Shown: positions 1 through 64,000 of the stretch, one piece after another
Position numbering within the stretch: the stretch's first letter is position 1
Layout: the number at the start of each line of letters is the position of its first letter
From: Streptococcus sp. DD12
Lineage (GTDB): Bacteria; Bacillota; Bacilli; Lactobacillales; Streptococcaceae
Direction of reading: 5' to 3'
NCBI RefSeq assembly: GCF_001578885.1
Contig: NZ_KQ969496.1
Coordinates: 62,001 to 126,000, forward strand
DNA: 64,000 bases
Position numbers and translations under genes: made by a program
The notes under the pieces: generated by a model
Database searches by the model: none
What the model saw: only the letters and a program-made list of their open reading frames with translations
What the model was told of the DNA's origin: nothing

Positions 1-746
1 ATGGGTATCGCCAAGATAGCAAAGGGCAAGTCACTTACTATGATGCCAATGGGGTGCTCTCAAAAGACCTACCTAGCCCACAACCGCAACCAGACCTTAA
101 GGGCCGTTTCCAAGAAATTGGGGACAATATTTGGGTTTACCTGGACGCATCTGGTAAGCGCGTGACAGGTCGTCAAACCATCAACGGTCAAAACCTCTAC
201 TTTGACCAAGATGGCATTCAAGCCAAGGGGCGTGCGGTTACAGTTGACGGCGTTCTTCGCTATTACGATGTCAACTCTGGTGAGATGATTATCAACCGTT
301 TTGAGCAAGTGGGTGACAATGTCTGGGCTTACTTTGGCAATGACGGAGCAGCACTTAAAGGCTTGCAACACATCAATGGTCAAACCCTTTACTTTGACCA
401 AAATGGGCACCAAGTCAAAGGTGCCACAGCGGTAGTAGATGGTCAAACACGCTACTTTGATGCCAATTCTGGTGAGATGATAACCAACCGCTTTGAGCAA
501 ATCGGAGACAACGTCTGGGCTTACTTTGACAAGGATGGCAATGCCGTCAAAGGCCGTCAAACCATCAATGGTCAAGACCTCTACTTTGACCAAGACGGCA
601 AACAGGTCAAGGGTCGTGCCGTAACCGTCGATGGCAGCTTGCGCTATTATGACGCAGACTCAGGCGAGATGGTTAAAAACCGTTGGGTAGAAATCTCTCA
701 AGGGGTTTGGCGTTACTTTGATGCTCAGGGACGTAGTTGGACCTAA
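1..746 (+). CDS. Glucosyltransferase C-terminal glucan-binding repeats (5' end outside window)
   Basis: The reading frame is open from the left edge (frame starting at base 3) to the TAA at 744-746, so this is the end of a gene that begins upstream. All of the visible protein consists of aromatic- and glycine-rich cell-wall/glucan-binding repeats, with units such as GDNVWAYF, INGQ, LYFDQDG and [10 protein letters not shown] recurring about every 65 residues. In GH70 glucosyltransferases these repeats follow the catalytic domain and hold the enzyme to glucan. The first ATG at 54 is internal to the repeats and is not a start. A second gtf starts 39 bases downstream, so the two lie in tandem. 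The catalytic part cannot be seen, so linkage type is unknown; a non-catalytic glucan-binding protein remains possible. Confidence 0.85.
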   Translation, partial: GYRQDSKGQVTYYDANGVLSKDLPSPQPQPDLKGRFQEIGDNIWVYLDASGKRVTGRQTINGQNLYFDQDGIQAKGRAVTVDGVLRYYDVNSGEMIINRFEQVGDNVWAYFGNDGAALKGLQHINGQTLYFDQNGHQVKGATAVVDGQTRYFDANSGEMITNRFEQIGDNVWAYFDKDGNAVKGRQTINGQDLYFDQDGKQVKGRAVTVDGSLRYYDADSGEMVKNRWVEISQGVWRYFDAQGRSWT

Positions 747-785
747 ACCGACAAAAACGAGGAATATTGAGGAGATCTTTTAGCA

Positions 786-3700
786 ATGCAAGAAAAAGTT
801 CATTACAAATTACATAAGGTCAAAAAGACCTGGGTTGCCCTAGCGGTGTCGAGCCTGTCGATTGCTGCCTTGGGGGCGGCAGGGGAAACGACTGTTTCCG
901 CAGACCAGGTCAACACCTGGACGGGAAATGGGTTTAACATCAGTGTGTCAACAGATGATAATACCACCACACGGGTAGTGGTCAATGGGGTGGAAGTTGC
1001 TCCGACAACGACCAACCAAGCGACCAACAACACAACACCGACAAATACGACTGCTACTGACACAACGGCCAACCAAGGGCAAGCAACAGCCACTCCAGCT
1101 GATACGGCGACTGCCGATAATACAGCGACCAACGCCGTCAGCGACAAGCAAGCCAGCCCTGCCATCACAGAGGCCAATTCTCAGGCAACACCTACAGCGA
1201 CTGATGCGAGTCCGTCAGCGCCAGCTGATAGCCAGTCACGGATTGAAAATGACCGTCAAGCGACTTCAGCGTCAACAGACCATATCAAAACAGAAGATGG
1301 CAAGTCTTACTACGTGACGGATTACGGCAATCGTCGGAAAAACTACCTCCTAGAAGACGGCGACAAGACCTATTACTTCGGTCGTGATGGCGCCCAAGTA
1401 GACCAGACGGTTAGTCCTGTTTTGGATGAAAATGCTCCCGTAACGACTTATAGCCAAGGTAATCGCTTGGTGAACACGGATGAAAAGAGCATTGAAGCAG
1501 TTGATACCTTTCTGACCGCAGATTCTTGGTATCGCCCTAAAGCCATCCTCACCAATGGGACAACTTGGACAGACTCTAGTGAGAATGACCTTCGTCCTCT
1601 CTTGATGGTCTGGTGGCCAGACACTAGCACCCAAGTAGCCTATCTGGATTTTATGAAAAAATCTGGTTTAGGGGCAACGACTGCTTACTCAGCTTCATCA
1701 GATAGTGCCACCCTAAACAAGGCGGCCCAAGAAGTCCAAGCCAAAATCGAACAACGCATCAGCAGTGAAGGCAGTACCCAATGGTTGCGGACGGCCATGT
1801 CTGACTTTGTCAAAACGCAAAACCAGTGGAATATAAATTCCGAAAACAAGGGCAATGACCATCTGCAGGGCGGTCAATTGGTCTTTGAAAATGCGCAAGG
1901 AAAAACTGCTGGGCGGACGGATTATGCCAATTCCAACTATCGCCTGCTCAATCGGACACCAACCAACCAAACTGGGACACCAAAATATTTCGATGACCGT
2001 TCTCTGGGAGGGAACGAGTTCCTCTTGGCAAATGACATCGATAACTCAAACCCAGCCGTCCAAGCAGAACAGCTCAACTGGCTTCATTACATTATGAACA
2101 TTGGTTCCATCATGGCCAATGATGCTAGCGCTAACTTTGACGGTGTGCGTGTCGATGCCTTAGACAATGTCGATGCCGACCTCTTGCAAATTGCTTCAGA
2201 CTATTTCAAACAGGTTTATGGCGTCGATGAGAGCCAAGCCAAAGCCATTGCCCATCTATCTATCTTTGAAGGTTGGTCTTACAATGACCCGCTTTACAAT
2301 AAAGACCACAAGGGAGCGCAACTAGCTATTGACAATCACTTGCGTGAAGCCTTGATCAATCGCTTCCTCTGGTCGCCAGGTTCACGGAGTTTGGACATGA
2401 AGGTTCTCATGACCAACAGTTTGAGCCCCCGCAATGCCGAGGCCAAAAATTCCGAACGGACGGCCAACTACCTCTTTGTCCGTGCCCATGATTCTGAGGT
2501 GCAGTCAGTTATTCAGACCATTGTTCAACAAAATATCAATCCTTCTGTGACTGGCTACCACATGACTCTGGATGAAATCAAGCAAGCCTTCAAGATTTAC
2601 AATGAAGACATGAAAAAGACCGACAAGCGGTACACCCAGTACAATATCCCGGCGGCCTACGCTTTCATGTTGACCAACAAAGATACGATTACCCGTGTCT
2701 ACTATGGCGATGTCTTCACTGATGACGGGCATTATATGGCTGAGAAGTCGCCATACTACGATGCCTTGGATGCCTTGATGAAAGCTCGGGTTAAATACGT
2801 GGCAGGTGGTCAAGACATGACTGTGCAAACCGTCGGGTCTGGGGATTTGCTGACGTCTGTCCGTTATGGTAAAGGGGCTGATAGCGTGTCTGACCAAGGT
2901 ACAGCAGAAACACGTACCCAAGGGATGGCTCTTTTGATGAGTAATAATACCAAGCTCAACCTCGGTGGCAACACCCATACCGTTGCCATGGGAGCCGCCC
3001 ACAAAAATCAAGCCTATCGCCCACTCTTATTGAGTCGTGCAGATGGCTTGACGGTATACAATGCAGACAAAGATGTCCCATCTAACCTGATTAAGTACAC
3101 AGATGGCAATGGGAATCTGACTTTCACAGCCAGCGATGTTTTTGGTGTGTCTAATCCTCAGGTTTCTGGTTATCTGGCTGTCTGGGTGCCTGTCGGTGCC
3201 AGCGATGACCAAGATGCAAGAACCAAGGCGACGGATGTCAAAAATAGTAGCGGTCTCGTCTATGAGTCCAATGCTGCTTTGGATTCTCAGTTGATTTTCG
3301 AAGGTTTTTCTAACTTCCAAGCCTTTGCCGAAAACGAAAGCCAATACATGAACAAGATCATTCCACAAAAGATTGACTTGCTCAAGTCTTGGGGCGTGAC
3401 ATCCTTTGAAATGCCGCCACAATACGTCTCTAGCCAAGACGGCACATTCTTGGACTCGATCATTGACAACGGCTACGCCTTTAGTGACCGCTACGATATC
3501 GCCATGAGCAAGAACAACAAGTACGGTTCGCTGGATGATTTGCTAAATGCCATTCGTGCCCTGCATGCTGGCGGTATGTCCGTTATGGCGGACTGGGTTC
3601 CTGATCAGATTTATAGCCTGCCAGGCAAAGAAGTTGTGACCGCTTCACGTGCAGATGGCTATGGGAACCCACGCTCAGGTGCGAATATTTACCATTCTGC

Positions 3701-5180
3701 CTATGTCGCTAACACCAAAACTGATGGCAGTGACTACCAAGGCCAATACGGTGGCAAATACTTAGATGAATTAAAAGCTAAATACCCAGCCATTTTCTCA
3801 CGGGTGCAGATTTCCAATGGCAAGACCCTTCCAACAGATGAGAAAATCACCAAATGGCAGGCCAAATACTTTAACGGAACCAATATCTTGGGCCGTGGCG
3901 CAGGTTATGTCTTACAGGACCAGAGCACAGGAGCTTACTTTAACACCAGTGCTGATAAACTCTTGTTGCCACAAGCCTTGCGTAAGAGCGACGGTTCTGG
4001 TTTCGCAACACAAGACAATAAGGTCGTCTATCGCTTTAGCGATGGCAAACAGGCCAAAAATCAGTTTGTCACTGTAGATGGCAATAGTTACTACTTTGAC
4101 AAAGATGGTTACATGGCTACAGGCAAGCAAACCATCAATGGCAAGCAGTATTATTTCTTGGCCAATGGGGTGCAAGTCCGTCAGACCTTCCGTCAAGAAA
4201 AAGATGGTAGTCTGTATTACTATGCCTTAGATGGGGCTATGGTGGTCAACCAGTTCTTTGACTTTGATAGCACACGGACCTTAGTGCGTGCCTTTACCAC
4301 AACCGGTAAGATGGTAACAGGTTTGCTCAACTGGGGTGGCGGTACCTATTACTTTGACAAGGAAAATGGTTTCCAAGCTAAGGACAAGATTGTCCGCTTT
4401 GCTGACGGTAGCCTGCGTTACTTCCTGCCAGACTCTGGAAATCTCGGTCGCAACATCTTTGCCCAAGACCAGGGCACAGGCATCTGGTATTACTTTGGCA
4501 ATGATGGCCGAGCTGTGACAGGCGCCCAAACCATCAAGGGACAAAAACTTTACTTTGACAAAACCGGAGCACAAATCAAAGGGCAACTGGTCTTTGATAA
4601 TGGCAAGGCAACCCCACGGTATTATGATGCCAATTCAGGCAGTCTGTTGACCAATAGCTGGTTTAGCCCTGGCGACAATGTCTGGTACTACTTTGGAGCT
4701 GATGGCAATGCTTTGACAGGCCTCCAAACGATTAGAGGCCAACGGGTGCTCTTTGCTAGCACCGGTGTCCAAATCAAGGGAGCCATGGCAACGGTCAATG
4801 GTAAAACTTACCAAACAGATGCCCATTCCGGTAGCCTATTGACCAATACCTTTGTCAGTGACCAAGCCGGCAACTGGTACTACCTAGGTGGTGACGGGGC
4901 AGCTGTCACTGGTCAACGTACCATTAACGGCCAAAGTCTCTATTTCTACAGTGACGGTCGACAAGCCAAAGGCACCCTAGTGGAAAGTGGTTCCTCTTGG
5001 GCCAAACAAATCCGTTATTATGACCCAAATTCTGGTGAACTTTTCCGCAAAGGCTTTAAAACTATTGACGGCAAACGTTACTATTTCGCTAGCAATGGTC
5101 TAGCTTATGTCAATACGACACGCACCATTGACGGACGCCGTTACCGTTTTGATGCCAACGGTCAGGCAACAGCCCTATAA
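786..5180 (+). CDS. GH70 glucosyltransferase (glucansucrase)
   Basis: A secreted 1464-residue enzyme expected to split sucrose and polymerise glucose into glucan. The N-terminus ([16 protein letters not shown]) is a KxYKxGKxW-type signal peptide with cleavage near residue 40. Residues about 70-155 form a Thr/Ala/Asn-rich variable linker. The catalytic motifs come in the circularly permuted GH70 order: [11 protein letters not shown] with nucleophile D457, [10 protein letters not shown] with acid/base E495, VRAHDSEVQ with D569, then ADWVPDQIY with D936. The 457/495/569 spacing closely matches known GTFs. Residues about 1080-1464 carry glucan-binding repeats. Motif III reads EGWS, where EAWS is usual. 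The region after motif IV looks most like primer-type, soluble-glucan GTFs (GtfD/GtfS-like), but linkage cannot be assigned by eye. The start ATG has GGAGAT about 10 bases upstream. A terminator follows. Confidence 0.95.
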
Positions 5181-5190
5181 ACTGTCTTAA

Positions 5191-5220
5191 ACGCTTGAGA
5201 CCTGGTCTCAGGTGTTTTTG
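5191..5220 (+). terminator. Terminator after gtf
   Basis: An 11-bp stem (ACGCTTGAGAC with GTCTCAGGTGT, two G-U pairs) and CTG loop are followed by a T run. It lies 10 bases after the gtf stop. Confidence 0.75.
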
Positions 5221-5307
5221 TATTTTTTTGCTAAAAGAAGCTCTCTACTAGCAGGTGTCAGCGAGGCCTTGCTTGTGACCTGACGGGCTGGGACCTACCG
5301 GGAATGA

Positions 5308-5336
5308 TTTACAGAAGCCCCTAACTGTGGTAAAAT
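5308..5336 (+). promoter_or_regulatory. Promoter of the amino acid permease
   Basis: TTTACA at 5308-5313 and TAAAAT at 5331-5336 are separated by exactly 17 bases, with a TG extension ahead of the -10. Transcription would start near 5343, consistent with translation from the TTG at 5382. Confidence 0.65.
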
Positions 5337-5381
5337 AGTAAAGTTGCCATAGTGCAAATGACAGAGAATAGAGGAAATGTT

Positions 5382-6782
5382 TTGTCCATTTTTAGACGCA
5401 AAAACACGAGCACAGAACGTACCGAGATGCATCGTCACCTCAAGTTGTGGGATTTGATTTTTCTTGGCTTGGGTTCCATGGTAGGAACGGGTATTTTCAC
5501 GGTGACAGGAACAGGGGCCGCCTTGTATGCTGGTCCAGGTCTCATCATCTCCATTATCATTGCTGCCATCGCAGTGGGAATTTCGGCACTTTTTTACGCC
5601 GAGTTTGCCTCTCGCATCCCAGCTAATGGCGGAGCCTATAGCTACACCTATGCGACCTTAGGAGAGTTTCCTGCCTGGTTGGTTTCTTGGTTTTTGATTT
5701 TAGAGTTTTTGATGGCTATCTCAAGTGTGGCCTCGGGTTGGGGCTCCTATTTAAAAGGGCTCTTGTCTAGCTTTGGCCTGACCTTGCCACCCGCGCTCAA
5801 TGGTACTTTCGACCCGAGTCAGGGGCATTTCATTGACCTCTTGCCAATTTTAGTAATGGTCTTTGTGACAGCGCTGGTGCTGACGGATGCCAAAGCTGTT
5901 TTACGCTTTAACACGAGTTTGGTTGTGTTGAAGTTTTCTGCCTTGGCCTTATTTATCTTAGTGGGACTCTTTTTCATTCAACCTAGCCACTGGAGCAATT
6001 TCACGCCCTTTGGAATGGGGACGGTCTTTGGCGGTCGAACAGGGATTCTGGGCGGGGCAGCCATTATGTTCTTTGCCTTTTTAGGCTTTGAATCCATTTC
6101 CATGACTGTGGATGAGGTCGAAAAACCACAAAAAGTCATTCCTCAGGGGATTATCATCTCTTTGACTATCGTTACCATTCTTTATACGGTGGTCACGCTG
6201 GTGCTGACAGGAATTGTTTCTTACACCAAGTTAAATGTTGATGATGCGGTGGCTTTCGCCCTTCGCCAGATTGGTATGGGTTGGGCAGCAAACTATGTCT
6301 CAGTGGTCGCTATCTTGACCTTGATTACCGTCTGCATTTCCATGACCTATGCCTTGGCAAGGACCATTTACAGTGTTAGCCGGGACGGTTTGTTACCACA
6401 AACTTTTAGCCAAGTCACTAAGCGACGCCGTATTCCTAAAAATGCCACCCTGCTGGTTGGCTTGACGGCTATGATTTGTGGGGGTGTTTTTCCTCTGGCA
6501 AGCATGGCTGAGTTTGTCAATATCGTGACCCTAGCCTATTTGGTCATCCTAGCTGTTGGTCTGATAGTTCTACGTAAGAGGGAGGGGCAACCCAAAGAAG
6601 GGCAGTTTAAAACACCTTGGGTACCCTTTTTACCAATCCTTTCGATTGTGATTTGCCTCTCCTTGATGAGTCAACTCCAGCCAGTCACCTGGCTAGCATT
6701 CGGTATTGCTGTCCTAGTGGGCTGTTTGATTTATGCCTTCTACGGCTACAGTCATTCGGCAGTTGCAGATAAAAAAGAATAG
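5382..6782 (+). CDS. APC-family amino acid permease (cationic amino acid transporter type)
   Basis: An integral membrane protein of about 466 residues with some 12 hydrophobic segments, and the APC hallmark GLGSMVGTGIFTVTG in the first membrane segment. FAEFASRIPANGGAYSY-like sequence and FFAFLGFESISMTVDEVEKP are typical of the CAT/YfnA-type branch, which imports amino acids by proton symport. The frame is open from a GTG at 5352, but a GAGGAA ribosome site at 5371-5376 sits 5 bases before an in-frame TTG at 5382. The protein from there begins MSIFRRKN, as many streptococcal relatives do, so TTG is chosen. It stands alone between its own promoter and terminator. The substrate is not readable. 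Confidence 0.88.
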   Translation: MSIFRRKNTSTERTEMHRHLKLWDLIFLGLGSMVGTGIFTVTGTGAALYAGPGLIISIIIAAIAVGISALFYAEFASRIPANGGAYSYTYATLGEFPAWLVSWFLILEFLMAISSVASGWGSYLKGLLSSFGLTLPPALNGTFDPSQGHFIDLLPILVMVFVTALVLTDAKAVLRFNTSLVVLKFSALALFILVGLFFIQPSHWSNFTPFGMGTVFGGRTGILGGAAIMFFAFLGFESISMTVDEVEKPQKVIPQGIIISLTIVTILYTVVTLVLTGIVSYTKLNVDDAVAFALRQIGMGWAANYVSVVAILTLITVCISMTYALARTIYSVSRDGLLPQTFSQVTKRRRIPKNATLLVGLTAMICGGVFPLASMAEFVNIVTLAYLVILAVGLIVLRKREGQPKEGQFKTPWVPFLPILSIVICLSLMSQLQPVTWLAFGIAVLVGCLIYAFYGYSHSAVADKKE

Positions 6783-6833
6783 GCTAGGTTCTTGCTATTG
6801 GCGACTAACCCATAAACAAACTTCATATACCTC

Positions 6834-6858
6834 AAAGAAGCGCAAGCTTCTTTTTTTT
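6834..6858 (+). terminator. Terminator after permease
   Basis: An 8-bp stem AAAGAAGC/GCTTCTTT with GCAA tetraloop runs into eight T residues. Confidence 0.85.
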
Positions 6859-6932
6859 GGCAAAAAATAAGGTAGATTTTCAAAATATTTACGAATAAAA
6901 AAGATGATGTGCTAGAGACGGTAAACACACAC

Positions 6933-7040
6933 ATGGTAAGTCTGCTGGCTTTAAAGGGGTTGAAGACTATGGCTTTGGTGACTTCTCGTTCGGCGGATGC
7001 TCAAGCTGAAGCAGGCAAAAAAGCACAAAAGAAGAAATAG
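6933..7040 (+). CDS. Small ORF upstream of the LXG gene, possible relic of an LXG-associated helper
   Basis: The frame encodes 35 residues from the ATG, ending SADAQAEAGKKAQKKK, and is open further upstream without a canonical start (back to 6876). Its stop TAG lies inside the Shine-Dalgarno region of the next gene, so the two would be translationally coupled. LXG effector genes are usually preceded by small helical helper genes, and the position and Lys/Ala-rich helical tail would fit the end of one. I do not recognise the protein, and it may be a truncated remnant rather than a working gene. Confidence 0.3.
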   Translation: MVSLLALKGLKTMALVTSRSADAQAEAGKKAQKKK

Positions 7041-7052
7041 GAGGACTCTCAT

Positions 7053-8103
7053 ATGGTAATGGTGACGGTTGATTCTAAGGCAAGTTTAAATACAATTGGG
7101 ACTAATGCCAAAACTGCGGCGACCTACTATCGGGATGCGACAACAGAAGCTGATCGTTCCTTTAAGATGAGAACAGAAGGTTCAGAAGGTTCAGCGCTTT
7201 CGGCCTTTGTGGAGAAAATCAACGCTTTATCAACCTATGTCTTTGCGGTTTACCCTGACCTACTTGACAGACTGGGAGAAGAACTTGTAGGCTATTCTGG
7301 GAAGCTAGAAGGTGAGGGGTTTGATGAGGTGACTTATACTAGTGATGCAGGTATTTCCAATATCCAAGATTGGCTAAAGCGTCAACGGTATGATAGTATC
7401 GAAAGAAAAGAAAAAACGAGAAGCGCTAGACAATCTTGCAAAGGATGCCCTAGTATTGGCAACCAATACAGTGGTCCCGGGTTTCTCAAGTGTTGTTTCG
7501 CTGGCAAGTAGTATTTTTGAGTCCGGTAAACTAGGCTCAGTCGTATCATCTGGAAATGATTTGGCTGCTACGGTCATCGGAGAACAATACAGTAAGGTAT
7601 TGAGTGGCGGTGCCAAGGCTACGAGCAGATTGGCCAGTTATTTTGAAACATTAGGAGATATTGATGATGAAAAGATGGGGCTTTCCAATCAAGCAAAGGG
7701 AGACCTGTTTGGTGTTGGTGGCAGTAGCGTCACCGTCGATGATACGACCACTAGTTCTCAAAGTAATATCGCTTTTGACTTGTCTGCTAGCCTACAATCC
7801 TATGACTTCCAAGAAAATGGGGTCAGGGGTTATATCTTGAGGCAGTATGATGGAAAAGCTTTGGAGAGATTTGATGACGGAATAAAACAATCTGATATAT
7901 CTCAAGACATGCGGGATATCTTAACAGGAAATAGTGATAAACCCAACACTGAGGTCGGACCGGATGTCATCAAGGATAGTCTTGAGAGTATGGATGCAAA
8001 TATAAGTAGGTATGAAATGGGAGACAATCACTGGACGACCAAGTATTATGACAATAATTTCCTCTGGTTTGACGAACTGACTGGAAATATCGAAAAGAAA
8101 TGA
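7053..8103 (+). pseudogene. LXG-like type VII secretion effector, disrupted by a +1 frameshift
   Basis: AGGAGG precedes the ATG at 7053. The first frame gives an N-terminal helical domain (residues 1-117) with SALSAFVEKINAL and LEGEGFDEVTY segments typical of LXG/WXG-superfamily effectors. This frame then runs off to a stop at 7509-7511. From about 7417 the neighbouring +1 frame continues the helix (REALDNLAKDALVLATN) and a glycine-rich C-terminal domain to the stop at 8101-8103. The shift coincides with a run of six A at 7411-7416; with five A the two halves fuse into one protein of about 350 residues. The C-terminus ends WTTKYYDNNFLWFDELTGN and has no toxin motif I recognise. It may be a true pseudogene, a slippage-switched gene or a sequencing error. 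Confidence 0.7.
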
Positions 8104-8115
8104 TAGGAGGTCAAG

Positions 8116-9027
8116 ATGATGAGAACTAGAATTTGGAAAACGTGTCTTCTATTTACTTTTCTTATAGTATGTACATGGGTGATATGGATAGTTTACCTAG
8201 GGTATTTTAAGCCAACCTATAGCGTGAAGGTGGCCCCGAAAATTCAGTCCATCGTAGCCTTTGGTGACCAAAAACAGTATGTTTCTGTGCTTCTTGAAGA
8301 AAACAGCGCTGGTAAATTAAACATCAGTATGTCCCAGAATTATTTGGTTACGGTTGGCTACAAAAATCGAACAGACAAAAGGTCAAATAAGTATGTAATG
8401 GATGAGGGAGAGTCCGTTATGGTGACTACCTATGCCTTAAATACAAGTGATTTTACCAAAAGAAGTTTTGATTTGGCTGATGTGTGGCGTAAGAGCAGGT
8501 ATACCTACCAGATAATAGATGTTTATGCCATAACCTATCAAGGTGAGGACTATCTCTCTATCAGATATTATAAAGCTGAGTATTCTCCTGGTGTGGTTTG
8601 GTATAATCTGAAGACAAGGACTTTTGTAAAATATGGTGGAAAAGATTTTCAAAGTATCTTTAAATTTCTGGATGGGTCATATAGGACTGGCTTAGACGAA
8701 AAGATGTCTGCGATGAATATGGATATAGGACAGTACTCATTAAATGATTTCTTCGAAAAGGCGAAAGATTTAAAAAACCTGAATATTTCAAGGGAGTATC
8801 CTCAGATTGCCCAAAATCTATCCAATGGTGGCGCCATCTATGTCCGTCCACTGTTCAGTGACAAAGCTACCTGGTTCAACACCATCATCCATTGGTTTGC
8901 GCCAAAAGGGCAAGAAGTTATGGAACTCTATGCGCCAAATGGCGACACTGGTGATAAGACACCAATCAGAAGTTATGCGGATTATGAAGCGTGGGCAAAG
9001 GCACATCCAGAATTTGGGACTGAATAA
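8116..9027 (+). CDS. Membrane-anchored immunity-like protein of the LXG locus
   Basis: A 303-residue protein starting 12 bases after the LXG gene, with AGGAGG just upstream. A short positively charged start and one hydrophobic segment (residues about 10-32) would leave a 270-residue domain outside the cell. I do not recognise a named family. Placement straight after an LXG gene, a single membrane anchor and a paralogue immediately downstream are what is expected of an immunity protein against an exported toxin (compare TipC beside TelC in Streptococcus intermedius); that role is inferred. From base 8398 onward the gene is nearly identical to the broken copy at 9234-10149, except for a patch around residues 155-178. 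Confidence 0.6.
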   Translation: MMRTRIWKTCLLFTFLIVCTWVIWIVYLGYFKPTYSVKVAPKIQSIVAFGDQKQYVSVLLEENSAGKLNISMSQNYLVTVGYKNRTDKRSNKYVMDEGESVMVTTYALNTSDFTKRSFDLADVWRKSRYTYQIIDVYAITYQGEDYLSIRYYKAEYSPGVVWYNLKTRTFVKYGGKDFQSIFKFLDGSYRTGLDEKMSAMNMDIGQYSLNDFFEKAKDLKNLNISREYPQIAQNLSNGGAIYVRPLFSDKATWFNTIIHWFAPKGQEVMELYAPNGDTGDKTPIRSYADYEAWAKAHPEFGTE

Positions 9028-9081
9028 AAGGATGGATAGTGTTGAGGTCTTCTTCACAAGATTTTCGTAGCTATATTGATT
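8398..9081 (+). repeat. Direct repeat, copy 1 (684 bp; partner 1122 bp downstream)
   Basis: This stretch covers the last two thirds of the immunity-like gene plus about 54 bases beyond its stop. It aligns without gaps to 9520-10203 at a constant offset of 1122. Most is nearly identical; a block at about 8575-8640 differs strongly. Confidence 0.85.
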
Positions 9082-9120
9082 AGGGTCGCTCTAAGTGGGA
9101 TGAATCAAGTCGCTGATGAG

Positions 9121-9237
9121 TGGACCACAAAGCTCTGAGCAAATTAGGTATCACGACATTATGACAATAATTACCGTGACTTTGATAGTTTGACTGGTAA
9201 TGCAAAGACAAGTCATGTGGAGGGGAGCGCAGAATGA
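9121..9237 (+). pseudogene. Relic of an LXG effector C-terminus
   Basis: One frame reads WTTKL, stop, AN, stop, VSRHYDNNYRDFDSLTGNAK and ends at the TGA at 9235-9237. It matches the tail of the LXG gene at 7053-8103 (WTTKYYDNNFLWFDELTGN) but carries two internal stops. It sits directly before the second immunity-like copy, just as the intact tail sits before the first, so the duplicated unit held a toxin tail plus an immunity gene. Confidence 0.6.
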
Positions 9238-10149
9238 AAGGCAAAAAGTAAAAAAATTCTCGGAAGTGTTTCTGTACTTTTGATACTGAGTGCGATTGCC
9301 TATACTGTCTATTCCCAGTTATTCGCGTATCGTTTTGAGGAAGAACATGCGGCTAATATTACATCTATGGAACTGTTTGGCGACCAAAAGCAGTATCTCT
9401 CGGTAGTTGTAGAAGAAGGGACAACTGATGGTTGGAGAAGCGGTATCACGGTTTCGCAGAATTACTTAGTATCGGTGGATTCTAAGAAGCGAACGGATCG
9501 CTTGTCCAATCCCTACCAAATGGATGAGGGAGAGTTCGTTATGGTGACTACCTATGCCTTAAATACAAGTGATTTTACCAAAAAAACTTTTGATTTGGCC
9601 GATGTGTGGCGTAAGAGCAGGTATACCTACCAGATAATAGATGTTTATGCCATAACCTATCAAGGCGAGGACTATCTCTCTGTTAGATATAATGAAGATG
9701 AGCGTTCCTCTAATGTGCTTTGGTATAGTTTGGAAAAAGGAACCTTTATAAAATATGGTGGAAAAGATTTTCAAAGTATCTTTAAATTTCTGGATGGGTC
9801 ATATAGGACTGGCTTAGACGAAAAGATGTCTGCGATGAATATGGATATAAGACAGTACTCATTAAATGATTTCTTCGAAAAGGCGAAAGATTTAAAAAAA
9901 CTGAATATTTCAAGGGAGTATCCTCAGATTGCCAAAAATCTATCCAATGGTGGCGCTATCTATGTCCGTCCACTGTTCAGTGACAAGGCTACCTGGTTCA
10001 ACACGCTTATCCATTGGTTTGCGCCAAAAGGGCAAGAATTCATGGAACTCTACGCACCAAATGGCGACACTGGTGAGAAGACACCAATCAGAAGCTATGC
10101 GGACTATGAAGCATAGGCAAAGGCACATCCAGAATTTGGGAATGAATAA
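9234..10149 (+). pseudogene. Second immunity-like gene copy, broken at both ends
   Basis: A paralogue of the gene at 8116-9027. The ATG at 9234 (GGAGGGG upstream) enters a frame that stops after five codons. The next frame reads AKSKKILGSVSVLLILSAIA, a good signal/anchor, so one extra base near 9238 breaks the start. At the other end TGG has become TAG at 10114-10116 (YADYEA, stop, AKAHPEFG), removing the last 10 residues. The body from about 9244 to 10113 is intact and could only be made from the TTG at 9280 or by frameshifting. The N-terminal 100 residues differ from copy 1, while the C-terminal part is nearly identical. Confidence 0.7.
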
Positions 10150-10203
10150 AAGGACGGATAGTGTTGAGGTCTTCTTCACAAGATTTTCGTAGCTATATTG
10201 ATT
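9520..10203 (+). repeat. Direct repeat, copy 2
   Basis: Gap-free partner of 8398-9081 (offset 1122). It ends at the same CTATATTGATT boundary; sequence to the right is unrelated. Confidence 0.85.
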
Positions 10204-10205
10204 GA

Positions 10206-10397
10206 GCCGGATGTCATCAAGGAGCCTCAAATGGGCCGGATGCCTCGGTAAAAGACACCTCTAAAGTACCGCTCGATGATTGTCTGTTGTTGGTAAATCA
10301 AGGTGCGAGTAAAATAAGCGAGACGGTCCAAACATACAGCGATTTTCTAACCTCTTTGGCCCTATGCTTTAAAAAAACAAGACGATATGCTTTCTGA
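10206..10397 (+). pseudogene. LXG-locus debris with a helical helper-like fragment
   Basis: The stretch 10117-10533 holds no intact gene. Right after repeat copy 2, one frame reads EPDVIKE, echoing GPDVIKD in the LXG gene. A second frame is open for 63 codons (10206-10397) without a start and includes LLLVNQGASKISETVQTYSD, which looks like part of a small WXG/LXG-helper-type helical protein. The family call is by look only. The rest, to 10493, shows nothing clear. Confidence 0.3.
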
Positions 10398-10493
10398 AAA
10401 ATTTGCTTTTACACCAACAATAAAGCCCGCGAAGCGAAAGAAGATAGCTAAGTCCGACGCAAGGCAGAGCGATGTCTGCTTTAAGTGAGTATG

Positions 10494-10516
10494 AAAACGG
10501 GTTCGCCCGTTTTTTT
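10494..10516 (+). terminator. Terminator closing the LXG debris
   Basis: AAAACGGG/CCCGTTTT stem with a TTCG tetraloop, followed by T residues. Confidence 0.85.
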
Positions 10517-10533
10517 ATCAATAGGAGTATTTT

Positions 10534-11019
10534 ATGGATTATGAACAATTAGAACGTGAGCGCAAGCGCCTTATCATCCCATCGGTTGGGCTGATGCTTT
10601 TAGTATGTGTGGCGATTGGCCTGCTTTTTGTCCTTTACAGCCGACAGGTTTCTTATGGCCATGTTCGCAGTTACATCATGTTAGCCTTTATGGCGCCTTT
10701 TCCGCTGTATTTACTGATGATTCTCCCCTATCTCAAAAAATTTGACTGGGTACGGAAAAACGGTGACGTCCACTGGCGTCAGTCCTTGACGAAAAAGGTC
10801 TCTTTGACAGGTTTTGATATTCTGTTGGGGTTGGCTACCGTTGCCCTTTACGCCGGAGTGATAATCTTTGCCTTTAGCAGCAACAATGTCCCTAATACCG
10901 TGCCAAGCACAGAGAGAACCAGCATCCAAAAGCTCCCGAGTGAGTTCTACGAACCGTCAGTCTCTAACGCCTTGACAGAGTCGACGCAATCAGGGACACA
11001 AAACCAGGGAGGTCAGTAA
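10534..11019 (+). CDS. Small membrane protein of unknown function
   Basis: A 161-residue protein with AATAGGAGT upstream of the ATG. Three hydrophobic segments are visible (about residues 16-35, 46-65 and 92-113), a basic loop with WRQSLTKK, and a Ser/Thr/Gln-rich polar tail after residue 115. I do not recognise a family. It is flanked by two terminators, so it is likely a single transcription unit or the end of the island transcript. Its place at the edge of the LXG island may mean it belongs to that accessory set, but the sequence does not show this. Confidence 0.6.
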   Translation: MDYEQLERERKRLIIPSVGLMLLVCVAIGLLFVLYSRQVSYGHVRSYIMLAFMAPFPLYLLMILPYLKKFDWVRKNGDVHWRQSLTKKVSLTGFDILLGLATVALYAGVIIFAFSSNNVPNTVPSTERTSIQKLPSEFYEPSVSNALTESTQSGTQNQGGQ

Positions 11020-11064
11020 CTGAGTGATGGCAGTTTTGAGGAGGGGCTCAACCTCAAAAATGAT

Positions 11065-11106
11065 AACCCTAAGAAGGCTTAATCAAAAGTCTTCTTAGGG
11101 TTTTTT
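11065..11106 (+). terminator. Strong terminator
   Basis: AACCCTAAGAAG pairs with CTTCTTAGGGTT (12 bp), followed by TTTT. It ends the accessory island. Confidence 0.85.
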
Positions 11107-11662
11107 AAAATAGTTAAATTATGGAGGTCCGTCCATAAAGTTTAAAATAATCGATGTCTGACTTACTTTGTTTTGTCCACTTGGGGTAAGTTATTTTCGT
11201 TATTATTGATAGGGAAGTAGCCAGCCGAAAAAGCTTATGGGATATGCTAGCTTATGGTAGCATATTCAACTATTTTGGTTGTTTTTTGGTGTTCCTAACA
11301 GTTTGGATAGTCATAATCTTACGGGGAAAATGTTATTATCAACTTTTTTTGCATAGCAATGACAATTACAGATGTCATTTTTTGCTTTTCTATGGTTGCT
11401 AATCGAAAAGTAGCAAGGCCCAGATACGACTTCTTGCATAAAATGGTGAAAATGCTTTAGCTGAATCAGAGGCTAAGGCTTGTTCTTGTTCATTTTTTTG
11501 TTTGAAGAAGGCGACAAATGTCATAAAATTGCATGTTTTTCATTTTTTTGCTTGAAAAAGCAACCACATCGTTCTATGATGAAAGTGAGGGACAAGGATA
11601 GACAAATTAGGGGACAAAGCAATCACCAGTTGTGTTTGATTGCAAGAAAGAGGAGGTTTGTC
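11107..11662. other. Long intergenic region upstream of the DeoR regulator
   Basis: No confident gene lies here. A 52-codon open frame from the ATG at 11244 to 11402 would encode one hydrophobic segment, but it lacks a good ribosome site. An inverted repeat ATATGCTA/TAGCATAT (11242-11249, 11258-11265) and a 20-base direct repeat spaced exactly 50 bases (11491 and 11541) are the visible signals. The regulator frame is open back to 11480, but this is leader, not coding. Confidence 0.5.
11491..11560 (+). promoter_or_regulatory. Paired direct repeat, possible operator of the DeoR regulator
   Basis: CATTTTTTTGTTTGAAGAAG at 11491-11510 recurs with 18 of 20 bases at 11541-11560. The 50-base period is close to five helical turns, putting both copies on the same face of the DNA, as in tandem repressor sites. 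It lies about 100 bases before the regulator start. Confidence 0.35.
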
Positions 11663-12412
11663 ATGAAAGAAAATAGACATGTGGCAATCCTGAACGAAGT
11701 TGACAGTAAGGGCGTCGTTACGGTAAAGGAATTGGTCACCTTATTGGGCGTGACGGATATGACCATTCGCCGTGACTTGATTGCACTCGAAAAGCAAGGT
11801 TTGCTTGTTCGGGTTCACGGTGGTGCTCACCGCAAGACACCAGATAGCCTTTTAGACGCGACGCGCAAAGAAAGAGACATTAACCATATTGATGAAAAAC
11901 GGGCCATTGCCCAAACCTGTGCCAACTTGATTGCTGACGGCGACACCGTCTTTATCGGCTCAGGCACGACAGCAGCCTTGATTGGGGATTATATTGGCGA
12001 GAAGAAGATTAGTCTGGTCACCAATTCGCTCTTACTTTTTGAGCGTGTAAAGCAAATGGCTCAGATTGATGTTTTCCTGATTGGAGGACGCTATCGCCTA
12101 AAAACAGATACCTTTGTTGGCAAGTTTGCCCACCGAGCTTTAGAAGGTGTTCAGATTGCGAAGGCCTTCCTTGGCACAGATGGTATCTCAGGTCAAGACA
12201 TCACAACAAATAACGAAGAAGAAGGAGCCGTCAATGCCGAAGTCCTGCTTCAGGCAAAGGAACGCTATATCTTAGCAGATGCCAGTAAGTTCACCCAAAA
12301 GGGCTTCTTTAACTACTCCCACATGGACCAAGTCACAGGCATCATCACTGACCCAGGCTTGTCCAAGGACCTGCAGGCCCGCTACCATGAGGTTTTGTTA
12401 CTGTCTTCTTAA
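11663..12412 (+). CDS. DeoR-family transcriptional regulator
   Basis: A 249-residue protein. AGGAGG at 11651-11656 fixes the ATG at 11663 even though the frame is open from 11480. Residues 1-57 form the DeoR winged helix (VKELVTLLGVTDMTIRRDLIALEKQG). The C-terminal sugar-phosphate sensor domain carries VFIGSGTTAALIGDYI and the DxSKF-like LADASKFTQKG. Relatives (LacR, GlpR, FruR) repress sugar or polyol genes and release DNA on binding a sugar phosphate. A terminator separates it from the next gene and no sugar operon adjoins, so its targets are unknown; self-control through the upstream repeats is plausible. Confidence 0.85.
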   Translation: MKENRHVAILNEVDSKGVVTVKELVTLLGVTDMTIRRDLIALEKQGLLVRVHGGAHRKTPDSLLDATRKERDINHIDEKRAIAQTCANLIADGDTVFIGSGTTAALIGDYIGEKKISLVTNSLLLFERVKQMAQIDVFLIGGRYRLKTDTFVGKFAHRALEGVQIAKAFLGTDGISGQDITTNNEEEGAVNAEVLLQAKERYILADASKFTQKGFFNYSHMDQVTGIITDPGLSKDLQARYHEVLLLSS

Positions 12413-12422
12413 GGACTACCTG

Positions 12423-12452
12423 CCTGCCAAGGAGCGACTTGGCAGGTTTTTT
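12423..12452 (+). terminator. Terminator after the DeoR regulator
   Basis: CCTGCCAAG/CTTGGCAGG 9-bp stem with 6-base loop, followed by six T. Confidence 0.88.
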
Positions 12453-12518
12453 GTTGCCAGTAGCTTGGCAGCCCGCTTTCCGAGTGGTAAAATGGGGAAG
12501 TAACAAAGGAGTCTTGTC

Positions 12519-13325
12519 ATGATAAAATTAGTCGCGATAGATATGGATGGAACCTTGCTAGACGATAAGAAAGGTTTATCAGCCAATAATGCCCAAGCCA
12601 TTGCCCAAGTGGCCAAAGAAGGTGTCAAGGTCGTTATCTGTACAGGTCGGCAGCTGTCAGGGGTCAAACCTTATTATCAACAGCTCGGTCTGACTGGTGC
12701 CAAGGAGTATGCCGTCTTGAATAACGGCTGTGGGATTTATCAGACCAATGATTGGCAATTGCTGGAGGCTCAGACCTTGCCTCATGCGGAGCTGGAAGGT
12801 TTGCTGGCATTATCGGAACCATTTCCAGGTGTTTATCTGACCTTGGTTGGTGAGCATTATGATGTGGTTGCTAAAGAAGTGCCCGCTATCGTCCAAGCCG
12901 ATGCCGATTTGGTTTTTGACCAAGCCAGGGCAGTCAGTCTGTCTGACATAGCTGGAGAACAGATTTTTAAGGCCATGTATATGGCAGAGCCAACTGTCAT
13001 GGACGCCTTTCAGACGCAAGTAGAAGAGAAACTCGCATCAGACTATTCAGTCGTACGCTCGCAACCTTATTTGTTTGAGGTGCTTCCTAAGGGGGTCAGC
13101 AAGGCCTCAGGGCTAAAGAGCCTCTGTCAAAACTTAGGCATAGACCTAGCAGATGTGATGGCCATCGGGGATGCCGCTAATGATTTAGAAATGCTAGCAG
13201 AGGTTGGCTATCCAGTCGCTATGGGGAATGCTAGCCCAGAGGTCAAAGCCATTGCCCGTTATGAAACGAAAAGCAACCAAGCCGATGGGGTGGCTTATGC
13301 TTTGCAGCATTGGCTTGGAGAATAA
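12519..13325 (+). CDS. Cof-type HAD-IIB phosphatase
   Basis: A 268-residue cytosolic hydrolase of the YidA/Cof type. Motif I is AIDMDGTLLDD (nucleophile D8), motif II the Thr in CTGRQ, motif III the Lys near KGVSKASG, and motif IV GDAANDLEML. The large C2 cap between motifs II and III (about residues 85-190) is characteristic. Relatives dephosphorylate sugar phosphates and other small phosphate esters; the substrate cannot be read. AAAGGAG precedes the ATG by 9 bases. It stands alone between the DeoR terminator and the asnA promoter. Confidence 0.88.
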   Translation: MIKLVAIDMDGTLLDDKKGLSANNAQAIAQVAKEGVKVVICTGRQLSGVKPYYQQLGLTGAKEYAVLNNGCGIYQTNDWQLLEAQTLPHAELEGLLALSEPFPGVYLTLVGEHYDVVAKEVPAIVQADADLVFDQARAVSLSDIAGEQIFKAMYMAEPTVMDAFQTQVEEKLASDYSVVRSQPYLFEVLPKGVSKASGLKSLCQNLGIDLADVMAIGDAANDLEMLAEVGYPVAMGNASPEVKAIARYETKSNQADGVAYALQHWLGE

Positions 13326-13423
13326 ATCATACCAACTGCTTGATTTTTCAGGCTGTTAGAATAATATGTGTGAGAAAAAGTAACATTTAACAGTAAAATT
13401 AAGCTTTTTTTAAGAATACAAGG

Positions 13424-13476
13424 TATAATAGGAGCAATAACTGAAAAAAGTATAAAAATTAAGAATACTTTTTCAG
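13424..13476 (+). promoter_or_regulatory. asnA promoter -10 and leader inverted repeat
   Basis: TATAAT lies at 13424-13429 with no convincing -35. At 13441-13476 CTGAAAAAAGTAT pairs with ATACTTTTTCAG (one bulged A), an A/T-rich stem ending about 5 bases before the ribosome site. It has no T run after it, so it is more likely an operator or translation-modulating hairpin than a terminator. Confidence 0.4.
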
Positions 13477-13493
13477 AAAAGAAAGGAAAGCGT

Positions 13494-14486
13494 ATGAAAA
13501 AAAGCTTTATTCATCAGCAGGAGGAGATCTCCTTTGTCAAGAACACTTTCACGCAATACCTTAAAGATAAACTTGGGGTTGTTGAGGTGCAAGGACCTAT
13601 TTTGAGCCGTGTCGGCGATGGGATGCAGGACAATTTGAATGGGATCGAAAATCCGGTGTCTGTACGCGTGAAGCTGATTCCAGATGCTCAGTATGAAGTG
13701 GTGCATTCTCTGGCAAAATGGAAACGTCATACGCTGGCACGTTTTGGGTTTAACGAAGGGGAAGGTCTCTTTGTCCACATGAAAGCCCTCCGGCCAGATG
13801 AGGAAGAACTTGATCCAACGCACTCGATTTATGTTGACCAATGGGACTGGGAAAAGGTTATTCCAGACGGGCGACGCGATATCGCCTACCTCAAAGAAAC
13901 GGTTGAACAGGTCTACAAAGCGATCCGTTTGACGGAGTTGGCTGTTGAAGCGCGTTACGATATTGAGGCCGTTTTGCCCAAACAAATCACCTTCATCCAT
14001 TCAGAAGAATTGGTGGAGCGCTACCCTGATTTGACACCTAAAGAGCGTGAAAATGCCATTACCAAAGAATACGGTGCTGTCTTTTTGATTGGTATCGGAG
14101 GGGTTCTGCCAGATGGTCAACGCCACGATGGCCGTGCGCCTGACTATGATGACTGGACAAGCGAATCCGAAAATGGTTACAAAGGGCTTAACGGGGATAT
14201 CCTGGTCTGGAACGATGTTTTGGGGTCTGCCTTTGAATTGTCTTCAATGGGTATTCGGGTCGACGAAGAGGCTCTGAAACGCCAATTGGCTATTACAGGA
14301 GACGAAGACCGTCTCAACTATGAGTGGCACAAAGCCCTCTTGCATGGTCTCTTCCCACTTACGATTGGTGGAGGAATTGGTCAATCTCGGATGGCCATGT
14401 TCTTGTTGCGGAAAAAACACATCGGAGAAGTGCAATCCAGTGTTTGGCCGACAGCCGTTCGTGAAGAATTTGATAATATTTTGTAA
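13494..14486 (+). CDS. asnA: Aspartate--ammonia ligase
   Basis: A 330-residue protein, the full usual length of AsnA, which makes asparagine from aspartate, ammonia and ATP in the cytosol. The N-terminus ([18 protein letters not shown]), [40 protein letters not shown] and the C-terminal [14 protein letters not shown] are classic AsnA blocks of the class II synthetase fold. GAAAGGAAAG precedes the ATG. It is a single-gene unit with its own leader hairpin and terminator. Confidence 0.96.
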
Positions 14487-15349
14487 GAAAAAAGAGGCCT
14501 AGCCTCTTTTTTGATGACTTTTCGGTGATAGGCATACAGGCTTAGGCTAGACAGGCTAGCAACCAGTATGGCGTAGGGGATGAGGGTTGCATTCAGCGTT
14601 AATAGAAAAGCCGGTCGCAGGGGGGAATGGTTGATGAGGAGGATGAGTCCTTGTGTCAAAACGACTGCCCCAAGCGCCGTCTCGAGTGCCAGCCAGAGGT
14701 AGACGACTAACAGATGGTTCTTCTCCAAGGTTTTTACTGGGGGAAGGAGGAAGCGTCGCATGAAAAAGTGCGCACCCATAAATAACAAGGCTAAAAGAAC
14801 AAAGACGACAGCGCCCAGTCCTTGTGTGGCAAAGAGGATGGCCATGAGGCTATCTTGTTTTTTGAGTAAAAAGTGTTGCTTTGATTTGTTTGCTTTTAGC
14901 TGGCTTTTAGCGTGGTTGAGCGATGCTTGGTCCCGAAAACGTAACAGGTAGAGGGGCAGGGACTGTCCGGCAGGAAGCCAGTCTGGCTGAGCCTTTCCAA
15001 AGAGCAGTTGGGACCAATCAGTCTTCTGGTAGCTGACAAGGCCAGGGAGGTCCTGCAGGTTTTTAGTCGTCACTGTCTCTTGTCTGCTTGATTTGTCTTG
15101 GGTGTTTGTGGTCTTTAGGTGCCAATTCTTGGGAAGCTGGGTAAGAACCAGACTCGTTTTGGGGAGGTGCTGGTCTGTTCGCTGTATGACATCCTTTTCC
15201 CAGCTATTGGTCAGTGAGCGACTGAGTAATAGAAAGGTCAGCAAAATGACGGTTAAAAGCCAGAGACTAGTTGTCTTTAGAGGGTTAGACCAGAGGTTAC
15301 GGTGACTTGTTTTGAGGGAAGTTAGCCAATCCTTTCGGTGAGAGAACAT
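14381..15349 (-). CDS. Four-segment membrane protein of unknown function
   Basis: A 322-residue frame read convergently to asnA. One hydrophobic segment lies at residues about 28-46, then an outside-type domain of about 120 residues, then three more segments near 168-190, 205-232 and 240-265. This is FtsX-like permease topology, but I see no clear FtsX sequence match and no partner ATPase gene. The last 35 residues are antisense to the end of asnA and cross its terminator. That part is probably accidental, meaning the original stop was lost or the gene is fading. The ATG at 15349 has GGAG a few bases upstream. Confidence 0.5.
14488..14512 (+). terminator. asnA terminator
   Basis: AGAGGC/GCCTCT stem with CTA loop, flanked by A and T runs, so it could act in both directions. 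The minus-strand membrane gene reads through it. Confidence 0.8.
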
Positions 15350-15463
15350 GTAAGCTCCTTTGGTGTTAGTCTTGCTCTTTCATTGTAAAGGAAAAGGTCA
15401 GCCTTTGCAAACAGAATGCTGGTGAAAAAGGCGGTCAAATCAGAAAGAAAAAGTCAAAATATG

Positions 15464-15483
15464 ACGTTTTTACAACAAAACGT
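15464..15483. promoter_or_regulatory. Perfect inverted repeat upstream of the two-component genes
   Basis: ACGTTTT-TACAAC-AAAACGT, 7-bp perfect arms, about 80 bases before the response-regulator start and upstream of its likely -10 (TACAAT near 15527). It is a candidate operator in the divergent region. Confidence 0.4.
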
Positions 15484-15566
15484 GAGAAAAGGCCTCGAAT
15501 GGGGTTATTTCTAGGTAGTTTTATGATACAATGACGGAGGTTTATAATAGAAAGGAGTGCTAGGAT

Positions 15567-16313
15567 ATGCAAATTCATATTTTAGAAGATGATGGGCGTC
15601 AGAGCGCCTTTATGCTGGATGTCGTTCGAACGGCTTTAATCAATAATAAGTTAAATGATGCGACCGTCCATACTTATCGGGAACCTAGGGAACTTCTTTC
15701 TCAGCTGAATCGCTTAGAGGATATCGATCTCTTTTTCCTTGATATCGAGCTTGGTGGTCAAAATGAGCGTGGTTTTGAGGTTGCCAAAGAAATTCGTCAA
15801 CGGATGCCACATGCGCAAATTGTTTTTGTGACGGCTTATACCGAATTTTTGCCTTTGACCTTCCAATACATGGTTTCTGCCCTCAAGTTCATTGATAAGG
15901 GCTTGGACAATAGGACTTTCTACAAAGAAGTTGAGGCCTGTCTGCTCTATGTGGAGACCATGCGTGAACAAAATGCGGACTGGTTCTTGGTGTCTACCAA
16001 ACGGACAGAAATCAAGGTGCCATTTAGTGAAGTGCTCTTCATCGAAACGTCAGACACCCCTCACCAGCTGGTCTTGCATATGCGTGAAAAGAGCATTGCC
16101 TTTTATGGTAACTTAAAAGACATTGCCTTGATTGATAAGCGCTTGTTCCACTGTTACAAATCAGCCGTGGTCAATATTCAGGCCATTTCACGGATTGATA
16201 AGTCTCAGCGTCTGGCTTATTTCACAGACAGTGACATGTCTTGTCCACTCGCTCGAAATAAGGTGACCAAGGTCGTACAACTCTTGAACCAATATCAAGA
16301 AGGAAGGCTTTAA
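15567..16313 (+). CDS. LytTR-family response regulator (AgrA/BlpR/FasA type)
   Basis: A 248-residue protein with AAAGGAG before the ATG. Residues 1-120 are a receiver domain with the acidic pair EDD near the start and the phosphoacceptor Asp in LFFLDIELGG (about residue 58). Residues about 145-245 are a LytTR DNA-binding domain (IKVPFSEVLFIETSDTPH, FHCYKSAVVNIQAI). Such regulators usually answer peptide pheromones and bind paired direct repeats. The histidine kinase gene starts 6 bases after the stop. I found no pheromone precursor or exporter gene beside it, so the signal is unknown. Confidence 0.9.
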   Translation: MQIHILEDDGRQSAFMLDVVRTALINNKLNDATVHTYREPRELLSQLNRLEDIDLFFLDIELGGQNERGFEVAKEIRQRMPHAQIVFVTAYTEFLPLTFQYMVSALKFIDKGLDNRTFYKEVEACLLYVETMREQNADWFLVSTKRTEIKVPFSEVLFIETSDTPHQLVLHMREKSIAFYGNLKDIALIDKRLFHCYKSAVVNIQAISRIDKSQRLAYFTDSDMSCPLARNKVTKVVQLLNQYQEGRL

Positions 16314-16319
16314 GTTTTT

Positions 16320-17687
16320 ATGTTGACGTCTTTTGGCTTTATCACGGTCATGTGTTTTGTCTTTGCGCTGGTATCACGGATTCGACCCACCTGGAAACAA
16401 TGGGGCTTCATCCTACTAGTCAATGCCTTGATGGTAATTGCCTTGCCCCAGTATTATTTCTTCATTTTACCGCTTTACTTTCTCTTTTTAGGGATTTGGA
16501 TCAATGGTAAAAATGAGCCCGTCTTATGGTACTGGTATTGGATTGTTTACCCCATTGGGATTGTGCAACTATTGGTGGATGCCTTTAAAAACTATCTGTT
16601 ACCAGCCATGGGCTTTTATCACAAGGGCTTATTTTCGGATTCTGTTTCTGGATTTATTGTGCTGTTTGCCATCTTACTGGCCCATCTCTTGCTGAGTATT
16701 GCTGTAGGGGAGCGGCCAATGGGAGATGGCGGGTCCATGTCGGATGCGATTTCCCACCTCAAACCCCACCTGCGGGATCGGATTCTTTTGGGTATCGGTT
16801 TGGTCGGAACTATTTACTATGGTTACTCGGTTTCTTACCGTTTACTGGGAGTTCCTTTAACCATTATCACGATGAACTGGGTGCATGCGCCCTTGGCTTG
16901 GTTGTATTCTCAACGGATTCTAGCCACTATTGCCGTGATTTTGTTGCTTTTGATGATTTTGTCGGTCAATTACTTTTTCCAAAAGCAGTTACGCATCAAT
17001 AACCAGTTGGTTTATCAGAACAATATTGATAGCATGAGTCACTATGCCCAGCAGGTTGAGGGACTTTATGAGGAACTGCGTGGTTTCCGGCATGACTATG
17101 TCAATATCTTGCGCTCTCTGCAACTGTCTATTGACAAGGGTGACATTCAGGAAATCCGAGATGTTTACGGGTCTATCGTTGAACAAACCAAAACCATCAC
17201 CTATGACCCACGCTTTGAGGTTGGTCGCCTATCAGCGATTGATATTCCAGCGGTTAAGAGTGTCCTCTTTACCAAGTTGATTGAAGCGGAGTCTGCTGGT
17301 GTGGATGCCCATATTGAGGCGACAGGCCGATTGACAGACATTAATTTGCCTTTGATTGACTATATCGTGCTATTGACCAATCTGTGTGATAATGCCATTG
17401 ATGCGGCCAGGCAGTCTGCCCATCCGAAATTGGATATGGCCATGATTGCAGAAGACCATCGGGTGATTTTCATTATTGAAAATTCGACGGCTGAACAAAG
17501 GGTTTCTGTCACTAAAATCTATAGCAGTGGTGTGACCAGCAAGGCGGGCCACCAAGGCCTAGGTTTGTCAAACGTCGCTAACTTGGTGGATAAGTATTCT
17601 CAAGTGACCTTAGAAACACAAAGTTATCAGTACCGTTTTCGTCAAATGCTGACCGTGCATATGGATGAGTCAATCCAAAGAGACTAA
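16320..17687 (+). CDS. GHKL-type sensor histidine kinase (AgrC/BlpH/FasC type)
   Basis: A 455-residue protein with six or seven hydrophobic segments over residues 1-220, a coiled dimerisation stretch near 230-250, the H-box FRHDYVNIL (His about residue 259), and a C-terminal ATPase domain with an N-box (LCDNAIDAA) and a G-box (GHQGLGLSNV). It should autophosphorylate and pass phosphate to the LytTR regulator encoded just upstream. The Shine-Dalgarno match (AAGGAAGG) is rather far, about 12 bases, from the ATG, suggesting coupling to the preceding gene. It ends in a strong palindromic terminator. Confidence 0.9.
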   Translation: MLTSFGFITVMCFVFALVSRIRPTWKQWGFILLVNALMVIALPQYYFFILPLYFLFLGIWINGKNEPVLWYWYWIVYPIGIVQLLVDAFKNYLLPAMGFYHKGLFSDSVSGFIVLFAILLAHLLLSIAVGERPMGDGGSMSDAISHLKPHLRDRILLGIGLVGTIYYGYSVSYRLLGVPLTIITMNWVHAPLAWLYSQRILATIAVILLLLMILSVNYFFQKQLRINNQLVYQNNIDSMSHYAQQVEGLYEELRGFRHDYVNILRSLQLSIDKGDIQEIRDVYGSIVEQTKTITYDPRFEVGRLSAIDIPAVKSVLFTKLIEAESAGVDAHIEATGRLTDINLPLIDYIVLLTNLCDNAIDAARQSAHPKLDMAMIAEDHRVIFIIENSTAEQRVSVTKIYSSGVTSKAGHQGLGLSNVANLVDKYSQVTLETQSYQYRFRQMLTVHMDESIQRD

Positions 17688-17704
17688 GGGTTACAAATAA
17701 TTGA

Positions 17705-17738
17705 AAAAGACGTCTGAGAAATTTCTCAGACGTCTTTT
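17705..17738. terminator. Bidirectional terminator between the kinase and ATPase genes
   Basis: A near-perfect palindrome, AAAAGACGTCTGAGAA followed by its complement, with A and T runs. It serves the kinase gene on plus and the ATPase gene on minus. Confidence 0.85.
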
Positions 17739-17773
17739 CTTCTGGTCATCATGCGATTAATCAACTAAGGGGT

Positions 17774-20113
17774 CTAGTCAAACTGGTACTTTTGTGCTTT
17801 GCTACATCCGATAAAGACGATGACAAAGATGACCATGAGAACCGTATAGAGTGGTAAGGTTGTTGCGTTTAGCGTGCTAACTCCGATAAGGTTTCTCAGG
17901 ATGAAGGCTGAGCTATAAAAGCCGACCACAGAGAAGAGGATCAGACCAGCCCGCCATAGGTTGAGCGGTAAGCAAGCACGGATAACGGACAGAAAACTGA
18001 TGGTACCCAGGAGGTAATAAGATAAGGTGGCCATGTCAATCGTTGACCAGCCTTGCAGATTGCCCCAAATGGTGACCAGAATAACACTGAGGACAATCAT
18101 GATGGCACTTGGCAGGGCCAAAAGAAGTGACCGCTTGAGGAAGTGTTTCTCAACAGGCTTGATATTGCGCTCAAAGGTCAAAACAAATGGTGGGAAACCT
18201 TCGACAAATTGGTCAATCAGCGTGATTTGAATTGGGATGAATGGGAAAATCAAGAGCCAGTCTGCCTTGAAAAAGAGGGCAGAGGCCATACAAATAATGG
18301 CTAAAAGGAAGGAATAGATGGTCTTGATAAAGAAGATAGGGGCGATACGACCGATATTATTGATGACTCGGCGACCTTCAAAGAGGATTTCAGGCACGTC
18401 ATTAAAATCAGAATTAAGGAGAACCAGATTGGCGATTTGGCGCGTGGCAGGATCACCTTCGGCCATAACAATAGAACAATCCGCTTCTCTAAGTGCGAGG
18501 ATGTCGTTAACCCCATCTCCGGTCATGGCCGTCGTCCGTCCTTTAGCCTTAAGGGTCTGTACCAAGAGTTTCTTTTGATGTGGCGAAACCCGACCAAAAA
18601 TGGCCGTCTTTTCGCAACTAGCGACCAGTTCCTCATCGGTGACCTTGCTACAGTCTAGGTAGGAAGTCGCTTGGTCAAAACCAGCTTGCTGGGCGATATG
18701 TGAAACGGTAACGGGGTTGTCTCCGGAAATGATTTTCAGATCAATATCTTGAGATCGTAAGTAGTTTAAGGTATCTGCGGCCCCTTCACGGATAGGGTCG
18801 GTGATTTCAAGGACAGCAATGGCACGAATGTCAGCGGGCAGTTGGCTGTGGTGAGGGTCTAGGCCCTGATGGCTCTGGGCTAAGACCAAAACCCGTGAAC
18901 CGCGTGCCTGAGCCTGACTAACAGCAGGTGGGTTTTCTGACAAGAGCATCTCCGGTGCCCCTAAAAAGAGACTGCCGACGGGTGCCATTTCCATAGCCCC
19001 CCACTTGCGGTCACTTGAAAAAGGAATGATGTGGCCGACTTTGTAATCGTCCTTGGTTTCTTGGTAGGCCTTACGAATGGCTTTAGCCGTTGGATTGCTA
19101 TCGTCACTATTGGCCATGTAAGTGGCAAGGAGGTGTTCCAGACGTTTTTGACCGAAATCATCTGTCAACGGGGTCATGGCTTCAACGGTCATTTTCCCTT
19201 GGGTGATGGTACCTGTCTTATCCAGACAGAGGGTGTCAACCCGTGCGAGGGTTTCGACAGAGTACATTTCCTGTACCAAGACCTTGCGCATCCCGAGTTT
19301 GATAACTGCTGTCAAAAGGGAGGTAACCGTTAAAAGGGCAATCCCCTTAGGAAGCATCCCCAAAAGAGGGGTTGCTGTCGTCACGACAGAATCTTTGAGG
19401 GGCAGTTGTTTCATGAGCAGGGCTTCCAAGAGTAAAATCAGTCCAAAGGGAATGATAATGCGTCCTGTCACCCGAGAAATGCTATTGAGGCTGTCAAGAA
19501 TCTCTGATTGGATGGGCTTGAGGGTTTTGGCTTCCAACATCAGCTGGTTGGCGTAGTTGTTTTCACCAACACGAATAACTTGTGCGTAAACCCGTCCGCT
19601 AGAGAGAAAGCTCCCAGACAAGAGTTCGTCGCCACTTTCTTTGAGGACAAGGTCGCTTTCACCTGTCAGCATGGCTTCATTGGCTTCGCAGATACCCGTG
19701 AGGACCGTTGCGTCACTAGGGATTTGTTCACCAGCAGATAGGATAATGACGTCATCTAGGACAAGGTCTTGCGGGTCAATTTGGATTTCTTCCCCTTCAC
19801 GGATGACGGTAATGTCTTCGCGACTCATGAGATTGAGTTTGTCAATCATGTGTTTGGCACGGAGCTCGGTTATGATACCAGAGACGGCATTGAAGCAGAT
19901 TACCGCAAAGAAGACCAAGTTACTCCAGGCCTGGACAGCGGCCAAGGCCAGTGCGATGGCGAAGTTCAGGGCATTAAATAGCGTGAAAACATTTCGCTTG
20001 ATAATCTGCCAGGTTGACGTGCTTGTGTCCGCACTAAAACGGTTGATGGCACCCTGGTCCAAACGATGATTCACTTGGGCTTGCGTCAAGCCTTGATAGA
20101 TTTTTTTAGTCAT
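17774..20113 (-). CDS. P-type cation-transporting ATPase (Exp7/CtpE-like)
   Basis: A 779-residue membrane pump. It carries the actuator motif MLTGESDLV, the phosphorylation motif LCLDKTGTITQG and the hinge TAMTGDGVNDILALREADC. About eight to ten hydrophobic segments are visible, two near residues 40-80, two near 210-270 and the rest after 600. The protein strongly resembles pneumococcal Exp7 (KKIYQGLTQAQV start, TSTSTWQIIKRNVFTLFNALNF-like segment), which belongs with CtpE-type calcium or divalent-cation ATPases. The ion itself cannot be read. It heads a single-gene unit facing the kinase terminator. Confidence 0.92.
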   Translation of the reverse strand: MTKKIYQGLTQAQVNHRLDQGAINRFSADTSTSTWQIIKRNVFTLFNALNFAIALALAAVQAWSNLVFFAVICFNAVSGIITELRAKHMIDKLNLMSREDITVIREGEEIQIDPQDLVLDDVIILSAGEQIPSDATVLTGICEANEAMLTGESDLVLKESGDELLSGSFLSSGRVYAQVIRVGENNYANQLMLEAKTLKPIQSEILDSLNSISRVTGRIIIPFGLILLLEALLMKQLPLKDSVVTTATPLLGMLPKGIALLTVTSLLTAVIKLGMRKVLVQEMYSVETLARVDTLCLDKTGTITQGKMTVEAMTPLTDDFGQKRLEHLLATYMANSDDSNPTAKAIRKAYQETKDDYKVGHIIPFSSDRKWGAMEMAPVGSLFLGAPEMLLSENPPAVSQAQARGSRVLVLAQSHQGLDPHHSQLPADIRAIAVLEITDPIREGAADTLNYLRSQDIDLKIISGDNPVTVSHIAQQAGFDQATSYLDCSKVTDEELVASCEKTAIFGRVSPHQKKLLVQTLKAKGRTTAMTGDGVNDILALREADCSIVMAEGDPATRQIANLVLLNSDFNDVPEILFEGRRVINNIGRIAPIFFIKTIYSFLLAIICMASALFFKADWLLIFPFIPIQITLIDQFVEGFPPFVLTFERNIKPVEKHFLKRSLLLALPSAIMIVLSVILVTIWGNLQGWSTIDMATLSYYLLGTISFLSVIRACLPLNLWRAGLILFSVVGFYSSAFILRNLIGVSTLNATTLPLYTVLMVIFVIVFIGCSKAQKYQFD

Positions 20114-20156
20114 AAGTTTATCATACCATTTTTATGAAGAAGTCCAAAAAAATATG

Positions 20157-21032
20157 CTAATTTTTAGGGAGAAAATGTTGTAACTGATTTTCAAAGGTCA
20201 AAGAGTCCGCTTGCACATCGATGACCTGCGCTGTTAGCGGATGCGTCAGACGCAGACGGTAGGCGTGGAGCATGAGACGAGGTGCCTGGTGTTGGCTGTA
20301 GAGAGGGTCCCCTATGATAGGAAATCCCTTGTGGCTCAAGTGGACGCGGATTTGGTGGGTCCGGCCACTGTCGAGTTGGCAACGCAGTAGGCTGACTTTT
20401 GCTTGGTTTTTTAAGCGACTGAATCGGGTGCGGGCCCAGTCCCCGTTTTTGGGGTCGACAACGCGTTTACGTCGGTCATGCCGATGGCGGCCAATAGGAG
20501 CTGTTACGGTCAAGCTTTTTGGAGGACAGCCCTCAACTAAGGCCCAATAATCGCGTTGAATGGCCTTGCTCTCTAGCAGTCGGCCTAAGATAGGGAGGAT
20601 AAAGGGCGTTTTTGCAAAAAGCACCAGTCCGCTGGTTTCCTTGTCTAAGCGATGCACGACATGACAAACCTGTCCGACGTAGGCAGAGACATGGTTGAGC
20701 AGGGCAACCTCTCCAGGGGCATTGCCATGGGTTTTCATGCCTTCGGGTTTGTTGACGATAATGATATGGTCATCTTCATAAACGGCTTGAACCAAATCAG
20801 CTTGTCCGAAGGGCAGGTCTCGTTTAGGGTAATCTGCTGCGTCGAAAAATAGCTCAATCTGGTCACCAGGTCGGACCAGACTCTGCCAATGAAGGTGTTG
20901 CCCATTGACGAGGACGTGTTTTTTGGTCCGCAAAAAATGCCGTATCTTGCGAGGGATGAGGAGATGGTCTTCCAGTAAGGTCTTGAGGCTACCTGGGGGA
21001 TAGGGGTTGGAAAATGTGATATGCATGGTCAT
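20157..21032 (-). CDS. RluA-family pseudouridine synthase
   Basis: About 291 residues from the chosen start. An S4-like N-terminal domain (PRKIRHFLRTKKHVLVNG) precedes the catalytic domain with HRLDKETSGLVLFAK, whose Asp is the nucleophile, and GRTHQIRVHLSHKGFPIIGDPLY. It should isomerise uridine in rRNA or tRNA; which site is unknown. The frame is open 15 codons further, but TATAAT (minus strand, 21044-21039) sits only 6 bases before the ATG at 21032. The longer start would therefore lie upstream of the promoter, and the mRNA is predicted to be leaderless. Confidence 0.85.
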   Translation of the reverse strand: MTMHITFSNPYPPGSLKTLLEDHLLIPRKIRHFLRTKKHVLVNGQHLHWQSLVRPGDQIELFFDAADYPKRDLPFGQADLVQAVYEDDHIIIVNKPEGMKTHGNAPGEVALLNHVSAYVGQVCHVVHRLDKETSGLVLFAKTPFILPILGRLLESKAIQRDYWALVEGCPPKSLTVTAPIGRHRHDRRKRVVDPKNGDWARTRFSRLKNQAKVSLLRCQLDSGRTHQIRVHLSHKGFPIIGDPLYSQHQAPRLMLHAYRLRLTHPLTAQVIDVQADSLTFENQLQHFLPKN

Positions 21033-21047
21033 AGGTCTATTATAGCA
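21032..21047 (-). promoter_or_regulatory. Extended -10 promoter giving a leaderless RluA-family mRNA
   Basis: TGCTATAAT (minus strand) followed by AGACCT and then ATG. Seven bases after the -10 is the A of the start codon. No good -35 is visible, which an extended -10 tolerates. Confidence 0.6.
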
Positions 21048-21070
21048 TGAGAAGGCGCTAAGTTTTTTAT

Positions 21071-21098
21071 TTGGCAATTAAGCTTGGATTGTTATAAT
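21071..21098 (+). promoter_or_regulatory. Promoter giving a leaderless pbp2a mRNA
   Basis: TTGGCA at 21071-21076, a 16-base spacer, and TATAAT at 21093-21098. The ATG at 21105 begins 6 bases after the -10, at the expected transcription start. No Shine-Dalgarno sequence precedes the ATG. Confidence 0.65.
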
Positions 21099-21104
21099 GT
21101 CTGT

Positions 21105-23399
21105 ATGAAACTAATGGATTTATTAAAAAAGAAGTTTTTCCCAAAGGCCTACCGTGAGCAGGTCAAGCGTCAGGAAAAACAGGCTGAGTTGGCCCGAAAG
21201 CGCCAAGAAGCTCAGGAAGAAAAAGAAGGGCAAGAGCCTAGCTTTCAGCGCCGTCATCAGGAGGAAACTCTTGAAAAACCGTCAGGTTGGAGAGGGGTAC
21301 TGGCCCGCTTGCGAATACCACGCAATCACCCTATCCGACGCTTTCTTCGCCGTTACCATGTGGGCAAGGTTTTAGCTGCCCTGATAGCCTTTATCGTTTT
21401 ACTGGTTGGTGGATATCTCTTTTACATCGCTAAGACCACCAATGTCTCTGATTTGCAGGCATCCATGAAGGCCCAAACAGTGATATATGATCGCTCCAAT
21501 AGCGAGGCAGGGTCGCTTTCAGGACAAAAAGGGACTTATGTCGAGTTGGATAGCATTTCGCAAGATTTGCAAAATGCTGTTATTGCCACCGAAGATAGGA
21601 CCTTCTATGAAAATAAAGGGATTAACTTTTCGCGCTTTGTGCTAGCACTTGTGACCATGGGGCGTTTTGGGGGTGGCTCGACCATCACCCAGCAGTTGGC
21701 CAAAAATGCCTATTTGAGTCAGGAACAGACAATCGAGCGTAAGGCCAAGGAATTCTTTTTGGCCATTGAAATCAATAAGCATTATAGTAAGAGCCAGATT
21801 TTGACCATGTACCTCAACAATGCCTATTTTGGCAATGGGGTCTGGGGAGTAGAAGATGCCTCTAAGAAATATTTTGGGGTCAGTGCGAGTCAGCTGACTT
21901 TAGATGAAGCAGCGACTTTGGCAGGCATGCTCAAAGGACCGGGTATCTACAATCCGATTTATTCGACGCAGAATGCCACGAACCGTCGCAATACTGTCCT
22001 CCAAAATATGGTGGTTGCAAAATTCATCAGCCAGAGTCAGGCCGATGAGGCTGCTCAAGTGGACATGAGTTCCCGCTTGAACGACACCTACACGACAAGC
22101 AGTGCAGACTATCGTTACCCGTCCTATTTTGATGCGGTAATCAATGAAGCCATGGAACGGTATGGCCTGAGCGAATCGGAAATTTTGAACAATGGCTACA
22201 AGATTTACACGGAACTAGACCAAAACTATCAGGCCAACATGCAGGCGACTTTGGATGATACCAGTCTCATCCCTGTGTCTGACTACGATGGGACGACGGC
22301 TCAGGCAGCCAGCGTTGCCTTGGACCCGACAACAGGTGGTGTCCGAGGCCTAGTCGGGCGGGTCAACAGTGATGTGGATGTGACTTTCCGCAGTTTCAAC
22401 TATGCGACCCAATCCCAACGGAGCCCGGGGTCATCGATTAAGCCTTTGGTTGTCTACTCTCCTGCCGTCAGTGAAGGCTGGAGCATTACCACGTCCTTGC
22501 CAAACACCAAGCGTGACTTTAATGGCTACAGCCCTTCTAACTGGGCCAATATTGAGACGGAAGATATTCCTATGTACCAAGCTTTGGCCAATTCTTACAA
22601 TATCCCAGCTGTTTACACCTTGGATAAAATCGGGGTGGACAAGGCCTTTACCTACGGGAAGAAATTCGGCTTATCCATGTCCAATGTTTCCAAAGAGCTG
22701 GGGGTTGCTTTGGGCTCTGGGGTGACGACCAACCCTCTCCAAATGGCTCAAGCCTATAGTACCTTTGCCAATGGCGGGGTGATGAATGACGCCCACCTGA
22801 TTACTAAAATTGAAAGTGCTAATGGAGAAGTAATTGCCAGTCATAAAGCCAGCAGCAAGCGTATCTTGAGCACTAGTGTCACAGATAAGATGACCAGTAT
22901 GATGCTGGGAACCTTTTCGAATGGGTCAGCTGTCAATGCCAATGTTTATGGCTATACCATGGCTGGCAAAACAGGGACCGTCGAAACCAGCTTTAATGCA
23001 GACTTGACCAGTGACCAGTGGGTGATTGGCTATACCCCTGATGTGGTGATTGCCCAGTGGTTAGGATTTGAAAATACCGATGAAAACCACTATTTGACGG
23101 ATGCCAGCTCAGGGACGGGAGCGACCCTCTTTCAGGCGGTGGCATCGGGTGTCTTGCCTTATACGAGTGGAACAGCCTTTACGGTTGAAAATGCCTATGT
23201 CACCGATGGGCAAAGCTTGACCTATAGCACGGATGCGACGAGCACATCCTCTGATAGTGGCAATACGGGCAATCAAGTCCAGTCCATCTGGAACAGCATA
23301 ACCGATGGGGCAAACAAGGTCAAAGACAGCGTGGTTAACTCAGGCTTTGGCCAATCGGTAAAAAATGCCTGGGATGGCTTGATGAACGCCTTTAATTAA
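21105..23399 (+). CDS. pbp2a: Class A penicillin-binding protein 2a
   Basis: About 764 residues. A basic cytoplasmic tail is followed by one membrane segment (about residues 92-113) and an outer glycosyltransferase domain with [17 protein letters not shown] and [16 protein letters not shown]. The transpeptidase domain carries SPGSSIKP (active Ser), the SYN motif and KTGT. It polymerises and cross-links peptidoglycan. Sequence blocks and the following order rpmG-secE-nusG match the pneumococcal pbp2A locus. An in-frame TTG at 21084 lies upstream of the promoter -10, so the ATG at 21105 is chosen, although a second in-frame ATG lies at 21114. The gene diverges from the pseudouridine synthase. 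Confidence 0.95.
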
Positions 23400-23404
23400 C
23401 CAAC

Positions 23405-23433
23405 TTGTCAAAGCTTCGCTTTCATGTTAAAAT
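23405..23433 (+). promoter_or_regulatory. Promoter giving a leaderless rpmG mRNA
   Basis: TTGTCA at 23405-23410, 17 bases, TAAAAT at 23428-23433. The rpmG ATG is at 23441, so the transcript would begin at or one base before it. The promoter starts 5 bases after the pbp2a stop. Confidence 0.65.
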
Positions 23434-23440
23434 ACAAGTT

Positions 23441-23593
23441 ATGGCACAGAAAAAAGCAAGCCTAGCCTGTACCCAATGCGGGTCAAGAAACTACTCAATC
23501 GCAGTTTCGAGCAACCCCAAACCCAAACGGCTAGAAGTAAACAAGTTTTGTAAATACTGCAAGGCCTATACCTTGCACAAGGAAACACGATAG
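23441..23593 (+). CDS. rpmG: 50S ribosomal protein L33
   Basis: Fifty residues beginning [18 protein letters not shown], with a zinc-binding CxxC pair (CTQC and CKYC) and the usual L33 ending HKETR. The frame is open from 23405, but those extra codons lie inside the promoter, so the ATG at 23441 is used. No ribosome site precedes it, in keeping with a leaderless message. secE follows after 8 bases. Confidence 0.93.
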
Positions 23594-23601
23594 GAGCGGA
23601 T

Positions 23602-23784
23602 ATGAGATTTATCGGTGGCGTTTTTAGGGTGTTGAGTGACACCACTTGGCCTGATCGCAAGCAACGTTGGCACGATTTTATTTCGATTTTGGAGTACACA
23701 GCCTTTTTCACGGTCATTATTTATGCTTTTGACCAACTGATTGAAATGGGTCTCCTACGTGTAATTTCACTTTTTTCCAAATAA
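23602..23784 (+). CDS. secE: Preprotein translocase subunit SecE
   Basis: Sixty residues with the SecE pattern: an amphipathic N-terminal helix with DTTWPDRKQRW, then one membrane segment (residues about 34-55). It clamps the SecY channel in the membrane. TAGGAGCG precedes the ATG. It is co-transcribed with rpmG and followed by the nusG promoter. Confidence 0.92.
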   Translation: MRFIGGVFRVLSDTTWPDRKQRWHDFISILEYTAFFTVIIYAFDQLIEMGLLRVISLFSK

Positions 23785-23805
23785 AAGGACAAATCGTCAG
23801 CATTA

Positions 23806-23852
23806 TGCTATAATACAAAAAAGACAAGGAGTCCTCATCACGAGGGCTTTTT
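23806..23852 (+). promoter_or_regulatory. nusG promoter and terminator-like leader hairpin
   Basis: TGCTATAAT (23806-23814) is an extended -10. Downstream, AGTCCTC (23830-23836) pairs with GAGGGCT (23842-23848) around a 5-base loop, followed directly by TTTTT. The hairpin falls between the expected transcription start (about 23821) and the nusG ATG at 23871. That is where an attenuator would sit. Confidence 0.55.
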
Positions 23853-23870
23853 CTTAGTGAAAGGATTATT

Positions 23871-24410
23871 ATGTTAGATTCATTTGATAAGGGCTGGTTC
23901 GTCCTCCAAACCTACTCTGGTTATGAAAACAAGGTGAAAGAAAACCTCCTCCAACGCGCTCAAACCTATAATATGCTGGAAAACATTCTCCGTGTGGAAA
24001 TTCCCACCCAAACGGTTAATGTCGAAAAAAACGGCAAGCGTAAAGAAGTGGAAGAAAACCGTTTCCCAGGTTATGTTTTGGTTGAGATGGTCATGACGGA
24101 TGAGGCTTGGTTTGTTGTTCGGAACACACCAAATGTTACCGGCTTTGTAGGTTCTCACGGAAACCGTTCGAAACCCACACCACTTTTGGAAGATGAAATT
24201 CGTCAAATCTTGATTTCTATGGGGCAAACGGTCGATGTGGTTGACACCAACATCAAGCCTGGAGACACCGTGAAAATCATTGATGGCGCCTTCAATGGTC
24301 AAGAAGCCCGTGTGCTTGAAATTGATAAGAGCAAGGTTAAGCTGATGCTGGAAATGTTCGGTAAAGAAACCGAAGCAGAAGTGGAACTTTATCAGATTGC
24401 AGAGATTTAA
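23871..24410 (+). CDS. nusG: Transcription antitermination factor NusG
   Basis: A 179-residue protein of the usual length. The N-terminal NGN domain has WFVLQTYSGYENKVKENL and RFPGYVLVEM; the C-terminal KOW domain has GDTVKIIDGAFNGQEARV. It binds RNA polymerase and tunes elongation, pausing and coupling to ribosomes. AAAGGA lies before the ATG. It has its own promoter, a leader hairpin and a terminator, which allows feedback control. Confidence 0.96.
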   Translation: MLDSFDKGWFVLQTYSGYENKVKENLLQRAQTYNMLENILRVEIPTQTVNVEKNGKRKEVEENRFPGYVLVEMVMTDEAWFVVRNTPNVTGFVGSHGNRSKPTPLLEDEIRQILISMGQTVDVVDTNIKPGDTVKIIDGAFNGQEARVLEIDKSKVKLMLEMFGKETEAEVELYQIAEI

Positions 24411-24436
24411 AAAAAGGAGCTTTGGCTCTTTTTTTC
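24411..24436 (+). terminator. nusG terminator
   Basis: AAAGGAGC/GCTCTTTT stem with TTTG loop, followed by T residues, right after the stop codon. Confidence 0.8.
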
Positions 24437-24589
24437 TGGCCTTGAACCCGTCTTTATCTTGAGGTTAAGCAGTGCTGTCAATTCTTAAAAGGGAGCTAAA
24501 TCGTCAAAATGCCGATAGGTCTTGCCAATTGCTATAGGTTATGATACTCTAGATGGGAACATAAAAGAAAAGTTTAAGGAGATTTTTTC

Positions 24590-24922
24590 ATGAACACAGC
24601 AGAACAATGGTTAGCCATTAATGCCAAATATTTCCCAGCTGAGCAGTTGCAATATATCCGCCAACGCTTAGAAGTTTTGCCAGAAAACCAATTGCAAATG
24701 CTTTATGGGATTAGTTTTCAAGACCCAACCACTCTTTTGATTGTCTCTATTGTAGCAGGTGGTCTGGGAATCGACCGCTTTATGCTTGGTCAAGTTGGTC
24801 TTGGTGTTGGTAAACTTTTGACCGGTGGTGGTTGTGGGATCTGGTCCCTGGTTGACTGGTTCCTGATCATGGATGCAACCCGTCAATCAAACGCCCAAAA
24901 ACTTTACCAAGTCATCGGCTAA
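24590..24922 (+). CDS. TM2-domain membrane protein
   Basis: A 110-residue protein. After a soluble helical stretch (residues 1-45) come two hydrophobic segments with the TM2 signature: GGLGIDRFMLGQVGLGVGKLL, then WSLVDWFLIMDATRQ. The DRF and DWFLI blocks are typical. The function of bacterial TM2 proteins is unknown. AAGGAG precedes the ATG. Its stop overlaps the start of the next gene (TAATG), so the pair is co-translated. Confidence 0.85.
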   Translation: MNTAEQWLAINAKYFPAEQLQYIRQRLEVLPENQLQMLYGISFQDPTTLLIVSIVAGGLGIDRFMLGQVGLGVGKLLTGGGCGIWSLVDWFLIMDATRQSNAQKLYQVIG

Positions 24923-25272
24923 TGAGAACTTATGCTAAACGCTTGTGGGTCTACCATCGGCGTTTTTTACGTCTTTACGGCTTGCTGATGATTGGGGTTT
25001 ATGGTGTTTACCTCTGGCACCTCCCGACACCCTTGAGCCTTTTGCTCAAGCCGTTAGGCCTGCATTCCTGGAGTGCTGGCTTGACCCGTGCCAGTGTGCA
25101 AGTGATGCAGGGACATTTCTCCGCTGCATGGGCCTATAACCCACTGATATTTCCTTTGCTTGCTTTTATGTTGTCCTATGTCTTTGTCTTTCCGCTCTTG
25201 CCTGCAGCCAGACGCCAGTTTGACTGGGAAAATCAGCAGAAAGGGAAGGAAAAAGCGGTTTTTAAATCCTAG
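24922..25272 (+). CDS. DUF2752-like membrane protein lacking the family cysteines
   Basis: A 116-residue protein with hydrophobic segments near residues 17-35 and 75-98. The stretch LGLHSWSAGLTRASVQVMQGHFSAAWAYNPL aligns with the DUF2752 core, where relatives have CPGCGMTRA before a helix and a YHP motif. Here the cysteines are replaced (HSWSAGLTRA) and YHP reads YNP. TM2 and DUF2752 genes are often neighbours, and here they overlap by one base, which supports the call. Function unknown. Confidence 0.6.
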   Translation: MRTYAKRLWVYHRRFLRLYGLLMIGVYGVYLWHLPTPLSLLLKPLGLHSWSAGLTRASVQVMQGHFSAAWAYNPLIFPLLAFMLSYVFVFPLLPAARRQFDWENQQKGKEKAVFKS

Positions 25273-25278
25273 GAAACG

Positions 25279-25287
25279 TGCTATAAT
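25279..25287 (+). promoter_or_regulatory. leuS promoter (extended -10)
   Basis: TGCTATAAT with the start codon 33 bases on. No T-box structure fits in the short leader. Confidence 0.55.
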
Positions 25288-25320
25288 GGGGGAGATTAGA
25301 TTTTTACATGGAGACTGCAA

Positions 25321-27822
25321 ATGGCAACTTACAATCACAAAGAAATTGAGCCCAAGTGGCAAAAATACTGGGCTGACCATCACACCTTTAAGACAGGAAC
25401 AGATGCCCAAAAACCCAACTTTTATGCACTTGACATGTTCCCCTACCCATCTGGAGCAGGTCTGCACGTAGGCCACCCAGAAGGCTACACCGCGACGGAT
25501 ATTCTCAGCCGTTACAAGCGTGCCCAAGGCTACAACGTCCTTCACCCCATGGGTTGGGATGCCTTTGGTTTGCCTGCAGAGCAATACGCTATGGATACAG
25601 GGAATGACCCTGCGGACTTTACAGCGGAAAACATTGCCAACTTCAAACGTCAAATCAATGCGCTTGGTTTCTCCTATGACTGGGACCGTGAAGTCAATAC
25701 GACAGACCCCAACTACTACAAGTGGACCCAGTGGATTTTCACCAAGCTTTACGAAAAAGGCTTGGCCTACGAGGCGGAAGTTCCGGTCAACTGGGTGGAA
25801 GAATTGGGAACAGCTATCGCCAACGAAGAAGTGCTTCCAGACGGAACATCTGAACGTGGGGGCTACCCTGTCGTTCGTAAACCCATGCGCCAATGGATGC
25901 TGAAGATTACAGCTTACGCAGAGCGCTTGCTCAATGACTTGGATGAGTTGGATTGGCCAGAGTCTATCAAGGACATGCAACGCAACTGGATCGGAAAATC
26001 AACTGGTGCCAATGTCACCTTTAAAGTGAAAGGGACAGATAAGGAATTTACCGTCTTTACGACACGTCCGGATACCCTTTTTGGTGCGACCTTCACTGTT
26101 TTGGCGCCTGAGCATGAGCTGGTGGATGCCATCACAAGTCCTGAACAAGCTGAGGCTGTTGCTGACTACAAACACCAAGCCAGCCTCAAATCTGACTTGG
26201 CTCGGACCGACCTTGCCAAGGAAAAAACAGGAGTTTGGACAGGTGCTTATGCAGTTAACCCTGTCAATGGCAAAGAAATCCCTATCTGGATTGCGGACTA
26301 TGTTCTTGCTAGTTACGGAACAGGTGCTGTCATGGCCGTACCTGCCCACGACGAGCGTGACTGGGAATTTGCTAAACAGTTTGGTCTTCCAATCATCGAA
26401 GTCCTAGAAGGTGGTAATGTAGCAGAAGCTGCCTATACAGAAGACGGCCTTCACGTCAACTCTGGCTTCTTGGATGGCTTAAATAAAGAAGAAGCGATTG
26501 CGAAGATTGTTGCTTGGCTGGAAGAAAAAGGCTGCGGTCAAGAAAAAATCACCTACCGTCTCCGTGACTGGCTCTTTAGCCGTCAACGTTACTGGGGAGA
26601 ACCTATTCCAATTATTCATTGGGAAGATGGGACTTCAACAGCTGTTCCAGAAAGTGAACTCCCACTTGTCTTGCCAGTCACCAAGGACATCCGCCCTTCA
26701 GGCACTGGGGAAAGTCCATTGGCTAACTTGACCGACTGGCTGGAAGTGACTCGTGAAGATGGGGTCAAGGGTCGCCGTGAGACCAATACCATGCCACAAT
26801 GGGCAGGTTCCAGTTGGTATTACCTTCGCTATATCGACCCACATAATACGGAAAAATTGGCCGATGAGGACCTCCTCAAGGCTTGGCTTCCTGTTGATAT
26901 CTATGTCGGTGGTGCGGAGCACGCCGTGCTTCACTTGCTTTACGCGCGTTTCTGGCACAAATTCCTCTATGACCTTGGTGTCGTTCCAACTAAGGAACCC
27001 TTCCAAAAACTCTTTAACCAAGGAATGATTTTGGGTACCAGCTACCGGGACCACCGTGGGGCTCTTGTGGCGACTGACAAGGTTGAAAAGCGGGACGGTT
27101 CCTTCTTCCATGTGGAAACAGGAGAAGAGTTGGAGCAAGCACCTGCTAAGATGTCTAAATCGCTTAAAAACGTGGTCAACCCAGACGATGTGGTCGACCA
27201 ATACGGTGCGGATACCCTTCGGGTCTATGAAATGTTCATGGGGCCACTGGATGCTTCCATCGCTTGGTCTGAAGAAGGTCTGGAAGGAAGTCGTAAATTC
27301 CTTGACCGTGTGTACCGTTTGCTCACAAGTAAAGAGATTGTTGCGGAAAATAGCGGCGCTCTGGACAAGGTCTACAACGAAACCGTCAAAGCTGTCACCG
27401 AGCAAATTGAATCCATGAAGTTCAACACGGCTATCGCCCAACTCATGGTCTTTGTCAATGCAGCCAACAAGGAAGACGAGCTCTACGTGGACTATGCCAA
27501 AGGCTTTATCCAATTGCTTGCCCCATTTGCCCCTCACTTGGCAGAAGAACTCTGGCAAACCGTGGCAGGGACAGGCGAGTCCATCTCTTATGTGGCTTGG
27601 CCAAGATGGGATGAAAGCAAACTCGTCGAAGACGAAATCGAAATCGTCGTTCAAATCAAGGGTAAAGTCCGTGCTAAACTAACCGTAGCCAAAGACCTTT
27701 CCCGTGAAGAATTGCAAGAAGTGGCTCTGGCTGACGAAAAAGTGCAAGCAGAGATTGCGGGCAAGGAAATCGTGAAAGTGATTGCGGTACCAAATAAATT
27801 GGTTAATATTGTTGTAAAATAA
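25321..27822 (+). CDS. leuS: Leucyl-tRNA synthetase
   Basis: An 833-residue class I synthetase charging tRNA-Leu. The HIGH motif appears as [18 protein letters not shown] (about residue 45), the editing (CP1) domain contains [12 protein letters not shown] and VPAHDERD, and the KMSKS motif is [14 protein letters not shown]. The C-terminus ends [12 protein letters not shown] lies 9 bases before the ATG. The gene is complete and ends at 27822. Two extra copies of its last codons follow at 84- and 85-base spacing (see the repeat entry). Confidence 0.97.
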
Positions 27823-27991
27823 CCAACTTATTTGTTCATTTCCAACCTCAAACAGTTTCACAAACTGTTTGAGCCAACTAAACTCGTTAACATTGTCGTT
27901 AAATAACGAGTTTATTAGCCCTATCTACCACCTTCAATGGTCCACTGGATTATTGAAGCTAACCAAACTTGTGAATATTGTCGTGACATAA
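27790..27991 (+). repeat. Three-copy array of the leuS 3' end with intervening hairpins
   Basis: Copy 1 (27790-27822) is the true end of leuS and encodes [10 protein letters not shown]-stop. Copy 2 (27874-27906) encodes [10 protein letters not shown]-stop and copy 3 (27959-27991) LTKLVNIVVT-stop, with many synonymous base differences. Between copies 1 and 2, CTCAAACAGTTT-CAC-AAACTGTTTGAG forms a perfect 12-bp stem with a 3-base loop (27847-27873). Between copies 2 and 3, CTTCAATGGTCC pairs with GGATTATTGAAG (27932-27958) as 12 RNA pairs, two of them G-U, again with a 3-base loop. Neither hairpin has a T run. The unit is about 84 bp. Confidence 0.8.
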
Positions 27992-28001
27992 GAAATGAAA
28001 G

Positions 28002-28023
28002 GAAGCCTACAGGCTTCTTTTTT
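28002..28023 (+). terminator. leuS terminator
   Basis: GAAGCC-TACA-GGCTTC followed by six T, 11 bases after the third leuS-tail copy. Confidence 0.85.
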
Positions 28024-28082
28024 AACATAAGGAGCTAGCAATGCCTGTAAAGGAATTTGAACAAAGAACTGGAGGACTGCTC

Positions 28083-28316
28083 ATGACAGACAAAGAAAAA
28101 CAAATCCAACGTGCACAGGATTTTCAAGCTCTGCACAAGAAGGGTGATTTGCTCCTGCTACCCAATATCTAGAATGTCGGTTCGGCCCTGGTTTTTGAAA
28201 AGGAGGGGGCAAAAGCTCTGGCTACTTCTAGTGCTGGTATCGCTTTTGACCTAGGCTATCCGGATGGTGAGGATATTACCTTACGGGTAAAAAAGGAAAT
28301 GTGGAGACCCAGTTAA
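28083..28316 (+). pseudogene. Remnant of an isocitrate lyase/PEP mutase family gene
   Basis: The frame reads MTDKEKQIQRAQDFQALHKK, then LLLLPNI, a TAG stop at 28170-28172 where relatives have Trp or a similar residue, then NVGSALVFEKEG, ALATSSAGIAFDLGYPDGED. This is the N-terminal quarter of the PEP mutase/isocitrate lyase-like fold. It breaks down after about 75 codons and ends at 28316. The rest of a roughly 250-residue gene is missing. Nothing else is seen between here and the inverted repeat at 28398. Confidence 0.7.
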
Positions 28317-28397
28317 AACGAGTTGAGGACATCCAGTCTGTGAGCTTGAAATGAGACCATGCCATGAAAAGTCCATCTTAAATAACTTTCAAAAAAC

Positions 28398-28457
28398 AAA
28401 AAGAACTGTGTCTTCTGGTTAGGATTTTAGTCTCTAACCGTGGACGCAGTTCTTTTT
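28398..28457. terminator. Long inverted repeat, likely bidirectional terminator
   Basis: AAAAAGAACTGTGTC pairs with GACGCAGTTCTTTTT (one mismatch), with an inner GGTTAG/CTAACC stem. It has an A run before and a T run after, and stands between the dead gene and the end of hemH. Confidence 0.75.
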
Positions 28458-28515
28458 GAAAGAGAGTTAAAGAAAAGAAAGTGGCCGTCCTTTCGATACT
28501 GGATGGAGCGACCTG

Positions 28516-29475
28516 CTAGAAATACCGGCGAACCAGCTGTGCCAGGAGAGCGATGTGGTCAGCTTGTGCATTGAGGGCTGGGATGTAGCGGAAGTTCTTG
28601 CCCCCTGCTTCTAGGAAAGTCCGACGGTTGGTGATGGCGATTTCTTCTAGTGTTTCTAGGCAATCTGCCGCAAAGCCTGGGCAGATGACAGCCAATTTAT
28701 CGATGCCTTGTGCTGGGAGGGTGGCCATGGTCTCATCCGTATAAGGTTTAAGCCAAACCTCGCGGCCAAAGCGGGATTGATAAGAAAGCAACCATTGGTC
28801 GTCTGCTAATCCTAACTTCTGCGCGACAAGTTCAGCTGTTCGCTGACAATGCTTGGGATAATAATCCCCTTCGTCTGCGTAACGCTGAGGAATCCCGTGA
28901 AAGGAAAAGAGCAAGGTTTCGTCCTCAGCGAGATGGATGCTGTCAGCCAGAGCTTGGATGTAGGCAGGGTGGTCATGGTAGCTGTGGATAAAGTCAAAGG
29001 GAGGAATCCCTTTTTTCTTTGCGAAATAACGGCTGAAGGCATCTAGGCCAGTTGCCGTCGTGGTTGAGCTATATTGGGGAAAAAGCGGAAGCAAGATGAG
29101 GTGGTCCACTCCTTGGGCCAAGAAATCATCGAGGATATCAGTGATGTTGGGGTTACCGATGACCATAGCTTCTTTGACAATAGTTGACTGACCTGTTTGG
29201 TCAAGTTGTTCTTGGAGGGCCTTTGCCTGTGCTTGCGCAATTAAGGCTAAAGGAGAACCGTCCTTGGTCCAGATGTTTTCGTAGAGGTGGCGAATCTTGT
29301 GAGGGCGCCGGGGCAAAATAAATCCGTGAAGGGCAGGCAACCAGTAAAAACGGTTGAGGTCGATAATGCGCCGGTCAGAGAGAAAGGGTTTGAGAAAGGC
29401 GCGAATGCCTTTAGGAGTTGGGGCATCAGGTGTCCCAAGATTGATGAGTAGAATACCGTGTTTTTGTCTAGACAT
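28516..29475 (-). CDS. hemH: Ferrochelatase
   Basis: A 319-residue cytosolic enzyme that inserts iron into a porphyrin. LLINLGTPDAPTPKGIRAFL at the start, FSFHGIPQRYADEGDYYPKHC with the metal-handling His, and CPGFAADCLETLEEI with the catalytic Glu are the family signatures. No other haem-pathway gene lies nearby, and streptococci generally lack the rest of the route, so it probably acts on an imported porphyrin or in the reverse direction. It is a monocistronic minus-strand gene. Confidence 0.94.
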   Translation of the reverse strand: MSRQKHGILLINLGTPDAPTPKGIRAFLKPFLSDRRIIDLNRFYWLPALHGFILPRRPHKIRHLYENIWTKDGSPLALIAQAQAKALQEQLDQTGQSTIVKEAMVIGNPNITDILDDFLAQGVDHLILLPLFPQYSSTTTATGLDAFSRYFAKKKGIPPFDFIHSYHDHPAYIQALADSIHLAEDETLLFSFHGIPQRYADEGDYYPKHCQRTAELVAQKLGLADDQWLLSYQSRFGREVWLKPYTDETMATLPAQGIDKLAVICPGFAADCLETLEEIAITNRRTFLEAGGKNFRYIPALNAQADHIALLAQLVRRYF

Positions 29476-29610
29476 GTGAGCTTTCCGTGGTAGAAGGCCA
29501 TATAGGCGAAAGGATAGGATGATTCTCTATTATCTTATCTTGTTTTTAAGGAAATGACAAGTTGCCATTTATTGACATGCCATCACTTGTGAAAATGCTA
29601 CCTGTCGCAA

Positions 29611-29649
29611 AAAAACACTCAGGAAGTCCTATACCGCCTGAGTGTTTTT
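29611..29649. terminator. Bidirectional terminator-like hairpin
   Basis: AAAAACACTCAGG pairs with CCTGAGTGTTTTT. It lies in the 516-base gap between hemH and gdh. The rest of that gap holds no gene; only scattered TTGACA-like -35 hexamers (for example at 29779) and a possible -10 TACAAT at 29954-29959 are visible. Confidence 0.7.
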
Positions 29650-29835
29650 GCAATGTAAATCAGTCAAGAAACAGGGGTCATGTCAGACCATTTGTGTTCT
29701 TACCTTTCATCTACTAGTGTAAGCCATCTACCAAAAAATGACAAGTCTTTTAGGAGTAAAAATAAGAAAAAGTATAGATATTGACATTTTTGTAACAGCA
29801 AAAAGGCTAATTTGCTTTAAATAGCAGGTAAATAA

Positions 29836-30777
<942 letters not shown>

Positions 30778-30815
30778 ATGACACAAGGGATTAACCTGTA
30801 AGAAAAGGAGAAAAG

Positions 30816-31682
30816 ATGTCTCTTCAATCTATTTTATTGGCCTTGGTGCCTGCTTTGGGCTGGGGGATTCAGCCGATTTTTCTACGCAAAATTGGTGGGG
30901 ATGCGACAAATGGCATTCTAGGATTTGGCCTCGGAGCTGTGGTGATGGGGCTGGTGGTGCAAATGGTTTTGGCTCCAGCAAGTATTTCCTGGTCGGCCTT
31001 TGGCATTGCCTTTTTATCTGGGATGTTTTGGGCCTTTGGTCAATCAGGTCAGGTGAAGGCCTACGATATTATCGGTGTGTCAAAAACTATGCCTATTTCG
31101 ACGGGGCTACAGCTGGTTGGGACCTCTTTGATTGGGGTCTTGGCCTTTGGCGAATGGGCCAGTCTGACGAGTAAGCTCTTTGGCTTTTTGGCTATTGCCC
31201 TTTTGGTATTTGGAGCCTACCTGACATCGGTAAGTCCTCAAGAAGCAAAGTCAGACCAAGGAAGCCTTTTGAATGGGGTGCGTTTACTGACAGTGACCAG
31301 TATCGGTTACTGGGTCTATAGTGCTGCCCCACGTTTGGTGAATGCCAATGCCTTGTCTATCTTTCTTCCTCAGATGTTGGGGATTTTGGTGGGAGCTCTT
31401 CTGTACACGGCCATCTCTCGGCCGGCTGCCTTTAGAGAAAAAGAAAGCTGGTTATCAGGCTTTGTCGGTCTGATTTTCGGAGTAGCTTCACTGGCTTATA
31501 TCTTCTCGGCTCAGGCCAATGGGGTGACAGTGGCCTACATTCTCACCCAGCTTAATGTCGTGATTGCCACCTTGGGTGCGGTTTTCATCCTTCGGGAAAA
31601 GAAAAGCCCAAGCCAAATGCGCCTCACTTATCTCGGACTCCTGCTCATTGTTGGAGCTAGCGTTATTACTGTCTTTTTATAG
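30816..31682 (+). CDS. glcU: GRP-family glucose uptake protein
   Basis: A 288-residue membrane protein with ten hydrophobic segments of the GlcU/RhaT-like drug/metabolite transporter fold. It starts LLALVPALGWGIQPIFLRKIGG and contains GMFWAFGQSGQVKAY and the pseudo-repeated second half ending LLLIVGASVITVFL. It should import glucose without phosphorylation, driven by the proton gradient. AAAAGGAG precedes the ATG, 39 bases after gdh, so the pair forms a non-PTS glucose oxidation operon. Confidence 0.87.
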   Translation: MSLQSILLALVPALGWGIQPIFLRKIGGDATNGILGFGLGAVVMGLVVQMVLAPASISWSAFGIAFLSGMFWAFGQSGQVKAYDIIGVSKTMPISTGLQLVGTSLIGVLAFGEWASLTSKLFGFLAIALLVFGAYLTSVSPQEAKSDQGSLLNGVRLLTVTSIGYWVYSAAPRLVNANALSIFLPQMLGILVGALLYTAISRPAAFREKESWLSGFVGLIFGVASLAYIFSAQANGVTVAYILTQLNVVIATLGAVFILREKKSPSQMRLTYLGLLLIVGASVITVFL

Positions 31683-31687
31683 AAAGC

Positions 31688-31714
31688 TAAGACCTTGCCA
31701 GTAGCAAGGTCTTA
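31688..31714. terminator. Shared terminator of glcU and the LysR gene
   Basis: TAAGACCTTGC-CAGTA-GCAAGGTCTTA, an 11-bp perfect stem. It overlaps the stop of the convergent LysR gene. Confidence 0.75.
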
Positions 31715-32548
31715 TTTCTTTGGTGAGAATAGGCTGATATCAAATCTGTCCCCTTTCGTCACGAGGTAATAGGTGACCTGAGCTTGCGGGTCACTGATGG
31801 GAATCACCTTGCGCTTGTCTCTGATTTGATGCCTTTTTCGGCTGTAATCGGTGGTAAAGCGTGGGAGGTTGGAATGCTGAACCAATTCTTCGAATTCGAA
31901 GCGGTTGGTTTGCACCAGAAACTTGGAAGCTGGCATCTCTTCATGCACCAAGTCGTCCCAAAAACCAATCTGATTCATGAGGAGGAAATTGTAGCCATTG
32001 AGGTCCTGAAAGGTCACCTGGTCATAGTCAGCTAGGGCATGGTCTTTTGTGACGGCGATAAAAAGATTTTCTTTCAGGTAAGGCAAGCAGTGAGCTCCCT
32101 CTTCCTCATAGGGATAGGGGAGAATGGCCAAATCAACCGTATCATTTTCCAGGCTAGCCAAGACCTCTGTTTCTTTTCCAATCTGTTGGTGGAGGTGCTT
32201 GTGGGGAAAAGAAGCGCTCAACTGAGGAAGCAATTCCCAGAGTGGGGCTGGAGCGACAGAAGCGACACGAATGGTCTTGAGACCCAGGTCAAATTGGCGC
32301 ACTTCCTTGATGCCCTGCTGGCTGGTTTGCAAGATGCGACGAGCGACGCTGACTGCAGCTTCCCCTGTTTCATTTAATGCAATGCGGTTGGCGTTACGGT
32401 CAAAAAGCGTCACACCAAAATCTTCTTCTACCTGTTGCATGGCACGCGAAAGGGAGGGTGTTGAGATATGGAATTTCTCTGCAACTTTTGATAGGGTGCC
32501 TAATTCTTTAAAGGCAACCAGTTGCTCCAGTTCTTCTAAGTTTAGCAT
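31712..32548 (-). CDS. LysR-family transcriptional regulator
   Basis: About 278 residues with a LysR winged helix at the start (LSKVAEKFHISTPSLSRAMQQVEEDFGVTLFDR) and a periplasmic-binding-like effector domain to residue 270. AAAGGAG six bases before the second ATG (32548) decides the start over the ATG at 32554, which overlaps the ribosome site. It diverges from an aldo/keto reductase, efflux and cupin operon, which it probably controls. The shared intergenic region contains a RUP-like repeat and a palindrome. Confidence 0.85.
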   Translation of the reverse strand: MLNLEELEQLVAFKELGTLSKVAEKFHISTPSLSRAMQQVEEDFGVTLFDRNANRIALNETGEAAVSVARRILQTSQQGIKEVRQFDLGLKTIRVASVAPAPLWELLPQLSASFPHKHLHQQIGKETEVLASLENDTVDLAILPYPYEEEGAHCLPYLKENLFIAVTKDHALADYDQVTFQDLNGYNFLLMNQIGFWDDLVHEEMPASKFLVQTNRFEFEELVQHSNLPRFTTDYSRKRHQIRDKRKVIPISDPQAQVTYYLVTKGDRFDISLFSPKK

Positions 32549-32561
32549 GAACATCTCCTTT

Positions 32562-32627
32562 TAGACTCAATGAAAATCATCAGCAAACTAGGAAGCTGAT
32601 CTGGTTTGAAGAGATTTTCAAAGCGTA
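32562..32627. mobile_element. RUP-like miniature repeat (short variant)
   Basis: The stretch opens TAGACTCAATGAAAATC, contains GCAAACTAGGAAGCT and GGTTTGAAGAGATTTTC, and closes near AAAGCGTA. These are the end and core blocks of the pneumococcal RUP element, a non-autonomous derivative of an IS630-type element, with ACTCAATGAAAATC / GATTTTC-type inverted ends. It is about 66 bp here against about 107 bp in pneumococcus, so the middle is deleted. It lies inside the LysR/reductase divergent promoter region. Confidence 0.6.
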
Positions 32628-32628
32628 G

Positions 32629-32651
32629 TAGTTTTCATTTTATGAAAACTA
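32629..32651. promoter_or_regulatory. Palindrome in the LysR/reductase intergenic region
   Basis: TAGTTTTCAT-TTT-ATGAAAACTA, 10-bp perfect arms about 80 bases before the reductase start. An outer pair AGGAAGCT (32590) / AGCTTCCT (32651) overlaps the RUP-like repeat. It is a candidate LysR operator. Confidence 0.45.
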
Positions 32652-32730
32652 GCTTCCTGTATTGCTAGTGTACAAAATGAGGGGCAAGTTGTAAACTAGA
32701 AACATCAAGAGAACGAGGGAGTTGTCAAAT

Positions 32731-33576
32731 ATGTTTTACAAAACCTTAAATAATCAGGTCAAAATGCCCCAACTTGGTTTTGGTGTTTACCAAACCCCTG
32801 TGGATGAAACCAAGCAGGCTGTTCTTGAAGCCATCGAAGTCGGCTATCGCTCCTTTGATACGGCCCAAGCTTATGGCAATGAAGCAGGTGTTGGTCAGGC
32901 TATTCAAGCCTCTGGTTTGCCACGTGAAGAATTTTTCATCACAACCAAGATCTGGATCACCAACGCGGGCTATGAGAAAGCCAAGGCCTCTATCGCAGAA
33001 TCCTTGCGCAAATTGCAAACTGACTATATCGACCTCTTGCTCATCCACCAACCCTTTGGCGATTACTATGGCAGCTACCGAGCCATGGAAGAAGCCTACA
33101 AGGCTGGGAAAGTAAGAGCGATCGGGGTTTCCAACTTTTCCCCAGACCGTTTCATTGATTTACAGCACTTTGTCGATATCAAGCCTGCCGTCAACCAAAT
33201 CGAAACCCATGTCTTCCAACAACAAAAGCTAGCCAAAAGCTATTTGGACAAATACCATTGCCAGATCGAGTCATGGGGACCTTTTGCCGAAGGGCGCAAT
33301 GACTTCTTTAACACCCCTGTCTTGAAAGCAATTGGGGACAAATACAGCAAGTCAGTCGCTCAAGTCGCCTTGCGTTTCTTGTTGCAAAGTGACGTGGTCC
33401 TGATTCCCAAGTCAGTCCGCAAAGAACGCATGCAGGAAAACTTTGATATCTTTGACTTTGCATTAACCGAGGAGGACATGCAGGCTATTGCGGCTCTGGA
33501 TCAGGAAAAATCGCTTTTCTTTGACCATCAAGACCCTGAGACGGCAGAGTTCTTCATGAACCTAGCCGATAAGTAA
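32731..33576 (+). CDS. Aldo/keto reductase
   Basis: A 281-residue NADPH-dependent reductase with the catalytic tetrad in SFDTAQAYGNE (Asp, Tyr), TTKIW (Lys) and LLIHQPFGDYYGS (His). The cofactor end reads IPKSVRKERMQEN. It resembles the 2,5-diketo-gluconate reductase branch and reduces aldehydes or ketones; the true substrate is unknown. An in-frame TTG at 32722 overlaps the GAGGGAG ribosome site, so the ATG at 32731 is used. It is first in an operon with an MFS exporter and a cupin protein, divergent from a LysR gene. Confidence 0.9.
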   Translation: MFYKTLNNQVKMPQLGFGVYQTPVDETKQAVLEAIEVGYRSFDTAQAYGNEAGVGQAIQASGLPREEFFITTKIWITNAGYEKAKASIAESLRKLQTDYIDLLLIHQPFGDYYGSYRAMEEAYKAGKVRAIGVSNFSPDRFIDLQHFVDIKPAVNQIETHVFQQQKLAKSYLDKYHCQIESWGPFAEGRNDFFNTPVLKAIGDKYSKSVAQVALRFLLQSDVVLIPKSVRKERMQENFDIFDFALTEEDMQAIAALDQEKSLFFDHQDPETAEFFMNLADK

Positions 33577-33594
33577 ACAGGTAAAAGGAGAACC

Positions 33595-34782
33595 ATGAAA
33601 AACAAATCTTTTCTCATCATTTCTGGCCTACTCATGGCCTTCACCTCACTGTCGACGGATGTTTATTTGCCCGCTATGCCTACTATGGAAAAAGAACTGG
33701 GTGGGCAAGTGGAGTTGACTGTGACCGGTTTTTTGGTGGGCTTTGCCCTAGCCCAGTTGGTCTGGGGACCTATCAGTGACCGGATCGGGCGGAAAATCCC
33801 TCTGTATCTAGGTTTTGTGATCTTTATTCTTGGATCTTTGGGTTGTGCGCTGTCGACGGATATGACCCAGGTCATCATCTGGCGGGTCTTTCAAGCTTTT
33901 GGAGCCTGCGTGGGGCCGATGTTAAGTCGGGCCATGAGTCGCGACCTGTTTGACAGTCGAGAAGCGGCCCAGGTGCTATCGACCCTCATGATTATCGCAG
34001 CAGTGGCCCCTATCCTAGGCCCCTTTATCGGTGGCTTTATCGTTAGTTTTACGAGTTGGCATGTGATTTTTTACTTTATGGCGCTGGCTGGGACCCTCAT
34101 GCTCTATGGGGTTTACCGTTTGCCTGAGACCTTGCCAAAAGAAAAAAGAGGCCACATAAGCCTGCTAACGTCATTTAGCAACTACGGGCAACTCTTGACC
34201 AATCGCTCTTTTATGCTCTACACGCTCTGTGTGACCTTTTACTATGTGGGCGCCTATGCCTTTATCACAGGTTCTTCCACGGTTTACATCACCTATTTCC
34301 ATGTGCCTGAACAGGATTACGGCTTTTTGTTCGGGGTCAATGTCTTAGGGATTGTCGGGCTCAATCTCTTTAACAGACGTTTGGTGGAGCGTTTTTCACT
34401 GAGGTTCTTGTTGCGTTGCGCTAGTGTCATCGCTCTCGTAGCTAGTCTGGCCTTGTGGGGCCTCAATCTGGGCAATGGGTCTAGTATTTGGACCTTGGCC
34501 ATCCCTGTCTTTTTCGTCTTTAGTATGAATGGGATTATCGCTGCCTGTAGCAATGCGGCGGCTCTAGCTTTTGTCTCTGACGAGATGACGGGCTCCGCTT
34601 CGGCCTTACTCGGTTCCCTCCAATACGGGAGTGGGATTCTCTCGTCAGCACTTTTGGCAAGCTTTGCAGCGACAAACGGCCACCCTGGCGCTATGGTGAC
34701 CATCATCTTGGTCTCTGTTGCCCTCGCCTTCTTGACGACCTTGCTAGCCAAAAATGTCCCACAAATCAAAAAGAGTGTCTGA
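33595..34782 (+). CDS. Bcr/CflA-family MFS drug exporter
   Basis: A 395-residue protein with twelve hydrophobic segments. STDVYLPAMPTMEKELG near residue 20 is the family hallmark, and GPISDRIGRKIPL is the MFS loop 2-3 motif. Relatives export bicyclomycin, chloramphenicol or similar compounds by proton antiport. It starts 18 bases after the reductase gene, with AAAGGAG, and is clearly in the same operon. Confidence 0.9.
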   Translation: MKNKSFLIISGLLMAFTSLSTDVYLPAMPTMEKELGGQVELTVTGFLVGFALAQLVWGPISDRIGRKIPLYLGFVIFILGSLGCALSTDMTQVIIWRVFQAFGACVGPMLSRAMSRDLFDSREAAQVLSTLMIIAAVAPILGPFIGGFIVSFTSWHVIFYFMALAGTLMLYGVYRLPETLPKEKRGHISLLTSFSNYGQLLTNRSFMLYTLCVTFYYVGAYAFITGSSTVYITYFHVPEQDYGFLFGVNVLGIVGLNLFNRRLVERFSLRFLLRCASVIALVASLALWGLNLGNGSSIWTLAIPVFFVFSMNGIIAACSNAAALAFVSDEMTGSASALLGSLQYGSGILSSALLASFAATNGHPGAMVTIILVSVALAFLTTLLAKNVPQIKKSV

Positions 34783-34832
34783 CTTGGTCGGGCTAAGTCG
34801 ATGTGATTGCAAGTAATGAAAGGAAATAAGAT

Positions 34833-35597
34833 ATGACAGCTATAAAACAAACGGCAGGACGAGATGTCTTGGGGGATTTTGCTCCCAACTTTGCCCATTT
34901 CAATGATGATGTTCTCTTTGGTGAAAATTGGAATGATCGGACGATTCCATTAAAAACACGGGCTATCATCACAGTTGTCGCTCTGATGGCTCAGGGAATA
35001 ACGGATAGTGCCATGGTGCACCATTTGGAAAATGCCAAAAAAGAGGGGGTTAGCCAAAAGGAAATAGCAGCGATTATTACCCATACGGCCTTTTATGCAG
35101 GGTGGCCGAAAGCCTGGGCAGTTTTCAATCTGGCCAAAAAGATTTGGCCTGTCGAAGAAGCAGAAGGCAAAGCCCGCGATAAAGAGGCTTACCAAGCGAC
35201 ACTTTTCTTTCCCATCGGTGAAAAAAATACAGCTTTTGCAGATTACTTCAGTGGCCAGTCTTACTTGGAGCCAATTGCAGAGGAGGCCTTCCCTGTTTTT
35301 AATGTGACCTTTGAGCCTGGGTGTCGCAATCATTGGCATACGCATAAGGCTAAAGCAGGTGGTGGGCAGTTGCTCATCTGTGTCGGTGGCGAGGGGTATT
35401 ATCAAGAATGGGGCAAACCAGCTCTCAAACTGCTCCCTGGGGATACCGTTACCGTTCCTGCAAATACCAAACATTGGCATGGGGCCAGTAAAGACCAGTG
35501 GTTTTCTCATCTAGCCTTTGAGATTCCTGGTGAAGCGACCGAAACGACTTGGCAGGAGCCGGTGTCCGAGGAAGATTACCTGAAAGCACAAGCCTAG
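34833..35597 (+). CDS. Carboxymuconolactone decarboxylase-like/cupin fusion protein
   Basis: A 254-residue two-domain protein. Residues about 25-110 match the CMD/AhpD-like helical fold (TRAIITVVALMAQG, ITHTAFYAGWPKAWAVFN) without the AhpD CxxC pair. Residues about 140-235 are a cupin with metal-type histidines in NHWHTHKAKAGGGQLL and TKHWHGA. Such fusions are common in lactic acid bacteria, but their reaction is not established. AAAGGAAAT precedes the ATG, 50 bases after the exporter gene; it is the last gene of the LysR-linked operon. Confidence 0.8.
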   Translation: MTAIKQTAGRDVLGDFAPNFAHFNDDVLFGENWNDRTIPLKTRAIITVVALMAQGITDSAMVHHLENAKKEGVSQKEIAAIITHTAFYAGWPKAWAVFNLAKKIWPVEEAEGKARDKEAYQATLFFPIGEKNTAFADYFSGQSYLEPIAEEAFPVFNVTFEPGCRNHWHTHKAKAGGGQLLICVGGEGYYQEWGKPALKLLPGDTVTVPANTKHWHGASKDQWFSHLAFEIPGEATETTWQEPVSEEDYLKAQA

Positions 35598-35680
35598 AGG
35601 CGTAAAAAATTGACAGGCTTTGGAAGAGTCTGTGCCTCTTGTCCAAGTTGTTTAGCTTTTACTTTGGATAAGAAAAGCTA

Positions 35681-35710
35681 TTGAGATGAGCCAATAGTTT
35701 GGAGTATAAT
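35681..35710 (+). promoter_or_regulatory. Promoter of the first LtrA-family gene
   Basis: TTGAGA at 35681-35686, 18 bases, TATAAT at 35705-35710. The coding start is at 35745. Confidence 0.6.
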
Positions 35711-35744
35711 GAGTTGTTGATAAAACAAAAACGAAAGGATTGTC

Positions 35745-36890
35745 ATGACAACACTCATCACACACAAGCGGGTCGAGTTTTCAGAACTCTTCTTTGACCT
35801 GGTCTTTGTTTACGCTATTTCCAAAACCACCTCGCTCATCCACCATCTTCACCACGGGATGCTGGAATGGAACGCTTTTTCGGCCTTTCTCTTTAGCCTG
35901 ATCGTCCTGGTCAATATCTGGATGGTCCAGACGGTCTTTACCAACCGCTATGGGAAGAACTCCCTCTTTAATATGCTGGTTACCTTTATCAGTATGGGTT
36001 TGCTCCTTTTTGTCTCTAATATGATGGTCAGTGACTGGTACCCTTACTTCCATCCCTTTAGCAGAGCCATTGCCCTCTTATCGGTGACCCAGTTTGTCCA
36101 GTACCTGGTCGAGTATAAAAAGTCCTCTAGCAGTCCAGAGGATAAACAACTGATTCGTTCTTTTTTGGTGGCAACGGGTGTGCGAACAGTCTTTACAGGC
36201 TTGGCCGGCTTTCTCCCCCTCAGCCTGGGTCTTCCTTTTTACACCATCGGAATTCTTCTGACCTGGGTATTTCCGATCTTTGTCCGAGGGCGATTGGAAA
36301 TCGTTCCGATAAACTTTCCGCATTTGATAGAACGCATTTCGCTTCTGGTTATCATCACCTTCGGGGAGATGATTATGGGGATTGCGGCCTACTTTACACC
36401 AGAGGCCTTCAGTAGCCATTCCATCCTCTATCTGGCTATTGTCTGCTTGCTTTTCCTCTATTACTTCACCGAATTTGACCATGCTATCGATGAGAGCAAT
36501 CAAGCCAATGAGACCTTCCTCATCTATAGCCATTATCCTATTTTTATGGGCTTGATTATGATTACTGTTGCTCTGACTTTTGTGAGTCAGGCAGAAGCCA
36601 ATCACCTATTTAGCATCCTTTTCCTTTACGCTGGCCTGGCCCTGTTCATCTTTGCCATCCATGCCAACAGTCGTCACAATAAGGCACATCTGGTTTTCCC
36701 ACTTTCTTATATCGTGCTAGACCTTGTCCTATTTGCCCTCATGCTTGGAGTCAGTTTGGTCTTTCGAGAAAATGCCACAGCCGTACTCAGTGTGACCGCC
36801 CTTTTCGTCCTCAGTGTCTTCATCCACTTTGTCCTCTTTTACATCAAGCGGGCAAATCAAGAGGATGTTTTTGGGTGGGAGCTCTATTAA
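35745..36890 (+). CDS. LtrA-family membrane protein (low temperature requirement A type)
   Basis: A 381-residue protein with about ten hydrophobic segments. KRVEFSELFFDLVFVYAISK near the start and HLIERISLLVIITFGEMIMG in the middle are the LtrA signatures. In Listeria LtrA is needed for growth in the cold; the molecular function is unknown. GAAAGGA precedes the ATG. A paralogue, also on plus, lies at 40504-41658, and a divergently read sugar operon lies between the two. Confidence 0.85.
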   Translation: MTTLITHKRVEFSELFFDLVFVYAISKTTSLIHHLHHGMLEWNAFSAFLFSLIVLVNIWMVQTVFTNRYGKNSLFNMLVTFISMGLLLFVSNMMVSDWYPYFHPFSRAIALLSVTQFVQYLVEYKKSSSSPEDKQLIRSFLVATGVRTVFTGLAGFLPLSLGLPFYTIGILLTWVFPIFVRGRLEIVPINFPHLIERISLLVIITFGEMIMGIAAYFTPEAFSSHSILYLAIVCLLFLYYFTEFDHAIDESNQANETFLIYSHYPIFMGLIMITVALTFVSQAEANHLFSILFLYAGLALFIFAIHANSRHNKAHLVFPLSYIVLDLVLFALMLGVSLVFRENATAVLSVTALFVLSVFIHFVLFYIKRANQEDVFGWELY

Positions 36891-36893
36891 TCA

Positions 36894-36946
36894 AAAAAAC
36901 AGCCCCTTGCCTCAATACTTATTTGAGGGTGGGAGGCTGTTTTTTG
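36894..36946. terminator. Terminator between ltrA-like and VOC genes
   Basis: AAAAACAGCC pairs with GGCTGTTTTTT, with an inner CCTCAA/TTGAGG stem. It can serve both converging transcripts. Confidence 0.75.
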
Positions 36947-36967
36947 GTGCCTTTATCGGTCTATTAA

Positions 36968-37363
36968 TTAAGGCTTTAAATGGGTTGTCAGTTCGAGTTG
37001 ATTGCCTTCAGGGTCAAAAACCACCGCTTCGTAATAGCCGTCCCCTGTGGTACGTGGACCGGATTGGATGGGGTAGCCGTCGGCTTCAAAACGCTGAGCA
37101 AAGGCATCCACATCGGCCTCATTGCCAACTGCCATGGCCAAGTGGGTGAAACCAAAGGTGTCTTTGTCCCCTGCGACAATGTCGGGGCGGTGGCAGAGTT
37201 CCAAACGAGCCCCATCTTCAAAACTAAGAAAATAAGAAGAAAAACCTGTTCTTGGGTTGTGGTATTTTTCGCTGGCTGTCGCTTTGAAGTAGGTTTGGTA
37301 GAAGGTTTTCATGTTTTCCAGGTCTTTGACCCAGACGCCGATGTGTTCGATGGCAATTGCCAT
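36968..37363 (-). CDS. VOC-family (glyoxalase-like) protein
   Basis: A 131-residue protein of the vicinal oxygen chelate fold: IEHIGVWVKDLENMKTFYQ at the start, SFEDGARLELCHRP in the middle, FTHLAMAV and VVFDPEGNQLELT at the end. The metal ligands His, Glu, His, Glu are in place. GAAAGGA decides the ATG at 37363 over an earlier in-frame ATG at 37396. Relatives isomerise or detoxify small aldehydes or bind antibiotics; the substrate is unknown. It is last in the ROK-led minus-strand operon. Confidence 0.82.
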   Translation of the reverse strand: MAIAIEHIGVWVKDLENMKTFYQTYFKATASEKYHNPRTGFSSYFLSFEDGARLELCHRPDIVAGDKDTFGFTHLAMAVGNEADVDAFAQRFEADGYPIQSGPRTTGDGYYEAVVFDPEGNQLELTTHLKP

Positions 37364-37402
37364 AATCAGTTCCTTTCTGCTGTGACGGTTTGTCACTCTT
37401 TT

Positions 37403-38206
37403 TTATTGGTTAAGGTAGTGGGCGATGACGCTTAAGACACCATTTTCATCATTACTAGGGGCAAGGAATTTGGCAACATCTTTGGTAGCTTGGGGAGCAT
37501 TGCCCATGGCGTAGGAGTAGCCAGCAAGCGCCAACATCTCATGGTCATTACCCCCATCCCCGAAGGCCAAAAGGGTGTCGCTAGATAGTTGCCACTTGTC
37601 CAAGAGTTCTTGCAGGGCTGCCCCCTTATTTTTGCCTTTTCCGATGATGTCAATGTTGCCGTGACCGCTGGTGGTCGCATCAATCACATCCCCCAAGAGT
37701 GCCTTGAGGTCATCAATAATCTGATAGGTAATCTCCTCTGGGGTGTTGAAGGAAAACTTCAGAAATTGGTCATCAGGCAGGACAGCGAAAGAATCGACCA
37801 GTTGGAGTTTGGTATGGTATTTTTTGAAAAAGGCAATGGCCTCGGGCGCTGATTTGGCATGCATATAAGCTGTTTTTTCACCGCTCAAAACTAATTCGTG
37901 GTCCAAGTGGTTTTCCTCCAAATAGTCTAAAACGCTTCTGACCACTTCCTTAGGCAAGGTATAGCTCTTGAGAAAGTGGCCCTTCTCTACGAAGTAGGCA
38001 CCGTTTTCTCCCACGATGGTGATGTCCTTTTTGTAATCTTCGAAAAAACTCTCGATTTGGTAATATTGGTTGCCACTGATGGCGACAAAACGAATGCCCT
38101 TTGCCTGCATTTTGTCAAACAATTGGGCAAATTGGGCTCTGTCGTAGTCCATCTGGTTGTTGAGGAAGGTGCCATCCATGTCGGTGGCGATAACTTTGAT
38201 ATCCAT
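37403..38206 (-). CDS. Cof-type HAD-IIB sugar phosphatase
   Basis: A 267-residue hydrolase with ATDMDGTFLNN (nucleophile Asp), the Ser in AISGNQ, Lys in GKGKNKGAAL and GDGGNDHEML. The cap between residues about 85 and 190 is of the C2 type. It resembles SupH/YbiV-like sugar phosphatases, which dephosphorylate hexose phosphates. AAGGAG precedes the ATG. It lies in the ROK-led operon between an acetyltransferase and a VOC protein, which points to a sugar-phosphate role. Confidence 0.87.
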   Translation of the reverse strand: MDIKVIATDMDGTFLNNQMDYDRAQFAQLFDKMQAKGIRFVAISGNQYYQIESFFEDYKKDITIVGENGAYFVEKGHFLKSYTLPKEVVRSVLDYLEENHLDHELVLSGEKTAYMHAKSAPEAIAFFKKYHTKLQLVDSFAVLPDDQFLKFSFNTPEEITYQIIDDLKALLGDVIDATTSGHGNIDIIGKGKNKGAALQELLDKWQLSSDTLLAFGDGGNDHEMLALAGYSYAMGNAPQATKDVAKFLAPSNDENGVLSVIAHYLNQ

Positions 38207-38261
38207 AAAAAGTCTCCTTTATAAGGTGAAAATCTTGTGTAAGGTTTGCTGGCTAAGGGAA

Positions 38262-38849
38262 TTATCTATCCCAAGACGTTTTTTTATCGTCGTCTGTGAT
38301 GGCACGGATAACCTTGCAGGGGTTACCGACGGCGACGCTGTTGTCTGGGATGTCTTTGACGACCACACTACCACCACCGATAACCACATTGTTTCCGATA
38401 GTGACGCCTGGCATGACCTGCACTCCAGCTCCAATCCAAACATTGTCTCCTACGGTGATGGGGTAGGCGTATTCTAAGCCCTGATTTCGCCTGTCGGCAT
38501 CAATCGGGTGACCTGCGGTATGAAAGCCACAGTTGGGGGCGATAAAGACATTATCGCCAAAGGTCACCTTGGCTCCGTCTAGGATGACGGTATTGTGATT
38601 GGCAAAAAAATTCTCCCCAATCTCGATATTGTAGCCATAGTCACACCAAAAGGGCGCCACGATGCTAAAGTTTTCCTTGGTTTTGCCGAGTAATTCTTGC
38701 ATGAGTTTGTGTTGCCCTACCCCATCTGAGGGGCGCAAGTGGTTGTAGTCGTAGCAGAGGTCTTTGGCTCTTGTTCGCTCTTCTAGGATTTCTTTGTCAT
38801 AATTGGCATCATAAAGTTTCTGGGTCAGCATTTTGTCTTTTTCAGTCAT
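38262..38849 (-). CDS. Maltose/galactoside O-acetyltransferase-like enzyme
   Basis: A 195-residue left-handed beta-helix acetyltransferase. The N-terminal helix pair (KMLTQKLYDANYDKEILEERT) and hexapeptide repeats (GENFFANHNTVILDGA, VWIGAGVQVMPGVTIGNN, VVIGGGSVV) match the Maa/LacA family, with the catalytic His in CGFHTAGHP. It transfers acetyl from acetyl-CoA to a sugar. Its start overlaps the end of the RbsD/FucU-like gene by eight bases, so the two are coupled. Confidence 0.9.
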   Translation of the reverse strand: MTEKDKMLTQKLYDANYDKEILEERTRAKDLCYDYNHLRPSDGVGQHKLMQELLGKTKENFSIVAPFWCDYGYNIEIGENFFANHNTVILDGAKVTFGDNVFIAPNCGFHTAGHPIDADRRNQGLEYAYPITVGDNVWIGAGVQVMPGVTIGNNVVIGGGSVVVKDIPDNSVAVGNPCKVIRAITDDDKKTSWDR

Positions 38850-39342
38850 GAGAGGTCTCCTTTTGCGCCTCTTTGAGGCCTTGTCGGGTAATCCCGTATT
38901 TTAACCAGTCTAGGGGAATGTCTGCGCTAGGGTAGCCGGCAATCAAGATGCATTGGGCATGCACCCCATAATCACCGGTTTGCACGACGGCTTTACAGCG
39001 GTCTCGCATCTCATAGTAATCCGGAATATAGGGCATGGTCCGGATGTTTTCTTGTCCTAGCTTTGCCACTAAAAACTGATAATCTGCTTGGTTGAGTGTC
39101 AACATCTCCTCGGTCACCAGGGCGCCTTCGAAATCTCCCACCTCGATGAGAACATCCACGATGGCTTGCATGGAAGGACAGCCCGTAACGGCCTCTAGGT
39201 CGATGTATTGGACAGAAGGGTCTAGGGGATGCAGGGCCTTGGCTGAGGTGCCACTGCCTGCATCAGCGATAAAAATCATCTCGCCATGGCGGAGCTCAGC
39301 CACTAGGGCAGCTAAGTCTTTATTTAAAATGCGTTTTTTCAT
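38842..39342 (-). CDS. RbsD/FucU-family sugar mutarotase
   Basis: A 166-residue protein with the family pattern ILNKDLAALVAELRHGEMIFIADAGSG, including the catalytic-position His in ELRHGE, then a CPSMQAIVDVL helix. Relatives interconvert pyranose and furanose forms or anomers of ribose or fucose. The sequence is longer at the C-terminus than classical RbsD (about 130-140 residues). It follows the ROK regulator by 17 bases and overlaps the acetyltransferase gene. The sugar is not readable. Confidence 0.78.
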   Translation of the reverse strand: MKKRILNKDLAALVAELRHGEMIFIADAGSGTSAKALHPLDPSVQYIDLEAVTGCPSMQAIVDVLIEVGDFEGALVTEEMLTLNQADYQFLVAKLGQENIRTMPYIPDYYEMRDRCKAVVQTGDYGVHAQCILIAGYPSADIPLDWLKYGITRQGLKEAQKETSHD

Positions 39343-39359
39343 AAGAATTCTCCAAGTTT

Positions 39360-40328
39360 TTAAATGCTCTTTACCAATGCTTGCCTTTGTCTCTCCAAGA
39401 GATGCAAGCGCCCTAGCTCTTGTCCGCCTTGCAAGACCAGAGTGTCTAGTTCTGTTAGGCGTTCCAGTCTAGGCTGAAAATCTTGTGGAATGCCTGTGTC
39501 GGTCATCTGGATATCTGTCTTGAGAGACGGGCAGTAGTAGGCGATAGCATCCGGAGCCAAGACAGCTGTAAGGGCTGTGATTTGCAGAAGAAGTTCTTCT
39601 CTTGTTGCTTTCCCTTCTTTACTGAGGTAGCCGACCTCCCCAGCGAAACCCTGTTTGCCTCGGTGCAAGCGCCCGTCAACGAGTAGCCCAGCCCCAGCAA
39701 AATCGCTATCTGGCTGGTAAAGAAGGGCTAGATTGTCATGGTCTGGATGCTCCTTTTGGTAAGCGAGGACCGCACAGTTCACATCGTTTTCAATCAAAAT
39801 CGGAAGGTCTGTCAAGGCTGACAGGCTTGACAGCAGTTGGCCCTTTTCTAAATGCGCAAAATCCGAAGATAGGATTTCCCCATGCGTGCCGATGATGCCC
39901 GGAAAGCTGAGTACCAAGACTTGCATCAAGGGGTCGTTTTCCAGCAATCTTTTAACCGCTTGGTAGATTTCTGCTAGACTACCTGTTTTACTGCTGATAA
40001 ACGCTTCAAACACTGTCTCCCCTGCAAGATTAAAGGCCTGCGTCGCTATCTGGTACTGGTCGAAGGGGTGACTGAGCAGGACCGTGCCGATATGGGCAAA
40101 GTCCACATGTAACTGATAGAGTTTGGACTTTCTCCCACCCGTTGAGCTGGCATTGCCGACAAACTTAATCTCGCCACTAGCTTCTAAGGTTTGTAAAATA
40201 TTGGTGGTCCCCGCTAGGGAGATCCCAGTTTGCTGGGCTAAGTCTGTCTTGGTCCAGTTGCCACCTTGATAAAAGCAAGCTCTTACCCGCTGGATGTTGT
40301 CTTCTTTTAAATCTCTAATTTTTGCCAT
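39360..40328 (-). CDS. ROK-family transcriptional regulator
   Basis: A 322-residue protein. Residues 1-70 form a winged helix (NWTKTDLAQQTGISLAGTTNILQTLEASG) and the rest is a ROK sugar-kinase-like domain (VLSFPGIIGTHGEIL, ENDVNCAVLAYQ, GAGLLVDGRLHRGKQGFAGEVGY). The usual ROK cysteine-rich zinc motif is not visible after GEVGY, so it is probably a regulator rather than a kinase. It heads the operon RbsD/FucU-like, acetyltransferase, HAD phosphatase, VOC, and probably represses itself through the palindrome at its promoter. Confidence 0.82.
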   Translation of the reverse strand: MAKIRDLKEDNIQRVRACFYQGGNWTKTDLAQQTGISLAGTTNILQTLEASGEIKFVGNASSTGGRKSKLYQLHVDFAHIGTVLLSHPFDQYQIATQAFNLAGETVFEAFISSKTGSLAEIYQAVKRLLENDPLMQVLVLSFPGIIGTHGEILSSDFAHLEKGQLLSSLSALTDLPILIENDVNCAVLAYQKEHPDHDNLALLYQPDSDFAGAGLLVDGRLHRGKQGFAGEVGYLSKEGKATREELLLQITALTAVLAPDAIAYYCPSLKTDIQMTDTGIPQDFQPRLERLTELDTLVLQGGQELGRLHLLERQRQALVKSI

Positions 40329-40333
40329 TTTTC

Positions 40334-40387
40334 ACTTTCGTCACAACTTGATGAAAGTAGTATAACACTTTTCCCTTCGAGAGACAA
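40334..40387 (-). promoter_or_regulatory. ROK operon promoter and operator-like palindrome
   Basis: On the minus strand TTGTCT (40387-40382), a 17-base spacer and TATACT (40364-40359) form a good promoter. Just downstream, ACTTTCGTCA and TGATGAAAGT (40334-40343 and 40349-40358) are inverted arms matching at 9 of 10 positions around CAACT. They cover the transcription start, the place where a repressor would block. Confidence 0.65.
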
Positions 40388-40503
40388 GAGTTTTTTTAAA
40401 AAGGGCTTCGTTGTTGAAGGCCTGCTTCCTAAATTTTGAGGGATTTTCCAAAGCCATTGCTTTTGTGGCATGGTACAATAAAAGAAAAAGGAAAGGATTC
40501 CTC

Positions 40504-41658
40504 ATGACACCTATTCGCTCCAAACGTGTTTCCAACTATGAACTCTTTTTTGATTTGGCTTTTGTCTTGACCATTAGTCAGCTGACTGGCGCCATTCACG
40601 TGCCTCATGTGCACCTTGAGCATATCTTTTACTTTTTGACCACCATTATCGTTATGCTCAATGTTTGGAATCAAGAAGCCTTTTACTACAATAAATACGG
40701 CGATTCGAGGCAGATTGACATCTACACGGTCATTGCCCTCATGCTTTTTGTGGGAAATCTGGCCCTGTCTATCACCTTTGATCCGACTGGTCTCAAACCT
40801 TTTTGGGAAAACCCGCTCAACTTTAACAGCCTCTTGATTTTGAGTTATGGGACCGTTGCCCTCCAGTACGTCCTAAAAGGGAGGAAACTAGGTTTTAACA
40901 AGGACATGTATTTGTCCATTGCCTTATTGGTGGTGTATGCGCTAGCGGTCCTCCCCAGAGCCTTGGGTATTCTGCCATTTTCCCTTTATGCCCTGCCTCT
41001 ATACTACCTACCGCTAGTAGTGCCCTTGTTTTTAAACTCGAAAAAGCGCCCCATTTCGATGAATTTCTCGCATTATTTGGAGCGTTGCCAGCTCTTGACC
41101 ATTATCACCTTTGGGGAGAGTGTCATTGCTGTGCTTAAAACCTATCCCTTAGCTCAACATTTTTGGGAAGGTCTAACGCTCTTTATGGGCTTGGGTTTTA
41201 TGTTTGTCTTTTATATCATTCAGACCTTTATCAATATCAATCACCACCAACGAGTATCCGTTAAGGCCCTTTGTTATGCCCATTATGTCATTGTGGCCAG
41301 CCTTCTGTTCTTTACGGTGGGTTTGGAATTTTTAAGTGATAGTCACCATCATGGGATTGGACTTCATTTCTTTGTGCTTTCCATTCTAGCCTTTTTTGTG
41401 GGGACGCTAGCTACTTCCCACTATAATATCGAACTCTACCGTCTGGACCGCCGTGTGGTAGCCCAATATGGGCTCATCCTACTTGTCGCTATGGGGCTTT
41501 TCTACCTATTTGGGCAACAGATAGCCCTTTTGGGTCTGACCTTGGCAGGACTTTCTCGGGCCTTGACTCGGACAGGGATGAGCTATCGCCGTCGCATGCG
41601 GGAGCAAAACAAGGTACCTCATCCTGACGTGACTGCAAACAACCGTGATTTTTCATAG
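40504..41658 (+). CDS. LtrA-family membrane protein, second copy
   Basis: A 384-residue protein with about ten hydrophobic segments. KRVSNYELFFDLAFVLTISQ and HYLERCQLLTIITFGESVIAV are the LtrA signatures. GAAAGGA fixes the ATG at 40504 although the frame is open from 40411. A -10 (TACAAT) lies at 40472-40477. It is clearly a paralogue of the gene at 35745 but well diverged, so the duplication is old. Function unknown. Confidence 0.85.
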   Translation: MTPIRSKRVSNYELFFDLAFVLTISQLTGAIHVPHVHLEHIFYFLTTIIVMLNVWNQEAFYYNKYGDSRQIDIYTVIALMLFVGNLALSITFDPTGLKPFWENPLNFNSLLILSYGTVALQYVLKGRKLGFNKDMYLSIALLVVYALAVLPRALGILPFSLYALPLYYLPLVVPLFLNSKKRPISMNFSHYLERCQLLTIITFGESVIAVLKTYPLAQHFWEGLTLFMGLGFMFVFYIIQTFININHHQRVSVKALCYAHYVIVASLLFFTVGLEFLSDSHHHGIGLHFFVLSILAFFVGTLATSHYNIELYRLDRRVVAQYGLILLVAMGLFYLFGQQIALLGLTLAGLSRALTRTGMSYRRRMREQNKVPHPDVTANNRDFS

Positions 41659-41684
41659 TATTAAAATAAGAATGAGCCAAAGGC

Positions 41685-41715
41685 TTGACTTGGAGCTAAC
41701 TCTAAGGGTTATAAT
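41685..41715 (+). promoter_or_regulatory. MerR-type promoter with 19-bp spacer and palindromic operator
   Basis: TTGACT at 41685-41690 and TATAAT at 41710-41715 are 19 bases apart, the over-long spacing that MerR activators correct by twisting DNA. Between them lies the 18-base palindrome CTTGGAGCTAACTCTAAG (41689-41706), the form seen for AdhR/NmlR-type regulators. The regulator gene starts 40 bases on. Confidence 0.85.
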
Positions 41716-41754
41716 AAGGGCATCCACTAATGAGAGAGGGGAAAGGAGTTGGGC

Positions 41755-42111
41755 ATGAACATCAAATCCGCTAGTCAAGAACTGGGACTATCTGCCGATA
41801 CCATTCGCTACTATGAGCGTATCGGGCTAGTGCCACCTATCACGCGGTCGGCTGCGGGCATCCGTGACTTTCAGGCGTCCGACATGGAGGCCCTGGAATT
41901 CGTCAAATGCTTTCGGTCAGCAGGTGTGTCGGTAGAGAGTTTGGTCGCCTACATGGCCCTCTATCAAGAGGGGGATGTCACAAAATCTGCTCGCCTAGAC
42001 ATCTTGCGGGAGGAACGAGACAAGCTGGCCCAGCGCATCAGCGGATTAGAGACCGCCCTTCATCGATTGGATCGCAAAATTACATACTATCAAAAGGAGA
42101 CAGCTAAATGA
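41755..42111 (+). CDS. MerR-family transcriptional regulator (AdhR/NmlR type)
   Basis: A 118-residue protein. Residues 1-70 are the MerR winged helix (SASQELGLSADTIRYYERIGLVPP), followed by a long dimerisation helix ending in LHRLDKRKITYY-type sequence. AAAGGAG before the ATG at 41755 decides against the in-frame TTG at 41749. There is no cysteine-rich metal site, which fits the aldehyde/electrophile-sensing AdhR/NmlR group. It overlaps the alcohol dehydrogenase gene by four bases (ATGA) and should control both through the 19-bp-spacer promoter. Confidence 0.88.
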   Translation: MNIKSASQELGLSADTIRYYERIGLVPPITRSAAGIRDFQASDMEALEFVKCFRSAGVSVESLVAYMALYQEGDVTKSARLDILREERDKLAQRISGLETALHRLDRKITYYQKETAK

Positions 42112-43151
42112 AATCAGCTATTTACACCCAAGCAGGCCAAGTCGGTCTGACAGAAATTGACCGCCCTCAACTGCAGGCAGCAGATGATGCCATCATCCGG
42201 ATTGTCCGCACCTGTGTCTGTGGCTCTGACCTATGGAGCTACCGCAATCCTGACATCGAAGAAGGTCATGGCAACAGTGGTCACGAAGCTATTGGGATTG
42301 TCGAAGAAGTCGGCGATGCCATTACGACAGTGAAAGCTGGAGACTTTGTCGTTGCCCCTTTCACGCATGGTTGTGGCCAATGTGATGCCTGCCGTGCCGG
42401 ATTTGACGGTTCTTGTGACCGCCATCAGGGCGGAGATAACTTCTCAGGTGGGGTCCAAGCCGAGTATATTCGTTTCCAACATGCCGACTGGTCATTGATT
42501 AAAATTCCTGGCCAACCGTCCGACTACACGGAAGGCATGCTCAAATCGCTCTTGACCTTGGCAGATGTTATGCCGACAGGTTACCATGCCGCGCGTGTGG
42601 CTGATGTCAAACCGGGTGATCGGGTGGTCGTTATCGGTGATGGAGCTGTTGGCCAATGTGCGGTTATCGCAGCCAAGATGCGAGGGGCTTCTCAGATTGT
42701 CCTGATGAGTCGTCATGAAGATCGCCAAAAGATGGCCTTGGAATCAGGTGCGACAGCAGTAGTGGCCGAACGTGGCGAAGAGGGCATTGCCAAAGTCCGT
42801 GAAATCGTGGGAGGCAACGGTGCTGACGTCGCTCTAGAATGTGTGGGAACAGAAGCAGCCATTGACCAAGCCCTGGGCGTGCTCCATAATGGAGGCCGGG
42901 TCGGCTTTGTCGGTGTCCCTCATTACGATAAAACACCGCTCGGGTCAACCTTTGCCCAAAATACCATCGTGGGTGGTGGACCAGCCTCTGTTACCACTTA
43001 TGTCAAAGATGAGCTCCTTAAAGCTGTCCTTGATGGTGCTATCAACCCAGGACGCGTCTTCACCAACACCTACAAACTCTCAGACGTCAACCAAGCCTAC
43101 AAAGACATGGACGACCGCAAGTCCATCAAGTCTATGTTGGTGGTGGACTAA
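42108..43151 (+). CDS. Zinc-dependent alcohol dehydrogenase
   Basis: A 347-residue medium-chain dehydrogenase with catalytic zinc ligands in CVCGSDLWSY and GHEAIGIVEEVGD, and a structural zinc region (HGCGQCDACRAGFDGSC). The cofactor motif is VIGDGAVGQCAVIAAK. It interconverts an alcohol and aldehyde with NAD(P). Coupling to a MerR regulator of the AdhR/NmlR kind suggests aldehyde detoxification. A strong terminator follows. Confidence 0.92.
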   Translation: MKSAIYTQAGQVGLTEIDRPQLQAADDAIIRIVRTCVCGSDLWSYRNPDIEEGHGNSGHEAIGIVEEVGDAITTVKAGDFVVAPFTHGCGQCDACRAGFDGSCDRHQGGDNFSGGVQAEYIRFQHADWSLIKIPGQPSDYTEGMLKSLLTLADVMPTGYHAARVADVKPGDRVVVIGDGAVGQCAVIAAKMRGASQIVLMSRHEDRQKMALESGATAVVAERGEEGIAKVREIVGGNGADVALECVGTEAAIDQALGVLHNGGRVGFVGVPHYDKTPLGSTFAQNTIVGGGPASVTTYVKDELLKAVLDGAINPGRVFTNTYKLSDVNQAYKDMDDRKSIKSMLVVD

Positions 43152-43158
43152 CTGCATT

Positions 43159-43207
43159 TTAAAAAGCAAGGAAATCCGCAGATTGCCGGATTTTCTTGCT
43201 TTTTTTC
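43159..43207 (+). terminator. Terminator of the MerR/alcohol dehydrogenase operon
   Basis: AAAAAGCAAG-AAATCCG pairs with CGGATTT-CTTGCTTTTT, followed by T residues. Confidence 0.85.
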
Positions 43208-43300
43208 TGTCCAATGGTACTTGTTCCCAATTTTTACAAGTCACTCTCGTTAATCAGTGACACTATTTTTGTTCCTTGATTTTGATACAGTAGAATGATA

Positions 43301-43348
43301 GAAAGCCACCTGCTTCCAAAGCAACATTATGGAAGTAGGTGGCTTTTC
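43301..43348. terminator. Terminator for the minus-strand LysR gene
   Basis: GAAAGCCACCTGCTTCCA pairs with TGGAAGTAGGTGGCTTTTC (one mismatch). It lies 12 bases past the LysR stop and could act both ways. Confidence 0.75.
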
Positions 43349-43359
43349 GTGTATTCCTT

Positions 43360-44247
43360 TTACAAATTTAACGGACTCTTGCTATATAGCTCCTGTAAAA
43401 TCGTAATCAGTTGGGTGATTGGGGTGCGTGTTTCGTCTTTTCTAGTGACAAGGACCATATCAAAGTACTCAGGACAATCAAAGGGGACCCAAGCGAAAGT
43501 TTGACTATGATCGTTGAGATAACCAGGTGATAGACAGATAGCCTTGTTACTAGCGACTTGAATGAGGGTGTAGTCGTGGCTAGGACTGTTGTAGTGGGCA
43601 ATAGGCACGTGACTCAGAACCCTTTGTTGAACCTGTCTCAGTGTCTTAGAGGAGCCACCGTTTACTAGAAGCGTCCGTCCAGTTAGATTTTCCTCTGTAA
43701 CAAGATCTAGCTTAGCTAGAGAATCACTTTGTTGGCAGAGGAGGTAAATCTGACTATCGTATAGAGGCCATTGCTGGATATTACTGACTTTATCAGCCTC
43801 TGTCTTGGGGAGGATAATCACATCTAACTCTCTTTTGAGGAGTTGAGCAATGCTATCTGTGATGGAAAGGAGCTCGGGGGTAACCTGAATGTGAGGTAAA
43901 TTTTCTTCAAAGATTTGTATAGCCTGTGGCAGATAAATGAGGGCTGTTCGCTGGAAGAGTCCGATACTGATATTATCTTGGTAACGATTGCCAAGGTTTT
44001 GTGCTTGTTCAATGGCATCTTGTAACTCTTTGCGAATCCGCTCCAGAGAGAGTATAAATTGACTTCCAGCAGGTGTGAGGCGAATGGATTTTCCAACCCT
44101 TTCAAAAACTGAAAAACCCATTTCTTCTTCAATAATCTTGATTTGATAGGAAAGTGCTGGTTGGGAGATGAATAGATTTTCAGCAGCACGGCTCAGATTA
44201 AGTGTTTTAGCTGTCTCAATCAGATAATCCATTTGTTTGGTATTCAC
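43360..44247 (-). CDS. LysR-family transcriptional regulator, second
   Basis: A 295-residue protein with a LysR winged helix (LNLSRAAENLFISQPALSYQIKIIEEEMGFSVFERVGK) and an effector domain. It is read divergently from a decayed lipoprotein-like gene and a run of NAD(P)-dependent oxidoreductase genes, which it presumably once controlled. Two A/T-rich palindromes occupy the shared intergenic region. Several of those targets are now broken. Confidence 0.87.
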   Translation of the reverse strand: MNTKQMDYLIETAKTLNLSRAAENLFISQPALSYQIKIIEEEMGFSVFERVGKSIRLTPAGSQFILSLERIRKELQDAIEQAQNLGNRYQDNISIGLFQRTALIYLPQAIQIFEENLPHIQVTPELLSITDSIAQLLKRELDVIILPKTEADKVSNIQQWPLYDSQIYLLCQQSDSLAKLDLVTEENLTGRTLLVNGGSSKTLRQVQQRVLSHVPIAHYNSPSHDYTLIQVASNKAICLSPGYLNDHSQTFAWVPFDCPEYFDMVLVTRKDETRTPITQLITILQELYSKSPLNL

Positions 44248-44256
44248 AAGGGCTCC

Positions 44257-44323
44257 TTATAAAATTATTTTATAAATTATCGGAAATAGGTATTGGATAT
44301 TTTTATTATAGAACTTTATAATA
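44257..44323. promoter_or_regulatory. Two palindromes in the LysR divergent region
   Basis: TTATAAAAT-T-ATTTTATAA (44257-44275) is perfect over 9-bp arms; TATTATA-GAACTT-TATAATA (44304-44323) has 7-bp arms. LysR proteins usually bind two spaced sites in such a region, and the pair fits that arrangement. Confidence 0.55.
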
Positions 44324-44368
44324 AAATCATCAAGTCAAGGGGCAGGCAATATAAATCGAAAAAGTCTA

Positions 44369-44866
44369 ATGACAAGCAGCCTAGTCGTCTTGCTTGCTCT
44401 CGGAGCTTGCAACACCAACAATACGCAAACGCAGGAAGGAAGTCAAGTACCCATGACCAGTCAATCTCAAACTAGCTTATCAATCACTCAAGACGATGAG
44501 GAAAGCTTGAAAAATCTTTACCGCCAGATGAACCAGGCTATGGTAGATCGTGATATTGATACCCTGTCTCGCATCATCAGGTCTGACTCTAGCCTGACCC
44601 ACATGACCGGTTATGTCCAGCCCATTCAAGAATGGTTTGACGATGTGGCCAGCGAAGAGATGAAATACTACTCTTGGCAGGAAGAAAACATCAAGGACAT
44701 TGTCATAAATGGTGACACCGCTAGCTTGACCGGTCAAAGCCGTGTCCGTGCCCGTATCTGGGGCGCTGGTCCTTCCACTTGGCCCCTCCAGATGAAGGTG
44801 GACTTCGTCAAAGAAGGTGGTCAATGGCGTATCAGCAAGCAAGTAGCATCTACCTACCACAACTAA
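44369..44866 (+). CDS. Lipoprotein-like NTF2/SnoaL-type protein with a damaged start
   Basis: From the ATG at 44369 the protein has 165 residues: a hydrophobic stretch ending in the lipobox-like LALGAC, a Gln/Thr/Ser-rich linker, then an NTF2/SnoaL-like domain (LKNLYRQMNQAMVDRDIDTL, WRISKQV). The ATG gives a signal with no positive charge. Six codons upstream the same frame reads ATA-AAT-CGA-AAA-AGT, so the natural start MNRKSL may have been lost by ATG to ATA change at 44351. No good ribosome site precedes 44369. It could be a silenced or poorly made lipoprotein. Confidence 0.5.
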   Translation: MTSSLVVLLALGACNTNNTQTQEGSQVPMTSQSQTSLSITQDDEESLKNLYRQMNQAMVDRDIDTLSRIIRSDSSLTHMTGYVQPIQEWFDDVASEEMKYYSWQEENIKDIVINGDTASLTGQSRVRARIWGAGPSTWPLQMKVDFVKEGGQWRISKQVASTYHN

Positions 44867-44886
44867 TATAGAAAAGGAAATACAAG

Positions 44887-45323
44887 ATGAACAAACAAGA
44901 GGAAATCCAAGCCCGTCAAGAACTGAAAGCCCTTGTAGATAACTACGCAACCGAGTCTGATAAGGATAACCAAGACTAGTACATCAATGTCCCCCTCCAA
45001 ACACCCATGTTACTGTTTACATGAACAAGGAAGTGGCAATGGCATTCCACAACGTAACTGACCTGATTGCGGCCTACGAAGCCTTTGGTTCTGCTAAAGA
45101 AGCCTTCCACATGAATGGCCAGCAGACTGTCGAGTTTCAGGATGACACTTACGCTACCGGCATTGTCTATGGCATGGCCCATCTGGTCAACGAAGCAGGT
45201 GGCAAGGATGTCCTGACCACACACTAGATCCGCTATTACGATAGCTATGAAAAGATTGATGGTCGCTGGTCGATTACAGAGCGTGACCAGCACTTTATCT
45301 TTTCAAAAAATGAAAATCTTTAA
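44887..45323 (+). pseudogene. Broken NTF2/SnoaL-like gene
   Basis: AAAGGAAA precedes an ATG at 44887. The frame reads MNKQEEIQARQELKALVDNY to a TAG at 44977-44979. The next frame resumes THVTVYMNKEVAMAFHNVTDL and continues to a second TAG at 45225-45227, after which the same frame runs IRYYDSYEKIDGRW to a TAA at 45321-45323. Joined, these give one SnoaL-like domain of about 145 residues with two amber codons and a frameshift. It is dead as it stands. Confidence 0.75.
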
Positions 45324-45341
45324 TCATTAAGGAGAAGTCGC

Positions 45342-45926
45342 ATGACAAAAATTGCAATTATTGGAGCAACAGGCTCACTAGGAAGAGTTGTAGCCAACAC
45401 ACTTTTAAATAATTCTGAGATGGAACTCACGCTTATGTCTCGCTCGGTTGACCGTCTGCCAGACCATAAAATGGTCACTAAAGTTACCGGCAGTGTGACG
45501 AATGCTGATGTGTTAGATACCGTTCTTCAGGGACAAGATTTGGTTTTTGTTGCTTTATCTGGAGATTTACCAAGTATGGTTCAGAGCATCATTGAGAGCA
45601 TGAATCGTGTGGGAACCAAGCGCATCATCTTCATCTCATCTTATGGGATTTATGGAGAGTTACCAGGTCAAAATGGTCGGGTTGATAGCATTCTACGTCC
45701 CTATCGCCAAGCAGCAGATTTGCTAGAAACCTCTGGCTTAGACTATACCATCTTGCGTCCGGGCTGGTTTGATAACAGCAATGATATTAGCTATGAACTG
45801 ATTGACAAGGGACAAGTCATTTATGGGAACACTATTTCACGGAAGGCTATTGCCAATTATGTCGCACATATAGCTGAAAATCCTGACTTAGATGTGAAGG
45901 AAAATTATGGAATTGTTAGAGAATAA
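45342..45926 (+). CDS. NAD(P)-binding NmrA-like oxidoreductase
   Basis: A 194-residue atypical short-chain-dehydrogenase-like protein. The nucleotide motif IIGATGSLGRVVAN opens it, with FISSYGIYGELPGQ and LETSGLDYTILRPGWF typical of NmrA/YhfK-like proteins. Such proteins bind NAD(P)(H) and either reduce a small molecule or sense redox state. AAGGAG precedes the ATG. It sits in a row of oxidoreductase genes under the divergent LysR gene and is one of two intact members. Confidence 0.8.
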   Translation: MTKIAIIGATGSLGRVVANTLLNNSEMELTLMSRSVDRLPDHKMVTKVTGSVTNADVLDTVLQGQDLVFVALSGDLPSMVQSIIESMNRVGTKRIIFISSYGIYGELPGQNGRVDSILRPYRQAADLLETSGLDYTILRPGWFDNSNDISYELIDKGQVIYGNTISRKAIANYVAHIAENPDLDVKENYGIVRE

Positions 45927-45949
45927 AACAAAAGGAAGGTGACTTTATC

Positions 45950-46768
45950 ATGTTTAAAAAAGTTATTGTTTTAGTTGGTTCAGGTGCGATTGGAATGGCT
46001 ATTGCACGTCGAGTGGCCATTGGTAAAGAATTAGTCTTAGCCGACCTGAGACTAGAAACTGCCCAACGTGAAGCAGATGCTTTATCCTTGGTAGGATACT
46101 CCACTCACGCTGTAGCTTGTGATGTTTCTGACCCTCAGTCTGTTCAATCGTTAGTCGAGTTTGCTAGTGATTTGGGAGAGGTGGTTGGCCTAATCAATAC
46201 CGCAGGCATGTCTGCTTCTCAGGCTAGTGTAGAGCAGATTTTCAAAGTGGATCTTTATGGAAATGCTCTATTGTTTGAAGTATTTGCTCCTATTATGGCT
46301 GAAGGTGGTTCGGTCATCGTGATCGGATCCCAAAGTTCACATCGCTTGGAGGACTTGGGAAATGAACTGATTCGCTCCTTGGCTACACTACCATCTGATC
46401 AACTCCTTAATCTTCCTATTATCCAGGAAACATCAGATGGTTTAAGGGCTTACCAGATCGCTAAGCGTGGCAATGCCCTGAGGTGTGCCGCTGATTCAGC
46501 TAAATGGGCTGATAAACACCTACGATTTAACTGTATTTCAGCCGGTATTGTGTATACACCACTAGCAAATGATGAACTTAATGGTATCCATAAAGATTTT
46601 TATCGTAAGATGTTGGCAGATTCACCGGCAGGCCGTGGTGGTACACCAGATGATATCGCCAATCTTGCGGAGTTCCTCATGAGTGATAAAGCAAGCTATG
46701 TAGCTGGTGCTGACTTTTTGATAGATGGTGGAGCAACGGCCAACTATTTTTGGGGGAGTCAAAAGTAA
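45950..46768 (+). CDS. SDR-family oxidoreductase
   Basis: A 272-residue short-chain dehydrogenase with LVGSGAIGMAIARRVA as the cofactor motif, INTAGMSAS, the serine of VIGSQSS, and YQIAKRG supplying the Tyr and Lys. The C-terminus FLIDGGATANYFWG is standard for the family. An insertion near residues 135-165 (DLGNELIRSLATLPSDQLLNL-like) is a feature of a subset of SDRs in lactic acid bacteria. AAAGGAAGG precedes the ATG. Substrate unknown. Confidence 0.85.
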   Translation: MFKKVIVLVGSGAIGMAIARRVAIGKELVLADLRLETAQREADALSLVGYSTHAVACDVSDPQSVQSLVEFASDLGEVVGLINTAGMSASQASVEQIFKVDLYGNALLFEVFAPIMAEGGSVIVIGSQSSHRLEDLGNELIRSLATLPSDQLLNLPIIQETSDGLRAYQIAKRGNALRCAADSAKWADKHLRFNCISAGIVYTPLANDELNGIHKDFYRKMLADSPAGRGGTPDDIANLAEFLMSDKASYVAGADFLIDGGATANYFWGSQK

Positions 46769-46845
46769 TACGCATTTAAAATAAAAAAGAGCATAAGTTT
46801 TTTAAACAGATATGTTATAGGTAGCGTTGAAATTGATAGCATTCT

Positions 46846-47271
46846 TCCCCTAAAATACTGCCCAAAGAAGAGGTTGAACTCCTGGCGCAGTCAGATTCAA
46901 TGGCTTCATCTGCCTGCTTTCTGCAGGCTTACTCTATTATCAGTGTTGATAACCCTATCTTATTGGATAGACTGGTCAAGAAAGCACATCTGCAACCTTT
47001 TATCCAAAATGCCGGATATTTCTTTGTTTTCTGTGGCGGTTTTAGGCAGCATGCTGACTTTGCTCAGGTGAAGGATGTTGCTATTCAGAATACTCTTGAG
47101 GGTATCGATGCCGTCATTGTGGGGTCAGTCGATGCTAGTTTGACTGCGCAAAATATGACTCTGGCTGCTGAATCACTTGGCATGAGCGTATGCTACATCG
47201 GTGGTGTTCGCGATGGGATTGAAGCTGTTTGGCTACTTTTTGGGGGAGCTTGTCTAACGCTTACTAGCTAA
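46846..47271 (+). pseudogene. Remnant of an NfrA-type nitroreductase
   Basis: One frame reads LPKEEVELLAQSDSMASSA, AYSIISVDNPILLDRLV, GYFFVFCGGFRQHADF, then VGSVDASLTAQNMTLAAESLGM and CYIGGVRDGIEAVW. This is the middle of an NADPH-flavin oxidoreductase of the NfrA group. The first 25 or so residues and the C-terminal third are missing, and there is no start codon or ribosome site in place. The stop is at 47269-47271. Between 47272 and 47404 nothing clear is seen. Confidence 0.75.
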
Positions 47272-47404
47272 CTTAATGCCGATAATCCTCTCTTTGAGCA
47301 AGAAGACCAAAAACCAAGTCGATAGCGAGAGCTGAACCTTGAAGAAGGTGACACTGAAAATAAGGGGTCCAACAGCACCAAAAGAATTTTTTATCAGAGA
47401 AACC

Positions 47405-47436
47405 AAAACCTCTCGTACACCATAGACGAGAGGTTT
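47405..47436. terminator. Terminator-like hairpin
   Basis: AAAACCTCTCGT pairs with ACGAGAGGTTTT around a 9-base loop. It lies between converging remnants. Confidence 0.65.
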
Positions 47437-47525
47437 TGTGATTTGTTTTTGGAAAAGAACCCTACCAATAGTCAACAAAGAGAGTTTCAATTCTCAATTT
47501 CATAGACTTGGGCCTCGATTTCATC

Positions 47526-47764
47526 TCAAGAGGGTTTTTCTGTGGCGGTTTGGTCCTGTTGTTCCAGCCAAATAAGGTAGAAGCGTTTGTCACCCCCCCC
47601 GTCTGAAAAGGGAGAAAGCTCAGTTTGGGCTTGTCGATAATTTCGTTGATATAGACAGCAAACCCCATTCCAGCTTGCACCAAGCGACTGGCCGTGTGGA
47701 GAAAGTTGTAGGTCGCAACGATAGTATAGTCAAATTGCTCTAATGCGATAAAGAGTTGTTCCAA
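47526..47764 (-). pseudogene. C-terminal fragment of a LysR regulator with a poly-G frameshift
   Basis: Right after the apbE stop the minus strand reads YTIVATYNFLHTASRLVQAGMGFAV, the effector-domain end of a LysR protein. A run of eight G (plus-strand C8 at 47593-47600) then shifts the frame. The alternate frame after the run gives DKRFYLIWLEQQDQTATEKPS and a stop at 47526, a normal LysR C-terminus. Six or nine G would restore it. The DNA-binding part is absent, so the fragment is dead regardless. Confidence 0.65.
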
Positions 47765-47769
47765 AGCTA

Positions 47770-48549
47770 TTACCCTTGCTTGTTTTCCAGATGATAACCA
47801 TTTTGGTAAGCAAGCAACTGGTCCTTGGTCACCAGAAGGGCGGTGAGCTTTTCTTGCTGGATGAGTTGGGCAGCTTGCTCTTGTCCTGCGGAAAAAAGGG
47901 CTGTGGCCCAGCTGTCGGCCCAGGCCAGACTGTCTGAGAGGACGGTGACTTGGAGCAGGTCTTTTTCACCCCTCACCTCTAGGTGGTGGCCCCGCTTGGC
48001 CAGTCCAGAAGTGGCAAGGGCGCCCTCCTTGAGGGGATAAATGGCTAAAAGTTCCTGCAGATTATCCGGATTTTCGATGCCAATCTGCCAAGTAAAGTCT
48101 TCATTTTCTCTGACCTTTACCTGCATATCCCCACCACCGTTAAAGGCTACGGCGACAATTTCTGGGTAGCTGAGCAAAGCTTGTAGCCATTGCTTAAAAA
48201 GTTTTTCAATCAGCCAGCCTTTGACAAAGCCAGTCGGATTGTAACCTCCCTGAAAATAGGGGTCAAAATAGCCCTGACTGCGTTTTTTGAGGGCAATGAC
48301 CTGGGTATAGACTTCCTGAAATTCGGCGTCAAAGATGGGCCTTTGGTCCCCTGCTTGAAAACGGGAAACCAAGGATGTCTTACGGAAGGCTGAAAATTTC
48401 TCTTCTAAGCGCTCCAGTTCAGTCTGGATATGGGGAATGAGCTCTGTTAGCTTATCCTTTGCAAACGCAGGATTTGTTGTCATCAGGCTAATGGTAAAGG
48501 GCAAGGTCATGGCCTGCAGGGTTTGAGTGACCAGCTCTGGCTTAGGCAT
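47770..48549 (-). CDS. apbE: ApbE-family FAD:protein FMN transferase
   Basis: About 259 residues. Family blocks include FDPYFQGGYNPTGFVKGWLIEKL, AFNGGGDMQVKV, ATSGLAKRGHH and LAWADSWATALFSAG, which bind FAD and magnesium. The enzyme attaches FMN to a threonine of a partner protein outside the membrane. The ATG at 48549 overlaps the stop of the FMN-binding gene (ATGCCTAA), and an earlier ATG at 48567 is also possible. No signal peptide is obvious. It is the third gene of the operon with a ferric-reductase-like protein and an FMN-binding protein, its likely target. Confidence 0.88.
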   Translation of the reverse strand: MPKPELVTQTLQAMTLPFTISLMTTNPAFAKDKLTELIPHIQTELERLEEKFSAFRKTSLVSRFQAGDQRPIFDAEFQEVYTQVIALKKRSQGYFDPYFQGGYNPTGFVKGWLIEKLFKQWLQALLSYPEIVAVAFNGGGDMQVKVRENEDFTWQIGIENPDNLQELLAIYPLKEGALATSGLAKRGHHLEVRGEKDLLQVTVLSDSLAWADSWATALFSAGQEQAAQLIQQEKLTALLVTKDQLLAYQNGYHLENKQG

Positions 48550-49039
48550 TGGCTTGATTGATGGCATCTTGCAGGGAGCCTGTAAAGCCGTTGAAGGCTT
48601 CGGTTGCCCCAGATATCAACTGGACATTAGCGGACTGATTGGCTAGGGCTTCTTGCGTGTAAACCGGTAGCGCATCCGCATTGATTTGTTGCGAGCGGGC
48701 GTTTTCATTTGGAAATTCCAATACATCAATCGCTGTGATTTGGCCACTAGCAACTGTGATTTGCACCTGGTAGTCGCCTCGATTGGTCGACGTGACTGCC
48801 CCAGTAAAGCTGCCGTCTGTCAGACTAGCAGTGCTGTTTGCGCTGGTGCTAGTTGTAGTGCCTGAAGCAGGACTTGAAGCAGAAATGTTAGCAGTCGTCA
48901 CCTTGTCGCTTTTTGCGAGGTTATTGGTCAAAAGGAGAACAGCATTGGCAGCGACGGCTGTAAAGGCCGCCCCACCAAGGATAAGGTTTTGGGTATTTTT
49001 TTTCATAAACTTGCGATTAAACGAACCAGGCCCTTTCAT
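48542..49039 (-). CDS. Membrane-anchored FMN-binding domain protein
   Basis: A 165-residue protein with a basic start and one hydrophobic segment (residues about 19-42), a Ser/Thr/Ala linker, and an outer FMN-binding domain of the RnfG/NqrC/PplA kind. VQLISGATEAFNGFTGSL contains the flavinylation-site pattern (S/D)GAT, so Thr in SGAT is the likely FMN attachment point for ApbE. AAAGGAAAAG precedes the ATG at 49039. It lies between the ferric-reductase-like gene and apbE, and all three should act together in electron transfer outside the membrane. Confidence 0.85.
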   Translation of the reverse strand: MKGPGSFNRKFMKKNTQNLILGGAAFTAVAANAVLLLTNNLAKSDKVTTANISASSPASGTTTSTSANSTASLTDGSFTGAVTSTNRGDYQVQITVASGQITAIDVLEFPNENARSQQINADALPVYTQEALANQSANVQLISGATEAFNGFTGSLQDAINQANA

Positions 49040-49053
49040 CTTTTCCTTTCGTC

Positions 49054-50250
49054 TTATCTAAAGCTAAAGCCTTCGTATACCAGCTCAGCCTTGGGATTTA
49101 TTTCGTTAAAGGTTTTGGCAAAATTGTTCATCATGACCAGAGGGCCACACATGAAAACGGTGGTGTCGTCTGTTAGGTCATAATTGTCAAAGTTGAGGTA
49201 ACCGTCCACAGCACTGTCTGTGAGCATCAGATGGAGATTGGGATTATTCTCCGCATAGACGCGAAGCTCCTCCAGATAGACGGCGTTTTCAGCACCTGTA
49301 TAAGCATAGAAGAAATCGACCTGCTTGTCCAAGTTAGGATTTTCACGCAGATAGGAGATAAAAGGTGTAATGCCAATCCCTCCAGCAATCCAAACCTGCT
49401 TGTCGCGGCCTTCTTCCAAAATCATATGGCCGTAAGCTCGGTCTACCTTAACTCTGGCCCCAACTTGAAGCTCACGGTAGATTTGCCCCGTATAGTCTCC
49501 AGAACCCTTGACGGTGAAAAAGAGGGTCTTGCCCTGTCCACCGGAGATAGAGAAGGGGTGAGGGGCAGTCTCAAAACCCTTTTGCAGGATTTTAATAAAG
49601 GCAAATTGCCCGTATTGGTACTTAAACGCCTTGTTCAAGAGGAGTTCGATTTCCGTCGTGTCATGATTGAGGTGGCGAATGCCAGTTACCCGTCCCAAGT
49701 GGCCAAAGCCCAATTCTTGGTAGATGAAAATCATGTAAAAACCAGACCAAATGCCAAGAATGGCAAAGCCATTGACCACCAAGGCTAAGAGGTTAGGGGC
49801 AAAGAGGTTGACAGGACTGAGCATGTAGGCATGGACCAGCCCCAAAAGATAGGCAACATAAACCAAGCGATGGACCGTCCGCCAAATCTCGTACTTAATC
49901 TTATGCCCGAGATAAGCAATCCCGATGATGGAGAGAAAGAGGAGAATCGATACTTCCCCGATGATGCCAGCTGTGCTAGCACCCGAAATCCCCATCATGT
50001 ACTGGTGGAAAATCAGAAAAACGATGGAAAAGATGGCGAGAACCTTGTGGTAAAAATACATGCTTTCAATCCCGTGGAAGCATTTTTCAAGGATGCGAGA
50101 GCGTGTCGCCAACAGAAAGGTTAAAGCGAGAGTTGTAAGGGCGATGCCAGCCCCTGTATAGGGACTGGTGGCAGTGTTTGACGCCCATGCAAAAGCTGTA
50201 ATCAGGATGCTTAGGAGAATCAAAGCTATCCCTGGAAATTGTTTCTTCAT
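49054..50250 (-). CDS. Ferric-reductase-like transmembrane flavoprotein
   Basis: A 398-residue protein. Residues 1-190 hold six or seven hydrophobic segments with haem-ligand-type histidines (FYHKVLAIFSIVFLIFHQYM, RTVHRLVYVAYLLGLVHAYM). The C-terminal half is a ferredoxin-reductase-type domain with PHPFSISGG (FAD), GGIGITPFISYL (NAD(P)H) and MCGPLVMMNNF. It should carry electrons from cytosolic NAD(P)H across the membrane, here probably to the FMN-binding partner and on to iron or another acceptor. First gene of the three-gene operon. Confidence 0.88.
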   Translation of the reverse strand: MKKQFPGIALILLSILITAFAWASNTATSPYTGAGIALTTLALTFLLATRSRILEKCFHGIESMYFYHKVLAIFSIVFLIFHQYMMGISGASTAGIIGEVSILLFLSIIGIAYLGHKIKYEIWRTVHRLVYVAYLLGLVHAYMLSPVNLFAPNLLALVVNGFAILGIWSGFYMIFIYQELGFGHLGRVTGIRHLNHDTTEIELLLNKAFKYQYGQFAFIKILQKGFETAPHPFSISGGQGKTLFFTVKGSGDYTGQIYRELQVGARVKVDRAYGHMILEEGRDKQVWIAGGIGITPFISYLRENPNLDKQVDFFYAYTGAENAVYLEELRVYAENNPNLHLMLTDSAVDGYLNFDNYDLTDDTTVFMCGPLVMMNNFAKTFNEINPKAELVYEGFSFR

Positions 50251-50401
50251 ATCTATTCCTTACTAATTAGTAGTTTTATTAAGTGGCTATTCTAGCATAG
50301 AAATCCAAGCTGAGCAAGTTAAGCGCTTGTGTCAGGAAAGGCAATGACTGACAGGAGTCAAAGGTGTTATAATAGAAGAAATCAAAACGAAGAGGAAGCT
50401 T

Positions 50402-51331
50402 ATGAAAAAAATTGATGTTTTCGCCCATGTTTTTCTCCCCGAATACCAAAAGCGCATGACCAAGCTGGCCCCTCAGCTTTTTGAGCGGATGCCTTTCTTG
50501 CAAAATCCCGTTTTGGCAGACATGACTTTACGTCGCAAGCACCAGCCTGAGGGCGTTTTGCAGGTGATTTCCCATGTCAATGTCAATCCTGAGGATTATT
50601 TGCCAGGGCGTTCGGCCGTGCTCATGGCTAAAAAAGCCAATCAAGAACTGGTCCAAACCGTGAAAAACCATCCTGACCTTTTTGCTGGTGGGGTGGCCAT
50701 GTTGGCCCTCAATGATGTGGAAGGAAGCTTGACGATTTTGGACCAGGTGGCCCAAACCCCTGAGTTACTGGGGATTCAGCTTTTTTCTCGCCATTTAGGC
50801 CAATCCTGGGTGGCCGAAAGCTTTCGACCAATTTTTGCCAAAGCAGCTGAGCTGGACCTGCCTATCTGGCTGCACCCCGTCTTTGATGAGCGCAAGCCAG
50901 ACAATAACATCGTCTTTTCTTGGGAATACGAACAGACCCAGGCCATGCTAGAACTGGTTCAGGCGGGACTTTTCAAAGAATTTCCTCAACTCAAAATCAT
51001 TGTCCATCATGCGGGTGCCATGGTCCCTTACTTTGCCGGGCGGATTGACCACATCTTGCCTGAGGAACAAGCTCAAGATTTTCGCAAGTTTTATGTAGAT
51101 ACCGCTATCTTGGGAAATCCTAAGGCTCTGGATTTGGCTGTAGATTTTTTTGGTGTTGAACGGGTTCTTTTTGGGACAGATGCCCCACTAGGTGTCGCAC
51201 CGGCAGGTGCTACTGAGCTTATCCTAGAGGCTATTGAGGCCCTGCCCTTACAGGTTACTGAAAAAGAAGCGATTCTTTCAGGAAATGTGACGGATTTGTT
51301 GGGAGGGAATTCTTATGAAAGCAACCAATAG
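50402..51331 (+). CDS. Amidohydrolase-family protein (ACMSD-like)
   Basis: A 309-residue TIM-barrel protein of the amidohydrolase 2 group: IWLHPVFDE, KIIVHHAGAMVPYFAGRID and LFGTDAPLGVAP are family blocks holding metal His and Asp residues. At the start the usual HxH reads FAH (KKIDVFAHVFLPEY), so one expected metal ligand is replaced. Relatives decarboxylate or hydrolyse small cyclic acids. AAGAGGAAG precedes the ATG. The next gene overlaps it by 17 bases. Confidence 0.8.
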   Translation: MKKIDVFAHVFLPEYQKRMTKLAPQLFERMPFLQNPVLADMTLRRKHQPEGVLQVISHVNVNPEDYLPGRSAVLMAKKANQELVQTVKNHPDLFAGGVAMLALNDVEGSLTILDQVAQTPELLGIQLFSRHLGQSWVAESFRPIFAKAAELDLPIWLHPVFDERKPDNNIVFSWEYEQTQAMLELVQAGLFKEFPQLKIIVHHAGAMVPYFAGRIDHILPEEQAQDFRKFYVDTAILGNPKALDLAVDFFGVERVLFGTDAPLGVAPAGATELILEAIEALPLQVTEKEAILSGNVTDLLGGNSYESNQ

Positions 51332-51983
51332 CCTACAGATGTCTTTGTTTCAACTGGATTGGCGACCCGAGGACTTGTCAGACTTGCGAAGTATAGGAAA
51401 GCAAAATTTCCAACAATCTATGGCCAAAGAAGCAGGGACCTTATTTATGGCCATGGGAAGCGAGCCAGACCAGCTGGAGCGGACCTATGTCATCGAAATC
51501 TATGCGGATGACGCTGCCTATCAAGCGCATGCCCAGTCAGAGCACTTTAAAGCCTTTGCTAGCTTTGCGGCAGACCATCTTCAAGGACGTCAAATGGAAC
51601 CGCTTGTTCCGCAGATTTTGCTTGAAAAACCGGAAGCCCTACAGCTTTTAGAAACAAATGCTTACAATCTAAGGCTGGCACGCCTGACCCTTGCCCCTGA
51701 CAAGTTGGACCTTTTTAAGGCACGTGTCACTAAAGAGATGCTTGCCGCCCTTGAGACAGAAGCTGGGGTTCGGAGTCTCTTTGCTGGCCAGTTGGCAGGG
51801 CAAAAAGACCAGTGGCTCTTTATCGAGCTCTACCAAGATGACGCTGCCTATGAAAGCCATCGGCAAAGGCCCCATTTTACAACTTATATAGAAGAAACCA
51901 AAGACTTGGTCATCGCAAAAGACTTGCTGTCTCTAAAATTGGACCTTTTAGTGTCAAAGGGGAAGTTGACCTATCTAAGCTGA
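51315..51983 (+). CDS. Tandem antibiotic-biosynthesis-monooxygenase (ABM) domain protein
   Basis: A 222-residue protein made of two similar ABM ferredoxin-like domains (about residues 8-100 and 115-205). Repeated blocks are EIYADDAAYQAHAQSEHFKAF and ELYQDDAAYESHRQRPHFTTY. Single-domain relatives act as cofactor-free quinol monooxygenases. GGAGGGAA before the ATG and a 17-base overlap with the amidohydrolase gene show a two-gene unit. Substrate unknown. Confidence 0.8.
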   Translation: MKATNSLQMSLFQLDWRPEDLSDLRSIGKQNFQQSMAKEAGTLFMAMGSEPDQLERTYVIEIYADDAAYQAHAQSEHFKAFASFAADHLQGRQMEPLVPQILLEKPEALQLLETNAYNLRLARLTLAPDKLDLFKARVTKEMLAALETEAGVRSLFAGQLAGQKDQWLFIELYQDDAAYESHRQRPHFTTYIEETKDLVIAKDLLSLKLDLLVSKGKLTYLS

Positions 51984-52141
51984 AGATTGTCTTTGCAACT
52001 GCCTTTGCTTTCGTCCTGATAGCGGGCCTCACAACTCTAGCTTTGGCTGTTCTTTTGGTCAGCTGTCATCTCAAAAACAATCCAATTATCACTAATTAAA
52101 AATAATTGAGCAAAGTTCTTGCTTTTGGGAGGAAGTTAGCG

Positions 52142-52172
52142 TAGAATGTATTTGTAACTAAGGTTATTACAA
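52142..52172 (+). promoter_or_regulatory. Nitroreductase promoter and operator-like inverted repeat
   Basis: A -10-like TAGAAT lies at 52142-52147. TTGTAA (52152-52157) and TTACAA (52167-52172) flank a 9-base centre just downstream, as a repressor site over the transcription start would. No regulator gene adjoins. Confidence 0.45.
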
Positions 52173-52202
52173 AAAACAAAATGAATCACAAGAGGTAATC
52201 CT

Positions 52203-52802
52203 ATGTCAACATTTACTGAATTGCAAAAAGAACGTCGCTCTATCTATGCTTTGGGCAAAGATGTCGCTCTGTCAAACCAAGAATTGGTTGAACTGATTGA
52301 AGAAGCTGTGCTTCAAGCCCCATCAGCCTTCAACTCCCAAACATCTCGCATCGTCGTCCTCTTTGGCGAAGAGTCAGATGCTTTCTGGAATGAAATCGCT
52401 GCCTCTGAATTAGAAAAAGTAACACCAGCTGAAGCTTTTGAAGGCACCAAACAAAAATTGGCTAGCTTTGCGGCCGGAAAAGGAACCATCCTTTTCTTTG
52501 AAGACCAAGACGTGGTCAAAGGCTTGCAAGAAAACTTCCCTCTCTATGCGGAAAACTTCCCAATCTGGTCTGAACAAGCCCACGGTATTGCGCTTTACTC
52601 CGTTTGGATGGCCTTGGCGGCTAAAAACGTCGGTATGAACGTGCAACACTACAACCCATTGGTGGATGCACAAGTGGCTGAAAAATACGATATCCCTGCA
52701 AACTGGAAACTCCGTGCCCAAGCCCCATTTGGTTCTATCCAGGCGCCAGCTGGTGACAAAGAAGTACAAACAGAAAACCGCTTCAAGGTTTTTGGAGAAT
52801 AA
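52203..52802 (+). CDS. Nitroreductase-family protein
   Basis: A 199-residue FMN-dependent enzyme. ELQKERRSIYALGKDVALS at the start and LQAPSAFNSQTSRIVVLFG are the FMN-binding blocks; HYNPLVDAQVAEKYDIP and APFGSIQAPAG close the fold. It resembles the YdgI/HypR-like group that reduces nitro compounds or quinones with NAD(P)H. AGAGGTAAT precedes the ATG. A single-gene unit with its own terminator. Confidence 0.88.
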   Translation: MSTFTELQKERRSIYALGKDVALSNQELVELIEEAVLQAPSAFNSQTSRIVVLFGEESDAFWNEIAASELEKVTPAEAFEGTKQKLASFAAGKGTILFFEDQDVVKGLQENFPLYAENFPIWSEQAHGIALYSVWMALAAKNVGMNVQHYNPLVDAQVAEKYDIPANWKLRAQAPFGSIQAPAGDKEVQTENRFKVFGE

Positions 52803-52816
52803 GCAATTAAGACACA

Positions 52817-52842
52817 AACCAGGATTTTTCCTGGTTTTTTTG
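52817..52842 (+). terminator. Nitroreductase terminator
   Basis: AAACCAGG/CCTGGTTT stem with 6-base loop and a T run. Confidence 0.85.
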
Positions 52843-52904
52843 TCGATAAGGGCTTGTAAGGGCTTTTTGTCCACACCCTATTTCAGTCAATTTTTCCTCT
52901 TTTT

Positions 52905-52919
52905 GATACAATATACCCA
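52905..52919 (+). promoter_or_regulatory. Extended -10 giving a leaderless HAD phosphatase mRNA
   Basis: TGATACAAT (-10 hexamer 52907-52912) is followed by ATACCC and the ATG at 52919. The expected transcription start is the A of the ATG. No Shine-Dalgarno sequence is present. Confidence 0.55.
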
Positions 52920-53575
52920 TGCAAAAACTCACTTTACCTAAAAAGGCCATCATTTTCGATATGGATGGCGTGCTCTTTGATACCGAGCAATTTTATTACG
53001 ACCGGCGTAAGACCTTTTTAGACAGCAAAGGCATTAGCATAGGCCATTTGCCACCAGCTTATTTCATCGGGGGCAATATGAAACAGGTCTGGCAGGCTAT
53101 TTTGGGAGAAGATTACGCTAACTGGGATGTGTCAGCTTTACAGGCCGACTACACCGCTTATAAGGCTCAGCATCCGCTCCCTTATCAGGAGTTGTTATTT
53201 CCCGATGTGCCGGCTAGCTTGCAGGCCCTCAAAACAGCTGGTTTTACCATCGGCTTAGCCTCTAGCTCGACCATGGAGGATATTGAGCTAGCCTTAGAGG
53301 TGACTGGTTTAGGGGACTATTTTGCCTTTGCCTTATCTGGCGATGCCTTCCCAGAGAGCAAACCCCACCCAGCTATCTATGAGGCTGCGGTCGCACAAAC
53401 AGGTTTTGCTAAGGAAGAAGTTTTGGTGGTTGAAGATAGTAGCAAAGGCATTCAGGCAGCCGTCTCTGCTGGTTTGGAAGTGCTGGCCATTGCCGACCAG
53501 CGTTTTGGGATGGATCAGTCCAAGGCGACAGGGCTTATCGCATCTGTTAAAGATTTATTAGCGCTTGTCGGGTAA
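52919..53575 (+). CDS. HAD-IA phosphatase, beta-phosphoglucomutase-like
   Basis: A 218-residue cytosolic protein: IFDMDGVLFDTE (nucleophile Asp), the Ser in GLASSSTMED, Lys in ESKPHPAIYE, and VVEDSSKGIQAA. A small helical cap occupies residues about 25-90. Relatives include beta-phosphoglucomutase and sugar phosphatases; the substrate is not readable. The ATG directly follows the -10 hexamer by 6 bases, with no ribosome site. Confidence 0.88.
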   Translation: MQKLTLPKKAIIFDMDGVLFDTEQFYYDRRKTFLDSKGISIGHLPPAYFIGGNMKQVWQAILGEDYANWDVSALQADYTAYKAQHPLPYQELLFPDVPASLQALKTAGFTIGLASSSTMEDIELALEVTGLGDYFAFALSGDAFPESKPHPAIYEAAVAQTGFAKEEVLVVEDSSKGIQAAVSAGLEVLAIADQRFGMDQSKATGLIASVKDLLALVG

Positions 53576-53578
53576 AAC

Positions 53579-53673
53579 TTGTTTTTTTTAGGGGGATAGG
53601 TTAGAATAAGGGTAATGATTAGTTTGATAATCAAATAATTACCGCCGATAAACACCGCTGTTATGCGGTTTTT
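53579..53673 (+). promoter_or_regulatory. fabM promoter, FabT box and leader hairpin
   Basis: TTGTTT (53579-53584), a 17-base spacer and TAGAAT (53602-53607) form the promoter. The palindrome TTTGATAATCAAA (53623-53635) just after the expected start matches the FabT site. Next, ACCGC-TGTTAT-GCGGT followed by TTTT (53654-53673) is a short terminator-like hairpin ahead of the fabM start at 53707. Confidence 0.7.
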
Positions 53674-53706
53674 GCTCTAGAAAAAGTCACGACAGGAGGG
53701 CAATCC

Positions 53707-54498
53707 ATGACCTATCAAAACATCAAATACACTGTAGCGGATGCTGTAGCTACTATTACTTTTAACCGACCAGAAGTCTCCAATGGGTTTAACATTCCCA
53801 TGTGTGAAGAAATTTTAGATGCGCTCAAAAAGGCAGAAGAAGATACCGATGTGAAAATCTTAGCCTTTGACGCAGAGGGCGATGTTTTTTCTGTGGGAGG
53901 CGATTTGGCTGAGATGCAAAGAGCAGTCGATGCCGATGATTTGGGTTCATTAGTAGCCATTGCGCACTTGGTCCAAGACATTTCCTTTGCCATCAAGCAA
54001 TTGCCAAAACCAGTTATCTTCACCGTGGATGGGCCAGTAGCAGGGGCAGCCTTTAATATGGCTTTGGCCGCTGATTTCTGTGTGGCTTCTGATCGCTCTA
54101 AGTTTATCCAAGCTTTTGTCAATGTAGGCTTGGCACCAGATGCTGGTGGACTCTTTCTTTTGACCCGTGCAGTCGGGCTCAACCGTGCCACGCACCTGGT
54201 CATGACTGGGGAACCTGTATCGGCTGAAAAAGCGCTTGAATATGGTTTTGTTTACAAAACAGCCGCTCCTGAAAAATTAGAAAAGGCCACCAAACAAGTG
54301 ATTAAGCGCTTGAAGCGTGGTTCCTTTAATTCCTATGCAGCCATGAAACAGCTGGTATGGAAGAGTCTTTTCAGCAACTGGCAAGAATACGCTGGCTTAG
54401 AGTTGGAGTTACAAGAAAGCCTCTCTCTGCGGGATGACTTCACCGAGGGGGTTAATGCCTTTACGGAACGTCGTGTGCCAAAATTCACAGGAAAATAG
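53707..54498 (+). CDS. fabM: Trans-2, cis-3-decenoyl-ACP isomerase FabM
   Basis: A 263-residue crotonase-fold enzyme. [25 protein letters not shown] (oxyanion hole region) and [17 protein letters not shown] are crotonase blocks. In streptococci FabM makes the cis-3 intermediate needed for unsaturated fatty acids, the job FabA does elsewhere. Its place at the head of the fab/acc cluster and just before fabT supports the name over a generic enoyl-CoA hydratase. ACAGGAGGG precedes the ATG. A FabT box lies in its leader and a terminator follows. Confidence 0.93.
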
Positions 54499-54568
54499 GA
54501 GCTGACATAACCGGAGGAGTTGCTAGTGTTTTCAAAGCTATGAATACACTTTCATCGATTTCTGACAT

Positions 54569-54596
54569 AAAAAGACAAGAAAATTCTTGTCTTTTT
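54569..54596. terminator. fabM terminator
   Basis: AAAAAGACAAGAA pairs with TTCTTGTCTTTTT around a 2-base gap. It can act in both directions. Confidence 0.8.
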
Positions 54597-54606
54597 ATTT
54601 AAAGTC

Positions 54607-54643
54607 TGATATACTTTGACAGTCAAACTTTGATTATCAAAGT
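54607..54643 (+). promoter_or_regulatory. fabT promoter and FabT box
   Basis: TGATATACT (54607-54615) is an extended -10. The 17-base palindrome ACTTTGATTATCAAAGT (54627-54643), the consensus FabT site, lies about 5 bases after the expected start. This allows FabT, helped by acyl-ACP, to repress its own operon. Confidence 0.85.
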
Positions 54644-54660
54644 TTTTTAAGGAGGTGCGC

Positions 54661-55095
54661 GTGGAATATCATACGATTAACGACTATTTGACGTCGATAT
54701 TCAATAAAGTGAATGCTATCGAAGAAAATAGTTTACGTACGAGTCGCTTTCACGATGTGTCCTTAAAAGAGATGCATACCATCGATATTATCGGTTCGAG
54801 ACAGGACTGCACCCCCAGCGATATTGCTAGGGAGTTGATGATAACTTTGGGAACGGTGACTTCATCGCTCAACCGTTTGGAGAAAAAAGGTTACATCACA
54901 CGGCAACGCTCAACCAAGGATCGTCGGGTTATTCATCTGTATCTGACACGTCCTGGGCGCCTGCTTTTTCGCTTGCATGCCCGCTTTCACAAGGAGATGG
55001 TCAAACGCTTTACGGATGGCCTGGGAGATGACGAACTCAAGGTTTTAGAGACGGGTCTTTTGAACCTACATCATTTTTTGGAGGAACTCAAGTAA
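54661..55095 (+). CDS. fabT: MarR-family fatty acid synthesis regulator FabT
   Basis: A 144-residue winged-helix protein of the same length as pneumococcal FabT, matching in [43 protein letters not shown] and [13 protein letters not shown]. It represses the fab genes when bound to long-chain acyl-ACP. AAGGAGG at 54649-54655 sets the GTG at 54661; the in-frame GTG at 54655 overlaps the ribosome site. Its stop overlaps the fabH start (TAATG). Confidence 0.95.
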
Positions 55096-56069
55096 TGCCT
55101 TTTGCAAAAATAGCGCAAGTCGCACACTATGCCCCAGAGCAAGTGGTGACCAACGACGACCTTTCAAAAATCATGGAAACCAGCGATGAGTGGATTGCTT
55201 CTCGGACAGGTATTCGCAGCCGACATATCACCCGTGATGAAAACACCAGTGATTTGGCCCTGAAGGTAGCTCAAAAGCTCTTGGATCAATCAGGGACCAA
55301 GGCTGAGGAACTAGGCTTTATCGTGGTAGCGACCATGACGCCAGACAGCCTCATGCCATCAACAGCTGCCCGAGTCCAAGGGGCCTTGGGCGCAGTCAAT
55401 GCTTTTGCTTTTGACTTGACAGCGGCCTGTAGTGGCTTTGTCTTTGCGCTAGCAACAGCTGAAAAGCTGATTGCTTCAGGAGTTTACCGCAAAGGGCTAG
55501 TCATTGGGGCTGAGGTTTTGTCCAAGGTCGTGGACTGGTCAGACCGGTCGACAGCTGTGCTGTTTGGTGATGGGGCAGGAGGCGTGCTGTTAGAGGCAAG
55601 TGACCAACCGCATTTTCTAGCAGAATCCCTGCGGACGGATGGCAGTATGGGAGGGTTGGACAGTGGCTATACGCCGGTGCAATCGCCTTATTCCCTGTCG
55701 GAAAAAGCTGCCCAGCCTTTTCTGTCCATGGACGGTCGAGCGATCTTTGATTTTACCGTTCGGACGGTTTCAAAGAGCATCCGCCAACTCTTGGATGAGG
55801 CACCGGTAACAGAAAGTCAGATTGATTATTTCTTGTTGCACCAGGCCAATGTCCGGATTCTGGATAAGATGGCTAAAAAGGTTGGTGTTGACCGAGAGAA
55901 GTTTCTGGCTAATATGATGGCCTACGGCAATACCAGCGCAGCTTCAATTCCTATCTTGCTTTCTGAAAAGGTAGCGGATGGGACAATTCGTTTAGACGGC
56001 AGCCAAACAGTCTTGCTCTCCGGCTTCGGTGGCGGGTTGACATGGGGCAGTCTAATTGTTAAAATCTAG
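55095..56069 (+). CDS. fabH: Beta-ketoacyl-ACP synthase III FabH
   Basis: A 324-residue thiolase-fold enzyme that starts fatty acid synthesis by joining acetyl-CoA and malonyl-ACP. The catalytic triad is seen as Cys in [13 protein letters not shown], His in [10 protein letters not shown] and Asn in YGNTSAAS. The [14 protein letters not shown] block is typical. It overlaps fabT by one base and precedes acpP by 69 bases. Confidence 0.96.
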
Positions 56070-56138
56070 GTATAACGTTGTGTTACACACACTTATATAA
56101 TTCATTAATTCATTTTTTACACTTAAGGAGACATTAAC

Positions 56139-56363
56139 ATGGCAGTATTTGAAAAAGTTCAAGATATCATCGTTGAAGAATTGGGTAAAGAACCTGAAGA
56201 AGTGACTTTGGAAACAACTTTCGAAGAATTGGACGCTGATTCTTTGGATATCTTCCAAGTGATTTCAGAAATCGAAGACGAATTCGATATCTCAATCGAA
56301 ACAGAAGAAGGCTTGAACACCGTTGGTGATTTGGTAACTTTTGTTGAATCAAAAACAAACTAA
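56139..56363 (+). CDS. acpP: Acyl carrier protein
   Basis: A 74-residue acidic helical protein with the phosphopantetheine motif [10 protein letters not shown] (Ser35). It carries the growing acyl chain among the Fab enzymes. AAGGAG precedes the ATG. The carrier of the type II fatty acid pathway, in its usual streptococcal place between fabH and fabK. Confidence 0.96.
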
Positions 56364-56375
56364 TCACACAAGTTA

Positions 56376-56451
56376 AGGGAGTCTAAAGACATCCAGCCTA
56401 GCTGGGGACGGCAGACTCCCTCTTCTTTAAACTAATAGTTTGACTGTCAAA
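56376..56451 (+). promoter_or_regulatory. acpP-fabK intergenic hairpin and third FabT box
   Basis: AGGGAGTCT (56376-56384) pairs with AGACTCCCT (56413-56421), enclosing a second hairpin CCAGC-CTA-GCTGG (56392-56404); CTTCTTT follows, a weak terminator tail. The palindrome TTTGACTGTCAAA (56439-56451) is a FabT-type site 24 bases before fabK, so fabK onward can be repressed separately. Confidence 0.75.
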
Positions 56452-56474
56452 TTATCTAAGAAAAGGATAACACA

Positions 56475-57431
56475 ATGAAAACTCGTATTACAGAATTACT
56501 AGGGATTAAATACCCGATTTTCCAAGGTGGCATGGCCTGGGTTGCTGATGGAGACCTAGCCGGTGCTGTTTCAAACGCTGGTGGTCTTGGAATCATCGGT
56601 GGGGGTAACGCGCCTAAGGAAGTTGTCAAGGCTAATATCGACAAGGTTAAGCAATTGACGGATAAACCTTTTGGTGTCAACATCATGCTCTTGTCTCCAT
56701 TTGCAGATGATATTGTTGACCTAGTAATCGAAGAAGGCGTTAAAGTGGTAACGACAGGTGCTGGGAACCCAGGGAAATATATGGAACGTTTCCATGAAGC
56801 TGGAATTACCGTCATTCCTGTTGTGGCTTCTGTGGCTATGGCGAAACGTGTGGAAAAATTGGGCGCGGACGCTGTTGTCGCTGAAGGAATGGAAGCCGGT
56901 GGTCACGTGGGTCAATTGACAACCATGACTTTGGTCCGTCAAGTGGCTGAAGCCGTTGAGATTCCAGTTATTGGAGCTGGTGGTGTGGCTGATGGTCACG
57001 GTGCAGCTGCAGTCTTTATGCTGGGTGCCGAAGCTGTCCAAGTTGGGACACGCTTTGTTGTCGCTAAGGAATCTAACGCCCATCCAAACTTTAAGGCGAA
57101 AATCCTTAAGGCCAAAGACATTGATACAGTTGTGACAGCATCTATCGTGGGTCACCCTGTTCGTACCTTGAAAAACAAACTGTCAAATGCCTATGGCAAG
57201 GCAGAACAAGCCTTCATTCGTGGGGAATTAACGGCAGAAGAAATCGAAGACATGGGAGCAGGTGCTTTGCGCCGTACAGTTGTTGATGGTGACATTGACA
57301 ATGGGTCTCCTATGGCTGGGCAAATTGCTGGTTTGGTCAGCAAAGAAGAAACAGTGGCTGAAATTTTAGAAGACATTTATTCTGGTACCAAGGCTGTCAT
57401 TGCAGAACAAGCCAAACTTTGGGCAGACTAA
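56475..57431 (+). CDS. fabK: Enoyl-ACP reductase II FabK
   Basis: A 318-residue FMN-dependent TIM-barrel enzyme that performs the last reduction of each elongation round using NADH. FQGGMAWVADGDLAGAVSNAGGLGIIGGG, EGMEAGGHVGQLTT and GAGGVADGHGAAAVFMLGAEAVQVGTRF-type sequence are family hallmarks. It replaces FabI, hence the natural triclosan resistance of streptococci. AAAAGGA precedes the ATG, just after the third FabT box. Confidence 0.96.
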   Translation: MKTRITELLGIKYPIFQGGMAWVADGDLAGAVSNAGGLGIIGGGNAPKEVVKANIDKVKQLTDKPFGVNIMLLSPFADDIVDLVIEEGVKVVTTGAGNPGKYMERFHEAGITVIPVVASVAMAKRVEKLGADAVVAEGMEAGGHVGQLTTMTLVRQVAEAVEIPVIGAGGVADGHGAAAVFMLGAEAVQVGTRFVVAKESNAHPNFKAKILKAKDIDTVVTASIVGHPVRTLKNKLSNAYGKAEQAFIRGELTAEEIEDMGAGALRRTVVDGDIDNGSPMAGQIAGLVSKEETVAEILEDIYSGTKAVIAEQAKLWAD

Positions 57432-57450
57432 GAACAACAGGGGATAAGAC

Positions 57451-58377
57451 ATGACAAAAACGGCCTTTTTATTCGCCGGTCAAGGCGCTCAAAGTCTTGG
57501 CATGGCAAAAGACCTCTATGACACCTATCCAATTGTGCGTGATACCTTTGAGCAAGCCTCAGCTATCTTGGGTTACGACCTACGAGCTCTGATTGATAAC
57601 GATGAGGAAAAACTCAATGTCACCCGTTACACCCAACCGGCCATCTTGACAACCTCTGTAGCTATCTACCGCTTGCTCAAAGAAGCAGGCATTTCACCAG
57701 ACCTTGTCGCTGGTCTTTCTTTGGGAGAGTATTCTGCCTTGGTGGCTAGTGGCGCTCTAGATTTCGAGACAGCAGTGGCTTTGGTGGCCAAACGTGGGGC
57801 CTACATGGAAGAAGCTGCACCAGCTGGTTCTGGGAAAATGGTAGCTGTCATGAATACGGATGTCGCAATCATTGAAGAAGCTTGCCAAAAGGCTTCAGAA
57901 GTAGGGATTGTTAGCCCTGCCAACTACAACACCCCGGGCCAAATCGTCATCGGTGGTGAGGCTGCCGCTGTGGATGTGGCTGTAGATTTGCTCAAAGAAG
58001 CTGGCGCCAAACGCCTGATTCCACTTAAGGTTTCTGGGCCTTTCCATACAGCTATTTTAAGCCCAGCCTCTAAACGTCTGGCTGAGGCTTTGGATAGCGT
58101 CGATTTTCAGGACTTTGCTCTGCCTTTAGTCGGCAATACAGAAGCACAAGTGATGCCACAAGACCGTATCAAGGAGCTCTTGGCACGTCAGGTCAAGGAA
58201 CCCGTTCGTTTTTACGATTCGATCGCTACCATGCAAGAACTTGGTGCGGAACGTTTTATTGAAATTGGTCCTGGGAAAGTCCTATCCGGCTTTATGCGGA
58301 AAATCGACAAAACAGCTCAAGTCCTACAAGTGGACGACTCGACCAGCTTTAAGGCTCTACTGGAGGAAGTGAATTAA
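57451..58377 (+). CDS. fabD: Malonyl-CoA:ACP transacylase FabD
   Basis: A 308-residue enzyme that loads malonyl units onto ACP. The FAGQGAQSLGMAK opening and the nucleophile elbow GLSLGEYSAL (Ser90) are standard; the catalytic His lies in SGPFHTAIL. Its stop overlaps the fabG start by one base. Confidence 0.96.
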   Translation: MTKTAFLFAGQGAQSLGMAKDLYDTYPIVRDTFEQASAILGYDLRALIDNDEEKLNVTRYTQPAILTTSVAIYRLLKEAGISPDLVAGLSLGEYSALVASGALDFETAVALVAKRGAYMEEAAPAGSGKMVAVMNTDVAIIEEACQKASEVGIVSPANYNTPGQIVIGGEAAAVDVAVDLLKEAGAKRLIPLKVSGPFHTAILSPASKRLAEALDSVDFQDFALPLVGNTEAQVMPQDRIKELLARQVKEPVRFYDSIATMQELGAERFIEIGPGKVLSGFMRKIDKTAQVLQVDDSTSFKALLEEVN

Positions 58378-59114
58378 TGGATATCAAAGGAAAAAACGTT
58401 TTTGTCACCGGCTCAACACGGGGGATTGGTTTGGCCATTGCCAAAGCCTTTGCCCAAGCAGGTAGCCATGTTATTTTGAATGGTCGTTCTGAAATTTCAG
58501 ATGAGCTTCTCCAAAGCTTTGAACCTTACGGGGTGACGGTGATTGGCATTTCTGGAGATATCTCTGATGGTCAAGATGCCAAACGCATGATTGCAGAAGC
58601 GATTGATACCTTAGGTAGCGTGGATATCTTGGTCAACAATGCTGGGATTACCAATGACAAGCTCCTCTTGAAAATGACTGAAGCCGATTTTGAAAGCGTC
58701 TTAAAGGTCAACTTGACAGGTGCTTTCAATATGACCCAAGCGGTTCTTAAACCCATGTCTAAAGCTCGCCAAGGGGCCATCATCAACCTGTCTTCTGTAG
58801 TCGGATTGATGGGAAATGTTGGCCAAGCCAACTATGCGGCCTCAAAAGCTGGTTTGATTGGTTTTACAAAATCCGTTGCCAGAGAGGTTGCAGGGCGTGG
58901 GGTTCGTGTCAATGCCATCGCACCTGGCTTTATCGCATCTGATATGACAGATGCCATTCCTGACAAGATGAAGGATGCCATGATTGCTCAAGTACCGATG
59001 AAACGCATCGGGACAGCAGAAGAAGTCGCAGGCGTTGCCCTCTTTTTGGCGCAACAAGAATATGTCACCGGTCAAGTCATCACCATTGATGGTGGGATGA
59101 CCATGCAAGGCTAA
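58377..59114 (+). CDS. fabG: 3-oxoacyl-ACP reductase FabG
   Basis: A 245-residue NADPH-dependent SDR reducing the beta-keto group in each cycle. TGSTRGIGLAIAKAF is the cofactor motif, NNAGITNDKLLLKM follows, the catalytic Ser is in INLSSVVGLMGN, and Tyr/Lys are in NYAASKAGLIGF. The NITNDKLL-type block distinguishes FabG from other SDRs. Confidence 0.96.
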   Translation: MDIKGKNVFVTGSTRGIGLAIAKAFAQAGSHVILNGRSEISDELLQSFEPYGVTVIGISGDISDGQDAKRMIAEAIDTLGSVDILVNNAGITNDKLLLKMTEADFESVLKVNLTGAFNMTQAVLKPMSKARQGAIINLSSVVGLMGNVGQANYAASKAGLIGFTKSVAREVAGRGVRVNAIAPGFIASDMTDAIPDKMKDAMIAQVPMKRIGTAEEVAGVALFLAQQEYVTGQVITIDGGMTMQG

Positions 59115-59150
59115 ATAAAGAAAAGATAAATTCCTTAAAAGGAGAAAGAT

Positions 59151-60383
59151 ATGACTACAAATCGCGTTGTTGTGACAGGTTACGGCGTAACCTCACCAAT
59201 CGGAAATACACCTGACGAATTTTGGAACAGCCTCCAGGAAGGTAAGATTGGGATTAAACCAATTACCAAATTCGATCCCTCTGAAATCGATGTGCATAAT
59301 GCAGGTGAAATCCAAGATTTCCCATTTGATAAATACTTTGTCAAAAAAGACACGAATCGAATGGATACCTATTCCTTGTACGCTATCTATGCGGCTATGG
59401 AAGCTTTGGCGAACGCGGATTTAGATATGGAGACTGTCGACCGTGACCGCACTGGGGTTATTGTTTCTTCAGGTATCGGTGGTTTGCAAGAACTCGAAGA
59501 CCAAATCATCCGCATGAACGAACGTGGGATGAAACGGATTAAACCGATGTTTATTCCTAAAGCCTTGTCTAACATGGGTGCAGGAAATATTGCGCTAAAA
59601 ATCGGGGCTCAAGGAGTATGTAAATCTATAACAACAGCTTGTGCTTCTGCCAATGATGCCATTGGCGAAGCTTTCCGTGAAATCAAGTACGGTCATCAGG
59701 ATGTTGTCCTTGCCGGTGGGTCAGAAGCTTCTATCACCAAGATTGGTATTGGTGGTTTCAACGCTTTGACAGCCCTGTCTACAACCGAAGACCCTGCCCG
59801 TTCAGCTATTCCATTTGACAAAGACCGTAACGGATTTGTTATGGGTGAAGGCGCTGGTGTCTTGATTTTGGAGAGCTTGGAACACGCGCAAAAACGTGGG
59901 GCCAATATCTTGGCTGAAGTCGTTGGCTACGGTAGCAACTGTGATGCTTACCACATGACGACACCAACCCCAGACGGTTCAGGTGCCGCTAAGGCTATCA
60001 AACTTGCCATTAACGAGGCGGGTATTGCTCCTGAGGATGTTGATTATGTCAATGCCCACGGAACCTCTACACAAGCCAATGAAAAAGGCGAAAGTCAAGC
60101 TATCGTTTCTGTGCTCGGTAAAGAAGTCCCTGTCTCATCAACCAAGTCCTTTACAGGTCACTTGCTAGGTGCTGCTGGTGCGGTTGAAGCGATCGCCACT
60201 ATCGAGGCTATCCGTCACAGCTACATTCCAATGACTGCGGGAACAAAGGAATTGTCTGATTACATCGAAGCCAATGTGGTTTACGGACAAGGTCAAGAGG
60301 CTGATGTTGAATATGCCATCTCAAATACCTTCGGATTTGGTGGCCACAATGCGGTACTTGCCTTTAAACGTTGGGAGGCTTAA
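59151..60383 (+). CDS. fabF: 3-oxoacyl-ACP synthase II FabF
   Basis: A 410-residue condensing enzyme that elongates acyl-ACP. The Cys nucleophile lies in SITTACASANDAIG and the two histidines in VNAHGTSTQANEKGE and KSFTGHLLGAAGAVEA. AAAAGGAG precedes the ATG. The stop is followed 2 bases later by the accB GTG start, whose ribosome site lies within the fabF end. Confidence 0.96.
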   Translation: MTTNRVVVTGYGVTSPIGNTPDEFWNSLQEGKIGIKPITKFDPSEIDVHNAGEIQDFPFDKYFVKKDTNRMDTYSLYAIYAAMEALANADLDMETVDRDRTGVIVSSGIGGLQELEDQIIRMNERGMKRIKPMFIPKALSNMGAGNIALKIGAQGVCKSITTACASANDAIGEAFREIKYGHQDVVLAGGSEASITKIGIGGFNALTALSTTEDPARSAIPFDKDRNGFVMGEGAGVLILESLEHAQKRGANILAEVVGYGSNCDAYHMTTPTPDGSGAAKAIKLAINEAGIAPEDVDYVNAHGTSTQANEKGESQAIVSVLGKEVPVSSTKSFTGHLLGAAGAVEAIATIEAIRHSYIPMTAGTKELSDYIEANVVYGQGQEADVEYAISNTFGFGGHNAVLAFKRWEA

Positions 60384-60385
60384 TC

Positions 60386-60886
60386 GTGAATATTACAGAA
60401 ATTAAAGATTTGATGGCCCAATTCGACGCCTCTAGTCTGCGCGAATTTAGCTACCAAACGGGCAATGATTCACTGGTTTTCTCTAAAAATAATGCAGCGA
60501 GCCCAGCTGCAGCAAAATCGGTACAAGCTGAGGCACCTGTCGCTTCAACGCCTCTTGCCGCAGCACCTGTGGCAGAGGTCAAAGCCCTTGCTTCTGCCGT
60601 TGAAGAAGTTGTCGAAGCATCTAATAACCCTGTCGCACCTGTTGCCGCTGAAGGGGAAATCGTAGAGAGTCCCTTGGTTGGGGTAGCTTACTTGGCGCCA
60701 TCGCCAGACAAACCAGCCTTCGTTTCAGTTGGTGACAAGGTGACCAAAGGGCAAACGCTCTTGATCATCGAAGCCATGAAAGTCATGAACGAAGTGCCGG
60801 CACCAAAAGACGGTGTAGTGACGGAAATCCTCGTGGCTAACGAAGACATGGTTGAATTTGGTAAAGGATTGGTACGCATCAAATGA
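60386..60886 (+). CDS. accB: Biotin carboxyl carrier protein of acetyl-CoA carboxylase
   Basis: A 166-residue protein: a short helical N-terminus, an Ala/Pro/Val-rich linker (about residues 35-85), and a biotinyl domain with [14 protein letters not shown], whose Lys carries biotin. GGGAGG at 60373-60378 and the GTG at 60386 give the start; the frame is open to 60371 but that lies within fabF. It overlaps fabZ by four bases. Confidence 0.95.
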
Positions 60887-61305
60887 TCGATATTAACCAA
60901 ATCAAAGAAGCCCTGCCTCACCGTTACCCCATGCTCTTGGTCGACCGTGTCCTAGAGGTTGAAGGGGACAAGATTGTGGCCATTAAAAATGTCACCATCA
61001 ACGAACCTTTCTTTAATGGGCATTTTCCTGATTACCCTGTCATGCCTGGTGTTTTGATTATGGAAGCCTTGGCACAGACAGCAGGTGTTTTGGAGTTGTC
61101 CAAGCCTGAAAACAAAGGCAAGTTGGTCTTTTACGCAGGCATGGACAAGGTCAAGTTTAAAAAACAAGTGGTACCAGGTGACCAACTGGTCATGACAGCT
61201 GAGTTTGTCAAACGCCGTGGTCCCATTGCAGTTGTAGAGGCAAAAGCAGAAGTTGATGGCAAGTTGGCGGCGTCAGGAACGCTGACCTTTGCCCTTGGAA
61301 AATAG
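60883..61305 (+). CDS. fabZ: 3-hydroxyacyl-ACP dehydratase FabZ
   Basis: A 140-residue hotdog-fold enzyme. [39 protein letters not shown] (catalytic His and Glu) and [18 protein letters not shown] are the standard blocks. It removes water from 3-hydroxyacyl-ACP. The ATG overlaps the accB stop (ATGA). Confidence 0.96.
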
Positions 61306-61318
61306 AAAAAACAAGCTT

Positions 61319-62686
61319 ATGTTTGATAAAATTTTAATTGCTAACCGTGGTGAAATTGCTGTCAGAATTATCCGTGCTGCCCGTGAAATGGGTATCGCTA
61401 CAGTGGCTGTCTATTCTGAAGCGGACAAGCAATCCTTGCATACCCTCTTGGCAGATGAGGCCGTTTGTATTGGTCCAGCTCGCTCAACCGATTCTTACCT
61501 CAATATGAAGGCGGTTTTGTCTGCAGCGGTTGTGACCGGCGCTCAAGCGATCCATCCAGGCTTTGGTTTCTTAAGTGAAAACTCTAAGTTTGCCAGCCTA
61601 TGTGAAGAGCTCAACATCAAATTTATCGGTCCTTCTGGCGACATCATGGACAAGATGGGTGACAAAATCAACGCCCGCAAGGAAATGATAAAGGCCAAAG
61701 TTCCCGTTATCCCAGGTTCTGATGGGGAAATCACTGACCCTGAGCAGGCTTTGGCCTTGGCAGATGAATTGGGCTATCCGGTCATGCTAAAAGCTTCTGC
61801 TGGTGGTGGCGGAAAGGGTATCCGCAAGGTGACTTCTAGTGAAGAACTGGTACCCGCCTTTGAATCTGCTTCCCAAGAAGCCTTGGCTGCCTTTGGGAAT
61901 GGGGCTATGTACATGGAGAAAGTCATCTACCCAGCTCGCCATATCGAAGTGCAGATTTTAGGAGACCAGCAAGGTCATGTCATTCATCTGGGTGAGCGGG
62001 ATTGCTCCTTACAGCGAAACAACCAAAAGGTTTTGGAAGAAAGTCCTTCCATTGCTATCGGAGACACCTTGCGTCACAAGATGGGACAAGCCGCAGTGCG
62101 TGCGGCTCAGGCGGTTGGCTATGAAAATGCAGGAACCATCGAGTTCTTGTTGGACGAGGCGACCGGTGAGTTTTATTTCATGGAAATGAACACGCGTGTG
62201 CAAGTTGAGCACCCTGTGACGGAGTTTGTGACGGGTATGGATATCGTCAAAGAACAAATCCGAATTGCTTACGGGGAAAACTTGTCCAAGACTCAAGACG
62301 ATGTTGTTCTGACGGGGCATGCTATCGAGTGTCGGATTAATGCTGAAAACCCTGATTTTAACTTTGCACCAAGCCCTGGTAAGATTACAGACCTCTACTT
62401 GCCAAGCGGAGGTGTTGGCTTACGTGTGGATTCCGCGGTATACAATGGTTATACCATCCCGCCATACTATGACAGCATGATTGCTAAGATTATTGTTCAT
62501 GGGGAAAACCGTTTTGACGCACTGATGAAAATGCAACGTGCCCTGTATGAGTTGGAAATTGATGGTGTCAAGACCAATGCAGACTTCCAAATGGATCTTA
62601 TCTGTGACAAGCGTGTGCTTGCGGGTGATTATGACACAGCCTTTCTGATGGAACAGTTTTTACCTAACTACAAAGCGACGAAATAG
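61319..62686 (+). CDS. accC: Biotin carboxylase subunit of acetyl-CoA carboxylase
   Basis: A 455-residue ATP-grasp enzyme that carboxylates biotin on AccB. KILIANRGEIAVRIIRAAREMG, the glycine loop ASAGGGGKGIRKV, HLGERDCSLQRNNQK and MEMNTRVQVEHPVTE are family signatures. The frame is open to 61289 within fabZ, but the protein normally begins MFDKILIANRGE, so the ATG at 61319 is used. The Shine-Dalgarno match before it is poor (AAAAAACAAGCTT), so coupling to fabZ translation is likely. Confidence 0.95.
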   Translation: MFDKILIANRGEIAVRIIRAAREMGIATVAVYSEADKQSLHTLLADEAVCIGPARSTDSYLNMKAVLSAAVVTGAQAIHPGFGFLSENSKFASLCEELNIKFIGPSGDIMDKMGDKINARKEMIKAKVPVIPGSDGEITDPEQALALADELGYPVMLKASAGGGGKGIRKVTSSEELVPAFESASQEALAAFGNGAMYMEKVIYPARHIEVQILGDQQGHVIHLGERDCSLQRNNQKVLEESPSIAIGDTLRHKMGQAAVRAAQAVGYENAGTIEFLLDEATGEFYFMEMNTRVQVEHPVTEFVTGMDIVKEQIRIAYGENLSKTQDDVVLTGHAIECRINAENPDFNFAPSPGKITDLYLPSGGVGLRVDSAVYNGYTIPPYYDSMIAKIIVHGENRFDALMKMQRALYELEIDGVKTNADFQMDLICDKRVLAGDYDTAFLMEQFLPNYKATK

Positions 62687-62695
62687 GAGTAACCA

Positions 62696-63559
62696 ATGGC
62701 TTTATTTGGGCGAAAAGATAAATATATCCGCATCAACCCGAATCGGTCCTTGCGGTCTGATCGAAAACCAGAAGCCCCTAATGTGCCGGATGAATTGTTT
62801 GCCAAATGTCCTGCTTGCAAGCATATGATTTACGTCAATGACTTGGGGACGCAAAAGATTTGTCCGGAGTGTGGCTATAGTTTTCGGATTACTGCCAAGG
62901 AACGTCTCAGCTTAATCGCTGATGAGGGCTCTTTTGAGGAATTGTTTACGGGGATTGAAACCAAAGATCCCTTGAACTTCCCTGGTTATGCTGAAAAGAT
63001 TCAAGCCGCCAAGGAAAAGACAGGATTGGACGAAGCTGTCTTGACAGGAAAAGCGACCATCAAAGGGCAGACCGTTGCTTTAGGCATCATGGATTCGCAC
63101 TTCATTATGGCTTCAATGGGGACTGTTGTGGGGGAAAAGATTACCCGACTTTTCGAGCTGGCTACCAAAGAAAAATTGCCAGTGGTCCTCTTTACAGCCT
63201 CTGGTGGAGCCAGAATGCAGGAAGGTATTATGAGCTTAATGCAGATGGCTAAGATTTCCGCAGCTGTTAAACGTCATTCCAATGCTGGTCTGTTTTACCT
63301 GACGGTTCTTACCGACCCTACGACTGGTGGGGTAACAGCGAGTTTCGCTATGGAAGGTGATATCATCATCGCTGAGCCTCAGGCCCTGATTGGTTTTGCG
63401 GGACGGCGTGTTATCGAAACAACCGTGCGGGAAGTGTTACCAGAAGGTTTCCAAAAAGCGGAATTTCTCTTGGAACATGGTTTTGTGGATGCGATTGTGC
63501 CACGTGGTGACCTACGTGACAAGATTGCCTTACTCGTCTCATTTCATGGAGGTGCCTAA
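62696..63559 (+). CDS. accD: Acetyl-CoA carboxylase carboxyltransferase subunit beta
   Basis: A 287-residue protein with an N-terminal zinc ribbon (CPACKHMIY and CPECGYSF) and a crotonase-like transferase domain ([34 protein letters not shown]). With AccA it moves the carboxyl group from biotin to acetyl-CoA, making malonyl-CoA. TAGGAG precedes the ATG. Its stop overlaps the accA start by one base. Confidence 0.96.
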
Positions 63560-64000
63560 TGTCTGATGTGAAAATGGTCATGAAAGAAGCGCGTGAGCAG
63601 GGGCGTTTGACCGCCTTAGATTACGCAGAAACGCTTTTTGATGACTTCATGGAATTGCATGGGGACCGTCATTTCGGAGATGATGGGGCTATTGTTGGTG
63701 GGATTGGTTTTCTAGCTGGTCAAGCGGTTACGGTGATTGGGATTCAAAAAGGGAAAAACCTTCAAGATAACCTCAACCGTAACTTTGGACAGCCTAATCC
63801 AGAAGGTTACCGCAAGGCCTTGCGCTTGATGAAACAAGCTGAAAAGTTTGGTCGCCCAGTGGTTACTTTTATCAATACAGCGGGTGCCTACCCAGGTATT
63901 GGTGCCGAAGAACGGGGTCAAGGCGAAGCGATTGCTCGCAACCTCTATGAAATGAGTGACCTCAAGGTGCCAATTATTGCCATTATCATTGGTGAAGGAG
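63559..64000 (+). CDS. accA: Acetyl-CoA carboxylase carboxyltransferase subunit alpha (cut by window end)
   Basis: The first 147 residues are visible. [68 protein letters not shown] and [18 protein letters not shown] are AccA blocks. GGAGG ahead of the ATG lies in the end of accD. The remaining 100 or so residues fall beyond the window. It partners AccD and is normally the last gene of this cluster. Confidence 0.95.

Follow-up and report, generated by a model that had tools for sequence, protein, structure and literature searches.

Repeat units of BOX-type kinship at the 3' end of leuS in streptococci

The leucyl-tRNA synthetase gene, leuS, ends in Streptococcus sp. DD12 in an array of two small, gene-free and site-restricted repeat units. 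It is probable, though well short of certain, that gene-free units of BOX type carry the end of leuS with them, enter the gene at a proline codon and displace the old end, moved by a putative enzyme acting in trans. The data support the anatomy of the units, the carried gene end, a sharp point of entry, a displaced native end, a patchy turnover and a kinship of linker and second hairpin with BOX-type modules, while the mobile step is one that we infer from sequence comparisons. The array lies in a stretch of 64,000 nucleotides (contig NZ_KQ969496.1, positions 62,001 to 126,000), here termed the window, to which all coordinates refer; all features are on its forward strand. The literature on streptococcal leuS as it touches on BOX repeats, integration or islands yielded no published description of these units. 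The sections of PMC3049150 available to us make no mention of leuS and those of PMC4494060 name it once, within a list of housekeeping genes.

Anatomy of the leuS units

The leuS gene (25321..27822) encodes 833 amino acids and was recognised from the list of open reading frames and from streptococcal relatives of its C-terminal end. A sequence-only reading of the window had described this 3' end as present three times, with repeats at +84 and +85, and this is borne out by K codons at 27796, 27880 and 27965; it had also given the repeated text as ten codons plus the stop, of which the repeat is real and the text common to the copies is 7-9 codons. The first copy (27790-27822) is the real gene end, followed by its stop, and a second copy with stop lies at 27874-27906. 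The third (27959-27991), which reads LTKLVNIVVT-stop, appears from comparison with other genomes to be the displaced former end and already shows a change of K to T (KLVNIVVT).

The order within a unit is gene end, first hairpin (H1), linker and second hairpin (H2). Unit 1 (27790..27873, 84 bp, type A) thus comprises copy 1, the right arm of H1, the linker and H2, and unit 2 (27874..27958, 85 bp, type B) comprises copy 2 and the same three parts. H1, which the sequence-only reading had missed, is the larger hairpin and spans each gene end, its left arm being leuS codons and its right arm starting at the stop codon. In unit 1 (H1 at 27791..27834) the leuS codons at 27791-27805 pair with 27820-27834 around a 14-nt loop formed by the last codons, as judged from the fold and from covariation in 28 units, and in unit 2 (27875..27918) the fold pairs 27875-27889 with 27904-27918; the fold shows H1 almost in full. 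The conserved linker of unit 1 (27834..27846, GTTCATTTCCAAC) is of the BOX-type module and is matched at 27834-27876 by R1, a covariance model described below, with an E value of 2.6e-13; that of unit 2 (27919..27931) is matched at 27919-27961 (E 2.3e-10). Between the copies stand hairpins of 12 pairs with a 3-nt loop, just as the sequence-only reading had it. H2 of unit 1 (27847..27873; arms 27847-27858 and 27862-27873) has 12 Watson-Crick pairs and was given by the repeat finder, the fold and R1; H2 of unit 2 (27932..27958; arms 27932-27943 and 27947-27958) includes two G-T pairs and was recognised from the sequence, the fold and R1, the repeat finder having returned only the former.

Directly after H2 comes CCAACT (27874) or CTAACC (27959) and no T-run, so that H2 lacks the form of an intrinsic terminator. 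A terminator-like hairpin of the intrinsic type with a T-run does stand 3' of the array (28002..28023, from sequence and fold), and the units are for this reason probably part of the leuS 3' UTR; a consensus terminator scan gives the 28002-28023 palindrome on the reverse strand only.

The region folds strongly: 27780-28030 reaches -68.8 kcal/mol as against -40.6 +/- 4.1 kcal/mol for dinucleotide shuffles (z -7.0), with none of 200 shuffles as low. H1 forms a mean of 12.8 of 15 pairs at the 82 junctions that precede a unit, versus 5.2 of 15 at the 71 last copies, and when right arms are swapped among units the mean drops to 11.9, with 0/5000 swaps reaching 12.8. Compensating changes, claimed by the sequence-only reading for the hairpins between the copies, were recovered in both H1 and H2. 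Among 28 diverse units 13 of the 27 pairs were changed on both sides (0/500 shuffles) and double changes filled 64 cells against 25.6 expected (0/500 shuffles), a strength that is overstated in so far as the shuffle and covariation counts ignore relatedness and types A and B form two clusters. Shifting the pairing partners abolishes the signal, and the count of further pair types, one of five covariation measures, was not above shuffles (25 vs 24.4). The 28 units are what remained of 31 diverse units picked once 3 of 82 unit intervals had fallen outside the length filter, L038, L167 and L239 being excluded. Since both stems covary, the fold is, or was formerly, probably under selection, at a level (RNA or DNA) that the covariation does not distinguish. 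A search of Rfam gave no match near the gathering score.

Occurrence across streptococci

Regions at the 3' end of leuS were taken from a genome collection and from genus-wide searches, with one genome per species. Of 195 distinct streptococcal regions, 71 showed another gene end at 40-110 nt past the stop; this set of 195 is enriched for filled regions, and most for type B, because one of the searches used a B query and some loci were picked for having two matches. Eight non-streptococcal loci and duplicates had been dropped before this count, as had 24 loci with no parsable leuS end (19 dispersed-module loci together with L072, L073, L178, L241 and L273). A less biased figure comes from an even sample of the genus in which a second copy was sought 40-215 nt past the stop: 43 of the 139 genomes with a readable state were filled and 96 were empty, the other 8 of the 147 giving no state. 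An exact pattern search found the gene-end pattern in 239/284 streptococci (its reversed control gave none among the matches listed), at most three times per genome and, among genomes with at least two coordinates listed, with copies within about 1.4 kb of one another.

The first unit in the 71 filled regions was of type A in 30, of type B in 33 and of other kinds in 8, and further variants occur in S. suis and other species. Units stand as A alone, B alone, A+B (the window and L121) or B+A (L018, L133 and L136), and are mostly 84-94 bp long, lengths of 71, 99 and 232 bp also occurring. The A-then-B array of locus L121 belongs to an independent genome (G281), and together with the units carried elsewhere it shows that the extra copies are due neither to chance nor to a single assembly, an origin that would have told against the sequence-only reading. 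On a maximum likelihood tree of 44 leuS genes from which the last codons had been removed, the states empty, A and B need 17 changes as compared with 18.4 for shuffled labels, and 45 of 200 shuffles were as low; taken singly the states need 15 (empty; shuffled 15.0), 9 (A; 10.7) and 9 (B; 8.4). As the states scatter on the tree like shuffled labels, the unit would appear to be gained and lost faster than leuS lineages last.

The carried gene end and its borders

The last codons come in a version particular to each unit type. The proline codon CCA is found in 17/30 type-A leuS genes and the V-K codons GTTAAA in 30/33 type-B genes, versus 3/43 empty genes in either case, the filled sets spanning all species and the empty set being mitis-like. 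In 91 mitis-like rows, 12 sites vary at or after the proline third base and 43 upstream of it; unit type was tied (p<0.01) to 9 of the former and to 1 of the latter. Weak signals occur upstream at the three bases before the valine codon (p 0.012-0.022) and at one site at -130 (p 0.003). In a separate test that drew on 2.4 kb of leuS from 40 genomes, no association with unit type appeared at distances of 0-1920 bp 5' of the valine codon, the first 60 bp included (all p > 0.13). The abrupt loss of association comes from a few sites near the border. Selection for H1 pairing was considered as the sole cause of the unit-specific codons and was ruled out, because three of the tied sites (the third bases of I, V and V) lie unpaired in the H1 loop.

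At the right border each base of the CCAAC that directly precedes the displaced copy is close to invariant (30-33 of 34 rows); the displaced copy and the flank vary with little tie to unit type, two sites in the copy reaching p 0.02-0.03 (34 rows). With regard to target-site duplication, direct repeats of 33-39 bp are present, one copy of which moves with the unit. When the 29 of 49 regions that have a close flank were compared with the native end of empty, flank-matched strains, the last copy was nearer than the first in 18 and the first nearer in 5, with 6 ties (p=0.008). Those five of the 29 run counter to the main reading. Displaced copies depart from KLVNIVVK at 0.061 per codon and functional ends at 0.018, a ratio of 3.4 (82 and 195 copies), part of the departures of displaced copies being frame-shifting indels; a single first copy among the 195 had been parsed wrongly (RMVNQPL), which inflates the functional rate and so works against a reading of decay. 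The tie to unit type from the proline codon on and hardly upstream, together with the scatter on the tree, indicates that the unit appears to carry its gene end and to enter leuS at one point, whereupon the old end is displaced and decays.

Some leuS ends have a break inside the core (L017, L032, L095 and L101), and these mosaics suggest that recombination also reshuffles the arrays. Core breaks could also arise by ordinary recombination, and homologous recombination alone could, over the long term, in principle scatter the unit states.

Relationship to BOX-type repeats

A query with the B unit detected places resembling H2 in many other streptococci, both dispersed and in arrays, where H1 has a short loop (GCGAAC..GTTCGC) and the period is 54-55 nt. 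R1 is a covariance model of linker and H2, its 18 sequences coming from leuS and from other streptococcal modules. It matched 254/279 streptococci and, at a stricter limit, 257/335 genomes across the family, 9 of them belonging to two other genera; copies per genome in these wide searches are those among the best 23 or 19 candidates scored. Four mitis/pneumoniae-like genomes held 37-64 copies each, and 9 of 16 such loci, none of them used in training, were by motif H1-linker-H2 modules with a 45-bp period where two adjoin. The sequence that ends these arrays we take to be pneumococcal BOX. Because R1 finds arrays of BOX type outside its training set, the hairpin part of the leuS unit, linker and H2, is best regarded as a BOX-type module.

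Published work describes a modular make-up of BOX elements in which boxB is repeated in tandem, reports related repeats of BOX type in S. suis and slow transposition, and proposes ISSpn2 as their mobiliser from similar terminal repeats, a role that was not shown (PMC3049150, Croucher et al. 2011, in the sections available). The leuS units have the plan of boxB, a hairpin, a conserved linker and a hairpin, and share with BOX and the BOX-type repeats of S. suis the tandem arrangement in variable module number and a mostly non-coding nature. They differ in that the end of a gene lies inside H1 and in their period, mostly 84-94 bp where the BOX-type arrays have 45 or 54-55 bp. The leuS arrays lack boxA, boxC and terminal inverted repeats and pass straight into the host flank and the terminator-like hairpin. 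Nor are the units dispersed over intergenic sites: they occupy a single site, and under strict filters R1 has two matches in the genome of the window, both at leuS. Lacking those defining parts and confined to one site, the leuS unit falls outside the BOX elements proper.

A scan for captured gene ends covered 115 modules classed as dispersed, and the strongest flanking repeats in it belonged to four mutated leuS units (L187, L127, L002 and L089) and one module array (L292). The remaining modules, about 110 in a set that leans toward well-scoring matches, had no flanking repeat like that of leuS, and the next-best alignments were short or gapped.

Search for an enzyme, a carrier and cargo

The sequence-only reading had suggested looking in other strains for an integrase-bearing element between the copies; none was found at leuS in the loci searched. 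A weak regular expression for tyrosine and serine recombinases, which misses divergent enzymes, flagged 11 open reading frames in the loci. Nine of these were scanned against Pfam, L037 and L079 being left out as look-alikes of scanned ones, and proved to be one integrase (L162), seven members of other families (Rce1-like, NmrA-like, adhesin and DUF2600) and one frame with no match; the integrase belongs to a prophage 1.7 kb downstream of leuS. The genome of the window has six phage-integrase matches, none on the leuS contig, and no match to a Y1 transposase. A Y1 transposase was ruled out as the mobiliser by its lack of association with the units, being found in 26/43 filled and 56/96 empty genomes (p=0.85). 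The units of 84-85 bp contain no gene and hence no recombinase gene.

No carried form of the unit was found in viral contigs, searched with exact patterns, or in plasmids. A pattern scan of viral contigs for an integrase-bearing element at leuS gave two matches, both prophages and neither at leuS. Phage records yielded one partial match of 43 nt, in a record of an S. suis phage, and pieces of leuS ends occur in records from Listeria, Enterococcus and Acinetobacter.

Cargo was seen in L017 and L164, where a gene with a RelA/SpoT domain (Pfam RelA_SpoT; PADLOC candidate PDC-S33) lies directly 3' of the stop of a gene-end copy. Relatives of this gene (E up to 1e-30) are present in 5/279 genomes and lie at leuS in two of them; the other three share 43% identity, and two are on a contig other than that of leuS. 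Both leuS cases may derive from one event beside an A unit, and cargo must on these figures be rare. Traffic of integron-like cassettes, to which L017 and L164 might have pointed, was dropped as an explanation in view of these counts.

Origin of the units

In the reading that we favour the leuS unit would be a BOX-type module (H1, a TATTTCCAAC-like linker and H2) in which the loop of H1 has been replaced by the leuS 3' end and its stop. On entering leuS at the proline codon it would supply the new gene end from the last codons that it carries, and the old end would move about 84 bp downstream, into the 3' UTR before the terminator, where it would be free to decay. As the gene end is re-supplied the insertion would be harmless, so that units could accumulate (A, B, A+B and B+A) and later disappear. 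For the host the insertion would be nearly neutral, and cost-free insertion would explain why the units are common in an essential gene. Entry would be due to a putative trans-acting enzyme that reads the hairpins or a short core, a step suggested by the fact that a recombination tract should drag adjacent leuS sites along and does not; homologous recombination would reshuffle the arrays afterwards. A bolder form of this proposal, offered tentatively and as possible rather than probable, is that the unit is a structure-defined, gene-free cassette of about 84 bp that homes to one leuS codon across streptococci, carries the gene end for harmless entry, is moved in trans by a putative enzyme that reads H1 and H2, perhaps that of BOX itself, and occasionally holds a whole gene (the RelA/SpoT-domain gene of two genomes).

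Streptococci of this group take up DNA, and the strongest alternative supposes one ancient insertion for each unit type that then spread by transformation and homologous recombination across leuS with no dedicated mobility, arrays changing by unequal crossing over between gene-end copies. The recurrence of types A and B at one place in many species and the core-breakpoint mosaics (e.g. L032, L095 and L101) would fit, and unequal crossover is among the routes proposed for the variation of tandem arrays such as boxB in the available sections of PMC3049150. Transformation tracts should, however, take neighbouring sites along, whereas the tie to unit type breaks off at the proline codon over no more than a few bases, with none in the adjacent 60 bp, and we therefore consider this account rather unlikely, if one to be taken seriously.

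The sequence-only reading had offered scars of integration or recombination, each re-supplying the gene end as att sites do, as the first of two explanations. Much of this survives, namely the re-supplied end, the sharp entry, the empty sites and the native-like displaced copy, but the expected integrase-bearing element was missing at leuS and the hairpin turned out to be a BOX-type module. In a strict form, larger elements with a tyrosine integrase would have integrated with the leuS 3' end as their attB and later been deleted, leaving pairs of attL and attR. A gene 3' end in direct repeats of 33-39 bp, a core flanked by inverted arms, the re-supplied end and cargo between the copies in two genomes are what such scars would leave, yet the loci read hold no integrase-bearing element at leuS, units of mostly 84-94 bp with a conserved, covarying H2 are unlike random deletion remnants, and H2 is a member of a dispersed repeat family. 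Deleted elements of this kind are accordingly an improbable source.

Slightly more improbable again is a cis-acting RNA element kept for the sake of leuS, its hairpins protecting or tuning the mRNA, which corresponds to the second explanation of the sequence-only reading, that the folded unit matters. The strong fold, the covariation in both stems and the position between the stop and the terminator-like hairpin agree with a folded unit under selection; the patchy presence (43/139 genomes filled, 96/139 lacking it) argues against a role that leuS needs, as do the scatter on the leuS tree like that of shuffled labels and the presence of the same module at many unrelated places. Plain tandem duplication or slippage of the leuS end and hairpin, for which the head-to-tail order and one unit type with a 39-bp repeat near a straight duplication (L166 and L169) could be cited, can be practically dismissed, since there is as a rule no hairpin unit downstream of the last copy, each copy pairs with the right arm of its own unit and, as had been argued from the synonymous divergence at the outset, codons are unit-specific, each type bringing its own version of the gene end.

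Comparison with other systems and significance

Set beside the favoured reading of a gene-end-carrying BOX-type unit, several known systems are alike in part. The att sites of integrative elements with tyrosine integrases share the gene 3' end re-supplied at entry, the direct repeats, the inverted arms around a short core and the empty sites in relatives, but the leuS unit has no integrase, usually no cargo and a length of mostly 84-94 bp; it would be much shorter than the integrative elements known to us. Integron cassettes likewise form ordered arrays of small units with hairpin-forming recombination sites, the leuS arrays resembling them also in their rare gene cargo, whereas the usual leuS unit is gene-free and its site is the end of a housekeeping gene. 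REP/BIME palindromes, which are mobilised in trans by Y1 transposases, have similar short pairs of hairpins and conserved linkers; they differ from the leuS unit in that the genome of the window has no Y1 transposase match and in that the unit has a strict single target with capture of a gene end.

The module is present in most of the streptococci searched, and the mobiliser of BOX-type repeats is not settled in the available sections of PMC3049150. With a fixed entry codon, empty sites and marker codons, leuS would provide an assay for excision and entry of a kind that dispersed copies cannot give. The leuS unit would also be a clear case of a tiny repeat that lives in coding DNA by bringing with it the missing end of the gene.

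Unit types and BOX-type modules

A 99-bp unit type occurs at two leuS loci (L166 and L169; genomes G170 and G061), where its gene-end repeat measures 39 bp and extends through GCGGTACC; of the unit types it is perhaps the nearest to the ancestral junction. At a further locus, L172 (G013), the gene-end copies lie 232 bp apart with two differing hairpin modules between them, one of which is followed by AGCGGTACC, as it is in L166, and this array is a mosaic.

Genes and elements downstream of leuS

A RelA/SpoT-domain gene lies immediately 3' of a leuS-end copy in L017 (6601-7674; G128, the same locus being also read as L085) and in L164 (G215); it is present at leuS in 2/279 genomes and matches PADLOC PDC-S33, a defence candidate. 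In an S. pseudopneumoniae strain (L016) an ORF of 272 aa (6507-7325) adjoins leuS directly, had no match in Pfam or PADLOC, and is preceded by a hairpin with a T-run, distinct from the terminator that is usual among its relatives. In L162 (2353-3501) a prophage whose tyrosine integrase was identified with Pfam is located 1.7 kb downstream of leuS, at a site that differs from the leuS site. Downstream of the array in the window, a short stretch (28041-28360) resembles a broken gene, presumably PEP-mutase/isocitrate-lyase-like, with an internal stop in NI*NVGSA.

Model matches outside Streptococcus

A family-wide search with R1, the covariance model of linker and hairpin H2, also gave BOX-type matches in nine genomes (G295, G297, G307, G308, G310 and G314-G317) that belong to two genera besides Streptococcus.
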